Source: Komagataeibacter nataicola
GTDB lineage: Bacteria > Pseudomonadota > Alphaproteobacteria > Acetobacterales > Acetobacteraceae
Length of the DNA: 64,000 bases
Reading direction: 5' to 3'
Assembly (NCBI RefSeq): GCF_003207795.1
Contig: NZ_NIRT01000003.1
Span: 62,001-126,000, forward strand
Shown: positions 1-64,000 of the stretch, piece after piece
How the letters are laid out: each line of letters opens with the position of its first letter
Position numbering within the stretch: position 1 is the first letter of the stretch
Position numbers and translations under genes: made by a program
Notes under the pieces: generated by a model
The model's input: the letters and a program-made list of their open reading frames with translations, nothing else
Database searches by the model: none
What the model was told of the DNA's origin: nothing

Positions 1-1
1 C

Positions 2-514
2 ATGAGCAAGCAGATCGATGACATGAATTTCGCCATGCAGCAGCGTGGCCATGCCGCTGCCCCGGCAGTTCCGGCTTCGGTAACGGCGGCAGCTGGCGTG
101 ACGCCGGCTGCAACGCCTGCCGCAGCCAGGCGCAGCCCTGATGATCTGCTCAAGGCGGGTAATGATGCGCTGTTGCAGCATGATTACGCCACGGCGCAGG
201 CCGATGCGCAGCAGGTGCTCTCGGGCCCCAAATCGGCCAAACAGGTTGATGCCCAGTATCTGATGGCCCAGTCCCTGGCGGGGCAGAAGCAGTATCGCCA
301 GTCGGCCCTTGCCTATTACGATACCTATAACCGCGCCCCGCATGGCCAGCGCGCCCCGAGCGCCCTGCTCGGTGTTGCGGCAACGCTGGTGGCGCTGAAC
401 GACAAGGCCTCCGCCTGTCAGGCGCTGGACAAGCTTTCGAGTGAATTTCCCGCGCCCGCCCCGCGCATCAAAGCTGCCGAACTGGTGTACCGCAAGCGCG
501 CCAAATGTAGCTGA
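2..514 (+). CDS. cpoB: Tol-Pal system protein CpoB/YbgF, C-terminal part (5' end outside window)
   Basis: The open frame runs from the first bases of the window, so the true start lies upstream and this is a partial gene of at least 170 codons. After an Ala/Pro-rich linker, the part from residue about 45 (SPDDLLKAGNDALLQHDYAT) reads as tetratricopeptide-like helices of the CpoB/YbgF C-terminal domain. It ends AAELVYRKRAKCS, as is typical of the family. CpoB is periplasmic and couples the Tol-Pal envelope machine to septal peptidoglycan synthesis. The next gene, tilS, begins 15 bases downstream; Tol-Pal, tilS and ftsH are commonly adjacent in alphaproteobacteria. Confidence 0.85.
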   Translation: MSKQIDDMNFAMQQRGHAAAPAVPASVTAAAGVTPAATPAAARRSPDDLLKAGNDALLQHDYATAQADAQQVLSGPKSAKQVDAQYLMAQSLAGQKQYRQSALAYYDTYNRAPHGQRAPSALLGVAATLVALNDKASACQALDKLSSEFPAPAPRIKAAELVYRKRAKCS

Positions 515-529
515 TTGCCAGTAGGGCAC

Positions 530-1807
530 ATGCAGCCTTCCAACCCGGTCAGCCCGGCCTGTTTTGCTGCCTGCATGGCCACTCTTGGCCCCTGGCCGGG
601 GCCGGGCACGCCTGTATGCGTTGCGGTGTCGGGCGGGGCAGACAGCATGGCGCTGGCCATTCTGGCCCGGGGCTGGCGGCCTGACGTGGTGGGGCTGGTG
701 GTGGACCACGGGCTGCGTGCCGAGTCGCGGCAGGAGGCCGAGCAGACGGTAGCCCGCCTGTCCCGGCTGGGCATGCCAGCCCGCCTGCTGGTGCTTGAGG
801 GGCTGGCGCGTGGCCCCCGCATGGCCGAGCGTGCCCGGCGCATGCGCTATCAGGCCCTGTTCGCCGCCTGCCGCGCGCTTGGCGCGCTTGACCTGCTGGT
901 GGCCCATCATGCGGGCGACCAGGCGGAAACCGTGCTCATGCGCCAGCAGGCCGCAAGCGGGGATGACGGGCTGGCCGCCATGGCGGTGGCGACGGACATG
1001 GCGGATGTGCGCCTCGTCCGCCCCCTGCTGGGCGTGGGCAAGGCTGCCCTTTATGCCACGGTGCAGGCTGCGGGCGTGCAGTGGGTGGAAGACCCCTCCA
1101 ACGCCGACCTGCGCACCGCCCGCGCCCGGGCGCGTCATGCCCTGGCAGAAGATTCCCCTCTGGCAGGCACGCTTGTGGCTGATGCCCTGCAGGCCGGGCA
1201 GGCCCGTCAGGCACGCAACATGCATGATGCCCGCTGGCTGGCCGCCCATGCCCGTTTTCACCCTGGTGGCTGGGTGGTGCTGCCGCCGGAGCTTGCGCCG
1301 CCACGGCTGCTTTCGGCCCTGATCCGCGTGGTGGGGGGGCGGGATTATGCCCCGGCGCGGGAGGCGGTGGCAGCGCTTGCGGCCCGGCCCCGGGCGGCCA
1401 CGCTGGCCGGGGTCGCCCTCATGCCCTGGCGGGACGGGCAGTGGCTCGTGGCCCGTGAGGAGGCAGGTCTTGCGCCCCCGATGGCAGCCGAGGCCGGGGC
1501 CATATGGGACCGGCGTTTCATCCTGCATGCGCCCCCCCTGCCGCCGGGCTGGCGCGTGGGGGCGGCGGGGCCGGTGGCGGCGTGGTGGCCGCATGGCCGG
1601 GGGCGGTCATGCTGGCCCGCGCGGCTGTTGCGCACGCTGCCCGCGCTATGGCATGATGGACAGGTCAAGGCCGTGCCCCACATGGGCCTGCGTGCGCAGG
1701 AACATGCCGCCGCCCATGCGGTTTTTATGAACCAGCCCCCCCACCCCGTGCTCGACTGTGCTGTATTTGGCGGCGCCGGACGCCCCGCTGCGGGCGGGCT
1801 GGCATAA
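530..1807 (+). CDS. tilS: tRNA(Ile)-lysidine synthase TilS
   Basis: TilS makes lysidine at position 34 of the CAU-anticodon isoleucine tRNA, so that it reads AUA. The PP-loop ATP-binding motif SGGADSMAL is at about residue 35, followed by VVDHGLR and HHAGDQAETVLMR, all diagnostic of the N-terminal synthase domain. The C-terminal half is less conserved. The frame can be extended to a TTG at 515, but the ATG at 530 has an AGGG Shine-Dalgarno just before it and is preferred (425 aa). It follows cpoB closely and precedes ftsH, a common pairing. Confidence 0.93.
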   Translation: MQPSNPVSPACFAACMATLGPWPGPGTPVCVAVSGGADSMALAILARGWRPDVVGLVVDHGLRAESRQEAEQTVARLSRLGMPARLLVLEGLARGPRMAERARRMRYQALFAACRALGALDLLVAHHAGDQAETVLMRQQAASGDDGLAAMAVATDMADVRLVRPLLGVGKAALYATVQAAGVQWVEDPSNADLRTARARARHALAEDSPLAGTLVADALQAGQARQARNMHDARWLAAHARFHPGGWVVLPPELAPPRLLSALIRVVGGRDYAPAREAVAALAARPRAATLAGVALMPWRDGQWLVAREEAGLAPPMAAEAGAIWDRRFILHAPPLPPGWRVGAAGPVAAWWPHGRGRSCWPARLLRTLPALWHDGQVKAVPHMGLRAQEHAAAHAVFMNQPPHPVLDCAVFGGAGRPAAGGLA

Positions 1808-1939
1808 AAGGTTGGCGGGTGGGGGTGTGAATATCCCCTGATCGTCCTATGTATGGTAGGACGTAGTGAACGTGGCGTCTGTTCGCCTGCCCGCTGTGGG
1901 GCATGGGCGAGGGGGCCAGCGGATGGAACAGTGGACAAG

Positions 1940-3880
<1,941 letters not shown>

Positions 3881-3897
3881 GAATGCCTTGATTGAAA

Positions 3898-3960
3898 ACG
3901 GTAAAAGTTTCCGGATGCTGCCTTTTTGAAAAAAGGCGGCATTCTTTTGAAGCTTTAAGC
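3898..3960 (+). repeat. Dispersed palindromic intergenic repeat, copy 1 (after ftsH)
   Basis: GTAAAAGTTT is followed by a GCTGCCTTTTT/AAAAAAGGCGGC stem and TTTTGAAGCTTT. Similar modules occur after several other genes in this window (near 4083, 9046, 12811, 13363 and 33524). Its place just after the ftsH stop and its T-rich stem suggest it works as a terminator, whatever its origin. Confidence 0.6.
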
Positions 3961-4082
3961 TGGCAGGTTTTTCAAACAGTCTCTTATATCAACATGGCGG
4001 GGCAGCTTCAGGCTGTTCCGCCATGTCTGTATCCGGCCTCATGGACGGGGCATGGCGGGCGCATGGAAAGCGGTATTCCGCG

Positions 4083-4116
4083 GAGCTTTTTGAAAGAAGC
4101 TTCACCAAAAACATCT
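4083..4116 (-). repeat. Dispersed palindromic intergenic repeat, copy 2 (inverted, before folP)
   Basis: The sequence GAGCTTTTTGAAAGAAGCTTC is followed by ACCAAAAACATC. This is the reverse-oriented form of the module that reads TTTTTGGTGAAGC near 13370 and 33526. With copy 1 it brackets the roughly 250-base gap between ftsH and folP, in which I see no convincing gene. Confidence 0.55.
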
Positions 4117-4137
4117 TCATGATCGGGCGCGTATTTC

Positions 4138-5187
4138 GTGGGTCATTTTTCCAACCAGCCGCTGATTGAACCACTGGCCCTGCTGCATGGCCACGCAGCC
4201 CGGCAGGCGGTGGCGCAGGGTGTGGCGCGCTGGTTTGCGGGCGGCCCGCAGGCCTATGCGCTTGCCCGCCTGATCGGGCCGGGACAGGAAGAAACAGTCA
4301 TGCCGGTTGCGGCCCTTTCTCCCGCATGGGAGGCGGCGGCCCGGCGCGTCAGCGCGCCCGCGCCTGATGCGGGGTTGCCCTCAGGCCCGCAGGTCATGGG
4401 CATCATCAATGTCACCCCGGACAGTTTCAGTGATGGCGGCCAGCATGACCGCGTGGAGACAGCACTGGCGCGCATCAGGGCGCTGCATGCGGCCGGATGC
4501 CGGGTGGTGGATATTGGCGGCGAGAGTACCCGCCCCGGTGCGCCTGCCGTTTCGGCCGGGGCGGAATGGGCGCGGATCGGCCCGGTCATCCACGCCGTCC
4601 GCGCCTGTTCCGCGCTTGATAACCTGAAACTTTCGATTGATACGCGGCAGGCGGCGGTCATGGACCAGGCGCTGATGGCCGGGGCCACGCTCATCAACGA
4701 TGTCTCGGCGCTGACGCATGACCCTGCTGCCCGTGCGGTCGTGGCGCGGCATGGCTGCCCGGTCATGCTCATGCACATGCGCGGCACGCCAGAAACGATG
4801 CGCGCGCACACGGCTTACAGCGATGTGGCGGTGGATGTGGTGCGTGAACTCGGCCAGCGGGTGGAAGAGGCTGTGGCGGCGGGCATTGCGCGCACGCGCA
4901 TACTGGTTGACCCCGGCATCGGCTTTGCCAAGACGCTGGAAGGCAACCTGACCCTGCTGGCCCGCCTGCCGCTGCTGGCCAACCTTGGGTGCCGGGTGGT
5001 GCTCGGCACGTCGCGCAAGCGCATGATTGGCGAACTGGGCCACGAACCCGATGCGGCCGCGCGCGATCCGGGCACGATTGCGGCCAGCCTGCCCGGAATG
5101 ATCTTTCCCGGCGTGGTGCTCCGGGTTCACAATGCAGCGGCCATGATCCAGGCCATGCGGGTGCAGCAGGGGCTGGATCGGCAGTAA
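4138..5187 (+). CDS. folP: Dihydropteroate synthase FolP
   Basis: Condenses 6-hydroxymethyl-dihydropterin pyrophosphate with p-aminobenzoate to give dihydropteroate, the sulfonamide target of folate synthesis. The core starts near residue 83 with VMGIINVTPDSFSDGG, followed by GGESTRPGA, SIDTRQAAV, INDVSAL, MHMRGTPETM and the C-terminal GTSRKRMIG, all classical DHPS signatures. The GTG start gives 349 aa with an N-terminal extension of about 80 residues of no recognised function; a start further in is possible. A 6-bp hairpin and glmM follow. Confidence 0.94.
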   Translation: MGHFSNQPLIEPLALLHGHAARQAVAQGVARWFAGGPQAYALARLIGPGQEETVMPVAALSPAWEAAARRVSAPAPDAGLPSGPQVMGIINVTPDSFSDGGQHDRVETALARIRALHAAGCRVVDIGGESTRPGAPAVSAGAEWARIGPVIHAVRACSALDNLKLSIDTRQAAVMDQALMAGATLINDVSALTHDPAARAVVARHGCPVMLMHMRGTPETMRAHTAYSDVAVDVVRELGQRVEEAVAAGIARTRILVDPGIGFAKTLEGNLTLLARLPLLANLGCRVVLGTSRKRMIGELGHEPDAAARDPGTIAASLPGMIFPGVVLRVHNAAAMIQAMRVQQGLDRQ

Positions 5188-5198
5188 CAGGTAAGGTA

Positions 5199-5213
5199 GG
5201 TCGGTGTCCGACC
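5199..5213 (+). other. Small hairpin between folP and glmM
   Basis: GGTCGG-tgt-CCGACC is a perfect 6-bp stem 11 bases after the folP stop and 25 bases before the glmM start. No T-run follows, so it may be a weak attenuator or an mRNA stability element rather than a terminator. Confidence 0.3.
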
Positions 5214-5238
5214 AGAACGTATCCGGAGATTTCCAGTC

Positions 5239-6597
5239 ATGGTAAAAACAAGAAAGCTGTTCGGCACTGATGGAATTCGGGGCATGGCCAACCGCTTTCC
5301 CATGACGGTGGAAGTTGCACAGAAGCTGGGCCAGGCGGCTGGGCTGCGTTTCATACACGGCACGCACCGCCATAGCGTGCTGCTGGGCAAGGATACGCGC
5401 CTGTCAGGCTACATGATCGAATGCGCGCTGGTGTCGGGCTTTCTTTCCGCCGGGATGGACGTGACGCTGGTGGGGCCGATGCCTACCCCGGCCATTGCCA
5501 TGCTCACCCGCTCCCTGCGTGCCGATCTGGGTGTCATGATCTCGGCTTCGCATAATCCGTATGGCGATAACGGCATCAAGCTGTTCGGCCCCGACGGGTT
5601 CAAGCTGTCCGACGAGACGGAAGCGGATATTGAGGCCGCCATGGGCGAGGATCTGACCCACATGCTCGCAGCCCCCGACCAGATCGGCCGGGCCTCGCGC
5701 CTTAATGACGCGGCAGGCCGGTACGTGGAAAGTGCGAAGTCCTCCTTTCCCCGCCGTCTGCGGCTTGACGGGCTGCGCATCGTGATCGACTGCGCCAACG
5801 GGGCGGCCTATCGCGTGGCGCCCACGGCGTTGTGGGAACTCGGCGCGGAAGTGGTGCGCATTGGCTGCGATCCTGATGGCATCAACATCAATGAAGGCTG
5901 CGGCTCCACCCGGCCCGAGGCATTGTGCGCGGCGGTGCAGCGCCACCGGGCCGATATCGGCATTGCGCTCGATGGAGATGCCGACCGCGTGCTGATTTCC
6001 GATGAAAAGGGCCGACTGGTCGATGGTGACCAGATCCTGGCGCTGATCTCGCACTCATGGGCGCGGCAGGGGCGGCTGTCGGGGCGGCATATCGTGGCGA
6101 CCGTCATGTCCAACATGGGGCTTGAGCGTTATCTTGAGAGCCAGGGGCTGGAACTGGTGCGCACGGCGGTGGGCGATCGCTACGTGGTGGAGAAGATGCG
6201 CGAGCTCGGCGCCAATATCGGGGGCGAACAGTCGGGGCACATGGTGCTGTCGGATTTCGCCACCACGGGCGACGGGCTGGTGGCCGCCCTGCAGGTGCTG
6301 GCCGAAGTGGTGGAATCCGGTCGGCCCGCAAGCGAGGTGTGCCGCATGTTCAGGCCCTATCCGCAACTGCTGCGCAACGTGCGCTTTGCCGGTCGCAGCC
6401 CGCTACATGACCCGCAGGTGCATGAAGCGCGCAAGGCGGCGGAAAAGCGGCTGGGCGCACGCGGGCGACTCGTGCTGCGTGAAAGCGGCACCGAGCCACT
6501 GGTGCGCGTCATGGCGGAAGCCGAGGACGAGGCGCTGGTCAATGCGGTGGTTGATGACATGTGCGAGGCGATCACCGCCATCCAGATGGCAGGCTGA
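5239..6597 (+). CDS. glmM: Phosphoglucosamine mutase GlmM
   Basis: Interconverts glucosamine-6-phosphate and glucosamine-1-phosphate on the way to UDP-GlcNAc for peptidoglycan and LPS. The 452 aa match the usual family length. Motifs in order: N-terminal LFGTDGIRG, phosphoserine loop [16 protein letters not shown], metal-binding DGDADR, the sugar-binding GGEQSGH, and C-terminal [12 protein letters not shown] for phosphate contact. A GGAG Shine-Dalgarno stands ahead of the ATG. thiD starts three bases after the stop, so the two are co-transcribed. Confidence 0.97.
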
Positions 6598-6600
6598 ACC

Positions 6601-7404
6601 ATGCAGGGGCGTATTCTCATCATGGCGGGCAGCGATAGCGGGGGTGGTGCCGGCATCCAGGCCGATATCAAGACCGTAACCGTGCTGGGCGGCTTTGGCA
6701 TGACCGCCATCACCGCGCTGACCGCGCAGAACACGCTTGGCGTGCAGGCGGTCATGCCAGTCTCCCCGGCCTTTATCGTGGCCCAGATGCGCTGCGTGAT
6801 GGATGATCTGGGGGTTGATGCCTTCAAGAGCGGCATGCTGGACCGGGCGGAGGTGATCGAGGCGATTGCCAATGTGCTGCTCACCAGCGCCGATATTCCC
6901 TACGTGCTCGATCCGGTCATGGTGGCGAAGGGGGGGGCTGCGCTACTGCATGATAGCGCGCTGGCCACGCTGAAGGCGCGGCTGCTGCCGCTGGCCACCG
7001 TGCTGACCCCCAACATCCCTGAAGCCGAGGCCCTGCTTGGCCACGGCATTGCCGGGCGCGCCGAGATGGTGCCCGCAGCCCGTGCCCTGCTGGCGCTCGG
7101 GCCGCGCGCCGTGCTGCTCAAGGGCGGCCATATGGAAGGCGATGAACTGCTGGACGTGCTGGTGCAGGCCGATGGCACGGTACAGGAATTCGTGAGCCGG
7201 CGCATCCACACCCGCCATACGCATGGCACCGGCTGCACACTGGCCAGTGCCATCGCCACGGGGCTGGGACAGGGCATGAGCCTGCCTGACGCCGTGATCC
7301 GTGCGCGGGACTATGTGCTGCGCGCCATTGCGGCCGCACCTGGCTATGGCGCGGGGGCTGGCCCGCTGAACCATGGTGCGGGCGGCATGGCATTAGGACA
7401 TTAA
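6601..7404 (+). CDS. thiD: Hydroxymethylpyrimidine/phosphomethylpyrimidine kinase ThiD
   Basis: Phosphorylates HMP and HMP-phosphate to HMP-pyrophosphate for thiamine synthesis. The ribokinase-fold protein of 267 aa begins ILIMAGSDSGGGAGIQADIK, as is typical of ThiD. It carries VLDPVMVAKGG, PNIPEAEALLG, LLKGGH and the anion-hole/catalytic motif HGTGCTLASAIA. It follows glmM by 3 bases. The stop codon overlaps the first half of a CtrA-type TTAA-N7-TTAA box. Confidence 0.95.
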   Translation: MQGRILIMAGSDSGGGAGIQADIKTVTVLGGFGMTAITALTAQNTLGVQAVMPVSPAFIVAQMRCVMDDLGVDAFKSGMLDRAEVIEAIANVLLTSADIPYVLDPVMVAKGGAALLHDSALATLKARLLPLATVLTPNIPEAEALLGHGIAGRAEMVPAARALLALGPRAVLLKGGHMEGDELLDVLVQADGTVQEFVSRRIHTRHTHGTGCTLASAIATGLGQGMSLPDAVIRARDYVLRAIAAAPGYGAGAGPLNHGAGGMALGH

Positions 7405-7415
7405 TAATTCATTAA
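7401..7415 (+). promoter_or_regulatory. Perfect CtrA-type box TTAA-N7-TTAA
   Basis: TTAA at 7401-7404 and TTAA at 7412-7415 are separated by the seven bases TAATTCA, exactly the Caulobacter CtrA consensus. The box overlaps the thiD stop codon and lies about 130 bases before the start of the CtrA paralogue, in an AT-rich stretch. The low GC content raises the chance of a random match, so the functional claim is an inference. Confidence 0.45.
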
Positions 7416-7542
7416 TAAAATAATTGTCATTATATTTATTATCTTTATGAAAGAATAGTAATATATAAACAACTTTAGGTTGTTTAATGCGTTCCGCACA
7501 CTTATAGGTAGATGTAGTGTAAATATCTACTGGATGGTCGAT

Positions 7543-8271
7543 ATGCGGATTTTGCTTGTAGAGCCCAATGCCCGGAAAGCCGAAGAGACCACCCGGCATA
7601 TGGAGAGGGCCGGATTTACAGTAGATCATGTTGATACGGGGCATGATGCACTGGGAATGTTAAAATCCTATAATTATGACCTTGCGGTCATGGAGGTGCG
7701 GCTGAAAGATCTCGATGGATTCGAGGTCATCCGGGTCAGTCGCGTCGCAAGGGTGCCCACGCCCGTGCTGGTCCTGTCAGATGAGCGGGAGGACACCACA
7801 AAAGTAAAGGCCTTCTCCACCGGGGCGGATGATTATGTGACCCGCCCCTACGAATCGATGGAACTGACAGCGCGGATGCAGGCAGTCATCCGCCGCTCAA
7901 AGGGGTATAGCGAGCCGACCCTGCGCGCGGGGCCGCTTGAGCTGTGCCTCGATAGCCGCACGGTCAGCGTGCAGGGGCACTGTGTGCATCTGACCGGCAA
8001 GGAATACATGATTCTGGAACTGCTCCTGCTGCGCAAGGGCATGGTCCTGACCAAGGATGCCTTCCTCAACCACCTGTATGGCGGGATGGATGAGCCGGAG
8101 ATGAAGATTATCGATGTGTTTATCTGCAAGCTGCGCAAGAAATTGCATGTTGCGGGCGCGGGGCAGCTCATTGCCACGGTGTGGGGGCAGGGCTATGTGC
8201 TGCGTGATGGCACACCGACCCTGCCCGCCGCACCTTTTGGTGCGCCGCTGACACAGGTAACGGCTGCGTGA
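7543..8271 (+). CDS. CtrA-family response regulator with degenerate receiver (Glu at the phospho-acceptor site)
   Basis: 242 aa. The C-terminal winged helix is almost CtrA itself: HLTGKEYMILELLLLRKG, then FLNHLYGGMDEPE and IIDVFICKLRKKL, ending TVWGQGYVLRD. It should recognise TTAA-N7-TTAA sites. The N-terminal receiver (MRILLVEPNARKAEE) aligns without gaps to CtrA, but acidic residues 8-9 are Pro-Asn, the phospho-acceptor Asp51 is Glu (YDLAVMEVRL), and the conserved Lys is Arg101 (TRPY). It therefore probably cannot be phosphorylated in the usual way. The start is chosen where CtrA homology begins; TTG 7480 and ATG 7534 are in frame upstream. There is a 20-residue unconserved tail. No kinase gene is adjacent. 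Confidence 0.9.
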   Translation: MRILLVEPNARKAEETTRHMERAGFTVDHVDTGHDALGMLKSYNYDLAVMEVRLKDLDGFEVIRVSRVARVPTPVLVLSDEREDTTKVKAFSTGADDYVTRPYESMELTARMQAVIRRSKGYSEPTLRAGPLELCLDSRTVSVQGHCVHLTGKEYMILELLLLRKGMVLTKDAFLNHLYGGMDEPEMKIIDVFICKLRKKLHVAGAGQLIATVWGQGYVLRDGTPTLPAAPFGAPLTQVTAA

Positions 8272-8567
8272 TGCCTCTCGGGCTATCGTAACTGCAACTG
8301 GAACGAACCCGTCACCGTTAAAATGACCGTGCAAAGAAAAATGGCAGGCACACCCCGCAAGGTGTGCCTGCCAAAGTTTTAAAGTGATGATTCGATATGC
8401 GATGCCCCCATCGCCTGATTGTTATGGCATTGCCGTGCCGACCCCGAACATGAGATAAATCAAACTCTGCTGAAATAATTCATATGTTTTTTTCCGCGCA
8501 TCTTTATTCCGGCTCGTTGATGGGACAGGATGCGCTGATTAACAGGATGGAAACAGGCGGCACGTCG
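8272..8567. other. Intergenic region with a terminator and the lipoprotein gene leader
   Basis: Nearly 300 bases between the CtrA paralogue and the lipoprotein gene. It holds the strong hairpin at 8343-8372 and then an AT-richer stretch that presumably carries the promoter of the next gene. Upstream in-frame ATGs at 8484, 8520 and 8547 could lengthen that gene. No other gene is visible. Confidence 0.5.
8343..8372 (+). terminator. Rho-independent terminator after the CtrA paralogue
   Basis: A perfect 12-bp stem GGCAGGCACACC/GGTGTGCCTGCC has a 6-base loop and is followed by AAAGTTTTAAA. It is a clean intrinsic terminator about 70 bases after the stop of the regulator gene. Confidence 0.85.
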
Positions 8568-9011
8568 ATGGGAAACAAGAAAGCGCTGAGGCATCTTTAC
8601 GCGGGTGGTGCATTGCTGCTTGCCCTATCCACCGGGCTGAGTGCGTGCGAAAGCGTGCATGACCAGATCGTGGATAAAGAAAACAGCCTTGCCGCAGCCG
8701 GTTTCGTGGCGCGCCCCGCCAATAATCCGGAACGTCAGGAGATGCTGCAGAAGCTGCCGCCCAACCGGTTTTTGCAGAAATCGTTTGGTGACCACATGCT
8801 CTACATCTATTCCGACCCCAAGGTGTGCAACTGCCTGTATGTGGGCAACCAGGCCGCCTATGGGCGCTATATGTCCTATGTGCAGGCCCAGAATCTGGCT
8901 GACCAGCAGCAGATGACGGCGGATATGTATGAAGATGCCTCCTGGAACTGGGGCATGTGGGGCTGGGGCGGCGGTGGCTGGGGTGGCCCGTGGGGCGGCG
9001 GCTGGTGGTAA
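8568..9011 (+). CDS. Exported lipoprotein with a Trp/Gly-rich tail, function unknown
   Basis: 147 aa from the chosen ATG (longer starts at 8484-8547 are possible). The signal sequence MGNKKALRHLY-GGALLLALSTG ends in the lipobox LSAC, so lipidation at that Cys is expected. The middle holds a CxC pair (KVCNCLY) and a Gln-rich helix. The last 23 residues are almost only Trp, Gly, Met and Pro (WNWGMWGWGGG...GGGWW), which may be a membrane-, carbohydrate- or metal-interacting tail. I do not recognise the family. A dispersed palindromic repeat follows the stop. Confidence 0.75.
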   Translation: MGNKKALRHLYAGGALLLALSTGLSACESVHDQIVDKENSLAAAGFVARPANNPERQEMLQKLPPNRFLQKSFGDHMLYIYSDPKVCNCLYVGNQAAYGRYMSYVQAQNLADQQQMTADMYEDASWNWGMWGWGGGGWGGPWGGGWW

Positions 9012-9045
9012 GCCACTGTTTGAAAAACACCGCGTTGATAAAATA

Positions 9046-9130
9046 ATGGAAGTTGCGGGGTGCCGCCTTTTTTCACAAAGGCGGCATTTCCCTGAAGCGT
9101 CCTGAAAAAAACATCACCAGAAACTGTCAG
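9046..9130 (+). repeat. Dispersed palindromic intergenic repeat, copy 3
   Basis: GGAAGTTGCGGGGT is followed by the stem GCCGCCTTT/AAAGGCGGC (9062-9085) and then CTGAAGCGTCCTGAAAAAAACATCACCAGAAAC. The module is related to the copies at 3898 and 12811. It lies between convergent genes and probably acts as a terminator. Confidence 0.6.
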
Positions 9131-9160
9131 ATGACTGTGGGATATTTCCCTGCCGGTGTT

Positions 9161-9403
9161 TCAGGTAAATTTGGGACGATGGTCCGCATAGACCACCATC
9201 TGCCAGGCCTCGCGCGTGCCAAGCCGGTGAGGGTGGGCATGGATGGCAGGCAGGAGCTGCCCTTCGCTTATGGCGATTTCCACCCCACAGCCGACGCAAC
9301 GGTAAATACCGGAATGGGGGGCGACGGTACGGGGCGAATGAAGCTTGTCGAATTCAGGATCGGTCCACGTATCAATAAACTGTGCGGACTGGTAGAGGGC
9401 CAT
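9161..9403 (-). CDS. Conserved small protein with a CxxC pair, function unknown
   Basis: 80 aa. An ATG at 9413-9415 is in frame, but the ATG at 9401-9403 has a GGAG Shine-Dalgarno six bases ahead and is preferred. The centre reads YRCVGCGVEIAISEGQLLP followed by His residues, which resembles a small zinc-ribbon-like domain found in short bacterial proteins of unknown role. There is no signal peptide, so it is probably cytoplasmic. It stands alone, convergent with the lipoprotein gene, with an AT-rich gap behind it. Confidence 0.7.
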   Translation of the reverse strand: MALYQSAQFIDTWTDPEFDKLHSPRTVAPHSGIYRCVGCGVEIAISEGQLLPAIHAHPHRLGTREAWQMVVYADHRPKFT

Positions 9404-9415
9404 CCCGTTCTCCAT

Positions 9416-9930
9416 TGTTTTTCATCGGCTGGCTAAGCTGTTAAAATAACCTTTAGCATGCATCTTACGTAGCGGCACATCCTCCGCCACATGCTGCATC
9501 CTGTATTCCTGTGCTGTTTTCTGACCCGTAGGGATTGATCTCCATGCGGTGCAGATAGACTATTTATGAATATTATATGTGCAGGACAATATTGTTTTCA
9601 ATAAAGAATTGAATTTCATGCATAATAATATAAAATGAAATTTATATTCCCAATTTCAGCCATACTGAAACCATTTGTTGCATTATAAGCATAAATATAT
9701 AATTTTCTTTAACCGGTTTAATTCTATAAGAAATTATCTGTCGAAAAATTATTTTAAAATAACGTATTAATTGAAAATAATAAAAAGTTTTCTGGATGCA
9801 GATTTGGCAACAAATTCCCTGTCAGCGCAATATATTTACTGAGCCGTAAGGTCAGGCACCCGGTCAGAACCCTGTTTCCTGTCCGTATTCGGGGCATGAT
9901 ACGGATAATATATAATTGAAAATAACATTT
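9416..9930. other. AT-rich gene-free gap of about 500 bases
   Basis: No ORF with coding character on either strand. The stretch from 9550 to 9800 is much richer in A/T than the surroundings. It contains small inverted repeats (AATTTCAT 9612-9619 with ATGAAATT 9635-9642; AACCGGTT 9711-9718). It lies upstream of the small CxxC gene and beyond the end of the exported protein gene. It may hold promoters or a small RNA, or be residue of transferred DNA; nothing decides this here. Confidence 0.5.
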
Positions 9931-10614
9931 TCAGTCTGGCGAACGGAGTGTCAGTGACTGGTCAACTGTTTGTGTAACAATTGCATTCAGCGCACCATGT
10001 GCTGCGGTCCACTGAAAGGGATCGGCATCGTTATTGAAGGTCGGATCAAGCTGGTCGCCCCGTACCGTGCCATAGGCCTGAAAATACATGTCCGAGCGGG
10101 CGGGGATGGTATCCATCGTCCATGTCCAGTCATCGGACAGGAGGGCCGTGGCGCCCACCTGCGCACAGGGGCGCGTGGGTGACAGGGTTACGGCCGCTGT
10201 CGTCATGAGGGCCGCCTGCGGGCGGTGGTAGCGGCTGTCCCCGCCAATATCTTCCATCTGCAGGTCGCGGCGACGCGTTTCCTCGGCGGGCGTGATGTTG
10301 CGCCAGCCATCGCCATCAGGGGCTGCGTGGGCGCGGTCGAGCGGGTCCGATGCGGGGCCGAAGGCATGGCCCGCGTAATTGAGCGCGGTGCCCGCTGGCA
10401 CATGAATCGGACCATGGGCTGCGGCATTCTGCACAAAGCTGTTTTCAACAGGGTGCCGGGCCAGACAGAGCTCGATCAGGCCAGCCGCCCGGACCGGGCA
10501 GGTGCCAAGGACCAGGCAGAGTCCGGTCATGGCCAGCCAGATGCCCCGCCGGGTGAACAGCCCGCCCCCCTGCGCCGTGGGCGATGGGGGGCGGCCTGTC
10601 CTTGCGCGCGGCAT
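9931..10614 (-). CDS. Exported protein of unknown function
   Basis: 227 aa from the ATG giving MPRARTGRP. A basic N-terminus and hydrophobic core (GIWLAMTGLCLVLGTCPVRAAG) form a Sec signal peptide. The mature part contains EDIGGDSRYHRPQAALMTTAAVTLSP and DDWTWTMDTIPARSDMYFQAYGTV, with no motif I can assign. The start lies 26 bases past the stop of the YfdX gene on the same strand, so the two probably form an operon. No clear Shine-Dalgarno was found, so the exact start is open. Confidence 0.65.
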   Translation of the reverse strand: MPRARTGRPPSPTAQGGGLFTRRGIWLAMTGLCLVLGTCPVRAAGLIELCLARHPVENSFVQNAAAHGPIHVPAGTALNYAGHAFGPASDPLDRAHAAPDGDGWRNITPAEETRRRDLQMEDIGGDSRYHRPQAALMTTAAVTLSPTRPCAQVGATALLSDDWTWTMDTIPARSDMYFQAYGTVRGDQLDPTFNNDADPFQWTAAHGALNAIVTQTVDQSLTLRSPD

Positions 10615-10639
10615 GGTAACGACCGGAAACAACCGGGGA

Positions 10640-11326
10640 TCAGTTCCCGGCGGCTTTCTTGCCTGAAGGCGTGCCGACCATGTCTTCAGACACGAAACGG
10701 ATGCTGTTCTGGGCATCCTGCAGGGCGGCGTCCGCATCCGCAGTGTTGGGTGTTGCGCCAGCAAGCAGGTTGGAGGCGCGATAGACATCGCTTGCGCTGG
10801 CATCAAGCGGTGCGATGGCCAGCACGAAGTCAACATCAACCGCGGCAACCTGCAGGTTCTGCGCTGCCTGCGCGGGCTTGCCCTTGTTCAGGCTGGTATT
10901 GGCTGAAGCCACCGCCGTGCCCTTGGTGGAGGAGGGGGCAAGGTCTTCGGTCACGATGTATTCGCCATCAACCGGCAGCCAGGCCACCGGCTGGGTGGAA
11001 GGGGCGGCCTTGGGCGCGGGCGCGCCTGCCGGGGCCTTCTTGGGCGGTGTCAGCTCGGCTTCGGCCTTCATGAACACCCGGTTGTCGGTCTTGGCGTGGG
11101 CCAGGGCGTTGTTGGCGTCGGTCAGCAGCTTGGCGGCGCCAGCGGTGTCGTTGTTGGCGAGCGCCGTGCGGGCCATGGCGATATCATCGAACGCGCGGCT
11201 GCCGTCAGCCGACAGCTTGGCGAAATCACGGTTGACCGCGCGCCCGGTTGAGGGGGCGGCATGCGCCGCGCCGACCGCCGTGCCCAGCATGAGCAGGGCT
11301 GCGGGCAGGAATGCATATTTTTTCAT
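10640..11326 (-). CDS. YfdX family periplasmic protein
   Basis: 228 aa with a signal peptide (MKKYAFLPAALLMLGTAVGAAHA). The mature chain is Ala-rich and helical and fits the YfdX family, with VNRDFAKLSADGSRAFDDI at the start and VDVDFVLAIAPLDA later. E. coli yfdX belongs to the EvgA-induced acid/drug resistance set; the biochemical role is unsettled. In an acid-producing host an acid-stress role is an attractive inference. It probably heads an operon with the exported protein downstream. Confidence 0.82.
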   Translation of the reverse strand: MKKYAFLPAALLMLGTAVGAAHAAPSTGRAVNRDFAKLSADGSRAFDDIAMARTALANNDTAGAAKLLTDANNALAHAKTDNRVFMKAEAELTPPKKAPAGAPAPKAAPSTQPVAWLPVDGEYIVTEDLAPSSTKGTAVASANTSLNKGKPAQAAQNLQVAAVDVDFVLAIAPLDASASDVYRASNLLAGATPNTADADAALQDAQNSIRFVSEDMVGTPSGKKAAGN

Positions 11327-11500
11327 GGTTCATTCTCCGGTCTTGATGGCGGTATCATTGCCCGACGCCATCTGTAACAAAAGATGTGGCAACGCAATGC
11401 GGCTGCCCTGCTGCCGCATGTCAGGCCCGCCCCCGACAGGCCGCCCATGGGCCAAAAGCCCACTGGTCACGGCGTATGCATGCGCTAGTATGGGCTGTGC

Positions 11501-11517
11501 CGCTCCCGTCTGGAGCG
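11501..11517 (+). other. Hairpin in the leader of the 39-residue microprotein gene
   Basis: CGCTCC-cgtct-GGAGCG is a perfect 6-bp stem ending 24 bases before the ATG at 11542. It lies in the probable 5' untranslated region, outside the ribosome-binding site. Confidence 0.3.
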
Positions 11518-11541
11518 GAACTGTTTATCAAGGAATGAACC

Positions 11542-11661
11542 ATGTCTGAATGTGCAACCAAGTGTCCTTCCAAGTCTCCCTGCCTCAAGGGCATCCTGGT
11601 TTTCGGTGCGATTGTTGGCGCTATCGTGTTTTTCCTTAAGAAAAAGAAGTGCAACGACTGA
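11542..11661 (+). CDS. 39-residue single-pass membrane microprotein with Cys-rich N-terminus
   Basis: A short ORF with an AAGGA Shine-Dalgarno spaced well ahead of its ATG. The N-terminus MSECATKCPSKSPCLK has three Cys in 14 residues. It is followed by a hydrophobic helix (GILVFGAIVGAIVFFL) and a KKKKCND tail, a pattern that predicts one membrane span with a positively charged cytoplasmic end. It sits alone between the divergent yfdX gene and dinB. I recognise no family; translation is supported only by the ribosome-binding site and the sensible topology. Confidence 0.65.
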   Translation: MSECATKCPSKSPCLKGILVFGAIVGAIVFFLKKKKCND

Positions 11662-11725
11662 TCTTCCGCAGTCACGCCGTGCCGGTCATGTCCCTTGCGG
11701 GCATGGCCCCGGTGCGGCCAGCGCC

Positions 11726-12808
11726 GTGAGCGGGGCGGGGCACCGGCGCATCATCCATGTTGACATGGATGCCTTCTATGCCTCGGTCGAGCAGCGCGAT
11801 GATCCGGCCCTGCGGGGCAGGCCGCTTGCCGTGGGCGGTGCCGGGCGGCGCGGGGTTGTTGCCGCCGCGAGTTATGAGGCCCGCCGGTTCGGGGTGCGTT
11901 CGGCCATGCCTTCGGTCGTGGCGCAGCGCAAATGCCCGGACCTCGTGTTCGTGCCGCCGCGTTTTGATGTGTATCGCGCGGTTTCTGCCCAGATTCATGC
12001 CATATTTGCCAGTTTTACCTCCATCATCCAGCCGCTTTCGCTTGATGAGGCGTATCTGGATGTGACCCGGCCGCTGCTGGATTATCCTTCCGCCACGGCC
12101 ATTGCCACAGCCATTCGCGCCCGTATCCGCAGCGAGACGGGGCTGACCGCCTCGGCAGGCGTGTCCTATAATAAATTCCTGGCCAAGCTGGCTTCCGACT
12201 ACCGAAAGCCCGATGGCCAGTTTGTCATTACACCTCGCATGGGGCCGGAGTTTGTGGCCAACCTGCCGGTCGAGCAGTTTCACGGTATTGGTCCGGCCAC
12301 GGCGGCGCGCATGCATGGCCTGGGCATCCGCACGGGGCTGGATCTGCGTAGGCAGCCGCTCTCACGCCTGCTGCGGCATTTTGGCAAGGCGGCGGATTTC
12401 TATTATGGCATTGCCCGTGGGCTTGATGAGCGCCCCGTTGAAGTCAATCGCCCGCGCCGCTCCATTGGTGGCGAGCAGACCTTTGATGCCGATATCCATG
12501 ACTGGCCTGAAGCGCGTGACAATATGCTGACCCTGTCCGAGCGGGTGTGGGGGCGCTGTGTTGCGCGTGGCCTGACGGGCGTGACCGTGACGCTGAAGGT
12601 TAAATACAACGATTTCCGCCAGATCGTGCGCGGGCGCACGGCGCCGGAACCGGTGGCGGATGGCGCCGATCTGGCCCGGCGGGCGCTGGCGCTTCTGGCC
12701 CCGTGTTTTCCGCCGCCACGGGGCATAAGGCTGCTGGGCGTGACCGTATCGGGCCTGCGCGTGCCCGGCACGGCTCCGCCTGCGCGGCAACTGATGCTGT
12801 TTGGCTGA
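11726..12808 (+). CDS. dinB: DNA polymerase IV (Y-family translesion polymerase)
   Basis: Error-prone polymerase for bypass of damaged template. It has the Y-family N-terminal signature IIHVDMDAFYASVEQRD, the catalytic pair in SLDEAYLDV, the helix-hairpin-helix-like VEQFHGIGPATAARMHGLGI and a C-terminal little-finger domain, ending QLMLFG as in many DinB proteins with a beta-clamp motif. The frame opens far upstream, but family homology begins at the GTG giving VSGAGHRRIIHVD (360 aa). No LexA box was identified by eye. Confidence 0.9.
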   Translation: MSGAGHRRIIHVDMDAFYASVEQRDDPALRGRPLAVGGAGRRGVVAAASYEARRFGVRSAMPSVVAQRKCPDLVFVPPRFDVYRAVSAQIHAIFASFTSIIQPLSLDEAYLDVTRPLLDYPSATAIATAIRARIRSETGLTASAGVSYNKFLAKLASDYRKPDGQFVITPRMGPEFVANLPVEQFHGIGPATAARMHGLGIRTGLDLRRQPLSRLLRHFGKAADFYYGIARGLDERPVEVNRPRRSIGGEQTFDADIHDWPEARDNMLTLSERVWGRCVARGLTGVTVTLKVKYNDFRQIVRGRTAPEPVADGADLARRALALLAPCFPPPRGIRLLGVTVSGLRVPGTAPPARQLMLFG

Positions 12809-12810
12809 TA

Positions 12811-12900
12811 AAAGAACAGAAGTTTTCAGGGGGTTCCTTTTTTTAAAAGGAGGCGTTCTTTTCGAAGCTTTTTTAAAAAAGCTTCACCAGAAACTTTTAT
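12811..12900 (+). repeat. Dispersed palindromic intergenic repeat, copy 4 (after dinB)
   Basis: AGAAGTTTTCAGGGGGTTCC, an AAGGAGGCGTTC half and then a 22-base perfect palindrome at 12864-12885 (GAAGCTTTTTT with its complement), followed by ACCAGAAACTTT. It sits directly after dinB and ahead of the DUF600-like gene. Confidence 0.65.
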
Positions 12901-12959
12901 ATTGTAGGCAGGTCGCATTGAGGTCATGGGATGACCTTCTCCATACGAAGCAGGATGCT

Positions 12960-13349
12960 ATGAACAACGCAGCCCCTCCCGGGTCAAAGACCATTCTCAA
13001 CGCCATTGCCGAACTTGTGCTGATCGCCGTACCGGATGAGGAGGAGGAAACCTGCCGCGCCATCGAGATGCACATGGCCTTTACCGGTAATGTCGAACTT
13101 GGTGACACGAACGTGTATTTCGGCTTCGATTACGAAACGCAGGAAGGGGAAAAGGTCAATTTCAGCCCCTTCGAGGACGAATCGACCGAAGGCCACATCC
13201 GCTACCTGCACGACCTTCAGCATGAGCTGCTTGAACTGCGCGCCGCCTTCTGGCGCGAGAACCCGGCCCGCGATCAGCCGGTCTGGACCGGGCTGACCCT
13301 GCGGGTGGAAATGGCGGAAGGGTCTTTCTCGGTCGATTTTGACTACTAA
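12960..13349 (+). CDS. YezG/DUF600-like (immunity-protein-like) small acidic protein
   Basis: 129 aa from the ATG preceded by AGGA; upstream in-frame codons lie in the repeat and are not real. The chain is very acidic (PDEEEETCRAIEMHM, FEDESTEGHIRYL). It has an alternating pattern ending PVWTGLTLRVEMAEGSFSVDFDY, which resembles the C-terminal strand set of the YezG/DUF600 family. Members of that family include immunity proteins to secreted nuclease toxins. No toxin gene is next to it, so it would be an orphan. The assignment rests on pattern memory and is tentative. Confidence 0.6.
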   Translation: MNNAAPPGSKTILNAIAELVLIAVPDEEEETCRAIEMHMAFTGNVELGDTNVYFGFDYETQEGEKVNFSPFEDESTEGHIRYLHDLQHELLELRAAFWRENPARDQPVWTGLTLRVEMAEGSFSVDFDY

Positions 13350-13362
13350 TACGCTGAAATAG

Positions 13363-13425
13363 TAAAAGTTTTTGGTGAAGCTTTTTTCAAAAAAGCTTCA
13401 AAAGACATCGCCGGAAATTTTTTCA
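13363..13425 (+). repeat. Dispersed palindromic intergenic repeat, copy 5
   Basis: GTAAAAGTTTTTGGT is followed by a 23-base palindrome at 13377-13399 (GAAGCTTTTTT, a central C, AAAAAAGCTTC), then AAAAGACATCGCCGGAAATTTTTTC. It sits between convergent genes, where it can terminate transcription from both sides. Confidence 0.7.
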
Positions 13426-13440
13426 AGGCCCAGAGTCCAT

Positions 13441-14010
13441 TCAGCCCGGAACAAAAGGTGGCAGCGGTTCCGGTTTCAGGCTGCCGGGCAGATAAAGCGG
13501 ATGCTCGGGGCGGCCCGAACCCTTGCTCAGCCGCATGGCGCTGACCGTAATGCCGTGCTGTTGCAGCATGCGGATCACCTCCGGCCCACGCGGCAGCAGG
13601 CTTTTGATCTGCGGTGAGCCATAGGCCGCCACCACCAGGTCCGCCCGCCGCGCCATGGCCAGCAGGTGGCGGTCGTTCTCGGGGCCGACCGGGTCGGGCA
13701 CCTCGGTCAGGCGTTTCTGGTCGGTGCAGCGATAGGCGAAGGTATTGCCCACCAGCAGCGTGCCGTAGCCCCATGCACGGGCATAGCGCTGGCACTTGGC
13801 TACCGTGCGGTCATCGCCATCTTCCGTCGCGACCGACGGGTTCATCATCAGCCACATCACCGCAGGCCCTTCGGGGTTCCAGGTGCGGGTCAGTTCATAG
13901 CGGTAGCACTTGTCCGGGCCGCCATAGATGGCATGGCTGACCACGTCATCGGCCAGACGGAGCGGGCGGCTGTGGCCCACATGGTGCTGGCCCTGTCGGG
14001 TGATGTTCAT
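13441..14010 (-). CDS. DUF1643 domain-containing protein
   Basis: 189 aa. The body reads YRYELTRTWNPEGPAVMWLMMNPSVATEDGDDRTVAKCQRYARAWGYG and VVAAYGSP, the core of the DUF1643 family, which is common in bacteria and phages but has no established activity. It has no signal peptide. It lies 75 bases beyond the end of the SQR gene on the same strand, so read-through from the persulfide operon is possible. Confidence 0.88.
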   Translation of the reverse strand: MNITRQGQHHVGHSRPLRLADDVVSHAIYGGPDKCYRYELTRTWNPEGPAVMWLMMNPSVATEDGDDRTVAKCQRYARAWGYGTLLVGNTFAYRCTDQKRLTEVPDPVGPENDRHLLAMARRADLVVAAYGSPQIKSLLPRGPEVIRMLQQHGITVSAMRLSKGSGRPEHPLYLPGSLKPEPLPPFVPG

Positions 14011-14085
14011 GGCCCAAACATACGCATGGCCGCGCGGAGGTCTACCCCCGCGCGGCCATGGCGCGTATCTAATGGTTGTGAAGGA

Positions 14086-15372
14086 TCAGCGCGGCGTGCC
14101 GATCTTGTGCGGGGCCACCATCAGTTCGTGGCCGCGCAGCATGCCATCCCAGTACAGCACGGGCATGACCCATTCCTTGAGGAACCATGCCAGATGCGTG
14201 GGCTTGCGGCCATTGAGCAGCCATGTGGGCAGGGTGGGGGCAAGCTTGCCCCCATAGGCGAACTCGGCCAGCACGATCCTGCCGCGCTCGACGGTCAGCG
14301 GGCAGGCGCCATAGCCGTCATAATCGGCCACGGCGGGCTTGTGGTCCAGGGTGGCCAGCACGTTCACGGCCACGACCGGGGCCTGCACGCGCACGGCGGC
14401 GGCGGTCTTGGCGTTGGAGGTGCCCGCCACGTCGCCGAGCGCAAATACATTGGCGAACTTCGTGTGGCGCAGCGTCGCGGGGTCAACCGATACCCAGCCG
14501 CCATCGCCCGCCAGCGCGCTGTTGCGGATCACGTCGGGCGCGCGCTGGGGGGGAACGACATGCAGCATGTCGAATTCCACTTCCGAGGTCGTCTTGCTGC
14601 CATCGCCCGCCACGTTCTCGAACGTGGCGATGCGGCCCTTGCCGTCCACCTTCGTCAGGTTGGACTTGAGGCACAGGTCGATATGGTAGCGGTTGATGTA
14701 GTCCATCAGCGGCGGCACGAATTCCTTCACGCCAAACAGCCCCGGCGTCGCGGTGTGGAAGGACACGTTGATGTTGTCGGCCAGGCCACGCCTGCGCCAC
14801 GCGTCACACGCCAGGTACATCGCCTTCTGAGGCGCGCCCGCGCACTTGATGGGCATGGGCGGCTGGGTAAAGACGGCATTGCCACGGCCCAGCGTCTGCA
14901 CCATCTGCCAGGTATAGGGGGCAAGGTCGTAGCGGTAGTTCGAGGTCACGCCATTGCGGCCAAGGGTCTCGCTCAGGCCCTCGATTGCGTCCCAGTCCAG
15001 CGTCAGGCCGGTGGCCACCACCAGCACCTCGTAGCGGATGGATGACCCGTTGGACAGGTGCACGAGGTTGGCTTCGGGCTCGAAGCCCGTGGCCGCTGCC
15101 TGCACCCAGTCGGCGCCAGTCGGGATCAGCTTCTTTTCCGACCGGCGGGTCTGTGACTGCTTGAACACGCCGCCGCCCACCAGCGTCCAGCCCGGCTGGT
15201 AGAAATGCGAGCCCGACGGCTCGATGATGGCCAGCGTGATGCCGCCGCGCCGCTTGAGAATGCTCGCAGCGGTGGACAGCCCGGCTGCACCTCCACCCAC
15301 CACGACGACATCATAGGTCAGGCCCCGCGCCGTGCTGGCGAGGTTCGGGATGGAGGGGGCGGTATCGGTCAT
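14086..15372 (-). CDS. Sulfide:quinone oxidoreductase-type FAD flavoprotein
   Basis: 428 aa. The N-terminal Rossmann motif VVVVGGGAAGLSTAASIL binds FAD. A second motif VFALGDVAGTSNAKTAAAVR is the usual flavin-contact segment of sulfide:quinone oxidoreductases. Cys in IKCAGAPQKAMYL and in YGACPLTVE match the redox Cys pair of the mitochondrial-like (type II) SQR. It oxidises sulfide and passes electrons to quinone, making persulfide. It follows the persulfide dioxygenase gene by 48 bases, which fits the family's product chain. Confidence 0.88.
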   Translation of the reverse strand: MTDTAPSIPNLASTARGLTYDVVVVGGGAAGLSTAASILKRRGGITLAIIEPSGSHFYQPGWTLVGGGVFKQSQTRRSEKKLIPTGADWVQAAATGFEPEANLVHLSNGSSIRYEVLVVATGLTLDWDAIEGLSETLGRNGVTSNYRYDLAPYTWQMVQTLGRGNAVFTQPPMPIKCAGAPQKAMYLACDAWRRRGLADNINVSFHTATPGLFGVKEFVPPLMDYINRYHIDLCLKSNLTKVDGKGRIATFENVAGDGSKTTSEVEFDMLHVVPPQRAPDVIRNSALAGDGGWVSVDPATLRHTKFANVFALGDVAGTSNAKTAAAVRVQAPVVAVNVLATLDHKPAVADYDGYGACPLTVERGRIVLAEFAYGGKLAPTLPTWLLNGRKPTHLAWFLKEWVMPVLYWDGMLRGHELMVAPHKIGTPR

Positions 15373-15420
15373 GAGGGGTCTCCGTAATGACTTTTAATAG
15401 AAGGCTGCGATGGATATGCG

Positions 15421-16344
15421 TCAGGAACGGCTGAGCGGTATTTTGATGTAGCTTACACCATTATCTTCAGGCTCGGGCAGATGGCCGCCACGCATGTTGA
15501 CCTGCACCGAGGGCATGATCAGGTTGGGCAGCGACAGGGTGGCGTCACGCGCGGTGCGCATCTGCACGAAAGCCTCCTCATCCACGCCATCATGAACGTG
15601 AACATTGTTCTGGCGTTCCGCGCCAATGGTGGTTTCCCATGCAAAGGCGTCGCGGCCGGGGGCCTTGTAGTCGTGGCACAGGAAAACCCGCGTCTCGGCC
15701 GGCAGGGCGAGCAGGCGGCGGATGGAGTGGTAGAGCATGCGGGCGTCCCCGCCGGGAAAGTCGGCCCGCGCGGTGCCGTAATCGGGCATGAACAGCGTAT
15801 CGCCGATAAAGGCGGCTTCCCCGATCACATAGGCCATGTCGGCAGGCGTGTGGCCGGGCACGTGCAGCACGGTCACGGGCACGGTGCCGAGCGTGAACCG
15901 TGCCCCGTCCTCGAACAGCGCGTCGAACTGCGAGCCGTCGCGCGCGAAGCGCGTGCCCGCGTTGAACAGCTTGCCGAAGATGTCCTGCACTTTGAGGATG
16001 GCATGGCCAATGCCGAGCCTGCCGCCAAGGCGCTCCTGCAGCCAGGGCGCGGCGGAGAGGTGATCGGCATGGACATGGGTTTCAAGCAGCCACTCCACCT
16101 TCAGCTTTTCCGCCGTGACATAGTCCACGATATCCTGCGCCATGGCGTGGTCGGTTTTGCCTGATGCGGGGTCATAGTCCATCACGCTGTCGATGATGGC
16201 GCAGGCGCGGGTGGCGGGGTCATGCACCACATGGGTGGCGGTGAAGGTGGGCAGGTCGAAAAAGGTCCGGACAACCGGCGCCTGGCCTGTTGCACGGCAT
16301 GTAATCACCTGGCTTGCAGCGGCTTCAAGGGCGGGGTCGGACAT
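15421..16344 (-). CDS. Persulfide dioxygenase-like metallo-beta-lactamase fold protein
   Basis: 307 aa. It has the iron-binding MBL motifs ETHVHADHLSAAPWL, HVPGHTPADM, FIGDTLFMPDYG and FLCHDYKAPG. These resemble the ETHE1/Blh-type enzymes that oxidise glutathione persulfide to sulfite, and not true beta-lactamases. It is first in an operon with the SQR gene. The promoter region is shared with the divergent peroxiredoxin gene and contains a small inverted repeat that could be an operator. Confidence 0.85.
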   Translation of the reverse strand: MSDPALEAAASQVITCRATGQAPVVRTFFDLPTFTATHVVHDPATRACAIIDSVMDYDPASGKTDHAMAQDIVDYVTAEKLKVEWLLETHVHADHLSAAPWLQERLGGRLGIGHAILKVQDIFGKLFNAGTRFARDGSQFDALFEDGARFTLGTVPVTVLHVPGHTPADMAYVIGEAAFIGDTLFMPDYGTARADFPGGDARMLYHSIRRLLALPAETRVFLCHDYKAPGRDAFAWETTIGAERQNNVHVHDGVDEEAFVQMRTARDATLSLPNLIMPSVQVNMRGGHLPEPEDNGVSYIKIPLSRS

Positions 16345-16369
16345 GGAATGTCATCCATAGTTTATGAAT

Positions 16370-16384
16370 TACATAATAAATGTA
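16370..16384. promoter_or_regulatory. Inverted repeat in the divergent promoter region
   Basis: TACAT-aataa-ATGTA is a perfect 5-bp inverted repeat in the AT-rich gap between the leftward dioxygenase/SQR genes and the rightward peroxiredoxin gene. It could be the site of a sulfide- or redox-responsive repressor. No regulator gene of that kind is in the window except distant ones, so this is an inference. Confidence 0.35.
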
Positions 16385-16434
16385 TGTTATAAGATGGCTT
16401 GCGTCAAGGCGCGGCAGATGCAAAAGGGCAGGGC

Positions 16435-17115
16435 ATGAGCACAGAGGCGAGCATACCCGCAAACCATGGCGCGATCGGAACGCGCCCGTTGCGGATCGGG
16501 GACGTGGCACCAGACTTTCAGGCCCGTACCACGAAGGGGGAAATGCGCCTGTCGGACTTCCGCGGGCGCTGGCTGCTGTTTTTCTCGCACCCGGCGGATT
16601 TCACGCCGGTCTGCACCAGCGAGTTCATGGCGCTGGCCCGCGCGGCGGATCGCTTCGAGAAGCTTGACTGCGCGCTGCTGGGCCTGTCGGTAGACAGCCT
16701 GTACGCGCACCTGGCCTGGCTCGAGACGATACAGGAGCGCTTTGGCGTCGAGATCCCGTTCCCGCTGGTGGAAGATCCTTCCATGGCGGTGTGCCGCGCC
16801 TACGGCATGCTGGACCTGACCGCGCAGAACAGCGCCACCGTGCGCGCCACCTACGTGATCGACCCCGAAGGCGTGATCCGCGCGCTGGTGTGGTACCCCA
16901 TGTCGGTCGGGCGCTCGGTCGAGGAACTGCTGCGCCTGGTCGAGGCCCTGCGCCGCAGCGAGGGCAACGCGGTCATGACCCCCGAGGGCTGGACGCCGGG
17001 CTGCGACGTGGTGCGCCCCGTGCCCACCACGCAGGCTGCCCTGCGCAAGGCCGGGGGCGCTGGTTGCTGGTTCTATAACCCCGTGCCCGATACGGGCCGC
17101 AAGCGCGGGCAGTAA
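16435..17115 (+). CDS. 1-Cys peroxiredoxin (Prx6 type)
   Basis: 226 aa from the ATG preceded by AGGG. The peroxidatic motif [13 protein letters not shown] (Cys within PxxxTxxC) and the Prx6-type C-terminal half, with [14 protein letters not shown] and WTPGCDVV, place it with the 1-Cys peroxiredoxins that reduce peroxides with an external thiol. There are extra Cys residues in the C-terminal part (PGCD, GAGCWF). It is divergent from the persulfide dioxygenase operon and 4 bases ahead of purU, which ties it to thiol/sulfur stress. Confidence 0.88.
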
Positions 17116-17119
17116 CGCC

Positions 17120-18001
17120 ATGTCAGATCCTGCCGCGGGCGTGCGCCTGTCCTATGTGCTCACGCTGTCCTGCCCCAACCAGCCCGGTATTGTGGCGGCG
17201 ATCAGTCAGGCCCTGTTCGAGCTTGGTGGCGACATTGCAGGCGCCCAGCAGTTCGATGAGCGTGAAAGCCGCATCTTTTTCATGCGCGTGGTGTTCAGCG
17301 TGCCCGCCGGTGGTGTGGAACGCGCCGTGCTCGAGCAGGCGCTGGCCGCTTTGGCTGCGCGGTTCGACATGGAGTGGTCGCTGCGCGCGAGCCTGCTTCC
17401 CACGCGCACCGTCATCATGGTCTCGCGGTTCGATCACTGCCTGGTTGACCTGCTGTATCGCTGGCGCATTGGCGAGCTGGCCATCGCGCCAGTGGCCATC
17501 ATCGCCAATCACCCGCGCGAGACCTACGCCCATATCGACCTTGACGGCATCCCCTTCCACTACCTGCCCGTAACGGCCGCCACCAAGGCGGCGCAGGAGG
17601 CCAGAATGGCCGAAATCGTGCGCGAAACAGGGGCCGAGCTGGTGGTGCTGGCGCGGTACATGCAGATCCTGTCCGATTCCATGAGCGCGAGGCTGGCGGG
17701 GCGGTGCATCAACATCCACCATTCCTTCCTGCCCGGCTTCAAGGGGGCGAGGCCCTACCATCAGGCCTTTGCGCGTGGCGTGAAGCTGATCGGCGCCACC
17801 GCCCATTTCGTCACCCCCGACCTTGATGAAGGCCCGATCATCGAGCAGGATGTCGAGCGTATTACCCATGCCGATACCCCCGATGACCTGATCCGCAAGG
17901 GGCGCGATATCGAGCGCCGGGTGCTGGCGCGCGCCGTGCGTTACTTTACCGAGTGCCGCGTCATTCCCAACGGGCGCAAGACCATCGTGTTCAATCCCTG
18001 A
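17120..18001 (+). CDS. purU: Formyltetrahydrofolate deformylase PurU
   Basis: Hydrolyses 10-formyl-THF to formate and THF, balancing one-carbon pools. An N-terminal ACT domain ([25 protein letters not shown]) is followed by a formyltransferase-fold domain with [21 protein letters not shown] and [17 protein letters not shown], the catalytic Asn/His/Asp region. 293 aa is the normal length. It is linked to the peroxiredoxin by a 4-base gap, and its stop overlaps the start of mntR by one base. Confidence 0.95.
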
Positions 18002-18492
18002 TGCCCGGCCCGGACCGCAGGCCGCCAGCGCCCCCCATGCCCGATGCCGATACGCAGTGCGCGGGCTTTCGCCAGGCGCGGCTGGCGCGCAAGACGGCCC
18101 TGATCGAGGATTATGTCGAACTGATCGACGACCTGCTCAATGACGGGCAGGAGGCACGCCAGGTTGATATCGCCGCCCGTCTTGGCGTGTCGCAGCCCAC
18201 GGTGGCCAAGATGCTGGTGCGCCTCGAGGCGGATGGCCTTGTCACGCGCAGGCCCTATCGCGGCATTTTCCTGACCGGTGCGGGGCAGGAAATGGCGCGG
18301 GCCAGCCGCGCGCGCCACCACACGGTCGAGCAGTTCCTGCGCGCGCTTGGCGTCAGCGAGGCGAGTGCCCGCATTGATGCCGAGGGTATGGAACACTATG
18401 TGGGGGCGGAAACGCTGCGTGCCTTTCGCCACGCGCTTGAGGCGGGGCTGGCCGCCTTCATGGCCGGCACGGGCAAGCGCCAGAACGACTGA
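18001..18492 (+). CDS. mntR: Manganese transport regulator MntR (DtxR family)
   Basis: 163 aa. The winged helix-turn-helix ([40 protein letters not shown]) and the metal-binding dimerisation helices ([25 protein letters not shown]) match the proteobacterial MntR branch of DtxR. It should repress manganese uptake genes when Mn(II) is bound. No Mn transporter gene lies next to it here. The ATG at 18001 overlaps the purU stop (TGATG); an ATG at 18037 is an alternative. Confidence 0.86.
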
Positions 18493-18516
18493 CACACCCA
18501 TGAAGGGGAACGCGCC

Positions 18517-19854
18517 ATGACCCGACGCGCAGGCTCCGCCGACCTGCCGCTGCATACCGGGCGGGTGCCCGCGTGGCTGGGCCAGCGCATGGCGCGGCTG
18601 GGGGCCGTCATCACGCAGGCGGTCGTGCATCATTACGGGCGTGACGAGTTCCTGCGCAGGCTGGCGCATCCGTTCTGGTTCCAGTCCTTTGGCGCGGTCA
18701 TGGGCATGGACTGGCATTCCTCGGGCATTACCACCAGCGTCATCGGCGCGCTCAAGCGTGGACTTGCCCCCCTGCAGGATGAATTGGGCCTGTATGTGTG
18801 CGGTGGCCGGGGCCGCCATTCGCGCCGCACGCCCGATGAACTGCTGGCGGTGGGCGAGGCCACCGGGCTTGATGCCACGCCCCTTGTGGCCACGAGCCGC
18901 ATGGTGGCCAAGGTGGACAGTGCCGCCGTGCAGGACGGGTTCGACCTGTACCTGCATGGCTTCGTGGTGGCGGCGGATGGCAGATGGACGGTGGTGCAGC
19001 AGGGCATGCATACCGGGCGGCGCATGGCGCGGCGCTATCACTGGCTGTCCGATGACGTGAGCAGTTTTGTCGAGGCCCCGCATGCCGCCATTGAGGGCCG
19101 CGTCACGGGCCGCCCGGTCATGAACCTGACCGACCGCCGGGCGGATGCGTCACGCACGGGGCAGGTCGAACTGCTGCATGCCATGGGGCCGGACCGGCTG
19201 ACGCGCGAACTCATGCGCATTGAAGGCCATGCCCCCCCGCCGCCGCCTGCGCAGGGCGAACTGCCCTATCTGTGCATGCCCGCCCACCATGACGTGCAGC
19301 CGCAGGATGTGAACATGCGCCGCCTGCATGGCGCGCTGGCGGCGGCGCGTGAGGCGGGGCCGCGTGACTTCCCCGATCTGCTGCGCGTGCCGGGCGTGGG
19401 CGCGCGCACGGTGCGGGCACTGGCGCTGGTGGCGGAGGTGGTGCATGGCGCGCCCTGCCGTTTTGATGATCCGGCCCGCTTCTCGCTGGCGCATGGCGGC
19501 AAGGACCGCCACCCCTATCCCGTGCCGGTGGCGGTGTATGACCGCACGCTCTCGGTCATGAAGGCGGCAGTCAGCGCGGCGAGACTGGGGCGGGAGGAAC
19601 GGCTCGATGCCATCCGCAGGCTTGACGCCGCCGCCCGCAGGCTGGAGCGCGATGTGGGCGGCCCGTCATTTTCCGCCATTATGGGCGAAGAACGCGCGCG
19701 CTCGCATGATTATGGCGGGCGATCGGTATTTGGTTATGAACCACCACCGTCCGGTCGGGTTTCAGAAGGGCAGCGGAACGGGATCATGCGCCATGATAAC
19801 CAGCCACACGACCAGCAGGGACACGAAGGCGAGGCGTCCCGCAACGCGGGATAG
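18517..19854 (+). CDS. DUF763 domain-containing protein
   Basis: 445 aa with a GGGG Shine-Dalgarno upstream. Strongly family-like: RRAGSADLPLHTGRVPAWL at the start, then FWFQSFGAVMGMDWHSSGITTSV, VCGGRGRHSRRTP and LRVPGVGARTVRALALVAEVVHG, the last a helix-hairpin-helix typical of DNA-binding proteins. DUF763 has no proven function; the HhH suggests nucleic acid contact. The last 30 residues look non-conserved and overlap a possible antisense microprotein. Confidence 0.9.
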   Translation: MTRRAGSADLPLHTGRVPAWLGQRMARLGAVITQAVVHHYGRDEFLRRLAHPFWFQSFGAVMGMDWHSSGITTSVIGALKRGLAPLQDELGLYVCGGRGRHSRRTPDELLAVGEATGLDATPLVATSRMVAKVDSAAVQDGFDLYLHGFVVAADGRWTVVQQGMHTGRRMARRYHWLSDDVSSFVEAPHAAIEGRVTGRPVMNLTDRRADASRTGQVELLHAMGPDRLTRELMRIEGHAPPPPPAQGELPYLCMPAHHDVQPQDVNMRRLHGALAAAREAGPRDFPDLLRVPGVGARTVRALALVAEVVHGAPCRFDDPARFSLAHGGKDRHPYPVPVAVYDRTLSVMKAAVSAARLGREERLDAIRRLDAAARRLERDVGGPSFSAIMGEERARSHDYGGRSVFGYEPPPSGRVSEGQRNGIMRHDNQPHDQQGHEGEASRNAG

Positions 19855-19869
19855 GGGTGCATCTGTCAT
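19762..19869 (-). CDS. Candidate 35-residue membrane microprotein, antisense to the DUF763 gene end
   Basis: An ORF from an ATG at 19867-19869 encodes MTDAPLSRVAGRLAF, a hydrophobic helix (LAFVSLLVVWLVIMA) and a short DPVPLPF end. It overlaps the last 93 bases of the DUF763 gene on the other strand, where the DUF763 protein is poorly conserved. No good Shine-Dalgarno was seen. It is reported because the predicted topology is sensible, not because translation is shown. Confidence 0.35.
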   Translation of the reverse strand: MTDAPLSRVAGRLAFVSLLVVWLVIMAHDPVPLPF

Positions 19870-19922
19870 GCAGGCATGATACCGGGCCAAATGCGGCATA
19901 AGTGCGGAGCCTTTCTCCCGCC

Positions 19923-21776
19923 ATGTCCTCAAGGCAGCATCCTCGCATGAACGTGAAAGACTCGGTAATTCCCCCTGATATGCGCTCTACGCCCGCCCTG
20001 GCGCGGTACCGCAAGCGCCCGCTGGGGTTCATTTTCCATTACGTGCGGCTGCATGGCCGGTGGCACGCCATCATCATCAGCGCGATTACGGTGGCGGTGG
20101 CGTGCAATGTGGGCATGTCGGCCATCATCCGCCATCTGGTCAATGGCATGACCGGGGGCGGCCGGGGCATGGGGGCCGTGTGGGTCTCGATCGGGCTGTT
20201 CTGCGCCACCATCATCTGCGACAACGCGGCCTGGCGGGTGGCGGGGTGGATGGCCTCGGGCGTGTTCGTGCGCGTGGGCGGCGATGTGCGCGGCGACCTG
20301 TTCCGCTACCTCAGCGGGCATGATGCGACCTATTTTGCCAACCGGCTTTCCGGCGCACTCGCGGCCCGGGTCTCGGCGGCGGCGGGGGCGGTGGTGGCGC
20401 TGGAGAACATGGCGGCGTGGAACCTGCTGCCTTCGGTGCTGAACCTGTTCCTCGCCATCATCACGCTGGGCACGGTCAGCCCGCTGATGGCGCTGGTGCT
20501 GGTGGGCATGACGCTGCTGCTGGGGCTGTGCATCTACCTGCTGGCAGGCCACGGGCAGGAGATGCATCTGGCCTACGCGGCGGAAGCGGCGGAGGTGGAT
20601 GGCGAGATGCTGGACGTGATGCAGAACCTGCCCCTGGTGCGTGCCTATGGCATGATGGGGGTGGAGCATGCCCGCATGCGCCAGCGCATCCGTGGCGAGA
20701 TCGGGCTGCACACGTGCTCGTTGCGCTACATGGAAAAGCTGCGGATGATCCATTCCGTCGTCACCGCCTTCATGACCACGGGGCTGCTGCTGTGGGCCGT
20801 GCTGCTGTGGCGGATGCACAGGGCCACCACGGGCGATGTGGTGATGGTGACCACGCTGGGCTTTCTGATCCTGAACTGCACGCGCGACCTGGCCTTTTCC
20901 ATGGTGGAGGCGATGAAGCACGTCACCCGCCTGGCCGAGACGCTGGACCACCTGCTGGTGCCGCATGAAGGCAGTGGCGTGGCCGAGACGGTGGTGCTGC
21001 CGCCTGCGGTGCTGCGCGGGCATGTGCAACTGCGTGATGTCAGCTTCGCCTATCCCGGTGGCGCGCCGGTGCTGTCGCATTTCAGTCTCGATATTCCCGC
21101 AGGCATGCGCGTGGGGCTGGTGGGGGTGTCGGGCTCGGGCAAGAGCACGGTGCTTGCCCTGTTGCAGCGCCAGCGCTTTGTGCAGGCAGGGGCGGTGGAG
21201 CTCGATGGCGTCAACATCCTTGAACTGGACGAGGCCAGCCTGCGCGCCTCAATGGCCGTGGTGCCGCAGGAGGTGTACCTGCTGCGCCGCCCGGTGGGCG
21301 AGAACATCCGCTACGGCCGCCCCGACGCCACTGATGAAGAGGTGAAGGCCGCGGCCGAGGCGGCGGGCTGCACCGGTTTTATCAATGCCATGCCGCAGGG
21401 ATTTGCAACGGTGGTGGGCGAGCGCGGGGTCATGCTCTCGGGCGGGCAGCGCCAGCGCCTGGCCATTGCGCGCGCCTTCTTGCGCAATGCGCCCATCCTG
21501 ATCCTGGATGAAGCGACCAGCGCGCTTGATGGGGAAAGCGAGCGCCATGTCCATGCCGCCCTTGAGCGGCTGATGGTGGGGCGCACGGTCATTGCCGTGG
21601 CGCACCGGCTCTCCACCCTGCGCGGGTTTGACCGGATCGTGGTGATGGAGCAGGGCCACATTGCCCAGGCAGGCACCATGGCCGAGCTTGAGGCCATGCC
21701 CGGCCCGTATCGTGACCGGCTGCTGGCGGCAGGCGACCTGCTGCGCCCCGTGCCGGGTCTTTCGCTCCTGTCCTGA
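19923..21776 (+). CDS. ABC transporter, fused permease and ATPase (exporter type)
   Basis: About 617 aa. The N-terminal half has six hydrophobic segments beginning IIISAITVAVACNVGMSAII. The C-terminal half is a nucleotide-binding domain with Walker A GVSGSGKST, Q-loop VVPQEVYLL, signature LSGGQRQRLAIARAF, Walker B ILILDEATSALD and H-loop VAHRLST. It is a half-size exporter that should work as a homodimer, resembling lipid/peptide exporters of the MsbA group. The substrate is unknown. Starts at GTG 19902 and ATG 19947 are also possible. Confidence 0.92.
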   Translation: MSSRQHPRMNVKDSVIPPDMRSTPALARYRKRPLGFIFHYVRLHGRWHAIIISAITVAVACNVGMSAIIRHLVNGMTGGGRGMGAVWVSIGLFCATIICDNAAWRVAGWMASGVFVRVGGDVRGDLFRYLSGHDATYFANRLSGALAARVSAAAGAVVALENMAAWNLLPSVLNLFLAIITLGTVSPLMALVLVGMTLLLGLCIYLLAGHGQEMHLAYAAEAAEVDGEMLDVMQNLPLVRAYGMMGVEHARMRQRIRGEIGLHTCSLRYMEKLRMIHSVVTAFMTTGLLLWAVLLWRMHRATTGDVVMVTTLGFLILNCTRDLAFSMVEAMKHVTRLAETLDHLLVPHEGSGVAETVVLPPAVLRGHVQLRDVSFAYPGGAPVLSHFSLDIPAGMRVGLVGVSGSGKSTVLALLQRQRFVQAGAVELDGVNILELDEASLRASMAVVPQEVYLLRRPVGENIRYGRPDATDEEVKAAAEAAGCTGFINAMPQGFATVVGERGVMLSGGQRQRLAIARAFLRNAPILILDEATSALDGESERHVHAALERLMVGRTVIAVAHRLSTLRGFDRIVVMEQGHIAQAGTMAELEAMPGPYRDRLLAAGDLLRPVPGLSLLS

Positions 21777-21860
21777 ACAAGGTCTGAAATAACGGATCGA
21801 ACGTTGTCTGCTGGACTGTCGTTTCAGGCAACCTCTCGGATCAAACTACAAGGAAAACCC

Positions 21861-22331
21861 ATGCAGGCCCCAGCCCACAGTATAGGCCCCGAAGACCTCG
21901 TGCCCATGGTGGCCGCCACCCTTGCGGACGAGACGGACCTGATCGCCAATATGGCGAATATCGCAGCCCTGGTATTCGAGGCGCTGCCGGACCTCAACTG
22001 GGCCGGATTCTATGTGTGGAAGGACGGCATGCTCGTGCTGGGGCCTTTTCAGGGGCGGGTGGCCTGCACGCGCATTGCGCCGGGGCGTGGCGTATGCGGC
22101 ACGGTCGCGCGTGAGCGCAGGACAAAGGTGGTGCCCAACGTGCATGCCTTTCCCGGCCATATTGCCTGTGACGCGGCCTCTGCCGCCGAGATCGTGGTGC
22201 CGGTCATGCGCGGGGAACAGCTTGTGGGCGTGCTGGACGTTGACAGCCCCCGCCAGAACCGTTTCACCTCATCGGACCAGCACAGGCTCGAGCAGGTCGT
22301 GGCGCTGCTTGTGGCGCGGATGGCGCCCTGA
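21861..22331 (+). CDS. Free methionine-(R)-sulfoxide reductase (GAF domain, fRMsr)
   Basis: 156 aa from the ATG with an AAGGA Shine-Dalgarno; codons upstream in frame lack homology. A single GAF domain with LNWAGFYVWKDGMLVLGPFQG. It has the three catalytic Cys in VACTRIAPGRGVCGTVARE and HIACDAASAAEIVVP, the hallmark of fRMsr, which reduces free Met-R-sulfoxide with thioredoxin. It stands alone after the ABC gene. Confidence 0.92.
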   Translation: MQAPAHSIGPEDLVPMVAATLADETDLIANMANIAALVFEALPDLNWAGFYVWKDGMLVLGPFQGRVACTRIAPGRGVCGTVARERRTKVVPNVHAFPGHIACDAASAAEIVVPVMRGEQLVGVLDVDSPRQNRFTSSDQHRLEQVVALLVARMAP

Positions 22332-22417
22332 CCAGGCAGGCATGCCCTGCACACCACCACGGCCGTCTTATCGGGGCGGCCCGTTTCCGGACCCTCTGCT
22401 CAGGTAGCCGGTCACCT

Positions 22418-23575
22418 TTACTGTTTTCCGTCAGTCCGCAGGGCCGGGTGGGGCGTGGGATCGGGTGTGGTCTGCATCGGCGCACCCGGCGTGGGCGGGG
22501 CAGATGGCGTGTCCGTCAGCCGGGCAATGGCCGTGCGGGTGGTGAGCATGCCGTGAGCGGCCTGGCCGTGGTCATCGGGCGTGTCGGTCTGGGGGGTCAT
22601 GTACATCATGCCCTGCGGAAAGGCCATGAGCACGCGCCTGCGCCGCAGGAAGTTCATGCCCAGCACGTTGTAGCTGGTTTTTTCGACATTTACGTCCAGC
22701 GGCAGGTCGTGCCATGCGCCAATGGCAATATTGTCAAAATGGTGCCTGCGTCCGTTCAGGATCTTTCCGGCATTGGTCCTGACGTGAATATCTTCATGCA
22801 GGATGGCGGGGGTCAGGCCCAGCGCCCTGGCATCCTTGCGCGCGAGCGAGGACATGTCCGCCCCCGGTTCGATCTCCATGCGTGTGCCCTGCGCGCCCAC
22901 CTGCATGCGGATGCCGGTCAGGCGGCCGCGGCGGTCGGGCTGCAGGGGCAGGGCTGTGCTGTCCGGGCCGAGCCAGTCCTGCAATGGCGGGCAGCCGGCG
23001 GCCGTGCTGGCGATGAACATCACCATGACGCGGGCGGGAAAATCAAACAGCACGTCGTAATTGCCCAGTATGTCGTAGCCGATCACGCCCAGCACGGGCT
23101 GGTCATTGAGGCGGGGCTGGCGCGTGCCTTCAAGCAGGGCGGGCACGTCATCGGCATGGCCGTTGCTGATGCGCAGGTCATGCAGCACCGTGGTGTAGGT
23201 GGTGTCGACGCCTGCAATGGTCTGGATGCTGATGGCTGACAGAACGGGAAAGGCGGTGGGGCTGGGCGCATAAACGCCCACCTGGTCCTGCGTTACGCTG
23301 ACATAGGCCAGCCCGTGCATGTCATTGAACGTGGCGGGAATGATGGGGCTGCCGCTATTGGTCAGCAGCGGAGCTGCGATGACATGGGTCAGGCAGGCGG
23401 CGGGCAGGCCATAGCGCAGCGCGGGCGGCGCTGCGGGCACGGGTGCATGCCGGGCCGCATGGGCGGGTGCGCCGCCCGCAAGGGCAAGCAGCACGGCCCC
23501 GGCGCGGGCCAGCCGTGCGGCGCGGGAATCAGTCCGGCTGGTCCGCGAGGTATTCCGCCACCTCGGCGTTTTCAT
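22418..23575 (-). CDS. Exported retropepsin-like double-lobe protein without the catalytic D-T/S-G
   Basis: 385 aa from the ATG giving MKTPRWRNTSRTS, with signal peptide (AGAVLLALAGGAPAHA). Each half ends in a strand-turn typical of retropepsin-like lobes: GVIGYDILGNYDVLFDFPARVMVMF and LGMNFLRRRRVLMAFPQGMMYM. The place where D-T-G is expected reads VTQDQVG in the first lobe and EPGADMSSL in the second, so a normal aspartic protease site is missing. The start overlaps the end of the KirBac gene by 47 bases in another frame. The Thr/Pro-rich tail is probably disordered. Likely periplasmic; function unknown. Confidence 0.72.
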   Translation of the reverse strand: MKTPRWRNTSRTSRTDSRAARLARAGAVLLALAGGAPAHAARHAPVPAAPPALRYGLPAACLTHVIAAPLLTNSGSPIIPATFNDMHGLAYVSVTQDQVGVYAPSPTAFPVLSAISIQTIAGVDTTYTTVLHDLRISNGHADDVPALLEGTRQPRLNDQPVLGVIGYDILGNYDVLFDFPARVMVMFIASTAAGCPPLQDWLGPDSTALPLQPDRRGRLTGIRMQVGAQGTRMEIEPGADMSSLARKDARALGLTPAILHEDIHVRTNAGKILNGRRHHFDNIAIGAWHDLPLDVNVEKTSYNVLGMNFLRRRRVLMAFPQGMMYMTPQTDTPDDHGQAAHGMLTTRTAIARLTDTPSAPPTPGAPMQTTPDPTPHPALRTDGKQ

Positions 23576-24500
23576 CGAGGGGGGATTCGGTCTGGTCAAA
23601 GCGGGTGTAGTCAACGGTGATCCGCCCATCCGGCCCGGCGTTGATGATATCGACGAAGCGGTGATTATACAGCATGCGGTCAAATCCGTAAGCGGAACGC
23701 GCAAAGACGGTCTGCCCCGAGGCCTCGTCGGTGCCGGTCAGGCTGACAATGATTTCCGCCTCCTCCGCCGCCAGGTCTTTTTCCGTCAGGCCATCAAGGG
23801 GGCTGCGGGCATCGATGACATGGGTGGGCGTGCATGCAAAGCGCAGCACCGGCACATGCGACTGCTGGAGCGTGAGCGGGTCGAACTGTCGCACCACCCG
23901 GCCTGATGGCGTGTGGATGAGACGGGCGAGCGCAAACTCCACATCCACGGACAGGATGGGGCTGCGGCGGCAGTTGGCAATGCGGATATCAAGATGAAGC
24001 TGGCCGTTTTCCGACAGGATCAGCGCCTTGTCGCTGAACATGACCCGCGCGCGCGGGCGTGAGAAGCGCGCGAAGATGAGGCCCGTGGCCAGAGCGTTGA
24101 TCATCATGCCGCCCAGCACTTCCACGGTGGCGATCAGGTTGGCGGTGCGGCTGACGGGCACCATGCCGCCATAACCCACGGTGGAGAGGGTCTGCACGCT
24201 GAAGAAGAAGAAATCAGCGAAGCTGTGCGGGTCGGCCCCCTTAATGCCCTGGCTGTCGGCCATGTACAGCAGCGCGAAAAGCAGGTTGACCCCCACGTAA
24301 ACCAGCAGCGAGCAGTAAAAGAACGTGCGCCACGGTGCCGTAAGGGCATGATGATAGAAATCGGACCAGATGCGGTCCACCTGCCCCACGCGCACGATCG
24401 TGTCGTGTCCCTGGTCTTCGACCTTGTGAAGGGCTGGGGATCTGTCGCCTGCCGAAGGGCCGGGGCGTGGGGGTGTTTGTGGCCCGGCGTCCTGTGCCAT
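23529..24500 (-). CDS. Inward-rectifier potassium channel, KirBac type
   Basis: 323 aa. Two transmembrane helices (TFFYCSLLVYVGVNLLFALLYM; LIATVEVLGGMMINALATGLIFARF) flank a pore helix and the filter TVGYGGM. A cytoplasmic immunoglobulin-like domain follows (RVMFSDKALILSENGQLHLDIRIAN and HVIDARSPLDGLTEKDL). This is the layout of prokaryotic Kir channels, which conduct K+ and are gated by lipids and the cytoplasmic domain. The downstream protease-like gene overlaps its 3' end. Confidence 0.94.
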   Translation of the reverse strand: MAQDAGPQTPPRPGPSAGDRSPALHKVEDQGHDTIVRVGQVDRIWSDFYHHALTAPWRTFFYCSLLVYVGVNLLFALLYMADSQGIKGADPHSFADFFFFSVQTLSTVGYGGMVPVSRTANLIATVEVLGGMMINALATGLIFARFSRPRARVMFSDKALILSENGQLHLDIRIANCRRSPILSVDVEFALARLIHTPSGRVVRQFDPLTLQQSHVPVLRFACTPTHVIDARSPLDGLTEKDLAAEEAEIIVSLTGTDEASGQTVFARSAYGFDRMLYNHRFVDIINAGPDGRITVDYTRFDQTESPLDENAEVAEYLADQPD

Positions 24501-24653
24501 GGCGTGTCCTGCCTGCGCGTGTGGTGTGGGGCCGGGGCTGATCGGCCTGACAAACTTTGTAATATGTCATGCGGCCCGGCGGGGCAACGGCCTGCGTGGT
24601 AGAAAGAGCGCACACCCTTCGCATATCCATGCGCCCGCCCGGCAGGAGACCCC

Positions 24654-25553
24654 ATGACAGAGCTTACCCCCGACCAGATGGAACATATGGCCACCACGCT
24701 GGAAGGAACGGGTCGCTACCGTGTGCTGCGCCCGCTCGCCCCGCGCGTGCTGGCGCAGTACCCGCCCGAGGCGGGCACGCGGCTGGGCATGTTCCTTGAC
24801 CTCGAGACCACGGGGCTGAGCGCGGTGAAGGACGAGATCATCGAATTCGGCATCGTGCCCTTTGTTTACACGCTGGATGGGCGGATTCTGGGCAGCCTGG
24901 AACCGTTCAGCCGCCTGCGTGAGCCCGCGCGCCCCATTCCACCCCAGATCACCGCGCTGACCGGCATCACCCCGGCCATGGTGGCGGGCCAGTCTGTCAC
25001 GCCGGAGGAGGTGGCCAGTTTTGTAGCGCCCGCCTCGCTCATTATCGCACATAATGCAGATTTTGACCGCAAGTTTGCCGAGCGCTTTACCCCGGCCTTC
25101 ACCACCAAGCCCTGGGCCTGCTCCATGAAGGATGTGGACTGGGCAGCGGAGGGCTTTGAGGGGCGCAAGCTGTCCTATCTGGGCATGCAGGCGGGGTTCT
25201 GGTTTGACGGGCACCGTGCGGTGGATGACTGCCAGGCGGGCATTGCCATTCTCGATCGGGTGCTGCCGGTATCAGGGCAGCCTGCCCTTGCGGCATTGCT
25301 GGAAAACGCCCGGCAGGTGCGCTGCCGCATCTGGGCGGAAAACGCGCCCTTTGAGTTCAAGGACCAGTTGCGCCAGCGCGGCTATCGGTGGAATGACGGG
25401 ACGGATGGCAACCCCCGGGCCTGGTCCATCTCCCTGCCCGAGGCAGAGGTGGAAGCCGAACTGGCCTTTCTGCACGCCGAGGTCTTCGCCCGCCCGGTGG
25501 AACTGCCGGTTACGCGGATCACGCCCTGGGACCGGTTTTCTACCCGTTGTTAA
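24654..25553 (+). CDS. DEDDh 3'-5' exonuclease (DnaQ/ExoX-like)
   Basis: 299 aa with an AGGAGA Shine-Dalgarno. Exonuclease motifs: ExoI FLDLETTGL (D-x-E), ExoII IIAHNADFDRKF, ExoIII HRAVDDCQAG (H-x4-D). The C-terminal part (FKDQLRQRGYRWNDG, RAW) resembles the ExoX-like C-terminal region. It should remove nucleotides from 3' ends in DNA repair and is not the replicative epsilon subunit in context. It stands alone, divergent from the KirBac gene. Confidence 0.9.
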   Translation: MTELTPDQMEHMATTLEGTGRYRVLRPLAPRVLAQYPPEAGTRLGMFLDLETTGLSAVKDEIIEFGIVPFVYTLDGRILGSLEPFSRLREPARPIPPQITALTGITPAMVAGQSVTPEEVASFVAPASLIIAHNADFDRKFAERFTPAFTTKPWACSMKDVDWAAEGFEGRKLSYLGMQAGFWFDGHRAVDDCQAGIAILDRVLPVSGQPALAALLENARQVRCRIWAENAPFEFKDQLRQRGYRWNDGTDGNPRAWSISLPEAEVEAELAFLHAEVFARPVELPVTRITPWDRFSTRC

Positions 25554-25602
25554 TGGGGGCGGGCGAGGAATTGTCGTTCATATGCTGTTTTGAGGACATT
25601 GC

Positions 25603-27897
25603 TTAATGCCCGATATCGAAGGGGACCGATATGGAGCCAAACGCCCCGAGGCCGGGCTGGGTGAAATACAGGGCCGTCTTGCCATCGGATGCATATCCAT
25701 TGAAGTAGTTGATGGAATGACTGTTCAGAAGATTGGTGATGTTGAGCTTGAACTTGACATGGTTCATCGGCCCGATGACATGCCCGGTGGTGTAGCCCAA
25801 TGACAGGTCAAGCGAGTTGAAAGGCGTCATGCCCTGCGTGTTTGAACTGTCGCCAAACCGGCTGCCAACCCATTTGTCGATCAGAGAAGCATAGAAATTC
25901 CTGTTATTGTAAATGATGCCGCCTGCGGCCGTGGCATCGGGCGCATTGGGTACCCAGCTGTTATCTGAGTTCAGGCGTGCCTGGTTGTAGCTGGCATTGG
26001 CAAACAGGGAGATGCCTTTGCCAACATAGAACGTGCCCTGCACTTCCGCGCCATAATACCGCACGGAGCCCATATTATAATATTGCGTGTTCTGGCCGAT
26101 CAGGCGCGAGCCGATCATGTTGCTGAAATCGATGTAGTAGAAATCACCGCCTACGCTCCAGCGGCGGTCCTGATAGGAGGTGCCAATCTGGTAATTCCAG
26201 GTCCGTTCTGGCGAGACCTGGTTGTCAGACGGATTGCCGACATAGAAATAGGTCAGGCTAGGCGCCAGAAAGCCACGCGCGACCTGGATGTAGGAAGACC
26301 ATTTGGGCGTAATCATGTAATGCAGGCTGAATGAGGGCAGGGGTGCTGTATAGGTCTGTGAATAGTTGAGCGGTTTCTTGGTCGTCTGGTTTACCGTGGC
26401 CTCAAGATCGCGCTCGAATGAGGCATATTTGAACCCGGCTGAAAATGTCAGCGCCTTCGTGATATGGACATCGGCCTGGATGAAGGGCTGTATGGACAGG
26501 TTCTGGTCATGCATCTGGCGTGTGATGGCCTTGGCGCTGTTGGGTACGGGCTTGCCCCCGAGTGTCCAGTCAAGGTTGTACTGTATGCGGCCATTGCTCT
26601 GGTGGTCCACCCATACGCCGGACTGGAAATCAACGATCGAGAATTTCTTCCTGATCTTGAGCACATCGCCCCAGGCGCGATAATCCATTTTCATCCGTGT
26701 GCCGGGCACGTCGGTTGCGCCATAGGCGGTTCCGTTTGCCAGCGTGCCATTGACGTCCTTGCCTGAATCACCAGGCTGGTGAAAATAGGCAAAGGTGTAG
26801 GCCTTGTTCTCGATTGTCCAGCCGGCGCCCAGGTCCGAGTTGATGCCGATATATTCAAGGTCGGTCTGGATACTGTCGCGGTTGTATCCTTCATAATTCT
26901 GTTTTGTCGGGTCGTTGCTCAGGCCATATTCCGAGCCGTATCTGGCGATCTGTTCGCGCGTGGCACCGGGCGGGGCATGCTGATCAACGTGGTTGTACAT
27001 GCCGGATAGTGTCAAGGTTGTCCGGTTGCCTAGTGGCTGGATGTATTTCATCATGTAGTTCGCGCGGCGCTGTGCGGCGTAGCTTACGTACCCGCCGCTT
27101 GTCGTGCCTTCCACATCGGCAAACAGACGGCCGCCATGGGTGCCCTTTATTTCACCGGTATCGAATTCCGCGCCATAATTATAGGTGTTCCAGCTTCCGG
27201 CGCTGGCATAGGCTTCCGCGCCCATTTTCTTTCTGGGGTCCTTGGAATTAATGCCAATCCGGCCACCAAAGGTTGCAAAGCCCACGGTTGTGGCATCTCC
27301 CGGTCCGGCATCCACCTCAACCTGACCCAGGTCATGAGCGGCGTAATATGATGTGCTGTGATGGGTATTGTCATTTGTCTGGGCAATGGGAATGCCATCG
27401 AATGTGACGTCGTACTGCCCGTCGGAAAAGCCCCGCATCACCAGATTGGCACTCTCTGACAGGCCGGGACCATTGGGGGAAATGGACATCACGCTTGGTG
27501 CAATGGCCGCAACCGTGTCGTAATTGGATGTGGCGGGTAGATTGTTCTCGATATAATGCTTGCTCATGACAAATGTAGGCTGGGTCACGTTCAGCGGCGT
27601 ATTGGTCGGGGACTGGTAGACAGCGGATTTTATGCGATCGGCATGGACCAGCATTTCCTCATTATTGTTTTGGCTTGTGGTGTCGCTGCTCTGTGCGGCA
27701 GGTTTGCCATGGGGTTTTGCGGGGCGTGCCGGATGTTTTTTATCAGCTTTCAGGTCATGCACGCCCTGCCCTGTTGCCGCATGGGCATGCCCCATCATGG
27801 ATAGGGATAGAGCTGTAAGAGAAAGGATAGTATAATTTGCTGTAAATTTTGAAGGTTTTCGGATGGAGTCCATAATAAAATTGTACATTTTTACCAC
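25603..27897 (-). CDS. TonB-dependent outer membrane receptor
   Basis: 764 aa, or 756 aa if the second ATG (MDSIRKPSK) is used. A signal peptide (TILSLTALSLSMMGHAHA) and a His/Lys/Pro-rich linker lead to a TonB-box-like EEMLVHADRI. A plug domain follows (PTNTPLNVTQPTFVMSK, NLVMRGFSDGQYDVTFDGIPI, GPGDATTVGFATFGGRI), then a 22-strand barrel ending with the aromatic-rich LYFTQPGLGAFGSISVPFDIGH. The substrate is not evident. It is divergent from a secreted acid phosphatase gene, so uptake of a phosphorylated compound or its product is a possible but unproven link. Confidence 0.92.
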   Translation of the reverse strand: MVKMYNFIMDSIRKPSKFTANYTILSLTALSLSMMGHAHAATGQGVHDLKADKKHPARPAKPHGKPAAQSSDTTSQNNNEEMLVHADRIKSAVYQSPTNTPLNVTQPTFVMSKHYIENNLPATSNYDTVAAIAPSVMSISPNGPGLSESANLVMRGFSDGQYDVTFDGIPIAQTNDNTHHSTSYYAAHDLGQVEVDAGPGDATTVGFATFGGRIGINSKDPRKKMGAEAYASAGSWNTYNYGAEFDTGEIKGTHGGRLFADVEGTTSGGYVSYAAQRRANYMMKYIQPLGNRTTLTLSGMYNHVDQHAPPGATREQIARYGSEYGLSNDPTKQNYEGYNRDSIQTDLEYIGINSDLGAGWTIENKAYTFAYFHQPGDSGKDVNGTLANGTAYGATDVPGTRMKMDYRAWGDVLKIRKKFSIVDFQSGVWVDHQSNGRIQYNLDWTLGGKPVPNSAKAITRQMHDQNLSIQPFIQADVHITKALTFSAGFKYASFERDLEATVNQTTKKPLNYSQTYTAPLPSFSLHYMITPKWSSYIQVARGFLAPSLTYFYVGNPSDNQVSPERTWNYQIGTSYQDRRWSVGGDFYYIDFSNMIGSRLIGQNTQYYNMGSVRYYGAEVQGTFYVGKGISLFANASYNQARLNSDNSWVPNAPDATAAGGIIYNNRNFYASLIDKWVGSRFGDSSNTQGMTPFNSLDLSLGYTTGHVIGPMNHVKFKLNITNLLNSHSINYFNGYASDGKTALYFTQPGLGAFGSISVPFDIGH

Positions 27898-28072
27898 GCA
27901 AATCCATATAAAAATATTCTTCCGTTTCTTTTTTAATAAATTTTATTGCTGAGTTGAATTTTTATATTTTTAATTTTTTATTTCATCTGTGTGTATTTTT
28001 TATGAATTTTACTTCTGATCCTGTTTTTTCATTTTGTTTTGCCTTAGCGTGATCCAGATGTGGTTTTGAGTA

Positions 28073-28102
28073 ATGATGTCATGAAACATGATGCGACATC
28101 AT
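28073..28102. promoter_or_regulatory. Inverted repeat in the receptor/phosphatase divergent region
   Basis: ATGATGTC and GACATCAT form an 8-bp inverted repeat separated by 14 bases, 25 bases before the phosphatase start. The 230-base region on the receptor side is very AT-rich. It is a plausible operator; I could not match it to a PhoB or Fur consensus. Confidence 0.35.
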
Positions 28103-28126
28103 GATCTGTTATGAATTCAAGCATGA

Positions 28127-28945
28127 ATGCAGGGGCTGATTGTGGTTGATATTTCATATCGATTCGTTCGTATTGTTTTTCTATTGCCTGTTCTTGCCGT
28201 CCTTGCCTCTTTCCCGGCCCATGCCGCACAGGACAGCCCTGCTGTGACCGGGGTAGGGAATGCCTTCGTGCCGCCGCCGCCCACTCCGGATTCCCCACAG
28301 GATCGTGATGACCGGTATATTTTCAAGGCGACCCGGGCGCTGAAAGATACGGAACGCTGGATGCTGGCAGCCCATGACAGCGATCTTGAAACACCGGTCT
28401 TACTGGATGATTTTTCCTGCGCCGCGGGTTTTCGGCTTGATGCGGCCCGGGCCCCCAACCTGGCTGCCCTGCTGGACAGGATGAAGGCTGCGCTGAAATC
28501 CACGGTTTCGGCGGAGAAAAAATACTGGCATCGGCCACGTCCGTTTGTGGAAGACCCCGACGCACCGTTATGCGTTGCCCGCCCCGTGGGAGAAAAGCCC
28601 AGCTTTGCCTACCCCTCGGGGCATACAACGGAAGGGTGGGCAACCGCCCTGTTGCTGGCGCATCTGATGCCTGGGCATGTATCTGGCATAATGGAACGCG
28701 GGCGTGTGTTTGGGGAAAGTCGGGTAGTCTGCGGCGTGCATTGGGCCAGTGATGTTTGGGCGGGTTACATGAACGGCAGCGTTCTGTTTAATGCGTTCCT
28801 GAGCGAACCTGGCGTTGCGCCGCTGGTTGTCGCGGCGCAGGCTGATATTGCTGGCCTTGAAAAGCAGCCTGTAGCGCCTGTCCCGGCCATGTGTGCGGCT
28901 GAACACAATGCCGCTGCTTTTTCTCCCCTGACACAGATACGTTAA
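28127..28945 (+). CDS. Class A nonspecific acid phosphatase (PAP2 superfamily), secreted
   Basis: 272 aa with signal peptide (FLLPVLAVLASFPAHA). The signature of the PAP2/class A acid phosphatases is complete: KKYWHRPRPF (K-x6-R-P), YPSGHTTEGWA (P-S-G-H) and GESRVVCGVHWASD (S-R-x5-H-x3-D). It removes phosphate from organic monoesters in the periplasm. A GTG at 28142 has a better Shine-Dalgarno (AGGGG) and may be the true start. It is divergent from the TonB-dependent receptor gene. Confidence 0.92.
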   Translation: MQGLIVVDISYRFVRIVFLLPVLAVLASFPAHAAQDSPAVTGVGNAFVPPPPTPDSPQDRDDRYIFKATRALKDTERWMLAAHDSDLETPVLLDDFSCAAGFRLDAARAPNLAALLDRMKAALKSTVSAEKKYWHRPRPFVEDPDAPLCVARPVGEKPSFAYPSGHTTEGWATALLLAHLMPGHVSGIMERGRVFGESRVVCGVHWASDVWAGYMNGSVLFNAFLSEPGVAPLVVAAQADIAGLEKQPVAPVPAMCAAEHNAAAFSPLTQIR

Positions 28946-28951
28946 GCCGCT

Positions 28952-29203
28952 TCACGGACCGGTAAAGAACGCATCGCCCATATAATCGGGCGGTCCTCCG
29001 TCCAGCCCTTCGGCCTCGAAGCCATCATTATACGGGCCTGAATAATACCCCATGCCGTAGTTATGTTCATTCCAGTCGTTATTTGAAATCATCGGGCCAT
29101 CCGGCCCGGAAAGCTGTGGGCCCTGAGGCCCGGCGCAGGCCGCCAGCACGCCCAGCAGCGGGATCAGCAGGCCCAGGCTCAGGGTGGTTTTGCGTGCGGG
29201 CAT
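28952..29203 (-). CDS. Small lipoprotein of unknown function
   Basis: 83 aa. MPARKTTLSLGLLIPLLGVLAAC ends in the lipobox LAAC. The mature part is short, acidic and Gly/Asn/Tyr-rich (NNDWNEHNYGMGYYSGPY), with no recognised domain. The ATG at 29203 has AGGA ahead; the ATG at 29221 overlaps the upstream gene's stop (ATGA). It is the last gene after the amidohydrolase and probably co-transcribed with it. Confidence 0.65.
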   Translation of the reverse strand: MPARKTTLSLGLLIPLLGVLAACAGPQGPQLSGPDGPMISNNDWNEHNYGMGYYSGPYNDGFEAEGLDGGPPDYMGDAFFTGP

Positions 29204-29217
29204 AAGGCGGGTTCCTG

Positions 29218-30615
29218 TCATTTGCGCGGAGATGGCTGGCCGGGCAGCGGGCCTGTGACCGGCTGGCCACGATGCCAGACCTGTCTGATGCGGTCCAGCG
29301 CGGCAGGTTCTACCGTGGGGTTGCCCTGCACCACCAGCAGGTCGGCCCATTGGCCCGGTGCTATGGTGCCCCGGTCGGTCAGGTGCATGAGGTGTGCTGC
29401 ATCGCCCGTGGCCAGTGTAATGGCCTGCAGGGGCGTAAGCCCGGCCATGATGGACAGCCGCACTTCGCGATGTTCCGCAAATCCGGGAATGCGCACCGGC
29501 GTGGCCCCGGAATCCGTGCCGAAGCCTACGGGAATGCCCGCGCGGTAAACCGCCATGAGGTTCTGCATGTTCATGGCCAGCGCCCGGTGGGCGGCGGCTG
29601 TCAGGGGCGCCGCCAGCGTTCTGGCCCGCCAGGCGGGGTCGGCAAATTGCTGGCGCAGCGCGGGCGAGAGGCCGAAGGACAGGAAGGGATCATCAAGCCA
29701 TTGCGGGTTCTCGGCAAAGATGTAACCGGCCTCATCCAGCGAGAGCGTGGCGATATAGCCAGTGCCCTGTGCGTGCATGGCGTTGATCAGCGCCGCATCA
29801 ATGGGCCTGTCGCGCACGCCGTGGGCCAGAATATCCACGCCCGCCGCCACGAGGGCGCGGGCATCGGCCAGGTCATGAATATGGGCCGCCACCCGTTTGC
29901 CCCTTGCGTGCGCTTGCGCAATGGCGGCGCGGTAGATCGCAGGCCGCATCTTGGGCAGGGGGCGCGCGCCGGGCACACCGTTGCGGAAATCATCCACCCA
30001 CAGCTTGATCAGGTCCGTGCCTTCATCAACCATGCGGTTGACGGCGGCGCGTGTCTCGGCGGGCGTGGTGGGACGAAAGACCTGATCGGAGCCAATATGG
30101 AACATGTTTTCAGGTGGCACGCCATCGGGCGCGCCAATGCCCTGATCCACGCCATACAGGTCGGCGCCAGGGTTGCGCCCCGCATGCTGTTCGCGGCGCA
30201 GGTCATCAAACAGCGGGGAGCGGTTCAGCCCCAGCGCCACCACCGTCGTCACGCCATAATGCTCATACTGCGCGAGTTCGGACAGGATATTGGCGCGGGT
30301 ATAATTTTCCGCCCCGTTATGGGTGCCGCTGACCTGACCCACATGGCTGTGATCCGAAATCAGCCCCGGCAGCACGCTCAGCCCTGACAGATTGAGCACG
30401 CGGGCATGGGCGGGCGGCTTCAGACCATGCCCCGTGGCGGTGATATGCCCGTTTTCAATCAGGATGTCCGTATCGGCCTGCGCAGGCTGCCCCGTGCCGT
30501 CAATGACGGTGGCATGGCGCAGCAGCACGGGTTTTGCCGTTTGGGCGTGGGCGGTGCCGCACAGGGCGGGCAGGCTGGCCAGAACGGCCATCAGGGCAGG
30601 GTGGACGCGGGGCAT
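29218..30615 (-). CDS. Exported amidohydrolase
   Basis: 465 aa with signal peptide (MAVLASLPALCGTAHA). The metal-dependent hydrolase fold is visible from VIDGTGQPAQADTDILIENGHI, the metal motif GLISDHSHVG, KRVAAHIHDLADARALVAAGVDILAHG, and the catalytic Asp in VGFGTDSGATP, with the C-terminal ATGDAAHLMHLTDRGTIAPGQWADLLV. It resembles imidazolonepropionase-like, Xaa-Pro dipeptidase-type exported hydrolases. The substrate is not predictable. It shares a 4-base overlap with the downstream lipoprotein gene region. Confidence 0.87.
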   Translation of the reverse strand: MPRVHPALMAVLASLPALCGTAHAQTAKPVLLRHATVIDGTGQPAQADTDILIENGHITATGHGLKPPAHARVLNLSGLSVLPGLISDHSHVGQVSGTHNGAENYTRANILSELAQYEHYGVTTVVALGLNRSPLFDDLRREQHAGRNPGADLYGVDQGIGAPDGVPPENMFHIGSDQVFRPTTPAETRAAVNRMVDEGTDLIKLWVDDFRNGVPGARPLPKMRPAIYRAAIAQAHARGKRVAAHIHDLADARALVAAGVDILAHGVRDRPIDAALINAMHAQGTGYIATLSLDEAGYIFAENPQWLDDPFLSFGLSPALRQQFADPAWRARTLAAPLTAAAHRALAMNMQNLMAVYRAGIPVGFGTDSGATPVRIPGFAEHREVRLSIMAGLTPLQAITLATGDAAHLMHLTDRGTIAPGQWADLLVVQGNPTVEPAALDRIRQVWHRGQPVTGPLPGQPSPRK

Positions 30616-30690
30616 GAAGAACCTCCATCAGGCGCGGGTAATGGCGCAGTGTTGACCATCTGGCGCGCCTGCGTCCATTCACGTCCGTGC

Positions 30691-30744
30691 CGGTCAGGCG
30701 GTTCAGGCGGTTCAGGCGGTTCAGGCGGTTCAGGCGGTTCAGGC
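30691..30744. repeat. 9-bp tandem repeat, unit GGTTCAGGC
   Basis: Five perfect units run from 30700 to 30744, and a degenerate unit (CGGTCAGGC) precedes them. On the minus strand each unit contains TGA in the same frame as the downstream gene end, so the gene stop codon lies inside the first unit and is repeated in every following unit. Such a short repeat can change copy number by slippage without altering the protein. Confidence 0.85.
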
Positions 30745-31068
30745 GGGCAGGCGGGTCGCGCCCCCTTCAATCAGGTCGGCAAAGGCGTCCTGCACGTCGC
30801 CACTTTCTGGAAAGCAGACAAGCACGTCATCGCTTTCCGCCTTCGCCTCACGCGCGGGCTTGACCACGCTCTCCCACTGGCGCGAAAGGGATGTAACCGT
30901 GCCGATTTCGGGTTCAAGAAACTGCCATGACCCCCCCTTCGCCGTGGACCCCATGACAGTGGTGAGCAGAAACACGCCCGCCTGGTCCGGCAGGGGCGAG
31001 GGCACGCGATGAAACTGGTAGAGCGTGCCGGATTTTCCAAACAGCGTGAATGAATTCCACGGTTCCAT
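30739..31068 (-). CDS. Small protein of unknown function
   Basis: 109 aa or slightly fewer from the ATG with GGAGG nine bases upstream. MEPWNSFTLFGKSGTLYQFHRVPSPLPDQAGVFLL begins a compact alpha/beta pattern. The end is acidic (ESGDVQDAFADLIEGG). It has no signal peptide. The stop codon is the first of a series of tandem TGA copies in a 9-bp repeat. I do not recognise the family. Confidence 0.7.
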   Translation of the reverse strand: MEPWNSFTLFGKSGTLYQFHRVPSPLPDQAGVFLLTTVMGSTAKGGSWQFLEPEIGTVTSLSRQWESVVKPAREAKAESDDVLVCFPESGDVQDAFADLIEGGATRLPA

Positions 31069-31403
31069 AAGCCTGTTACCTCCCTCGGTAGCGGGGCAGT
31101 ATGCCATACTTCGTCATGATGGTGGAAAGGTGACGCAGGGCCTGCCAGCCATGCAGGCGGCAGCGTATCGGGGCATCGCTCCGGGTTGGTTGCGGGCGCT
31201 GTAAAGGATGGCCCCGGGGCCGCGTTCCATCTGGTGTGGAACGCGGGATATAAGGTTTCAGATGGCCGGGCCGGATGCCTGACCGGGCTTGATGGCACGC
31301 GGCTCCGTGCCTGTTGCAAGACAGCCGGGAGCACTCACATGCAGGCTTTGGCGCCAGAACGGGCGCGGCCGCGACGGGTCATGGCACTCTCTTGGCGCGG
31401 GCT
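31069..31403. other. Intergenic region of about 335 bases with one strong inverted repeat
   Basis: No ORF with coding character. A 10-bp perfect inverted repeat (CCGCGTTCCA 31220-31229, TGGAACGCGG 31237-31246, loop of 7) may terminate transcription from sodC, which ends at 31404 on the minus strand. The region also carries the promoter and Shine-Dalgarno of the small protein gene. Confidence 0.5.
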
Positions 31404-31940
31404 TTACTGGATTACCGCGCAGGCCACGCGGTCCCCCGCGCCGCCAATGGGCTGGCTGCGATAATCATCGGGGTTGGCGTGGATGACCAGCGACGATCCA
31501 TCAGGGTCCATCAGCCCCGGCCGCCCGTCCGTGCCGTTGAGCGTGACCAGCGTGGAATAAAGCTCCACCGTCACGCTGCCATCCTGCCCGACGAAGATGT
31601 TGGGCAGGTCTCCCGCATCGTTGGCGTTCGCGTTCAGCAGCCCATGGACCACCGGCGTCGTGGCATGGACATGCGCGCCCGCGCTGGTGAATTTCGGTAC
31701 GCCACACGTGCCTTTTTCATGGAAATGCACGCCATGCCAGCCCGGGATCAGGCCATGGGCCTCGATGCGGAGCAGTACTCCCTTCGGCGCCGCCGTGACA
31801 TGGATCGACCCGTGCGCCGCGCCATCCGCGCCCGTCAGTTCGCCCGAGGCCGTGTCCGCCGCCCGGACCGGGGAGGCGAACGCCGCGAAACCGCAGGCGA
31901 GGGACAGCAGGCCAAGAAGCCGGAGACGTCGTATGGGCAT
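31404..31940 (-). CDS. sodC: Cu/Zn superoxide dismutase, periplasmic, with altered zinc site
   Basis: 178 aa with signal peptide (RLLGLLSLACGFAAFASPVRA) and an AAGGA Shine-Dalgarno. Cu ligands are present in WHGVHFHEKGTC (two His), GAHVH (bridging His) and SLVIHANPDD. Zinc ligands: His in PVVHG and Asp in AGDLPNI are present, but the residue matching human His80 (H in HxGD) is Asp (NANDAGDL). The disulfide Cys pair (GTCG, VACAV) is kept. It dismutates superoxide in the periplasm. It stands alone on the minus strand. Confidence 0.92.
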   Translation of the reverse strand: MPIRRLRLLGLLSLACGFAAFASPVRAADTASGELTGADGAAHGSIHVTAAPKGVLLRIEAHGLIPGWHGVHFHEKGTCGVPKFTSAGAHVHATTPVVHGLLNANANDAGDLPNIFVGQDGSVTVELYSTLVTLNGTDGRPGLMDPDGSSLVIHANPDDYRSQPIGGAGDRVACAVIQ

Positions 31941-32427
31941 GAAAATTTCCTTTCGGCGGATACGTGGCGGCTGCGGCGATGCGCGGGCCGCTGGCCGCCG
32001 GGGCGCGCCATGGCCACCCGCCACGCGGTGTGATCGGGCACGTAGTCTTGACCCATGCGTGGGGAAGCGGAATCCAACTCTTTGTGAGGAAAGGGCCATG
32101 CCACGAAAAAAACGGCACCGCCCGATCATGGGCAACGCCGTTGCCTGTCCTGCGGCGTCAGGGCCGGGTGTGTGGGCATATGTCCGTTGTGCCGTAAGTA
32201 AAGCCGAGGACTTCGCGGATCGTTTCGCCTGAAGCATTCACTTGATCCCGCCGGTCTGCATCATCTGCTCGCGCAGGGAAGGGAGCGGCGTGGATATGGT
32301 GACATCATTGGACGGCAGCCGGTAACGCACAGGAACAATCACCAAAACGTTTGGCCTGTCGCGCATGTTTCAGGCCACCGGAATGTGCCTGCTTGCCGTA
32401 TCATGACCGTCCAGCAGGAGAACGGGC

Positions 32428-33468
32428 ATGGTTCACAGGGCACTGGTTGCGGGCGCAAATGGCATTATTGGCAAGGCCCTGCTGGAAGAACTTGCCACAA
32501 CGCCGGGGTGGGAGGCGCAGGGCCTGTCGCGCAGCCATGGGCATATCCGTGCCGACCTGACCGATGCCTTGCAGACACGGGAAGCATTGCGGTCGGCGGA
32601 GTGCACGCACCTGTTTTACGCGGCCTACGGTCCTGGCGGGGGACTGGCGGAGGAGGATACGCGCAATTCGGCGATGCTGCGTAACCTGCTTGATGGGCTG
32701 AAGCATGCTGGCGCGCCGCTGCGGCGCGTGGTGCTCTATCAGGGCGCCAAGGTTTATGGCGTGCATCTCGGGCCGGTTTCCACACCGTTTTATGAAGACG
32801 AAAACCCGCGCCCGATCGGCCCGAACTTCTACTTTACCCAGGAACGCGAACTGCGGGCGCGCCATGCGGCCGGTGGCCCGGAATGGACGATCCTGCGTCC
32901 CGATGTGGTTGTGGGTGATGCTGCGGGCAACGCAATGAACATCGCGACCGTCATCGGGGCGTATGCCGCGATCTGTGCCGCCGAGGGGGCGGCGTTCCGG
33001 TTTCCGGGCTCATGCACGACATATGACCGGTGCCTGGCGCAGGTTACGGATGCCCATGCGCTGGCACGGGCAAGTTTGTGGGCGGCAACGGCTGATGCCG
33101 CGGCCGGGCAGGCGTTCAACTACGTCCATGCGCCGTTCCGGTGGCGTCGGATCTGGGAAGCTCTGGCCCGGCATTTCGGCCTTGTGGTGGGGGAGCCCAT
33201 CCCGTTTTCCCTGACGGGGCACATGCCAGCACTTGCCCCGATCTGGGAACGGATCGGAAAGGATCTGGTGCAACCCGATTTTGCCAGGGCTGTCGGCTGG
33301 GGGTTCGGAGATTTCGTGTTCGGGATGGAGGCCGACGTCATATCGGATATGACGAAAATCCGGCTGGCGGGATATGCACAGGATGCCAATCCGCTTGCCG
33401 TCCTGGTCGGCGCGATCGAACGCCAGCAGCAGCAGGGCGTGATCCCGCGCATCGGCGGGCAATATTGA
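32428..33468 (+). CDS. PRISE-type NAD(P)H-dependent reductase (short-chain dehydrogenase fold)
   Basis: 346 aa with an AGGAGA Shine-Dalgarno. The Rossmann motif ALVAGANGIIGKALLEEL is at the N-terminus. KVYGVHLGPVSTPFYEDENPRPIGPNFYFTQE carries the NFYF-x-QE segment in which the catalytic Tyr is found in progesterone 5-beta-reductase/iridoid synthase-like enzymes. ILRPDVVVGDAAGNAMNI follows. It reduces an activated C=C or ketone with NAD(P)H; the native substrate is unknown. Confidence 0.87.
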   Translation: MVHRALVAGANGIIGKALLEELATTPGWEAQGLSRSHGHIRADLTDALQTREALRSAECTHLFYAAYGPGGGLAEEDTRNSAMLRNLLDGLKHAGAPLRRVVLYQGAKVYGVHLGPVSTPFYEDENPRPIGPNFYFTQERELRARHAAGGPEWTILRPDVVVGDAAGNAMNIATVIGAYAAICAAEGAAFRFPGSCTTYDRCLAQVTDAHALARASLWAATADAAAGQAFNYVHAPFRWRRIWEALARHFGLVVGEPIPFSLTGHMPALAPIWERIGKDLVQPDFARAVGWGFGDFVFGMEADVISDMTKIRLAGYAQDANPLAVLVGAIERQQQQGVIPRIGGQY

Positions 33469-33523
33469 TGTGCTTAAAGGTCGCCTGAACAGGAACGTTC
33501 AGTCATGCCCTGAAATCATGAAC

Positions 33524-33590
33524 GTTTTTGGTGAAGCTTTTTTCAAAAAGCTTCAGATGACGTTGCCGCTTAAAAAAAAGACGACATCCC
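33524..33590 (+). repeat. Dispersed palindromic intergenic repeat, copy 6
   Basis: GTTTTTGGT is followed by a 22-base palindrome at 33533-33554 (GAAGCTTTTTT, AAAAAGCTTC) and a second T/A-rich block. It is the same orientation and layout as the copy at 13363. It lies after the reductase gene and before tRNA-Glu. Confidence 0.65.
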
Positions 33591-33758
33591 CAAACTGTTC
33601 TTCTTTTCATCAATGATCTGTTTTTTCAAACACTCTATGAGCCATCCCGCAAATAACGGAAATCCGTCAGCGTCTGGATTGGCTCAAGGCTCAACAGATT
33701 GGAAAGCAAAGAAATGCCTGTAATCAGTGGCTTCCGCAGAGAACTGCGGCAAAGTCGC

Positions 33759-33834
33759 TGGCGTCCCGTACGGGATTCGAACCCGTGTTGCCGCCGTGAA
33801 AGGGCGGTGTCCTAGGCCTCTAGACGAACGGGAC
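33759..33834 (-). tRNA. tRNA-Glu (anticodon UUC)
   Basis: The minus strand reads GTCCCGTTCGTCTAG at the 5' end and closes with a 7-bp acceptor stem. The D, anticodon and T arms (GGTTCGAATCCC) fold well. The anticodon loop CTTTCAC gives UUC. The 3' CCA is encoded. 76 bases including CCA. Confidence 0.96.
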
Positions 33835-33903
33835 TAAAGGCGTGAGCGGTAACTATCCCGCCACGGGGGACGGGTCAACCCCCTAATGCAAAAAAGACTG
33901 AAA

Positions 33904-35751
33904 TTATTGAGCGATCGCCACATCGCGGATGAAGAACGTGGCTGATGTCCGCCCGTTCCAGCTCTCGGCCCGCAGCCAGCCCGCGAGGTGGAGCGGGGGC
34001 GTGTCGCGGTCTTCCAGCACCGGGGCGAGCGGGCTTTCATTGGCGCGGAACACCAGCGCCTTGAGCCGTGGGCCACGGTCTTCGCCCTGAAGTGTAAGGC
34101 GCAGGGTATTGCCCTCGCGCCCGATCCGCTCGGCATAGGCCACGCGCACACGGGGCAGGGCGATGAGCGGTTCGTCATTGCCCGGGCCAAAGGGGGCGAG
34201 GCGATCCATGTCGGTTGCAAGCGCCACGTCGGCGGCAGCCACGTTCACCACGGCGTCGATGGTCAGGTCCACCGCATCGGGCAGGTCGGCGGCGGAGGCC
34301 AGGTACCGGTCGAGGAAGTCGTGCAGTGCGGGAACCCCTTCGGCAGGCAGGCCGAAGCCTGCCGCCATGGCGTGGCCGCCGCCTGATGTCAGCAGCCCCG
34401 CCTGCCGCGCGGCAATGATGGCGCCGCCCACATCCTGCCCCGGCACGGAGCGGGCCGAACCCTTGACGCTGCCATCATCAAGTTCCGCGCCCACCAGAAC
34501 GGGGCGGTTGAATTTTTCCTTTATGCGCCCGGCCACGATGCCCACCACGCCGGGGTGCCAGTCGCGCCCGCTCAGCACCAGCACGGCATGGCCCTGTTCG
34601 CGCTGGGCGGCGGCGAGTTTCATGGCGCGGTCCAGAATGCCGGCTTCCACGCTCTGGCGGTTGTGGTTGACGGAATTCAGCTTGTCAGCCAGTGCCTGCG
34701 CCTCGGCGGCATCATCTGACAGCAGTAGCCGCAGCCCCAGTCCGGAATCGGCAATGCGCCCCCCGGCATTGATGCGTGGCCCGAGTGCGAACCCGCAGGT
34801 AAAGGCGGAGAGCGGGTCACGTGCGCCCGCGGCCTCAAGCAGGGCGGCAAGCCCCGTGCGCCCGCGCTGTGCCATGATGTTCAGCCCATGAATGACGAAG
34901 GCGCGGTTCAGCCCGGTCAGCGGCATCACGTCGCACACGGTAGCCAGGGCAACCAAATCGAGGCTGTTCTTGAGCTGGGGGTCGGGATGGGTGTCAAACC
35001 ATCCTTGGCTGCGCAGCAGGCGCGTCGTGGCCCCGGCGGCCAGAAAGGCCACCGCCGCCGCGCAGATGGTGCGCAGGCCGGAGGGGCAGTCAGGCCGGTT
35101 GGGGTTGACCGTGGCCACCACGCGGGGCAGTGCGCCCTGCACCTGATGGTGGTCGAGCACGATCACATCGCCACGCTGGCTGACATGCTCCAGCACCTCG
35201 ACCGCCGCCGTGCCGCAGTCGAGGCAGATGATGAGGCTGGCGCCCTGAGCCTGCATGGCTTCAATGGCGGGGATGTTGGGGCCGTAGCCCTCCGTCATGC
35301 GGTCGGGGATGTGGGTGAGCACCGTGCAGCCCTGCGTGCGCAGGAAGGCGGTCAGCAGTGCGGTGGAACAGGCTCCATCCACGTCATAATCGCCAAACAG
35401 CCCGATGGTCTCGCCATTGCGGATGGCGCGCGCCATCCGCTCGGCGGTCACATCCATGTCCACCAGCGTCGAGGGGTCAGGCAGCATCCGGCCCATGACG
35501 GGCTTGAGGTAGCTTTCCACCTGTTCGGGGCTGATATGGCGCAGGGCCAGCATGCGGCCCACGATCTCGGGCAGGCCGGTCTGCTGGGCAATGGCCATGC
35601 CCATGCGGTCGGCGTGGCTGGCCTGGCTGCCCGCGCGCCATGTCCATCGCCGCCCTGTCACGCTGTGGGTTACCCCCAGCACGGCGGGAACCGCCCCGTC
35701 CCCTGCCAGTTGCGCGGCGGGGGCGGGAGATGTCAGGTCGGTAACAGGCAC
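33904..35751 (-). CDS. recJ: Single-stranded-DNA-specific exonuclease RecJ
   Basis: 615 aa. DHH-phosphoesterase motifs FGDYDVDGACSTALL, IICLDCGT, IVLDHHQV, and the C-terminal DHHA1 glycine motif LTSGGGHAMAAGFGLP are all present, with an OB-fold after. RecJ degrades 5' ends of single-stranded DNA in recombination and mismatch repair. It follows hom by 72 bases on the same strand. Confidence 0.96.
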   Translation of the reverse strand: MPVTDLTSPAPAAQLAGDGAVPAVLGVTHSVTGRRWTWRAGSQASHADRMGMAIAQQTGLPEIVGRMLALRHISPEQVESYLKPVMGRMLPDPSTLVDMDVTAERMARAIRNGETIGLFGDYDVDGACSTALLTAFLRTQGCTVLTHIPDRMTEGYGPNIPAIEAMQAQGASLIICLDCGTAAVEVLEHVSQRGDVIVLDHHQVQGALPRVVATVNPNRPDCPSGLRTICAAAVAFLAAGATTRLLRSQGWFDTHPDPQLKNSLDLVALATVCDVMPLTGLNRAFVIHGLNIMAQRGRTGLAALLEAAGARDPLSAFTCGFALGPRINAGGRIADSGLGLRLLLSDDAAEAQALADKLNSVNHNRQSVEAGILDRAMKLAAAQREQGHAVLVLSGRDWHPGVVGIVAGRIKEKFNRPVLVGAELDDGSVKGSARSVPGQDVGGAIIAARQAGLLTSGGGHAMAAGFGLPAEGVPALHDFLDRYLASAADLPDAVDLTIDAVVNVAAADVALATDMDRLAPFGPGNDEPLIALPRVRVAYAERIGREGNTLRLTLQGEDRGPRLKALVFRANESPLAPVLEDRDTPPLHLAGWLRAESWNGRTSATFFIRDVAIAQ

Positions 35752-35823
35752 GGGCAGGTCCTTGTGCGTGGGGCCGGGGTCAGCGACGGGGCGCGGATGG
35801 ATACGCGCCCATCCGCGCCGTTT

Positions 35824-37194
35824 CTAGCCCGCGTCGATGCGGATCAGGGCAGGCTCGTCCAGCACGGCGGCCAGTTCGGCAATGTGGTGCAGGGCGTGCT
35901 GCATGGCCGCTTCGTTGGTCTTGTGGGTCAGCAGCACCAGCGGCACGGCGTGGGTGCCGTCGGGGCGGGTTTCATGTGCATCGGCATGCTGGAGCATGCT
36001 GCGCAGCGAGACGCCATTGTCACGCAGTACGGCGGTGATGTCGGCAATCACGCCGGGGCGGTCTTCCACGTTCAGGCGCAGGTAGTATTCGCCTACGAAC
36101 GATTTGGCGGGCAGGGCCACGGCCTGCGTCAGGCTGTCGGCATCGCAGCCCCATACGGGAATGGCGGCGCCGCGCGCGATGTCGATCAGGTCGGCGCACA
36201 CGGCGGTGGCCGTTGGCCCTTCACCCGCACCCCGGCCCTCCAGCATCAGGCGGCCGACAAACGCGCCTTCCGCCACCACGGCGTTGAACACGCCATTGAC
36301 CTGCGCGATCGAGGCATCCTGCGGCACGAGGCACGGATGCACGCGGGCCTCGATGCCATTTTCATGCTGGCGGGCAATGCCCAGCAGCTTGATGCGGTAG
36401 CCCATCTTGCGCGCGAACTGCAGGTCAAGCGCGCCAATGCGGCGGATGCCCTCGATATAAACGGAGGCGAACACCACCGGCCGCCCGAAGGCCAGCCCCG
36501 CAAGGATGGCCAGCTTGTGGGCGGTGTCGATGCCATCCACATCGGTGGAGGGATCGGCCTCGGCATAGCCCAGCTTCTGGGCATCCGCCAGGATCTCGGC
36601 AAAGTCGCGGCCGGTCTCGTGCATCACGCTCAGGATGTAGTTGCACGTGCCGTTGAGGATGCCGCCGATCTTGAGGATGCGGTCCGCCGCCAGCCCTTCG
36701 CGCACGGTCTTGATGGCGGGAATGCCACCGGCCACCGCCGCCTCGAACATCAGCGGCACGTCCGCCGCCTGCGCCGTGCATGCCAGCTCCGCGCCATGGA
36801 TGGCGATCAGCGCCTTGTTGGCGGTCACTACCGGCCTGCGGTTTTCCAGTGCGCGGGTCACGGTCAGGCGGGCAGCGCCCTCGGCGCCGCCAATCAGTTC
36901 GGCCACCACGTCCACATCGGGGTGGGTGGCGAGTTCCTCGGGCGTGTCGCACCATGCAACACCCGTCAGGTCGACCCCACGGTCACGCGTGCGGTCGCGC
37001 GCGCTTACGGCGGTCACGACCAGTTCGCGCCCGGCGCGGGCGCGGATCAGGGCCGCGTTCTCGCGCAGCAGTTTCATAACGCCAGCGCCAACCGTGCCCA
37101 GCCCTGCAATGCCGATGCGCAGGGGCGGTTTGGGTGCGGGCGTGGGAGAAGGTTTAGAAGTCATCTGTTTTCCGTCAACCGAGTGGGCCGTCAT
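35824..37194 (-). CDS. hom: Homoserine dehydrogenase
   Basis: 456 aa. It has the NAD(P) motif GIAGLGTVGAGVMKLL, then GGIPAIKTVREGLAADRILKIGGILNGTCNYILS with the catalytic/substrate loop, DVDGIDTAHKLAILAGLAFG, and a C-terminal ACT domain (YLRLNVEDRPGVIADITAVLRDNGVSL) for feedback control by threonine. It makes homoserine for Met/Thr/Ile. The ATG at 37194 overlaps the upstream aminotransferase stop; the ATG at 37164 has a GGA ahead and could be used. Confidence 0.95.
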   Translation of the reverse strand: MTAHSVDGKQMTSKPSPTPAPKPPLRIGIAGLGTVGAGVMKLLRENAALIRARAGRELVVTAVSARDRTRDRGVDLTGVAWCDTPEELATHPDVDVVAELIGGAEGAARLTVTRALENRRPVVTANKALIAIHGAELACTAQAADVPLMFEAAVAGGIPAIKTVREGLAADRILKIGGILNGTCNYILSVMHETGRDFAEILADAQKLGYAEADPSTDVDGIDTAHKLAILAGLAFGRPVVFASVYIEGIRRIGALDLQFARKMGYRIKLLGIARQHENGIEARVHPCLVPQDASIAQVNGVFNAVVAEGAFVGRLMLEGRGAGEGPTATAVCADLIDIARGAAIPVWGCDADSLTQAVALPAKSFVGEYYLRLNVEDRPGVIADITAVLRDNGVSLRSMLQHADAHETRPDGTHAVPLVLLTHKTNEAAMQHALHHIAELAAVLDEPALIRIDAG

Positions 37195-38432
37195 GAATGG
37201 GCGGGCTGCGTGTCAGGCAGGGGGGCGGCCTGCTGGCTGGTGGGGGCAATGCCGCCATGTTCCGTCATGAAATGGCGGATGGAGCGGCAGGCCTGCCGCA
37301 GGCGCTGGGTGTTTTCCACCAGGCCGATGCGCACGAAGCCTTCGCCATGTTCGCCAAAGCCCAGGCCTGGCGCGACCGCAACGCCTGCCTCCTTGAGCAG
37401 CAGCTTGGAGAAGCCAACGCTGCCGAGTTCGCGGAACCGACCGGGAATCGGCGCCCAGGCGAACATCGAGCCCTCGGGCGAGGGCACGTCCCACCCGGCC
37501 GCGTGCAGGCCCTGGATCAGCACGTCGCGGCGCTTGCGGTAAATGTCGCGAATTTCGGCAACGCAGTCCTGCGGGCCGCTGAGTGCTGCCACCGCCGCGA
37601 CCTGAATGGGGGTGAACGCGCCGTAATCAAGGTAGGACTTGATGCGCGTCAGCGCCGAGATCAGCTTGGGGTTGCCCGCAGCAAAGCCCATGCGCCAGCC
37701 CGCCATGGAATAGGTCTTGGACAGCGAGGTGAACTCGACCGCGATATCCTTCGCCCCCGGCACTTCAAGGATCGAGGGGGGCACGTTGTCGCCAAAGTAG
37801 ATCTCGGCATAGGCCAGGTCGGACAGGATCCAGATCTCGTGCTTGCGCGCAAACGCCACGAGCTTGCGGTAGAAATCGAGATCGGCCAGGTACGCGGTCG
37901 GGTTTGACGGAAAATTGACGATCAGCGCCGTGGGCTTGGGCACCGAATGGCGTACCGCGCGGTCGAGCGCCTCGAGCATTTCATCATCCGGCGTGGCCGG
38001 GATGGAGCGCACGGACGCGCCCGCGATGATGAAGCCGAACTGATGGATGGGGTAGGACGGGTTGGGCACCAGAATGGTGTCGCCCGGGCTGGTGATGGCG
38101 GAGGCGAGGTTGGCCAGCCCTTCCTTTGAGCCGAGGGTCGCGATCACCTCGGTTTCGGGGTCGAGCTTTACGTTGAAGCGGCGCTCGTAATACCCCGCAA
38201 GCGCCCGGCGCAGGCCGGGAATGCCCCGGCTGACCGAATAGCGGTGCGCGCGCGGGTCCGACACGGTCTCGACCAGCTTCTGCACGATATGCGGCGGCGT
38301 GGGCGTGTCGGGATTGCCCATGCCGAGATCAATAATATCCTCCCCCCGCGCTCGGGCGGCGGCCTTGGCCTTGTTGACTTCAGCGAAGACATAGGGCGGC
38401 AGGCGGCGGATACGATGGAATTCTTCGGTCAT
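37191..38432 (-). CDS. Class I/II aminotransferase (LL-diaminopimelate/alanine aminotransferase group)
   Basis: 413 aa. It has the PLP-binding lysine region SLSKTYSMAGWRMGFAAGN and motifs DLGMGNPDTPTPP, NFPSNPTA and RIGLVENTQRLRQA, typical of the AlaC/LL-DAP-aminotransferase branch. It probably works as an alanine- or branched-chain-type transaminase linked to homoserine/threonine metabolism by its 4-base overlap with hom. The exact amino acid pair is not decided by sequence. Confidence 0.85.
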   Translation of the reverse strand: MTEEFHRIRRLPPYVFAEVNKAKAAARARGEDIIDLGMGNPDTPTPPHIVQKLVETVSDPRAHRYSVSRGIPGLRRALAGYYERRFNVKLDPETEVIATLGSKEGLANLASAITSPGDTILVPNPSYPIHQFGFIIAGASVRSIPATPDDEMLEALDRAVRHSVPKPTALIVNFPSNPTAYLADLDFYRKLVAFARKHEIWILSDLAYAEIYFGDNVPPSILEVPGAKDIAVEFTSLSKTYSMAGWRMGFAAGNPKLISALTRIKSYLDYGAFTPIQVAAVAALSGPQDCVAEIRDIYRKRRDVLIQGLHAAGWDVPSPEGSMFAWAPIPGRFRELGSVGFSKLLLKEAGVAVAPGLGFGEHGEGFVRIGLVENTQRLRQACRSIRHFMTEHGGIAPTSQQAAPLPDTQPAHS

Positions 38433-38522
38433 GGGACGCTCTGTTACGGGCGGGCGAAATGAATGCGCGCCGGGTTGCGAATCAGCTCATGCGGGCCCGC
38501 GTACCGGGCCTGCGGCGCCAGT

Positions 38523-39545
38523 CTAGCGCAGCACTGCAATTCTTGCACCATTGCCAAAGGCATGGGCGCGCACCACGATGCTCGCGGCGGGCACGCCGCG
38601 CGCCACGAGCATGGTGGTGATGGTGCGGGTGCGCAGGATGGCGAGGTTGAGGGCGGCGGTCTGCCCTTCCGCCGTGGCGTTGCTGGCGTTGCCATAGCCG
38701 TTCACGATTATGAAATTGCCGCCGCGTTCCTTCACGGCGTTGTTCACCACCTCGTCCTCGCCATCGGCAATGTGGTCCGATCCGGGCAGGAAGTGCACCG
38801 TTGGCCCGTCATCGGCGCTGGCAAGGTGGTAGTTCGGCAGGTCGAGCCCGTCACGCTCCGCGTTGTCAGGCAGGGTGATGCCGCCCACCTTGGGCAGGGC
38901 GGGGGCATCCTGGGCTATGGGTGGCAGGTTGGCGGGAATGGCCTCGGGGTGTTCGCTCACCATGGTCGAGACCTCGGGCATGAGCAGCAGGCCGTTGCTG
39001 CCATAGAGCGGGCGGCCGTCCGGCCCGGTCCGGGGGGCGGTGGCGGCGTTCATGGCCGTGCCCTGTGGCGCCGGGGTGGCCGTGGCGGCGGTGCCGGCAG
39101 GCGTGGCGGGGCTGTCCGCCGCCTTGAGCGAGGCGGACTCCGTGCCGAACTGCGTGTGCGAGGGAATGGGCGGAATATCCGCCATCGTGGGCATGGTGCC
39201 CATGATCGCGTCCTGGCGCTCGTTGAGTTCGTGCTGGGCCTCGAGGTCGGCGGTAATGTCCTCGCGCAGGTCGGGCGAGGGCAGTTCAGGCGCCTTGTGC
39301 GGGCCAAGCCCGATCTTGGGATAGGGCTGGTGGGTGCCTGGCGGCGGGGGGCGCTGGTGGCTGATTACGCCGCCCTGGTACTGGTGGTACCACTGCGTCA
39401 CGGTATCGACCGTGTCCTGGTGGTGCACGCAGCCCGCAAGCGCTGCCGCGCACAGGGCCAGCATGGCGGGCCGTGCGGCACGCGCGCTGCACGATGGCGG
39501 AAAAAAAAATCTTCCGGGACTTGGCGATGGCACCCGCTTTCCCAA
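38523..39545 (-). CDS. Outer-membrane lipoprotein with OmpA-like C-terminal domain
   Basis: Up to 340 aa, beginning at a TTG. A shorter ATG at 39464 gives MLALCAAALAGCVHHQ, with lipobox LAGC. The middle is Pro/Ala/Thr-rich and low complexity. The last 120 residues (GPTVHFLPGSDHIADGEDEVVNNAV, IIVNGYGNAS, ILRTRTITTMLVARGVPAASIVVRAHAFG) follow the OmpA peptidoglycan-binding pattern loosely. A run of nine A's in the region near 39500 could be slippery. It probably anchors the outer membrane to peptidoglycan. Confidence 0.75.
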   Translation of the reverse strand: MGKRVPSPSPGRFFFPPSCSARAARPAMLALCAAALAGCVHHQDTVDTVTQWYHQYQGGVISHQRPPPPGTHQPYPKIGLGPHKAPELPSPDLREDITADLEAQHELNERQDAIMGTMPTMADIPPIPSHTQFGTESASLKAADSPATPAGTAATATPAPQGTAMNAATAPRTGPDGRPLYGSNGLLLMPEVSTMVSEHPEAIPANLPPIAQDAPALPKVGGITLPDNAERDGLDLPNYHLASADDGPTVHFLPGSDHIADGEDEVVNNAVKERGGNFIIVNGYGNASNATAEGQTAALNLAILRTRTITTMLVARGVPAASIVVRAHAFGNGARIAVLR

Positions 39546-39629
39546 TCTCTAGCTCCCATGGCCCTTGTGGCCTGCACACGACACGACCGGGGCAAACTAG
39601 CCTGCAATGCCGCTCTTAGCGAGAGGGGT

Positions 39630-39657
39630 TGCGTCACTTGCGTCATGACGTGCGTCA
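39630..39657. promoter_or_regulatory. Three TGCGTCA copies with a CGTCATGACG palindrome ahead of clpP
   Basis: TGCGTCA occurs at 39630-39636, 39639-39645 and 39651-39657. The 10-base palindrome CGTCATGACG is at 39641-39650. CTTG at 39637 followed by 17 bases also loosely resembles an alphaproteobacterial heat-shock (RpoH) promoter. The clpP start is about 100 bases downstream. Confidence 0.35.
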
Positions 39658-39756
39658 CCTCTCCACCCGATTGCAAGGTCGGGACTTGGCACCGGGCGCA
39701 AGGCAGCGCAGGATAAGGGCATGACCAGGACAGTCCCGGAGAAGAGGGAGAACCCG

Positions 39757-40431
39757 ATGAACGGCATGCAGCCGAACTACCGCATCCGCATGGATGATGA
39801 AGACCCGAGAGATCCCGATATCCCCGAACCCCAGGGCCCGGAAACCGAGGAGCCCGACAAGAACCGCACGCTGTCCTCGCCTATTGGCGAGCTTGAAAGC
39901 CGCCTGTTCGACCAGCGCAAGGTGCTGGTGTTCGGTCCGATCAACGACAAGATCGCCCGTGACGTGACCGGCCGCCTGCTCGCCCTTGCCGGTGCGTCAG
40001 ACAAGCCGATTGATGTGTACGTCAACTCGCCCGGCGGCCATGTGGAAAGTGGCGACACCATTCACGACATGATCCGCTTTGTCGATTCGCTCGCGCCGGT
40101 AAACATGATCGGCACGGGCTGGGTTGCATCCGCTGGCGCGCTGATCTTCGCCGCAGGCAACAAGGAGCGGCGCTACTGCCTGCCCAACACGCGCTTCCTG
40201 CTGCACCAGCCCATGGGTGGCGTGCGCGGCCCTGCCACCGATATCGACATCGAGGCCCGCGAGATCATCAAGATGCGCGAGCGGCTGAACCGTCTCTTCG
40301 CCCGCGAGACCGGCCAGCCTTACGAGAAGGTGTGCAAGGACACCGACCGTAATTACTGGATGTCCGCTGACGAAGCGATTGCCTATGGTCTGGTGACGCG
40401 CGTGATCGACAAGATCTCGGACCTGCATTGA
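39757..40431 (+). CDS. clpP: ATP-dependent Clp protease proteolytic subunit
   Basis: 224 aa from the ATG preceded by GGGAG. Motifs: DVYVNSPGGHVESGDTIHDMI, catalytic Ser in GWVASAGALIFA, His in FLLHQPMGG and Asp in KDTDRNYWM. The N-terminal 40 residues are acidic and unlike the usual ClpP start, and the catalytic Ser motif has VASAG where most have AASMG, so it is a divergent ClpP. No clpX gene follows within the window, which suggests it is a second ClpP. Confidence 0.92.
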   Translation: MNGMQPNYRIRMDDEDPRDPDIPEPQGPETEEPDKNRTLSSPIGELESRLFDQRKVLVFGPINDKIARDVTGRLLALAGASDKPIDVYVNSPGGHVESGDTIHDMIRFVDSLAPVNMIGTGWVASAGALIFAAGNKERRYCLPNTRFLLHQPMGGVRGPATDIDIEAREIIKMRERLNRLFARETGQPYEKVCKDTDRNYWMSADEAIAYGLVTRVIDKISDLH

Positions 40432-40481
40432 TCTAGGGCAAGGCGGCGTTTCGGGCTCGCCCATAATGCTGGTGTTCCATT

Positions 40482-40512
40482 CCGCGGGAGGGGGAGACCC
40501 TCTTCCGCGGAT
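40482..40512 (+). terminator. Hairpin after clpP
   Basis: TCCGCGG 40482-40488 pairs with CCGCGGA 40506-40512. The GAGGGGGAGACCCTCTT between them can extend the stem (AGGG/CCCT). No strong T-run follows, so it may be a stabiliser or a weak terminator. Confidence 0.5.
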
Positions 40513-40642
40513 TCCAGATAACAGTTCTGCATTTTGCATGGACTTATGATATGGGAACCGGCAACGAGGGTGTCAGGCAGTTTGAATGAACGCCTCATCG
40601 GCCGGCGTATTCACGCGACACCGTTCCGAACAGCGAGCCGAT

Positions 40643-41647
40643 ATGACGAAATCACTTTCCGACATTTACACAACACTGCCTGAAGCCCGTGATCCGGGTG
40701 CCGCGACGGCGGATGCCGTGGCAAAGGCCGATTTCAATGCGCGGCACTGGTCCAGCCCGGTTGCTGGCCCGCTCAAGCCAGGCTCACCCGCGCACAAGAA
40801 GGCCGTGGCGGACATGTTCCGCGATACCTTCAACCCCTACAAGCCATCCGTCATCGAGTGGCCCGAACTCGATGCCGAGACGCTGCACCGCGTCACCTCC
40901 CTGCCGATCTGGGACATCGCGGTCCAGACCGAAGGCAAGGCCCGCCTGCGCATGGCCGCCTATGCCCGCCTGATCGACGACCCGGACATGAAGGACGCCC
41001 TGTCACGCAATGCGTGGGAGGAGAACCGGCACAAGGAAGTGCTGTCCAAGATGGTGGAGGCCTACGGCATTCCGCTTGCTTCCGAGCCGCCCTACATCGA
41101 GCCGCGTGATGTGGAATGGGCCTACATGGTCACTGGCTTTTCAGAATGCGTGGACAGTTTCTTCGCCTTCGGCCTGTTCGCCATCGCCCAGAAATCCGCC
41201 TTCTTCCCGCCTGCGCTGATCGACACGTTCGAGCCGGTGATGCAGGAGGAATGCCGTCACATCCTGCTGTTCGCCAACTGGCTGGCCTGGCATCGCGCCA
41301 CCATGCCGTGGTGGAAGCGCCCGTGGTTCGAGGCGCGTGTGCTCGGTGTCTGGTTCTTCCTGCTTTATGAGCGGCTGGGCATGGTCACCACGTTCGATGC
41401 CGATGGCAACAGGCATGAGCAGGACAATAACTTCACCGTCAACGGCACGAAGGAAGTAGCCGATGTCGATGTGAAGCTGCGCGACATGATCGACATCTGC
41501 CTGATCGAGAACGAGCGCCGCTTCTCGGGCTATGACCCGCGCCTGCTGCGGCCCAGGCTTGCGCCCAACCTTGCGCGCATCATCCGCTTCTTCCTGCCGC
41601 GCACGCCCAATTCGGCCAGCCTTGAAAGCCAGCCCGGCGCGGCGTAA
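40643..41647 (+). CDS. Ferritin-like diiron domain protein
   Basis: 334 aa from the ATG giving MTKSLSDIYTTLP. It has two Glu/His clusters of the ferritin-like type: NAWEENRHKEVLSKM (E-x2-H) and VMQEECRHILLFANWLAWHR (E-x2-R-H), within four-helix hydrophobic segments. It ends with a basic/Pro-rich region. The substrate is unknown; it could be an oxidase or hydroxylase acting with O2. It has no signal peptide. It is convergent with the next gene and separated from it by a strong terminator. Confidence 0.8.
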   Translation: MTKSLSDIYTTLPEARDPGAATADAVAKADFNARHWSSPVAGPLKPGSPAHKKAVADMFRDTFNPYKPSVIEWPELDAETLHRVTSLPIWDIAVQTEGKARLRMAAYARLIDDPDMKDALSRNAWEENRHKEVLSKMVEAYGIPLASEPPYIEPRDVEWAYMVTGFSECVDSFFAFGLFAIAQKSAFFPPALIDTFEPVMQEECRHILLFANWLAWHRATMPWWKRPWFEARVLGVWFFLLYERLGMVTTFDADGNRHEQDNNFTVNGTKEVADVDVKLRDMIDICLIENERRFSGYDPRLLRPRLAPNLARIIRFFLPRTPNSASLESQPGAA

Positions 41648-41662
41648 CCCGCGCCCGTAACG

Positions 41663-41691
41663 TTCCCCGCCCGCCTGGTGCGGGCGGGGAA
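41663..41691. terminator. Bidirectional terminator between convergent genes
   Basis: TTCCCCGCCCGC (41663-41674) and GCGGGCGGGGAA (41680-41691) form a perfect 12-bp stem with a 5-base loop, between the ferritin-like gene and the leftward unknown gene. Confidence 0.8.
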
Positions 41692-41697
41692 ATGGGT

Positions 41698-42219
41698 TCA
41701 GCCCAGCGTGGGCACTGCGGGGCCGGCCCCGAAATCAAGCTGCCCCAGATAGGCCACGCGCTCGCCGGGCACGATATCGCCAATCCGGCCTCCTTCGATG
41801 CGGGCATAGGCGAAGACCTTGCTTTCCTCCTCATCCGACGAGCCAATGGCAAGACCGGTGAACGGTTGGCCCGCCGCATCCTTCAGCTGCCACACATCGC
41901 CGCGCACCACGGCGTCATACTTGTAACGGAAGCCGGGCACGATCTTCGTCAGGAGCAGGGGCATGGCGGCGGTGACATCGATGGCGGTGCGCACGAAGGC
42001 GGCGCAGGCTTCATCGGGGGCGAAATAGCCGCGGGTATCCGCCGTCATCAGGATAAGGCCCGGCGTTACGCCATCGGGGCCGACAAGACGGCTGCGGATG
42101 ACGATCTTCTGGTCATCACGCGAGACTTCCGAGGCGAGCATCACGGTGCCAGCCGGTGCGGCCAGCAGGTCAGGCACGACGATGAGTTCTGACAGGGGAA
42201 GGGTGGCGAGTCTGGTCAT
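41698..42219 (-). CDS. Conserved protein of unknown function
   Basis: 173 aa with GGAG eight bases before the ATG. Segments such as PDLLAAPAGTVMLASEVSRDDQKIVIRSRLVG and KYDAVVRGDVWQLKDAAG alternate as beta strands. It has no signal peptide or transmembrane segment. It stands alone, convergent with the ferritin-like gene. I cannot assign a family. Confidence 0.7.
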   Translation of the reverse strand: MTRLATLPLSELIVVPDLLAAPAGTVMLASEVSRDDQKIVIRSRLVGPDGVTPGLILMTADTRGYFAPDEACAAFVRTAIDVTAAMPLLLTKIVPGFRYKYDAVVRGDVWQLKDAAGQPFTGLAIGSSDEEESKVFAYARIEGGRIGDIVPGERVAYLGQLDFGAGPAVPTLG

Positions 42220-42471
42220 TTTTCATTCTCCATCGCGGCAGTTGTCAGGGCGCAGTGGGGCGGACTGTGCGCTCCGTTACGTTTCATGACAACAACCATG
42301 CACCCCTGCGGGTGTTACATGCTACATGGCACGCGCGCATGCCCCATGCGTGGCAGGAATGTCCCGCCGTTCATGCATGCGCGATAAACATTGGTAATAT
42401 GGGGTTGTTGCCCCAATTTAAAAGAGGGCCATGGAAACAGCTCCATGCTTCATAAAAGGGAGAGTAACCGC

Positions 42472-42834
42472 ATGGCGGGTCATATTACGAAGGGGCTGGC
42501 GATTGCTGCGTTTGGCACATTGCTGGCCTGCGGGTCGGCAGGTGTGGCCCATGCGCGCAGCCATTCGGCAGGCGCGGCTTCAGATGGGGGCAGCTATGCG
42601 GCTGGTCAGGATGATGGAACGGGCATGCCGCCTGCCTACAGTGCACCCGAGACCGGAACCGGCGGTGGCGTGCCACAGTTCCAGAATGATAATGCGGAAT
42701 CCGACCAGATGAGCGGCGCGATGATGATGCCCGGCTCCGCATCCGGCAGCGCAGCGCCTGGCATGACCGATGGCAGCTACACCAATATGAACATTGGTGG
42801 CGAGGACAGCGCGATTTTGCCTGGCGTCAACTGA
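42472..42834 (+). CDS. Exported small protein, low complexity, function unknown
   Basis: 120 aa. The signal segment MAGHITKGLAIAAFGTLLACGSAGVAHARS could be cut by signal peptidase I after AHA, or lipidated at the LLAC Cys. The mature part is Gly/Ser/Met/Ala-rich (SAGAASDGGSYAAG, MSGAMMMPGSASGSAAPG). A GGGAGAG Shine-Dalgarno supports this ATG over the upstream ATGs at 42391 and 42445. A hairpin and the cytochrome b561 gene follow. Confidence 0.65.
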   Translation: MAGHITKGLAIAAFGTLLACGSAGVAHARSHSAGAASDGGSYAAGQDDGTGMPPAYSAPETGTGGGVPQFQNDNAESDQMSGAMMMPGSASGSAAPGMTDGSYTNMNIGGEDSAILPGVN

Positions 42835-42837
42835 CGG

Positions 42838-42853
42838 CGGCCCACCTGGGCCG
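42838..42853 (+). terminator. Hairpin after the exported small protein gene
   Basis: CGGCCC-acct-GGGCCG is a 6-bp perfect stem 4 bases after the stop and followed by TGGCCTTCTTATAGG. It is a likely weak intrinsic terminator. Confidence 0.5.
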
Positions 42854-42891
42854 TGGCCTTCTTATAGGTAATTTTGATTAGAGACCGCCAG

Positions 42892-43443
42892 ATGACCGTA
42901 TCTTCTCTTCCTTCCCCGCCTGCGCATTACAGTTGGGAGACACGGTGGCTGCACTGGCTGACCGCCGTTCTGGTGCTCGAGCAGTTCGTGGTGGGGCAGG
43001 TGGGCTGGCATCTCATGGCCCGCACGGCGGCATGGCGGCCTTTTCTGGTCGCGACGCATACCTCGCTTGGTGTGGTGCTAGCCGCGGTCTTCATCATTCG
43101 CGTGGCATGGGGCCTGACCGGCGGCCGTGCCATTCGTTTTCCTGTCGTGACAATGCAGGATCGCGTGGCGCGCAGCGTGCACCGCCTGCTCTATATGCTG
43201 CTCGGCGGCGAGATTGTGTTTGGCTACATGGCGCGCTGGTCCACCGGGCGGCCCGTCATGGCGTTTGGCGTGCCGATCAATTCGCCTCTGCCCATGTTAA
43301 TGCATGGAACGCATTCCTTTTTTTCCGGATTACATCACTGGAACGCATGGTTACTGTTCTGCGTGGCGCTCTTTCATGGATTTGCGGGGTTTTACCACCT
43401 GTTCATTTATCGTGACCGAATTTTTCAGCGGATGTTGCCCTGA
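42892..43443 (+). CDS. Cytochrome b561-type membrane protein
   Basis: 183 aa. Four transmembrane segments carry the haem-ligand His residues in WETRWLHWLTAVLVLEQF, FLVATHTSLGVVL, and SGLHHWNAWLLFCVALFHGFAGFYHLF, the b561/Ni-Fe-hydrogenase cytochrome b pattern. It should move electrons between the quinone pool and a periplasmic acceptor. The reading frame opens at a TTG 18 bases earlier; the ATG is preferred. Confidence 0.9.
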   Translation: MTVSSLPSPPAHYSWETRWLHWLTAVLVLEQFVVGQVGWHLMARTAAWRPFLVATHTSLGVVLAAVFIIRVAWGLTGGRAIRFPVVTMQDRVARSVHRLLYMLLGGEIVFGYMARWSTGRPVMAFGVPINSPLPMLMHGTHSFFSGLHHWNAWLLFCVALFHGFAGFYHLFIYRDRIFQRMLP

Positions 43444-43834
43444 CAGGCATGGAATGAGGATGGGTATCCTAATGGCATCTTCAGAAGTACAGATCATCTG
43501 GATGCAAATAAAAAAATAGGAATATAAGCCTAAGTTTTGTTATTTTAAATTTTGTCCATTACGCCTTTCGAATAGGAAATACCTTTAACCATCCGGACCG
43601 AGGGTGCTCTAAGGTATTCATGGCTTTTCCCAAGGACAATTTTTTGTTGCATTATCGATGAATGTTTAATAATATATGATTAATCTCAGCAAATATAAAA
43701 ATAAATGGCTGATTTTCCGTTGGATGCCCTTGTTGTAAGCGCGTTGATGCTAGGTGGTTTCCACAATACCCCGTGTGGAGCCAGGTGTTTGTTGGAACCT
43801 GTTCTCGTAAACGCATGGTATCGGGCGCTCAAAA
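43444..43834. other. AT-rich leader region before the c-di-GMP gene cluster
   Basis: About 390 bases without coding character. AATACCTT (43578-43585) and AAGGTATT (43611-43618) form an 8-bp inverted repeat with a 25-base loop containing CATCCGGACCGAGGG, which could fold into an RNA element. I could not match it to a known c-di-GMP riboswitch. Promoter elements for the MHYT gene must lie here. Confidence 0.45.
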
Positions 43835-45919
43835 ATGGAAGTCATGAGCAATCATATCTCTGAACTGAAGGTGTATGATCCCTTCCTACTCGCTGGTGCG
43901 CTGATTGTATGCGTAACAGGCGCGTGGATTACGATGCGGCTGGTAACGCGGGTGGCGCAGACCCATGGCCGCCAGCGCCTGGGCTGGTACTGCCTTGCCG
44001 GCATGGCGGGCGCGAGTTTCGTATGGTGCACGCATTTTGCCGCCATGCTGGCCTATCACTGTCATGCCGAGGTGCACCTTGACCCGCTGCGCACGGGGCT
44101 TTCGCTGCTGGTCATGCTGGGCGCGATGCCGCTTGCGGTGATGCTGGCCGTGCGCCTGTATGGTCGTGGCGGCTGCATGCTTGGGGGCGCCGTGCTCGGG
44201 CTTGGCATTGCCAGCATGCATTATATCGGCATGGCCGCCTACCGGCTGGATGCGCCCGTGGCCTGGAACGGGCTGCTTGTGGCTGTCTCCGTGCTGATTG
44301 GTGTCGGCTTCTCCGCCACGGCCCTGATGCTGGCGTTGCGGCCGGTCAATCCGCGCCGCGAGATCGAGACGACGCTGGTGCTGGTGGGCGCGGTCGCCGG
44401 GCTGCATTTTACCGGCATGGAGGCCATGCGCGTGGTGGCCATGCCGCAGCACATGATGACCGCGCACGATAACGGGCAGTTTCTGGCGCTGGGGCTCTCG
44501 GTCATCGGGGGCACGATGCTCATGCTCATTGCCGGCATCGCCTCGTTTGTCATTGATGGCAGCGTGCGGCAGGAATCCTATGAGGAACTGCACCGCATGG
44601 CCATGTCGGACGGGCTGACCGGCCTGCCCAACCGCATCAGCTTCAACGAGCGGCTGCAAAACGAGGTCAGCCGGGCCAACCGCGATGGCGAGCAGTTTGC
44701 CGTCATTGGCATTGACCTGAACAAGTTCAAGGAAATCAACGATACCCGTGGCCATGCGGCGGGCGATATCGTGCTGACCACGCTGGCTGAGCGCTTTAGC
44801 GCCCTGCTTGCGGATGGCGAGTTCGTGGCCCGTCTTGGTGGTGATGAGTTCATTGCCATCCACCGCACGTCCGACAGCGTCGAGCTGCATGGTTTTGTCG
44901 AGCGGATCCAGCAGGCGCTCAACCAGCCGATCCCCATCGAGGATTACGTGGTGACAAGCGGCGGCAGCATTGGCGTTGCGGTCTATCCCGTCGATGCAAG
45001 CGACAGCGAGACCCTGATCTCGCGCGCGGACATGGCCATGTACCGCGCCAAGACCGATCCGCACCACACCATCTGGTACTATGAAAGCACGCTTGACCAG
45101 AACATGCGTGAGCGCCGCGCCCTTGGCGAGGACCTGAAAACCGCCATGGCCAACGGGCAGCTCTCGCTGTTCTATCAGGTGCAGACCGTGGTGGCGACGG
45201 GTGAGATCTCGGGCTACGAGGCGCTGCTGCGCTGGGAGCACCCCGAGCGCGGCGCCATAGCCCCCCCCGAGATCCTGCAGCTTGCCGATGAGAGCGGCCT
45301 CATCATCAAACTTGGCGAATGGGTACTGCAGACGGCCTGTGAGGCAGCAGCAGGGTGGGATGACAACATCCGCGTTGCGGTCAATATGTCCGCTGCCCAG
45401 TTCCTCCAGCCGCGCTTTGTTGTGGCGGTGCAGGAAAATCTTGCCCGCAGCGGGCTTGCGGCTGACCGGCTGGTCATCGAGATCACGGAAGAAACCGTGC
45501 AGCGCAATCCTGACCGCGCGCTGGCCATGGCCAGCAGCCTGCAGGCCCTTGGGGTGCGACTGGCCCTTGATGAGTTTGGCGGTGCCCATTCGGTGCTGCA
45601 CATGTTGCGCGTATTCCCCTTCAGCAAGCTCAAGATCGATCGTTCGCTCATGCAGCAGGCCGATACCGACCCGGTGGTGGCGCAGCTTGTGCGTTCCATT
45701 CTGCTCATGGGCCACGCGCTGCGCATATCGGTCCTGGCGCAGGGGATCGAAACCAGGGGGCAGTTCAGCATCGCTTCCGCCGAAGGGTGTGACGAAGGCC
45801 AGGGTTACCTGATCGGTCACCCCGCGCAGTCGGCCCAGGCCGCGGACATGACCGGTTTGGGCCCAGCCGCCGGTTCCATACGCGCCGTCTCTTCTCCTGT
45901 ATTCAGTCCTGCTACCTGA
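43835..45919 (+). CDS. MHYT-GGDEF-EAL membrane protein (c-di-GMP turnover)
   Basis: 694 aa. The N-terminal MHYT domain (about residues 15-240, seven hydrophobic segments) has its three motifs in CTHFAAML, SMHYIGMAA and GLHFTGMEA, thought to bind copper or sense O2/CO/NO. The GGDEF domain has an intact RLGGDEF at 335-339 without an RxxD inhibitory site. The EAL domain has YEALLRW at 462-464, but the usual DDFGTGYSS reads DEFGGAHSV and EGVET reads QGIET, so its phosphodiesterase activity may be weak or lost. It is first in a run of three c-di-GMP genes, with a 17-base gap to the next. Confidence 0.94.
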   Translation: MEVMSNHISELKVYDPFLLAGALIVCVTGAWITMRLVTRVAQTHGRQRLGWYCLAGMAGASFVWCTHFAAMLAYHCHAEVHLDPLRTGLSLLVMLGAMPLAVMLAVRLYGRGGCMLGGAVLGLGIASMHYIGMAAYRLDAPVAWNGLLVAVSVLIGVGFSATALMLALRPVNPRREIETTLVLVGAVAGLHFTGMEAMRVVAMPQHMMTAHDNGQFLALGLSVIGGTMLMLIAGIASFVIDGSVRQESYEELHRMAMSDGLTGLPNRISFNERLQNEVSRANRDGEQFAVIGIDLNKFKEINDTRGHAAGDIVLTTLAERFSALLADGEFVARLGGDEFIAIHRTSDSVELHGFVERIQQALNQPIPIEDYVVTSGGSIGVAVYPVDASDSETLISRADMAMYRAKTDPHHTIWYYESTLDQNMRERRALGEDLKTAMANGQLSLFYQVQTVVATGEISGYEALLRWEHPERGAIAPPEILQLADESGLIIKLGEWVLQTACEAAAGWDDNIRVAVNMSAAQFLQPRFVVAVQENLARSGLAADRLVIEITEETVQRNPDRALAMASSLQALGVRLALDEFGGAHSVLHMLRVFPFSKLKIDRSLMQQADTDPVVAQLVRSILLMGHALRISVLAQGIETRGQFSIASAEGCDEGQGYLIGHPAQSAQAADMTGLGPAAGSIRAVSSPVFSPAT

Positions 45920-45936
45920 GAGGCGCGAATTTTTTC

Positions 45937-48216
45937 ATGAAACAGCAAGAGCATGTAATGAACCCTCACGATGCCCCCGAGATGACGTCTGCCCAGACCC
46001 CGATCCATGAACTCGACATGACCGCCGATGTCAGCCTCCAGCTGCTCGAGCAGGCGACGGACGGCGTAGTCATCATCAACGAACGCAACGAGGTGGTCTT
46101 TTTCAATCCGGCGGCCGAGAAGCTGTGGGGCTATTCCGAGGGCGAAGTGCTCGGCCGTAACGTGAGCTGCCTCGTACCATCGGTCTATCGCGGCGATCAT
46201 GACAGCTATATCTACAAAAACCGCAAGACGGGCGTGAACCGTATTGTCGGCACCTCGCGTGAGGTCACGTTCGAGAACAAGGCGGGTGACTACATCTCGG
46301 GCGAGATGTCGATCTCGACCGCGCTACTCGGACCGGAAAAGAAACGCTACTACATGGCCTTCATGAAAGGCGTGACCGAGGAGAGCCACCGCCGCAAGCT
46401 GCTCGACCTGCAGAATACGGTATTCCAGGCCATCTCCAACGACATGCTGGTTGAAGACGTGGCCGATCTGGTGTGCCGCGAGGTGGAAAGCTTCGTGCCC
46501 AACACGGTCTCGGCCATCATCCTGCTTGATGAGAACAACCGCCTGAGCATCCTGTCCGGCCCGGGCCTGCCGCGCCGCTATGCCGCCGCGCTGGAGAACA
46601 TGTCCCTGACCGAGGGCGATCTCGCGGCGTTGAGCAACGACCTGTCGGAAGCCAACAGCATCGTGTGGGACAGCTACCGCTCGCTGGGCATCTCGCTGGG
46701 GCTGCACAACTGCTGGGCCTCGGCCATCAAGTCGCGCAACGGGCGTATCTCGGGCATTTTCGCGCTGTATTCGCGCAACCAGTACAAGCTGAGCGACTGG
46801 CCGCAGAAGATCGTGTCGGGCTGTGTGCCTTTCTGTAGCGTGGTGATCGAGAACTACGAGGCGCAGCAGCATATTGCCCAACTGGCCAACCATGACTCGC
46901 TGACCGGCTTCCACAACCGCACCGCCATCCACAAGGTCATCAAGTCGATGATCGACCGCCCGGGTGACAACGAGTTCGCGGTGTTCATGATCGATATCGA
47001 CCGCTTTCGCGATATCAACGACACGCTTGGCCACATGAATGGCGATGCCTTCCTCAAGGCCATTGCCCAGCGGCTCAAGGACCTGTCGCGCAGCAACTAC
47101 ATCCTCAGCCGGTCGGGCGGTGACGAGTTCGTCATCGTCATGCCCGATAGTGATGAAGCCAAGGCCGCGGCCTTTGCCGAGAGCCTTATCAAGGCCATGC
47201 AGGAACCCATCGAGATCGCGGGCAACCTGCTCGTCGTCTCCCTTGGCATCGGCATCAGCCTGTTCCCCGAGAACGGGCCGGATGGCGAATCCCTGCTTGG
47301 CCATGCCGAGATTGCCATGCGCCGGTGCAAGAAAGAGGCGCGTGGCGGCTACTGCGTGTCCAGCACGGCCGACAACCGCGCCGCCCAGGACCGGCTGCTG
47401 CTGGGCTCGGCGCTGCGTGATTCACTGGCCAAGGGCATGCTCAACCTGCACTATCAGCCGCAGGTCGATATCAAGACCGGCAAGCTGTATGGCGTGGAGG
47501 CGCTCTCGCGCTGGAAGCACCCGACGCTGGGCAACATCTACCCCTCGCGCTTCATTGCGGTGGCTGAAGATACCGGGCAGATCGAGACGATCGGCACCTG
47601 GTCGCTCGAAGAGGCGACAAAGCAGATCATCGGCTGGGAGCGCGCCGGGCTTTACGTGCCGACCGTTTCGGTCAACCTGTCGGCTGCCCATTTCCGCAAT
47701 CGCGGGCTGCCCGCGCTGATCGAGCGCATCCTCAAGGAGCGCCAGATCATGCCGGACCGCCTGTGCGTGGAAATTACGGAAAGCGTGATGATGGATGAAA
47801 ACGAGGATACGATGGAAGGCCTCGCCGCCATCCGCAACCTCGGCGTTGGTCTGTCGATGGATGATTTCGGCACGGGGTATTCGTCGCTTTCAAGGCTGAC
47901 GCGCCTGCCACTGACCGAGATCAAGATCGACCGCAGCTTCATCATGAACCTTGAGCATGACCCCAACGCGCAGGCCGTGACCACGGCGGTGATCGGTATC
48001 GGCAACCGCCTGGGCATGACCGTCGTGACCGAGGGTGTCGAGACCGAAGCCCAGCTCAAGCTGCTGCAGGGGCTGAACTGCGATGTGGTGCAGGGCTATC
48101 TGTTCGCGCGGCCGATGCCGCCGGCGGAACTGCTTGAATGGTCGCAGGGGCCAGCCAAGACCCTTGCGCTTGAACTTGTCGCCTCCGATGAGACCGAAAG
48201 CAAAACGAAGAAATAG
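45937..48216 (+). CDS. PAS(haem)-GAF-GGDEF-EAL protein with intact GGDEF and EAL motifs
   Basis: 759 aa. The PAS domain (about 35-150) reads SVYRGDHDSYIYKNRKTGVNRIVGTSREV, aligning with FixL and E. coli DosP. The proximal haem histidine fits His88, and the distal Arg (Arg97 in DosP) fits Arg108, so an O2-sensing haem is expected. The GAF-like region has CWASAIKSRNGRISGIFALYS. GGDEF is intact at 394-398 (SRSGGDEF). EAL is intact at 521-523, with the EITESVMM, MDDFGTGYSSL, KIDRSFI and TEGVET motifs. It resembles the A. xylinum PDEA/DGC isoenzymes. Which activity dominates cannot be read from sequence. Confidence 0.93.
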   Translation: MKQQEHVMNPHDAPEMTSAQTPIHELDMTADVSLQLLEQATDGVVIINERNEVVFFNPAAEKLWGYSEGEVLGRNVSCLVPSVYRGDHDSYIYKNRKTGVNRIVGTSREVTFENKAGDYISGEMSISTALLGPEKKRYYMAFMKGVTEESHRRKLLDLQNTVFQAISNDMLVEDVADLVCREVESFVPNTVSAIILLDENNRLSILSGPGLPRRYAAALENMSLTEGDLAALSNDLSEANSIVWDSYRSLGISLGLHNCWASAIKSRNGRISGIFALYSRNQYKLSDWPQKIVSGCVPFCSVVIENYEAQQHIAQLANHDSLTGFHNRTAIHKVIKSMIDRPGDNEFAVFMIDIDRFRDINDTLGHMNGDAFLKAIAQRLKDLSRSNYILSRSGGDEFVIVMPDSDEAKAAAFAESLIKAMQEPIEIAGNLLVVSLGIGISLFPENGPDGESLLGHAEIAMRRCKKEARGGYCVSSTADNRAAQDRLLLGSALRDSLAKGMLNLHYQPQVDIKTGKLYGVEALSRWKHPTLGNIYPSRFIAVAEDTGQIETIGTWSLEEATKQIIGWERAGLYVPTVSVNLSAAHFRNRGLPALIERILKERQIMPDRLCVEITESVMMDENEDTMEGLAAIRNLGVGLSMDDFGTGYSSLSRLTRLPLTEIKIDRSFIMNLEHDPNAQAVTTAVIGIGNRLGMTVVTEGVETEAQLKLLQGLNCDVVQGYLFARPMPPAELLEWSQGPAKTLALELVASDETESKTKK

Positions 48217-48290
48217 TTCCGCCATAATTTCTGGCTTGTTCGCTGTCCTCATGCCTGGTTGGAAACAGGCCTGCTTAACCTTGGATCCCT

Positions 48291-50513
48291 ATGAAAACGC
48301 AGAAACCCACCCCTTCACCAGCTGTCGTGGCCATTCCTGAGATCAGTTTTGAACTGTTGCATCAGGCGCATGATGGCATGGTCATCATCGATGACCATAA
48401 TACAATCCTCTATGCCAACCCGGCAGCCGAGGCGTTGTGGGGCTACGACCCTGGCACGCTTGTGGGGCGCTCCGTGGGGGAACTCATGGCCGCATCTGTG
48501 GAGAACGGAGCGGCGCCCTTTGACATCAACACCTCGATCGAGACGGTGGAGCCGGTCTCGGGGGAGGTCACGTTCGAGAACCGCAGCGGCGACTACATCT
48601 CAGCCGAGGTCAGCCTGACGACGGCGCGGGTCGGGACCGGCGCGCGCTCCTACCGCCTGATGATGGTGCGCGGCATTACCGGCGCGGGTCATCGCAGCCG
48701 GGTGGTCGAGCTGCAGAATACGGTGTTCCGCTCGCTATCGAGCGAGATCCAGATCCAGGACGTGGCGGACATGGTCTGCCGCGAGGTCGAGACGCTGGTG
48801 CCCAATACGGTTGCCGTGCTGATCCTGCTCGATGAGCAGAACCGCCTGCGTATCCTCTCCGGCCCCGGCATGCCGCGCCGCTTTGCCGCGGCCCTGGAAG
48901 ACATGCGCCTGACCGAGGCCGATATTGCCGCCCTCGCCAATGACCTGAACGAGGCGACAACCATCGTCTGGGACAGCTATCGCTCGGTTGGCATCTCGCT
49001 GGGGCTGCACCATTGCTGGGCTTCGGCCATCCGCACGCGCAACGGGCGCATTACCGGCATTTTCGCGCTGTATTCGCGCTCCGAGCGCAACCGTGGCGGC
49101 TGGCCCGCGCAGATCGTGAACAGTTGCGTGCCGTTCTGTGGCGTGCTGATCGAGCAGCATGAGGCGCGCCAGCACATCTCGCAGCTGTCGAACTACGACC
49201 CGCTGACCGGCTTCCTCAACCGCACGGCAGTGCACAAGGTCATCCGCTCGCTGATCGGCCAGCCGGGGGATAATCACTTCGCGCTGTACATGATCGATAT
49301 CGACCGCTTCCGCGATATCAATGACGCGCTGGGTCATATCAATGGCGATGGGTTCCTGAAATCCGTTTCCGAGCGGCTCAAGGGTGTTTCGCGCAGCAAT
49401 TACGTGCTCAGCCGTTCCGGTCCGAACGAGTTCCTCATCATCGTGCCCAACACGCGCCGGGACGATGCGCTCAAATTTGCCGATATCCTGCATGGCTGCG
49501 TCAAGCAGCCCATCGAGATCGGCGGCAACATGATCGTGCCGACGCTGGGCATCGGCATCAGCCTGTTCCCCGAGAACGGGCCGGATGGCGAATCCCTGCT
49601 CAGCTATGCCGAGCAGGCCATGCGGCAGGCCAAGCGCTCGGGGCTGGGCATGACCCACCTTGCACGCTCGGAAGACAACAAGGCCGCGCAGGACCGGCTG
49701 CTGCTGGGCTCGGCGCTGCGTGAATCGCTGGCGCAGGGGCTGCTCAACCTGCAGTACCAGCCGCAGATCGACGTGCGCAACAACACGCTGTATGGCGTGG
49801 AAGCGCTCTCGCGGTGGAACCACCCCACGCTGGGCAACATCTACCCCTCGCGCTTCATTGCCGTGGCGGAGGAAACCGGGCAGATCGAGGCCATCGGCAC
49901 CTGGTCGCTCGAGCGCGCCGTGCAGCAGATCCTCGAATGGGACGCCCATGGCATTTACGTGCCCACGGTGGCGGTCAATCTTTCGGCCGGGCATTTCCGC
50001 AACCGCAACCTGCCCGGCTTCATTGCCCGCCTGCTCAGTGACAGCAAGCTCGAGCCCCATCGCCTGACGGTCGAGATTACCGAGAGCGTGATGATGACCG
50101 AAAACGAGGACACGAACATGGTCCTCCAGTCCATCCGCAACCTTGGCGTGGCACTGTCCATGGATGATTTCGGCACGGGATATTCGTCGCTTTCAAGGCT
50201 GACGCGCCTGCCGCTGACCGAGATCAAGATCGACCGCAGCTTCATCATGAACCTCGAGCACGATGCCAACGCCCAGGCTGTTACCACTGCGGTGATCGGC
50301 ATTGGCGGCCGTCTGGGCATGACGGTGGTGACCGAAGGCGTGGAAACCGTGCGCCAGCTTGACCTGCTGTGCCAGCTTGGGTGCGACGTGGTGCAGGGCT
50401 ACCTGTTCGCCCGCCCCATGCCGCCTGAAAAACTTGAGGAATGGCTGCGAAATGACCGTCTCGCCGCCGTGCTGGAGGAAGCCAAGGAAAGCCGCGCCGC
50501 CGCCAGCGAATAA
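48291..50513 (+). CDS. PAS-GAF-(degenerate GGDEF)-EAL phosphodiesterase, paralogue of the preceding gene
   Basis: 740 aa, same layout as the preceding gene and about 60-65% similar by eye, with long near-identical nucleotide blocks in the EAL part. The PAS lacks the FixL/DosP histidine (ASVENGAAPFDINTSIE), so no haem is predicted. The GGDEF motif is GPNEF at 377-381, which should abolish cyclase activity. EAL at 504-506, EITESVMM, MDDFGTGYSSL, KIDRSFI and TEGVET are all present. It is therefore predicted to hydrolyse c-di-GMP. A 74-base gap and a terminator bracket it. Confidence 0.93.
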   Translation: MKTQKPTPSPAVVAIPEISFELLHQAHDGMVIIDDHNTILYANPAAEALWGYDPGTLVGRSVGELMAASVENGAAPFDINTSIETVEPVSGEVTFENRSGDYISAEVSLTTARVGTGARSYRLMMVRGITGAGHRSRVVELQNTVFRSLSSEIQIQDVADMVCREVETLVPNTVAVLILLDEQNRLRILSGPGMPRRFAAALEDMRLTEADIAALANDLNEATTIVWDSYRSVGISLGLHHCWASAIRTRNGRITGIFALYSRSERNRGGWPAQIVNSCVPFCGVLIEQHEARQHISQLSNYDPLTGFLNRTAVHKVIRSLIGQPGDNHFALYMIDIDRFRDINDALGHINGDGFLKSVSERLKGVSRSNYVLSRSGPNEFLIIVPNTRRDDALKFADILHGCVKQPIEIGGNMIVPTLGIGISLFPENGPDGESLLSYAEQAMRQAKRSGLGMTHLARSEDNKAAQDRLLLGSALRESLAQGLLNLQYQPQIDVRNNTLYGVEALSRWNHPTLGNIYPSRFIAVAEETGQIEAIGTWSLERAVQQILEWDAHGIYVPTVAVNLSAGHFRNRNLPGFIARLLSDSKLEPHRLTVEITESVMMTENEDTNMVLQSIRNLGVALSMDDFGTGYSSLSRLTRLPLTEIKIDRSFIMNLEHDANAQAVTTAVIGIGGRLGMTVVTEGVETVRQLDLLCQLGCDVVQGYLFARPMPPEKLEEWLRNDRLAAVLEEAKESRAAASE

Positions 50514-50545
50514 GGCGCGTTCCTGCACCGGTATCCATGATCCGC

Positions 50546-50569
50546 ACCCCGGCCCGCAAGGGCCGGGGT
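50546..50569 (+). terminator. Rho-independent terminator after the c-di-GMP gene run
   Basis: ACCCCGGCCC-gcaa-GGGCCGGGGT is a perfect 10-bp stem followed by GTCTTTGT. It lies 33 bases after the last EAL gene and 112 bases before dihydroorotase. Confidence 0.88.
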
Positions 50570-50680
50570 GTCTTTGTATGGGCGGTTTGCACGGGACCGG
50601 ACGCATGCCATACAAACAGGATCAGCAACCCCTGCACCCGCATGCTGCCGGTTGCGGGTTTATGGCCACAGGATAGCCCC

Positions 50681-52021
50681 ATGACCTTACCCATTTTTGA
50701 TCTTTGTCTGAAAAATGGCAGCGTTGTTCTGCCTGACGCCACGGTCGTGACCGATGTTTACGTGCGTGACGGGCGTATTGCCCGCATTGGCGGGCAGGGT
50801 GATGCGGGCCGGGTCATTGACTGCACGGGGCTGACTGTCCTGCCTGGCGTGATCGACACACAGGTCCATTTTCGCGAGCCGGGGCTGACGGCGGCGGAAG
50901 ACCTGGCCACCGGCAGCCTCGCCGCCGTGATGGGTGGCGTGACCGCCGTGTTTGAAATGCCCAACACCAAGCCCCCCACCGACTGTCCCGAGGCGGTGGT
51001 GGCCAAGCTTGAACATGCGCGCGGGCGCATGTGGTGCGACCATGCCTTTTACGTAGGCGCCACGACCGATAATGCCGAGCGCTGCGCCGAACTGGAAATG
51101 CTGCCGGGCACGGCAGGGATCAAGATTTTCATGGGGTCTTCCACCGGCAGTCTGCTGGTGTCCGATGATGCGGTCCTTGAGCGGGTGCTGCGCTCGGGCC
51201 GCCGGCGTGTCGCGATCCATGCCGAGGACGAAACCCGCCTGCATGAGCGCCTGAATGAGCGCAAGGCAGGCGACCCGTCGAGCCACCCGGTCTGGCGTGA
51301 TGAGGAAACGGCCCTGCGCGCCACACAGCGCATCGTGCAGCTGGCGCGGCGCACGGGGCGGCGCATCCATGTGCTGCATGTCACCACGCCGGCTGAACTC
51401 GAGTTTCTGTCGGGGCACAAGGACATTGCGAGTTGCGAGGTAACGCCGCAGCATCTGACACTGGCAGGCGAGGACGCCTATGTCCGGCTCGGAACGCTGG
51501 CGCAGATGAACCCGCCCATCCGTGGCGAGAAATATCGCGACGGGCTGTGGTACTGGATGGGTCAGGGCGTGCCCGACATCATCGGCTCCGACCATGCGCC
51601 CCATCCGCTCGCGGCCAAGCAGCGCGCGTATCCCGATACCCCTTCGGGCATGCCGGGAGTGCAGACCCTGTTGCCGCTCATGCTCAACCACGTGGCGCAT
51701 GGGCGGCTGTCGCTGCGCCGCCTGGTGGATATGACATCGGCAGGCCCGCAGCGCCTGTTCGGGCTGGTGCGCAAGGGGCGCATCGCGGTGGGGTATGATG
51801 CGGATTTCTCGGTGGTTGACCTTGCCGCGCGCTGGACGGTGCAGCAGGAATGGCTGGCCTCGAAATGTGGCTGGTCGCCTTTTGTGGGCGATGAACTGAC
51901 CGGTCGCCCCATGGGCACCATCATCCGCGGTAATGTGGTCATGTGGGAAAACCAGCTTGCCCCCACCGCCCAGGGTGAGCCGCTGCTGTTTGAAGCCACG
52001 GACCGCCCGCGCGAAGCCTGA
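50681..52021 (+). CDS. pyrC: Dihydroorotase
   Basis: 446 aa from the ATG giving MTLPIFDLCL; upstream codons in frame cover the terminator and are not real. The class I dihydroorotase/allantoinase branch is shown by VLPGVIDTQVHFREPGLTAAED (metal His pair), the carboxylated Lys region GIKIFMGS, HVLHVTTPAELEFL, and IIGSDHAPH (metal Asp). It closes the pyrimidine ring precursor (carbamoyl aspartate to dihydroorotate). pyrB is not adjacent, so a related cyclic amidase role is not excluded. Confidence 0.9.
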   Translation: MTLPIFDLCLKNGSVVLPDATVVTDVYVRDGRIARIGGQGDAGRVIDCTGLTVLPGVIDTQVHFREPGLTAAEDLATGSLAAVMGGVTAVFEMPNTKPPTDCPEAVVAKLEHARGRMWCDHAFYVGATTDNAERCAELEMLPGTAGIKIFMGSSTGSLLVSDDAVLERVLRSGRRRVAIHAEDETRLHERLNERKAGDPSSHPVWRDEETALRATQRIVQLARRTGRRIHVLHVTTPAELEFLSGHKDIASCEVTPQHLTLAGEDAYVRLGTLAQMNPPIRGEKYRDGLWYWMGQGVPDIIGSDHAPHPLAAKQRAYPDTPSGMPGVQTLLPLMLNHVAHGRLSLRRLVDMTSAGPQRLFGLVRKGRIAVGYDADFSVVDLAARWTVQQEWLASKCGWSPFVGDELTGRPMGTIIRGNVVMWENQLAPTAQGEPLLFEATDRPREA

Positions 52022-52041
52022 CCGCGCGGATGAGGCGCCCG

Positions 52042-52656
52042 TTACGGGCTGTCGTCCGGCCCGGACCGGGTAGCTACGGGGTCGAGCAGGCCCGCCAGAT
52101 AGGTCGAAACCCCTGCCGTGCTGCCCGGACTGGCGACTTCGAGCAGGCTCATGCCCTCCACGATGGAAAGGATGGCCGCCGCCCGGCCCGGCTGAGCGCC
52201 TGTGGGCGGTGCGGTCAGGCGTGAGTCGATCCATGCCATCCATGCCCGGACCACATCGCGCGCGACGCTGTCATAGGGTTGTACCCCTCTGGCACCGCGG
52301 GCGATGACATCGGTCCATACCTGCATGAAGGGGGCCACTTCGACCTCATGGGCGAGTGAGAGCACACGGGTCAGGAACTGCCCGGGTGACAGGCGTGGCC
52401 CCGTACTATGCTGCGCCAGCAGGTGGGTCAGGCGATTACTGATTTCATGCAGCACGGTCAGGATCATCTGCTCACGGGTCGTGAAATAATAAAGCAGCAT
52501 GCGGTCACTGGTGCCCAGCTTGGCCGCCAGTGCGCGCACGCTCATATCCCCCAGTCCTTCATGCAGGACAATCGTCGCGATCTCGGCCGTCAGGGCCGCG
52601 TGGCGGGTCGCCTTATCGCCCCGGGCGGCGCGCGTGCCGTCTTCTGGCGCTTTCAT
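52042..52656 (-). CDS. TetR family transcriptional regulator
   Basis: 204 aa from MKAPEDGTRAARGDK. The N-terminal helix-turn-helix (EIATIVLHEGLGDMSVRALAAKLGTSDRMLLYYFTTREQMI) is typical. The C-terminal ligand domain is unassigned. It is divergent from a small membrane protein gene, and both start codons flank two nearly identical palindromes, the expected autoregulatory operators. The frame opens further upstream, inside the operator region. Confidence 0.9.
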   Translation of the reverse strand: MKAPEDGTRAARGDKATRHAALTAEIATIVLHEGLGDMSVRALAAKLGTSDRMLLYYFTTREQMILTVLHEISNRLTHLLAQHSTGPRLSPGQFLTRVLSLAHEVEVAPFMQVWTDVIARGARGVQPYDSVARDVVRAWMAWIDSRLTAPPTGAQPGRAAAILSIVEGMSLLEVASPGSTAGVSTYLAGLLDPVATRSGPDDSP

Positions 52657-52663
52657 GCAGAAA

Positions 52664-52708
52664 ATGTAGCGCGTGCTACATAGTTCTGGTATGTAGTGGG
52701 TGCTACAT
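52664..52708. promoter_or_regulatory. Twin palindromic operators for the TetR regulator
   Basis: ATGTAGC-gcgt-GCTACAT (52664-52681) and ATGTAGT-gggt-GCTACAT (52691-52708) are two 18-base palindromes 27 bases apart in the divergent promoter region. The two sites differ only in the left arm's last base and the spacer. They fit a TetR repressor controlling its own gene and the divergent membrane protein. Confidence 0.8.
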
Positions 52709-52723
52709 ACGAAAGAACGAACC

Positions 52724-53125
52724 ATGATGCTCCGCCCACGGCAGATCGTGATCTGCACATCGCTTGCCGTTTCCTTCTGGTTGCTGGCGACACTCTATAT
52801 CCGCTTCATGCCCATGTTCGTAACCGATCCCCTACAGGGAGATATCGGGTTCATTACCAGCATTCCGGTCTGCTGGCTCTGTATCTGGCTGACCGTTCGC
52901 CTGGCCCGGCTTGAGCCGCAGCAGATCCTTGCGGGCTGCCTGCTCGTACTGGCTGATGCCATGCTGATTGACGGCATCGCGCTGCGCTGGTTTCATGCAG
53001 CCTATACAACCGATGAACGGACCGCACGCCTTGGCGCGGCGTGGCTGCTATGGGGATATGGGGTCAGTGCGTGGATTGCCCTTTTCGTGGCAAGCCGCAG
53101 GGCTCGCCTGCATCAGGCCCGCTGA
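52724..53125 (+). CDS. Small four-helix membrane protein (DUF5367-like)
   Basis: 133 aa. Four hydrophobic segments (QIVICTSLAVSFWLLATLYI, IGFITSIPVCWLCIWLTV, ILAGCLLVLADAMLIDGIAL, AAWLLWGYGVSAWIALFVAS) separated by short loops. DGIALRWFHAAYT resembles small integral membrane proteins of the DUF5367 group; this is a tentative match. Control by the divergent TetR is inferred from the shared operators. Two adjacent ATGs (52724, 52727) could start it. Confidence 0.75.
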   Translation: MMLRPRQIVICTSLAVSFWLLATLYIRFMPMFVTDPLQGDIGFITSIPVCWLCIWLTVRLARLEPQQILAGCLLVLADAMLIDGIALRWFHAAYTTDERTARLGAAWLLWGYGVSAWIALFVASRRARLHQAR

Positions 53126-53213
53126 CAGACGACTAGGGGGACGTAAGGAGGCGCGCTCCGCCTGCCATATGTAGCGGATTGGCAGCTTACTGTAGCAATT
53201 TTATTGGATTGAA

Positions 53214-53289
53214 TGGTGCCCAAGACCGGGATCGAACCAGTGACACTGCGATTTTCAGTCGCATGCTCTACCAACTGAGCTACTTGGGC
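53214..53289 (-). tRNA. tRNA-Phe (anticodon GAA)
   Basis: The minus strand reads GCCCAAGTAGCTCAGTTGG at the 5' end. The anticodon loop CTGAAAA (GAA) is closed by TGCGA/TCGCA, the T arm contains GGTTCGATCCC, and the acceptor GCCCAAG/CTTGGGC is followed by ACCA. 76 bases including the encoded CCA. It lies downstream of yacG on the same strand. Confidence 0.96.
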
Positions 53290-53348
53290 ACCGGGCCGTT
53301 GGTCCGGCTAGGTCATGGGGCAGGGCCGTCATGACGTTGGACAAGCGT

Positions 53349-53558
53349 TTAACCCACCTCATCATCGGGATCAACCCGTCTTGTGTATTTTTCATCCGTT
53401 TCAGAGGGAATTTCAGTAGAGGGCACGCGATACTGTCCCGAGAACCAGCGCCCGAGGTCCACATCCGCGCAGCGCCGCGAGCAGAACGGCCGGTAGCGTG
53501 GGCTGGCGGGCTGGCCACAGATGGGGCAGGGAGCGGCTTTGGGGTCTGGCGCTGTCAT
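53349..53558 (-). CDS. yacG: DNA gyrase inhibitor YacG (zinc-binding)
   Basis: 69 aa. The four zinc Cys are in CPICGQP and FCSRRCADVDLGRWFSGQYRVP, as in YacG, which binds GyrB and inhibits gyrase. The tail is acidic. The ATG overlaps the stop of the RNase G gene by 4 bases (ATGA), so the two are translationally coupled. The infA-maf-rng-yacG order is common in alphaproteobacteria. Confidence 0.93.
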   Translation of the reverse strand: MTAPDPKAAPCPICGQPASPRYRPFCSRRCADVDLGRWFSGQYRVPSTEIPSETDEKYTRRVDPDDEVG

Positions 53559-54673
53559 GGTTCAAATCTCCAGCCATGGGCGGGCAGGGCCGGCTCGGCA
53601 ACGGGCTGGAGCACGCGCCCGGTCAGGCGCATGAAGTCTTCCACCCAGGCCGGATGGTCCTGCATCATCTGCATGATACCATAGCCGCAGGCCACTCGCA
53701 CGGACTGCCCGTTGGGCGGCATGCCGCGATAGGCCTGCATCTGCCCGCGCAGGGCATGCAGCATGCGGCCCTCGCGTGACTGAAACAGCTCATGCAGCGG
53801 AGGGTGCACACGCGGGCGCACGATCTCGGCCAGGCCCAGCGCCGTAAAGCCCAGAAAGCGCGGGCGCAGCGGGTCATCGCGCAGCACGGTCTCGATCGTG
53901 TCCCCCAGCGCGCGGCGCTTGCGGATGGCAAGCCCCGCCACGTCAACCACAATCGCGCCCGACAGGTTGCGCAGCCGCAACTGGCGCATCAGGTCGGGCA
54001 GGGCATCGCGGTTGGCGGCAAACTGCGCGGTCTGCTTGGGGCGGCGGTCCATGCTGGTGGCAGCGCCCCCATCCATGTCAATCGCAATCAGGGCCGGGGT
54101 GGGCGTAATGCTGGCCGACATGCCACCGGGCAGGGGCACGGTGGCCTCCTGTAGTGCATCGACCTGGGCGCGCAGGTCGCTGTCAAAGGCGGAACTGGTG
54201 CGTGACAGGCGCGGGTGCAGGCTGGTCGGCAAGAGAGTGGCAATGGCCGCGTCATCAATGACAATGGGGGCATCAGGGTAGCGCGCGGCCAGCCGTTCCA
54301 GCGGGGTGGGGCCGCGTCGCAGCAGCCGGGGGTCGGCGCCGCCGGGCAGGTCGGGGGGCAGGTTGCGCGCGCCAAGCCGCACGCCCTTGCCGCCCTGTGC
54401 GCTGCGGGTGACGGTAACAAGCACCGTTTGCCCCTGTGTCAGCGCCCCCAGCCCTTCCGAATCAGGCAGAAAGCCTGCCTGCTCCTGCCCCGGCAGGGTG
54501 ACGAACGTGCCGCCGAGCGCAGGCGCATGCGCGCTGACGCGGGCGCGGTAAATATCGCCCACCCCGTCGGGCATGTCAGGCCGCCACAGGGCAAATTCCT
54601 GCAACAGGCCATCAAGGGTTACGGCAATGCGGATCTCGCCCGGGCTGCTGCTGGCGCAGATGCGCGCGCTCAC
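53555..54673 (-). CDS. rng: Ribonuclease E/G family protein
   Basis: 372 aa from the GTG that overlaps the maf stop (GTGA). It contains an S1-like start region (GDIYRARVSAHAPALGGTFVTL, QAGFLPDSE) and the catalytic segment ALIAIDMDGGAATSMDR, then IVVDVAGLAIRKRRALGDTIETVLRDD. It is shorter than E. coli RNase G and lacks the long RNase E C-terminal scaffold. It is predicted to be an endoribonuclease for RNA processing, coupled to maf and yacG. Confidence 0.85.
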   Translation of the reverse strand: MSARICASSSPGEIRIAVTLDGLLQEFALWRPDMPDGVGDIYRARVSAHAPALGGTFVTLPGQEQAGFLPDSEGLGALTQGQTVLVTVTRSAQGGKGVRLGARNLPPDLPGGADPRLLRRGPTPLERLAARYPDAPIVIDDAAIATLLPTSLHPRLSRTSSAFDSDLRAQVDALQEATVPLPGGMSASITPTPALIAIDMDGGAATSMDRRPKQTAQFAANRDALPDLMRQLRLRNLSGAIVVDVAGLAIRKRRALGDTIETVLRDDPLRPRFLGFTALGLAEIVRPRVHPPLHELFQSREGRMLHALRGQMQAYRGMPPNGQSVRVACGYGIMQMMQDHPAWVEDFMRLTGRVLQPVAEPALPAHGWRFEP

Positions 54674-55299
54674 GAAAGCCAGCTTCCCTTCTGCCCGCGC
54701 AGCAGCTGGGCCGTCTCGAACAGGGGCAGCCCCACAATGCCGGTATAGCTGCCTGACATGAAGCGCACGAACGCCGCCGCATGGCCCTGTATGGCGTAGC
54801 CGCCCGCCTTGCCCTGCCAGTCGCCTGCGGCAATGAGCGCATCGATCTGCATGGGCGTCAGGCGCGAGAAGGTGACCGTGCTGGCCACAATGCGGCTGCT
54901 GGCGCGCCCCTCGGCCCATGCCGCGGTGGGGCGCAGGGCGATGGCTGTGAAGACGGTATGGCGGCGGCCCGAAAGCCGTTCGAGGCAGGCGCGCGCCGTC
55001 TGCTCATCCTCCGCCTTGGGCAGGATGCGGCGGCCAAGGGCCACGACCGTATCGGCTGCGAGTATGAGCGCCGGGCCTTCGATCTGGCCCGCCACATGCG
55101 CCGCCTTTTCAGCAGCGAGTCGCGCGGCATAGGGGCGGGGCAGCTCGTCACGCCCGGGCGTTTCATCGATATTGGCTGGAAAGACCTGACCGGGCACAAG
55201 CCCGATCTGGCGCAGCAGGTCAAGCCTGCGGGGTGAAGCCGAGGCGAGGACAAGCCGCACCTCCGCCTCCGCGCCGCCGGGCGCGGGGGTTCCGGTCAT
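54670..55299 (-). CDS. maf: Maf-like nucleoside triphosphate pyrophosphatase
   Basis: 209 aa. It has the Maf motif LVLASASPRRLDLLRQIGL at the N-terminus, then EKAAHVAG, ILAADTVVALGRRILPKAED, LSGRRHTVFTAIAL and GYAIQGHAAAFVRFMSGSYTGIVGLPLFE. Maf proteins hydrolyse non-canonical nucleotides and affect septation. The ATG follows infA by 16 bases; a TTG three codons earlier is in frame. Confidence 0.93.
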   Translation of the reverse strand: MTGTPAPGGAEAEVRLVLASASPRRLDLLRQIGLVPGQVFPANIDETPGRDELPRPYAARLAAEKAAHVAGQIEGPALILAADTVVALGRRILPKAEDEQTARACLERLSGRRHTVFTAIALRPTAAWAEGRASSRIVASTVTFSRLTPMQIDALIAAGDWQGKAGGYAIQGHAAAFVRFMSGSYTGIVGLPLFETAQLLRGQKGSWLS

Positions 55300-55315
55300 G
55301 ACCGACAAGGGCGGC

Positions 55316-55534
55316 TTACTTGAAGCGGAAGGTGATGCGACCCTTTGTCAGGTCATAAGGCGTCATTTCCACATTCACGCGGTCACCGGCGAGTACGCGG
55401 ATGCGGTTCTTGCGCATCTTGCCGCTGGTATGCGCCAGGATGGTGTGCTCGTTATCCAGGGTAACGCGGAACATGGCATTGGGCAGCAGTTCGGTAACCG
55501 TGCCGCTGAATTCGATCATGTCTTCTTTAGACAT
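55316..55534 (-). CDS. infA: Translation initiation factor IF-1
   Basis: 72 aa from [11 protein letters not shown], preceded by AAGGA. The classic S1-like OB fold ([57 protein letters not shown]) is almost invariant across bacteria. IF-1 fills the ribosomal A site during initiation. It is followed closely by maf. Confidence 0.97.
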
Positions 55535-55565
55535 CGTGTCCTTCAATCATCAAAATGGCCGTCCT

Positions 55566-55581
55566 GCCGCGGGCCCGCGGC
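55566..55581 (-). terminator. GC-rich palindrome between hisD and infA
   Basis: GCCGCGGGCCCGCGGC is a perfect 16-base palindrome between hisD and infA. In the direction of transcription it is followed, with a gap, by CATTTTGATG. It could terminate part of the his transcripts ahead of infA or mark an independent infA promoter. Confidence 0.4.
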
Positions 55582-55631
55582 GTAGTACGGTTGGTTTATG
55601 TGGGGAGACTCGCCGCCGGGGTCAAGTTCCG

Positions 55632-56932
<1,301 letters not shown>

Positions 56933-56936
<4 letters not shown>

Positions 56937-57640
56937 GCCCTGTGCTCCTTGGCCAGCGCCGCGCGGAAACGGTTGATGATCGCACCAATGCGCTCGGGCT
57001 GGGTTTTCAGCGCCGTGCGGTTGACGATCAGGCGGCTGGTGATGTGGGCGATGGTCTGGGTTTCCTCCAGCCCGTTGGCGCGCAGCGTGGAGCCGGTATC
57101 GACCAGATCGACGATCAGGTGCGAAAGGTCCAGCACCGGGGCCAGTTCCATCGCGCCATGCAGGTGCACGATGGAGGCATTGATGCCCCGCGCCGCGAAA
57201 TGCCGCCGTGTGAGCGAGGGATATTTGGTGGCCACCCGCACCTGCGAGAGGCGGTTGGGGTTATCTTCCTGCCCGCGGCGGTCCTTGGGCTGGGCGATGG
57301 AAATGCGGCAGCCGCCAATGCCCAGGTCAAGCGGGGCATAGATTTCGGGGTAGTCGAACTCCATCAGCACATCGGCGCCGCAGATGCCAATCTGCGCGCC
57401 GCCAAAGGCCACGAAGGTCGCCACGTCAAACGAGCGCACGCGCACCACGTCAATGCCGGGGTTGTTGGTCTCGAAACGCAGGAGGCGGCTTTTGTCGTCA
57501 CTGAAGTCCGGGCCGGGCACAATGCCCGCCATATGCAGAAGCGGCGCCGCGGCTTTGAGGATACGGCCCTTGGGCAGGGCGAGTACCAGCGGGCTATCCG
57601 TTTCCGGAATGGCGGTCTGGGCCGGTGACAGGACGGTCAA
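56933..57640 (-). CDS. hisG: ATP phosphoribosyltransferase, short form (HisG catalytic subunit)
   Basis: 235 aa from a TTG with GGAG six bases ahead; a GTG at 57712 gives a longer version. It has LVLALPKGRILKAAAPLLHMAGI, GICGADVLMEFDYPEIYAPLDLGIGGCRI, TKYPSLTRRHFAARG and VDLVDTGSTLRANGLEETQTIAHI. It commits ATP and PRPP to histidine. The C-terminal regulatory domain is absent, so the short form needs HisZ, which is not in this window. Confidence 0.92.
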
Positions 57641-57757
57641 TGCATTCTCCACGCATGAAGGCAGGCCCACCGCAATCGCAGGCGGGCCGTAAGTGACATG
57701 CGCGCATACCACATTCAGCCATCATGCAGGAAGCGCCCTTTTCTCAGGCCAGATGCC

Positions 57758-59020
57758 TCAGCCTGAAACGCGCTCGATATGCGCGCCAACCTGCGCAAGC
57801 TTGCGCTCGACCGCCTCATAGCCACGGTCAAGGTGGTAGACCCGGCTCAGGATCGTCTCGCCATGGGCCGCAAGCCCCGCCAGAATCAGCGAGAACGAGG
57901 CCCGCAGGTCGGTCGCCATCACCGGCGCGCCCGAGAGCGAATGCACGCCACGGATGATGGCCGACGAGCCATGCACGTTGATGCGCGCGCCCATGCGGTT
58001 GAGTTCGGGCACATGCATGAAGCGGTTCTCGAAGATGGTCTCGGTCACCATCGAGGCCCCTTCCGCCACCGAGAGCAGCGCCATGAACTGGGCCTGCATG
58101 TCGGTGGGGAAGCCGGGATAGGGCTCGGTCATGATATCGACCCCGCGCAGCGCGCCGGTGCGCTGCACGCGCACGGCCCCTTCTTCCTGCACCATTTCCA
58201 CGCCCGCTTCCTCGAGCGCGCGCACCACGGCGCCAAGATGTTCGACCTGCCCGCCTACAAGGCGCAGTTCGCCGCCGGTAATGGCGGCGGCACAGGCATA
58301 GGTGCCGCATTCGATGCGGTCGGGCATGACGCGGTAACGCGCGCCGTGCAGCCCCTCGACCCCGTCAATCACCAGCTTGCCAGTGCCAATGCCGGTAATG
58401 CGCGCACCCATGGCGTTGAGGCAGCCGACCAGATCGCCAATCTCGGGCTCGCGCGCGGCGTTGATGATCTCGGTGCGGCCTTTGGCGAGAGAGGCTGCCA
58501 TGAGCAGGTTCTCGGTCGCCCCCACCGAGGCAAACGGCAGGATGACCCGCTCGCCCTTCAGCCCGTTCGGGGCTTCGGCATGGATATAACCGTTTTCGAG
58601 CGTGATTTTCGCGCCCAGCGTTTCCAGCGCCTTGAGGTGCAGGTCAACGGGGCGGGTGCCGATGGCGCAGCCACCGGGCAGCGACACGCGCGCCTCGCCG
58701 CAGCGCGCGAGCAGCGGGCCGAGCACCAGAATCGAGGCGCGCATCATGGAGACGATGTCGTAAGGCGCTTCCGTATTGGTGATCTCGCCACCGACGGAAA
58801 GCGTGCCGCCATCGCCGCTTACGTCTTGCACGTTCAGGCCATGCTGCTCGAGCAGGCGGCGCATGGTGCGGATATCGGCAATGCGGGGCACGTTTTCGAG
58901 CACCAGCGGCTCGGGCGTGAGCAGGCCGGCCACCAGCAGCTTGAGGGCGGAGTTCTTGGCCCCGCCAATAACGATGTCGCCACGCAGCGGGTGGCCGCCG
59001 TGGATGATGAAACGGTCCAT
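57758..59020 (-). CDS. murA: UDP-N-acetylglucosamine 1-carboxyvinyltransferase MurA
   Basis: 420 aa from [14 protein letters not shown]. It has the active-site Cys loop [32 protein letters not shown] at the start, [18 protein letters not shown], and [21 protein letters not shown]. It transfers enolpyruvate to UDP-GlcNAc, the first step of peptidoglycan synthesis. It follows dcd by 17 bases and precedes hisG. AGGAA lies before the ATG. Confidence 0.97.
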
Positions 59021-59037
59021 AGGCTTGCGGTTCCTGC

Positions 59038-59592
59038 TTACATGCGCGGTGGGGCGACGCCGATCTGCCCCATGTATTTGCCCTTGCGGTCGGCGTAGCT
59101 GACCTCGCACGGTGAGGCCCCCTGAAAGAACAGGAACTGGCAGATGCCCTCATTGGCATAGATGCGCGCGGGCAGCGGCGTGGTGTTGCTGATCTCGATC
59201 GTGACCTGCCCTTCCCATTCCGGCTCCAGCGGGGTCACGTTGACGATGATGCCGCAACGCGCATAGGTGGATTTGCCCAGGCACACCACCAGCGTGTCAC
59301 GCGGTATGCGGAAATACTCGACCGTATGCGCCAGCACGAAGCTGTGGGGCGGAATGGTGCAGCAGTCGCCATGGCGGGTGACGAAGCTGTTCTCGGCAAA
59401 ATTCTTGGGGTCGACCACCGCGTTGTCCACGTCGGTGAAGATCTTGAATTCATTGGCGATGCGCGCATCGTAGCCATAGGAGGACAGGCCGAAGGAAATC
59501 ACACCCTCGCGGCTCTGTTTTTCCACGAAGGGCTCGATCATGCCGTGTTCCGTGGCCATGCGGCGAATCCACGTATCAGGCATTATGGGCAT
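59038..59592 (-). CDS. dcd: dCTP deaminase
   Basis: 184 aa from [22 protein letters not shown], with GGAGG ahead. It has [63 protein letters not shown], and [25 protein letters not shown]. It deaminates dCTP to dUTP for dTTP synthesis. It is in the leftward run with murA. Confidence 0.96.
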
Positions 59593-59685
59593 GGTGTCCG
59601 TTCCTCCGGCATGGATTGCGCGCAGGGCGTGCCCCGTTGCTGCGCGACCACTAACGAAGTGATCGGCTGACCGCAACTGGCAAAA

Positions 59686-59865
59686 TCACGCTTCGTTGCC
59701 GGATGTGTCCTGCGGCGGGGCTTCGGGCGGGGTGGTGCGCGCACGGCTCTGCTGCTTGCGCCGGCGCAGGTTGGCGCGCAGGGCTTCGGCCTCGCGCTCG
59801 AGGCGGGCAAGGCGCGCGGCTTCGGCCCTGTCGGTCAGGCGGGGGGTGTCAGGCCGGTCGGTCAT
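59686..59865 (-). CDS. 59-residue Arg/Glu-rich small protein
   Basis: ATG at 59863-59865 to TGA at 59686-59688. MTDRPDTPRLTDRAEAARLAR starts a long amphipathic helix rich in Arg, Glu, Ala and Leu (LEREAEALRANLRRRKQQSR), followed by a Pro-rich end. A coiled coil is likely. It lies between the Rieske oxygenase and dcd genes on the same strand. It is similar in style to small helical proteins that sit before dcd in related genomes, but I cannot name a family. Confidence 0.6.
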   Translation of the reverse strand: MTDRPDTPRLTDRAEAARLARLEREAEALRANLRRRKQQSRARTTPPEAPPQDTSGNEA

Positions 59866-59924
59866 GGCGGTGTTTCGTTCAGGCTCAGACCACCCGCCCC
59901 GGCATGGGGCGGATGGCGGGGCGC

Positions 59925-61070
59925 TCAGGCCGTGGTTTCGGGCTCGGTGGGGCAGGGTGCCGGTGCGGCGGGAGCCGCGTCAGCCTGCGGTGCAGCATCC
60001 TGCGGAATGCCGCAGCGCGTGAGCAGCTCGCGCAGCGCCTTCACCACGGGGAAGATCTCGACATTGCGGTCGTGGCCAACCTCGTTCCAGGCCGCCTGCT
60101 CAAGTTCCACGATTTCCTTGTCCTCAAGGAAAATGCGGTTGGTGAACCAGCCCAGCGCGGGCCAGATCAGGTCGATCAGCAGCGGGGTCTGCGGGCGCAG
60201 GATGGACAGCAGCCCGAAGGACTGCGTGATGCGCTCGTCCTTGTCCACCGGCACGTAGGCCGTCCACAGATCCATGATCAGGTCACCATCCTTGTCGGTA
60301 ATGCGCAGGGTCTGGTACGGATATTCGGTGCGGATGGTCACCACTTCCTCAACGGGCTGCTCCTTGCCGTTGAGGTCCTTGTGCTTGCCAAAGATCAGGC
60401 GCTCGGCCAGCGGCTGCTGACCCGCGCAGCGCATGAAGCTGTAGCGCGCCTCGATAAAGTCCTCGCCCTTGTCCTGACCCAGGAAGCGCGCCTTGATCTG
60501 GCCCATCTGGCGGCGGTGCAGGAACTGATGGTTCATGTCCATCAGGTTCTCGTGCATGAAGGTGTAGTGGCAGTTCACGCGCGGGCTGAAATGCTTGGTC
60601 TTGTATTTGGGGTTATCGGTCTGCGCGAGTTTGGGGAAGGGGGTGCTCTCGGCCTTCGCCGCATCGCCGGGGAAAACGAAGATCAGCCCGCCCGCCTCAC
60701 GCACGGGGAAGGTGCGCACGCCATTGGGCATCTTGCCCTTGCCCAGATAGGGCACGTCGATGCAGCGGCCCGAGCGGCCAAACGCCCAGCCATGGTAGCA
60801 GCAGCGCACGGTCTGGCCATTGACGGTGCCCTTGCTCAGCGGCACCTGGCGGTGGGGGCAGCGGTCGAACAGGGCGAAGACGGTGCCCTCCTCCGGGCGG
60901 ACCAGCACCATGGGAATGCCCGCAAAGCTTACGGCCAGCGTCTTGTTCTTGCGCAGGTCGGCCGACCAGGCCACCGGATACCAGAAATCCGGGTTGGAAT
61001 TGACCCGCCGCAGGTCGGGCGTGGCGGCCATGGCGGCGGTGTCTGTCTGGACGGGGGAAATCTGGTTCAT
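59925..61070 (-). CDS. Rieske non-haem iron oxygenase
   Basis: 381 aa. A Rieske [2Fe-2S] domain (DRCPHRQVPLSKG, RCCYHGWAFGRSG) is followed by a mononuclear iron region MHENLMDMNHQFLHRRQMGQ, with an H-x3-H spacing and a nearby Asp. The C-terminal part ends in an Ala/Pro-rich tail. It is a ring-hydroxylating or lipid-modifying oxygenase; the substrate and electron-transfer partner are not in the window. A GTG eight codons earlier could start it. Confidence 0.86.
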   Translation of the reverse strand: MNQISPVQTDTAAMAATPDLRRVNSNPDFWYPVAWSADLRKNKTLAVSFAGIPMVLVRPEEGTVFALFDRCPHRQVPLSKGTVNGQTVRCCYHGWAFGRSGRCIDVPYLGKGKMPNGVRTFPVREAGGLIFVFPGDAAKAESTPFPKLAQTDNPKYKTKHFSPRVNCHYTFMHENLMDMNHQFLHRRQMGQIKARFLGQDKGEDFIEARYSFMRCAGQQPLAERLIFGKHKDLNGKEQPVEEVVTIRTEYPYQTLRITDKDGDLIMDLWTAYVPVDKDERITQSFGLLSILRPQTPLLIDLIWPALGWFTNRIFLEDKEIVELEQAAWNEVGHDRNVEIFPVVKALRELLTRCGIPQDAAPQADAAPAAPAPCPTEPETTA

Positions 61071-61133
61071 GTGGTGCAGTCCCGAAGTGTTCACGTTAAA
61101 CGGCGGTCAGCGGGTGTCCCCGTCCGCCAGAAA

Positions 61134-61283
61134 TCAGAATGTGCCATGGGTGAAGAATTTCAGCCGGGTTGTCGACTGTAAAACAGCCCCTTGCATATGG
61201 CCCATGCTCGGGGCTGGATGCTCGGCCAGTGTTTTGGGGCGGGCATGAGGCAGATCAAGGTATTGTTGCACCGTATATGACAT
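61134..61283 (-). CDS. Candidate 49-residue small protein
   Basis: ATG at 61281-61283 to TGA at 61134. MSYTVQQYLDLPHARPKTLAEHP starts a compact peptide ending TTRLKFFTHGTF. No good Shine-Dalgarno was seen. It fills the roughly 200-base gap between the Rieske and glycosyltransferase genes. Translation is unproven. Confidence 0.3.
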   Translation of the reverse strand: MSYTVQQYLDLPHARPKTLAEHPAPSMGHMQGAVLQSTTRLKFFTHGTF

Positions 61284-61302
61284 AATTGCGGCGCGACGTT
61301 CC

Positions 61303-62532
61303 TCAGCCTGCCTGATGCAGGGCGTCCTCATGCTGGTACGGGCTGCCCATGGCGGTGTGATAGAACGTATCCGCCAGCCGGGTGTGCAGGAGTTCATCAT
61401 AAACGCACAGGGTCGCATACTGCATGGCCTGGGTGGAATAATGCAGGTACACGTTTTCGCGCGCACGCGCGGCAAGCTCCGTACGTTCATCCGCCGACAG
61501 GTCGGTCACGTGGCGGATGCACGCGGCAAGCGCCTGTGTGTCATCGGGGGGGAAGGCAAAGCCGGTCACGCCGTTCTCCACCGTTTCCAGTGCTGCGCCA
61601 TGGGCGGCCACGATCACGGGGCGGCCCATGGCCTGCGCCTCCACCACCACGCGGCCAAACGGCTCGGGCCGGCGCGAGGGCACCACGATCATGTCGGCCA
61701 GCATCATGGCCGCGGGCATGTCCGCGCAGTGCCCGGCAAAGCGCAGGTGGGCTGCAATGCCGCTGCGTTGGGCCTGGGCCACGAGCGCACGGCCTTCCTT
61801 CGCGTTGGCTTCGCCCACGAAAATGCACACCCAGTCCCGGCTGAAGCCTTCCGTGCGGGTGAGGCGGGCCAGCGCCTCGATCAGCACGGCGTGGCCTTTC
61901 CACGCGGTCACGCGCGCGGGCAGCATGATGACCGTGGCCCCATCGGGGATGTGCCATAGCCCCAGCAGCTTCTGCACCCGGTTGCCGCGCACGTTATGCG
62001 GGTCGAAACGCAGCATGTCCGCCCCGCGCGGGATCAGGCGCAGGCGGTCGTCGCCCACCTTGTAGTCATCGCGCAGGCGGGTGGCGATGTACTGGCTGAT
62101 GGCAATGACCCGCGCGCCCGAGGCCAGCACGCTGTTATAGCGCTTCTTGCCCGGCAGGTTGGCCGCGTGCACTCCATGCCACGTGGTGACCAGCGGCACG
62201 CCCGCCCGCCTGCATGCAAGTGATGCCGCCCAGGCGGGCGCGCGCGAGCGGGCATGCACCAGGTTAACGCCATGCTCGGCCATGACATGGCGCAGCCTGC
62301 TGGCGTTGCGCATGATGGAGAAGGGGTTCTTGGCCCCGAGTTCGAGCGCGATGGGGATGGCGCCGATATATTTCAGGCGTGGCACGAGGCGCCCGCCCGC
62401 ACTGGCCACCAGTGCCGTGCCGCCGGCCTGTACGATGGCCTGCGCCATTTCCAGCGTGCCATGTTCTATCCCGCCGGATTCGAGCGCAGGCAGCACCTGC
62501 AGGATGACGGGTCGGTCAGTAACGGTTTGCAT
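61303..62532 (-). CDS. Glycosyltransferase family 4 (GT-B)
   Basis: 409 aa. It has ILQVLPALESGGIEHGTLEMAQAIVQAGG at the N-terminus, VHARSRAPAWAASL, IAISQYIATRLRDDY, RLIPRGADMLRF, and the nucleotide-sugar motif SRRPEPFGRVVVEAQAMGRPVIVAAHGAALE. This is a classical GT4 retaining transferase, probably for LPS or other envelope glycans. The nearby family 9 glycosyltransferase supports an LPS role. A GTG precedes the ATG. Confidence 0.93.
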   Translation of the reverse strand: MQTVTDRPVILQVLPALESGGIEHGTLEMAQAIVQAGGTALVASAGGRLVPRLKYIGAIPIALELGAKNPFSIMRNASRLRHVMAEHGVNLVHARSRAPAWAASLACRRAGVPLVTTWHGVHAANLPGKKRYNSVLASGARVIAISQYIATRLRDDYKVGDDRLRLIPRGADMLRFDPHNVRGNRVQKLLGLWHIPDGATVIMLPARVTAWKGHAVLIEALARLTRTEGFSRDWVCIFVGEANAKEGRALVAQAQRSGIAAHLRFAGHCADMPAAMMLADMIVVPSRRPEPFGRVVVEAQAMGRPVIVAAHGAALETVENGVTGFAFPPDDTQALAACIRHVTDLSADERTELAARARENVYLHYSTQAMQYATLCVYDELLHTRLADTFYHTAMGSPYQHEDALHQAG

Positions 62533-62632
62533 CACCTTTCACCATATCACGAACGCGATGGAACTGCACGGCCTGCGGGTCAATGGGGCTTTGTCCTTGA
62601 CCTTGGCCGCAGGCAGGCCGACGAATGCGCTA

Positions 62633-63589
62633 ATGAGACCTTTTGCCCAGCCATTGTTTTGCGTCCCTGCCGCAGGGGGAGTGCCGGTGTTTTCGTGCTC
62701 CCGGCGTGCGGGTTTCATGGCCTTTGGCCTCGTGCTGGCCGCAGGCCTTGCGTGTGGGCGCGCATGCGCCGATGAAGCCGCCCCCGTGAAAGAGGCGTCG
62801 CCCCCCATCGCCACGCCATCTTCCACCCCGCCCGCTCCCGCTGCGCCGCAGGGCTGGGATTTCAGCCACTGCACCGCCACCCTTGCCGATGACCCCGATG
62901 GCGCCCGTGATTATGCCGAGGACTGGTACAGCCATGGCGGCGGGCTTGAGGCCGAGCAGTGCGCCGCCCTGGCCCAGATGGAACTGGGCGATGTCGCCAC
63001 CGCCGCCGCCACGCTCGACCGTCTGGCCCGCGTGCCGGACTGGCCCGCAGGTCCGCCCGAGGGCAGGCGGGGCAACAGGCAGGCCGTGGTGGAAACATCC
63101 GCCTCCCGCCTGCGCCGCGCCAGTGTGGCGGAGGCGGCAGCCCGCGCCTGGCAGGCCGATGACAGCCCGAAACAGGCCTTTGACAGTGCAATCTATGGCC
63201 TGACACTGGCCCCTGATGATCCGGCGCTGAAGCTGGTCTATGCACGGGTGGCGGTGGAACTTGGCCAGCCCCAGCGCGCCATCGACATGCTTACGCCGCT
63301 GCCATCCGCCCCGGCCGCGCGTGATGAGGCGCTGGTGGCGCGGGCGGGCGCGTGGCGCAAGCTCGGGCGCATCGATCAGGGCATGGCCGATATCAACGCC
63401 GCCCTGCATGACATGCCCCATAACGGCGCGGCCCTGCTCGAGCGCGGCATCCTGTACCAGCGCCAGGGCCAGATGGAGCAGGCCCGCGCCGACTGGCTCG
63501 ACGTGGTGAAGCAGGCCCCGGATTCGGATGAGGCCGATCTTGCGCGTCAGGACCTCGCCCTGCTGGAAACCGACCCCGAGGCACCCTGA
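62633..63589 (+). CDS. Exported tetratricopeptide-repeat protein
   Basis: About 318 aa. A long N-terminus with hydrophobic segment AFGLVLAAGLACGRACADE can serve as a signal peptide; a shorter ATG at 62717 begins right before it. TPR-type helices follow (DDSPKQAFDSAIYGLTLAPDDPALKLVYARVAVELGQPQRAIDML, GMADINAALHDMPHNGAALLERGILYQRQGQMEQARADWLDV). It may be a periplasmic assembly or scaffold protein. A family 9 glycosyltransferase follows immediately. Confidence 0.75.
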   Translation: MRPFAQPLFCVPAAGGVPVFSCSRRAGFMAFGLVLAAGLACGRACADEAAPVKEASPPIATPSSTPPAPAAPQGWDFSHCTATLADDPDGARDYAEDWYSHGGGLEAEQCAALAQMELGDVATAAATLDRLARVPDWPAGPPEGRRGNRQAVVETSASRLRRASVAEAAARAWQADDSPKQAFDSAIYGLTLAPDDPALKLVYARVAVELGQPQRAIDMLTPLPSAPAARDEALVARAGAWRKLGRIDQGMADINAALHDMPHNGAALLERGILYQRQGQMEQARADWLDVVKQAPDSDEADLARQDLALLETDPEAP

Positions 63590-63590
63590 C

Positions 63591-64000
63591 ATGGCCCGCA
63601 TTCTTGTCATCCGCCTGGGCGCGCTGGGCGATTTCGTGCAGTCCTTTGCGCCTTTTGCCGCCATCCGTGCCCACCATCCCCATGATGACGTGGACCTGCT
63701 GACCCAGCCGGCCTTTGCCGAACTCGGGCGGGCCTGCCCATGGTTTGACCATGTGCTGCTCGACCGCAGGCCACCGTGGCGCGACATTGCGGCTGTCATG
63801 GCGCTGCGGCGCATGCTGCGCGGTTATGATTTCATTTACGACCTGCAGACCTCGGGGCGCAGCACGCGCTATTTTTATCTTTCGGGGCACAGGGCGTGGT
63901 CGGGAATCGGCCGGAGTGCACAGGCGGCGCATGACAACCCCCAGCGGCGCTTCATGCACACCCGGGTCCGCCAGCGCGACCAGCTCAGACGGGCGGGACT
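63591..64000 (+). CDS. Glycosyltransferase family 9 (heptosyltransferase-like), N-terminal part
   Basis: The frame runs from the ATG two bases after the TPR gene stop to the window end. MARILVIRLGALGDFVQSFAPF is the nucleotide-binding start of the family (WaaC/WaaF-like), followed by DVDLLTQPAFAELGRACPWFDHV and FIYDLQTSGRSTRYFYLSG. It is an inner-core LPS heptosyltransferase or a related enzyme; the C-terminal half is outside the window. Confidence 0.88.
   Translation, partial: MARILVIRLGALGDFVQSFAPFAAIRAHHPHDDVDLLTQPAFAELGRACPWFDHVLLDRRPPWRDIAAVMALRRMLRGYDFIYDLQTSGRSTRYFYLSGHRAWSGIGRSAQAAHDNPQRRFMHTRVRQRDQLRRAG

Follow-up and report, generated by a model that had tools for sequence, protein, structure and literature searches.

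CtrA, the textbook example of a cell-cycle regulator controlled by phosphorylation in Alphaproteobacteria, receives its phosphate from the phosphotransferase ChpT. An engineered form of CtrA with glutamate at the acceptor position, D51E, is termed phosphomimetic (PMC12186491). Natural regulators of related type have been described as well, namely the aspartate-less OmpR/PhoB regulator ChxR of Chlamydia (PMC3960148, PMC4395418) and HP1043 of Helicobacter, an OmpR-type orphan regulator described as phosphorylation-independent (PMC4395418, PMC12632262). Glutamate is the commonest substitute among aspartate-less receivers (26%), and an Asp-to-Glu exchange alone is often insufficient for constitutive activity (PMC4395418). 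All papers are cited here for the excerpts available to us.

As for the relay itself, its members have been reported missing to varying degree, with chpT not found, in a cluster of Rhodospirillales (PMC2877005), and among Rhodospirillales genomes ctrA, gcrA, and ccrM occur in 72 to 82% and chpT, cckA, and divL in 27 to 36% (PMC8116508). The terms "d51," "receiver," and "phosphorylation site" are absent from the available text of PMC2877005, as is the word CtrA from that of PMC12632262, which reviews pseudo-receivers. A K. xylinus clpP paper cites Caulobacter CtrA in its discussion, in the part available (PMC12733265); in the titles and abstract beginnings of the open-access literature, we found nothing treating CtrA of acetic acid bacteria. 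Relay loss is known in outline and the kind of protein is known; the matching change in CtrA was not found in open-access print. Here we describe a ctrA gene from a 64,000-nucleotide stretch of the Komagataeibacter nataicola genome (referred to as the window).

RESULTS

The only CtrA found in the genome carries an altered pocket

The open reading frame is intact and encodes a protein of the OmpR/PhoB type, with a receiver followed by an OmpR-type winged helix (Table 1). Compared with Caulobacter CtrA, identity is 41% over residues 1 to 118, 65% over residues 125 to 222, and 51% overall, and the best NCBIfam model by far is that of CtrA, NF045991, at 303 bits versus a cut-off of 350, the short name of the model pointing to Rhodobacterales. 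Codon reading confirmed the preliminary description of the protein as having Glu51, Pro8-Asn9, and Arg101 at positions of the phosphorylation pocket. The nearest CtrA sequences are those of K. xylinus and K. melomenusus, and since loci of these species (L009, L010, L011, and L017) carry the same three-part set, a lone sequencing error is excluded.

Table 1. Features of the ctrA locus, in window coordinates
Feature	Position	Strand	Remarks
TTAATAATTCATTAA, perfect TTAA-N7-TTAA CtrA box (predicted)	7401..7415	+	142 bases upstream of start codon
CAACTTTAGGTTG, short palindrome in ctrA promoter	7470..7482	.	identical in 15/15 Komagataeibacter rows; in 0/26 other named acetic acid bacteria
TATAGGT, likely -10 element (inferred)	7503..7509	+	conserved in upstream alignment of 13 Komagataeibacter rows
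In-frame upstream ATG, alternative ctrA start	7534	+	
ctrA, sole CtrA orthologue found in genome	7543..8271	+	242 aa; Pfam Response_reg + Trans_reg_C
Receiver domain, residues 1-118	7543..7896	+	fold predicted intact; phospho-pocket lost
Pro8-Asn9 codons, replacing acidic pair	7564..7569	+	read from ORF
Glu51 codon GAG, phospho-acceptor position	7693..7695	+	read from ORF
Arg101 codon CGC, replacing conserved Lys	7843..7845	+	read from ORF
Winged-helix DNA-binding domain, CtrA type, residues 125-222	7915..8208	+	Caulobacter identity 65%; DEPEMKIIDVFICKLRKKL stretch

The protein had been labelled a paralogue of CtrA, and this label has to be dropped, as the search of the genome (3.67 Mb, estimated completeness 100%) turned up no second CtrA. 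The best of 13 further matches is 35% identical. Around DEPELKIIDVFICKLRKKL, the window protein agrees with the CtrA recognition stretch almost residue for residue, and this stretch is present in none of the seven other source-genome regulators compared. We therefore take the window protein to be the organism's CtrA; it occurs as one copy and, on the gene tree, falls among the CtrA of other Acetobacteraceae. That it should be a specialized companion of a canonical CtrA is, on these findings, scarcely credible, even though a divergent second CtrA-like gene does occur elsewhere in the family, in genus g58, at 43 to 45% identity to the window protein. These second copies (L293, L294, and L295) have Asp51 but lack Lys101, and the acidic pair is missing in L294 and L295, the ones that were aligned.

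Position 51 and the pocket vary among acetic acid bacteria

Over 80 named loci, position 51 is occupied by Asp in 48, by Glu in 31, and by Asn in 1. Glu51 is found in all 12 Acetobacter loci, all 10 Gluconacetobacter loci, all 4 loci of the Novacetimonas group (one of which bears the title Gluconacetobacter entanii), and 4 of 12 Komagataeibacter loci; the remaining case is L078, a metagenome bin outside the acetic acid group. Conservation of Glu51 among orthologues, which the preliminary description had proposed as a check, thus holds in the related genera and only partly within Komagataeibacter, where 7 of the 12 named loci carry Asp51 and one (K. rhaeticus) carries Asn51. Because sister Komagataeibacter carry these residues, Glu51 cannot by itself account for constitutive activity, and the eight loci argue that glutamate at this position is not required in the genus. 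The same description had turned on whether relatives pair Asp51 with an intact pocket. Within the genus they do not: the Asp51 and Asn51 loci have a broken pocket, all 12 named loci sharing Glu7, Pro8, Asn or Val9, and Arg101.

Acetobacter presents a different picture, with 11 of 12 loci having Glu51 while both acidic residues and Lys101 remain. Taken together, the loci form a graded series, from ChpT with an intact pocket, through Glu51 on an intact pocket (these 11 Acetobacter loci) and Glu51 on an eroded pocket (Gluconacetobacter and the Novacetimonas group), to the mixture of Glu, Asp, and Asn in Komagataeibacter. We selected 126 rows for a quickly built gene tree, on which Komagataeibacter (11 rows, node value 100) is nested in a group with Novacetimonas (15 rows, 97), and this group in turn in one that also takes in Gluconacetobacter (25 rows, 99). 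Outside these groups, Glu51 is seen in L180 and L188 of genus g81 and in L214/L078. By parsimony, the tree requires 10 gains or losses of Glu at this position, though the number may be too high where forks are poorly resolved. Named loci and genome-set loci overlap (L012 and L156, for example, are one record), so the rows of the tree, the residue counts, and the upstream alignment are not all separate genomes.

Two further observations concern the same set of proteins. The C-terminal Ala-Ala of CtrA, which we take to be a possible ClpXP tag, is present in 54 of 79 ChpT-positive Asp51 rows versus 19 of 66 Glu51 rows and is not uniform in Komagataeibacter. Of all receivers seen, those of a set of CtrA-like proteins on a very long tree branch (L144, L145, L148, L149, L150, L152, and L153, from genera g68, g96, and g24) are the most degenerate: position 51 is Arg or Ser, Ala79 and Leu98 are present, and Lys101 is missing.

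ChpT is undetectable in the source genome and 38 named acetic acid bacteria

The ChpT profile PF10090, which matched 1 of 14 control genomes (Caulobacter), had matches in 137 of 220 Acetobacteraceae genomes (132 above the curated cut-off) and none in the source genome or three congeners. Among 50 named genomes, for which completeness figures are not given, ChpT was found in seven, all of them with Asp51, and was matched in none of the 38 from Acetobacter, Gluconacetobacter, the Novacetimonas group, and Komagataeibacter. It was also unmatched in L039, L048, L050, L055, and L071, all with Asp51 and the latter two with an intact pocket. L055 is a bin titled Asaia bogorensis whose CtrA is almost identical to that of a bin titled Nitrosovibrio and far from those of acetic acid bacteria; both bins are probably mislabelled.

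A second profile, built from ten Acetobacteraceae ChpT proteins, was run on 80 genomes. It returned 101 to 194 bits in six of seven PF10090-positive controls; the seventh, G009, a weak PF10090 positive, reached 22 bits with the family profile, and some weak PF10090 positives, G009 among them, are not ChpT. Of the 73 PF10090-negative genomes, the family profile recovered one, G164, which scored 175 bits and has an intact CtrA pocket. In the remaining 72, no score exceeded 46 bits, and the hits fell mostly in frames of more than 390 residues; in the source genome, the score was 20.9 bits, to a 716-aa frame on contig C18 that holds a hybrid kinase. The Caulobacter CckA core found no match in the source genome at 1e-30, and this core does not discriminate among hybrid kinases. 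We discarded CckA as a relay marker because the core matches 183 of the 220 genomes at 1e-30, often many times.

To relate ChpT to the state of the pocket, we called a pocket intact when it has Asp or Glu at residues 8 and 9, Asp51, and Lys101. From the 137 positives, 80 CtrA were chosen (strong hits, short frames, listed CtrA coordinates), with G164 added later; the 83 PF10090-negatives provided 67 CtrA sequences, that of the window included, while G101 and G136 were omitted in spite of their listed CtrA and the remaining 14 yielded no CtrA at the search thresholds. Three fragments (L140, L142, and L151) and a second copy (L154) were excluded from the comparison. Of the ChpT-positive Acetobacteraceae genomes, 79 of 81 have an intact pocket, versus 5 of 62 ChpT-negative ones. 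Asp or Glu is found at residue 8 in 80 and at residue 9 in all 81 of the ChpT-positive set, in which L214 (G133), with Glu51, and L245, with Asn8, are the exceptions. Restricting the ChpT-negative set to the 54 genomes at least 95% complete, the window not being among them, leaves a single intact pocket, in L139 (G013, 99% complete); completeness is 73 to 90% for the other four.

Asp51 occurs in 13 of these 54 rows, 12 times on a broken pocket, and position 51 was therefore not everywhere the first to break; Gly8 accompanies Asp51 on the broken pockets of L164, L167, L168, and L187. On the gene tree, ChpT undergoes about three changes, which yield one to three independent pairs, a number insufficient for a sign test. 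The association between ChpT and the pocket thus appears strong in its counts, with few independent events behind it.

The loss of acceptor and pocket had led to the earlier proposal that the protein probably cannot be phosphorylated, and the failure to find ChpT strengthens it. An alternative would be that acetyl phosphate or a direct kinase still phosphorylates CtrA, either at Asp51 in those Komagataeibacter that carry it or at a different residue. This alternative could draw on the Asp51 of 7 of the 12 named Komagataeibacter, on an aspartate at position 56 in 61 of 62 Glu51 rows, and on the histidine kinases that remain in the source genome, one of which was read. However, none of the 12 named Komagataeibacter loci retains the acidic pair or Lys101, and no ChpT was found, either with PF10090 in the named genomes of this group or with the family profile in the source genome. 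Moreover, Asp56 is equally conserved in ChpT-positive rows (78 of 79) and is thus not a new phosphorylation site. We consider continued phosphorylation very unlikely.

The receiver is kept under purifying selection

In the predicted structure, a normal receiver is followed by a winged helix (mean pLDDT of 85; for the receiver, above 90 in 9 of the first 12 ten-residue blocks), and the receiver superimposes on the CtrA receiver of PDB 4qpj_C with 1.0 Å over 118 columns. The receiver fold is thus predicted to be kept without the acceptor aspartate, as in aspartate-less regulators. PDB 2hqr, which was part of the structure comparison, is presumably HP1043.

The dN/dS ratio of the receiver was 0.10 in Komagataeibacter, 0.06 in Acetobacter, 0.07 in Gluconacetobacter, and 0.15 in ChpT-positive pairs; for the DNA-binding domain, the corresponding values were 0.07, 0.04, 0.08, and 0.15. 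These values are Nei-Gojobori pairwise averages calculated without a tree (9, 9, and 7 genus rows plus 1945 ChpT-positive pairs), with dS of the pairs near or above 0.4 to 1.1. By this measure, the receiver is under purifying selection.

This selection bears on the idea that ctrA, once the relay had gone, began to decay and is now being lost, for which several observations might speak: no CtrA match was obtained at 1e-41 in 13 of 39 ChpT-negative genomes examined, the receiver of L142 (G032) is split over two frames with Ala at position 51, the match in K. rhaeticus L046 comes in two segments, and that in L017 ended at residue 207. (In three congeners of G032, the CtrA receiver lies in one frame; the L142 split may be real or an assembly error.) Nonetheless, dN/dS of 0.04 to 0.10 in both domains across three acetic acid genera disfavors a pseudogene, 11 of the 12 named Komagataeibacter loci gave a single tblastn segment, and the ctrA promoter is conserved in this genus. 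Decay therefore strikes us as highly improbable.

What the receiver has kept can be narrowed down further by comparing 48 of its positions that are at least 95% conserved in ChpT-positive genomes. Over 35 of the 38 named acetic acid loci (L011, L016, and L025 were omitted), mean retention is 0.36 for four pocket positions, 0.85 for the rest of the receiver, and 0.95 for the DNA-binding domain, and it reaches 1.00 for seven positions that we assume to form the alpha4-beta5-alpha5 dimer interface and that are kept in 35 of 35 rows. A 57-row version of this comparison is biased in its pocket value because rows with an intact pocket were left out. Asp96, Asp97, Glu107, Arg117, and Arg118 are also kept in those rows checked in which position 51 is Arg, Ser, Ala, or Asn. 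Tyr98 is found in all 62 rows of the main Glu51 set, whereas the 79 ChpT-positive Asp51 rows are divided between Phe (62) and Tyr (17). Pocket aside, the receiver would thus seem to be kept for something.

One such role could be that of a pseudo-receiver gated by a ligand or partner, the altered pocket binding a small molecule or protein that switches CtrA in place of constitutive dimerization. Purifying selection on the receiver would agree with such gating, as would the pocket residues shared by 12 of 12 named Komagataeibacter loci (Glu7, Pro8, Asn or Val9, and Arg101). Among genera, however, the pocket residues vary, which does not suggest one common ligand, and we regard gating as unlikely, albeit the most serious of the alternatives.

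A CtrA box in the ctrA promoter of Komagataeibacter

A perfect CtrA box lies upstream of ctrA in 13 of 15 Komagataeibacter rows (including L012 and L156, the one record counted twice), its half-sites constant and its spacer variable in the upstream alignment. None of the 26 further named acetic acid bacteria that were checked has a perfect box within 350 bases of ctrA. At the inferred TATAGGT promoter, a scan with the sigma-70 consensus made no call.

Genome-wide, perfect boxes showed no excess over the reversed pattern, numbering 21 versus 31 in the source genome and 9 versus 18, 12 versus 14, and 6 versus 16 in three congeners. As boxes are outnumbered by the reversed pattern in all four genomes, no wider CtrA regulon can be named. 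Ten of the 21 source-genome sites are on contig C8, which by its look alone we take for a plasmid. Seven TTAA-N7-TTAA matches crowd into about 400 bases there (L105, C8:26496-26896) amid dense short GTTA-type repeats, and they are probably plasmid repeats, not CtrA sites. Another match (L112, C9:75984-75998), also present in two congeners, lies upstream of a gene read as panB; it was set aside as a CtrA site, since it sits inside a TGTGATA/TATCACA palindrome and looks like the site of another regulator.

DISCUSSION

We think it likely that the single CtrA of this organism turned into an aspartate-less, phosphorylation-independent regulator as its relay was lost, and CtrA in the source genome and many relatives probably works without a phosphate switch. 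A phosphorylation-independent regulator would also be the best reading of the earlier suggestion of an activator or repressor of this kind; we assign neither role.

As to the course of events, ChpT would have been lost first, and Asp51 would then have changed to Glu in a pocket that was otherwise whole, as it still appears to be in Acetobacter; Glu51 fits such a phosphomimetic step, which was apparently relaxed later. The pocket would have eroded afterwards, leaving position 51 in Komagataeibacter free to be Glu, Asp, or Asn. CtrA may dimerize through the kept interface and bind TTAA-N7-TTAA DNA, both without phosphorylation, and its output would accordingly be set by amount and not by the phosphorelay; control may thus have moved to the amount of CtrA, for which the box in the Komagataeibacter ctrA promoter would be autoregulatory. 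The broken pocket in 12 of 13 near-complete ChpT-negative rows with Asp51 counts against one fixed order of loss. We are tentative about the account in full, by which, after loss of ChpT, Asp51 gave way to Glu more than once, the pocket eroded and Asp or Asn was regained, and a CtrA that kept dimerization and DNA binding is constitutively competent and controlled by amount only; it is possible, but somewhat more doubtful than not.

A CtrA that is retained and selected, yet seemingly cannot be switched by the relay, constitutes a natural experiment on a regulator outliving its kinase, and the acetic acid group offers a graded series for the loss of its pocket. The change also bears on cellulose-producing strains, in which we know of no described CtrA regulon.

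How does this CtrA compare with known systems? For the degenerate CckA-ChpT-CtrA relay of Rhodospirillales, the loss of chpT has been reported, and the available parts of these reports do not mention a corresponding loss in CtrA (PMC2877005, PMC8116508). HP1043 is likewise of OmpR type and belongs to a different lineage and gene. ChxR shares with the window CtrA both the OmpR/PhoB type and the glutamate at the acceptor position, but it is not a CtrA, and its phosphorylation independence was measured, whereas that of the window CtrA is read from sequence. The D51E form of CtrA has the same exchange, on an otherwise intact pocket as in 11 Acetobacter loci; the natural exchange, in contrast, is common to several genera, and in Komagataeibacter the pocket is altered as well and position 51 is variable. 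Finally, the window CtrA resembles the CtrA of Caulobacter and other Alphaproteobacteria in domain order, DNA-binding domain, recognition stretch, and, in Komagataeibacter, a box in its own promoter, and it departs from them in having neither acceptor aspartate, acidic pair, nor Lys101, alongside an undetectable ChpT.
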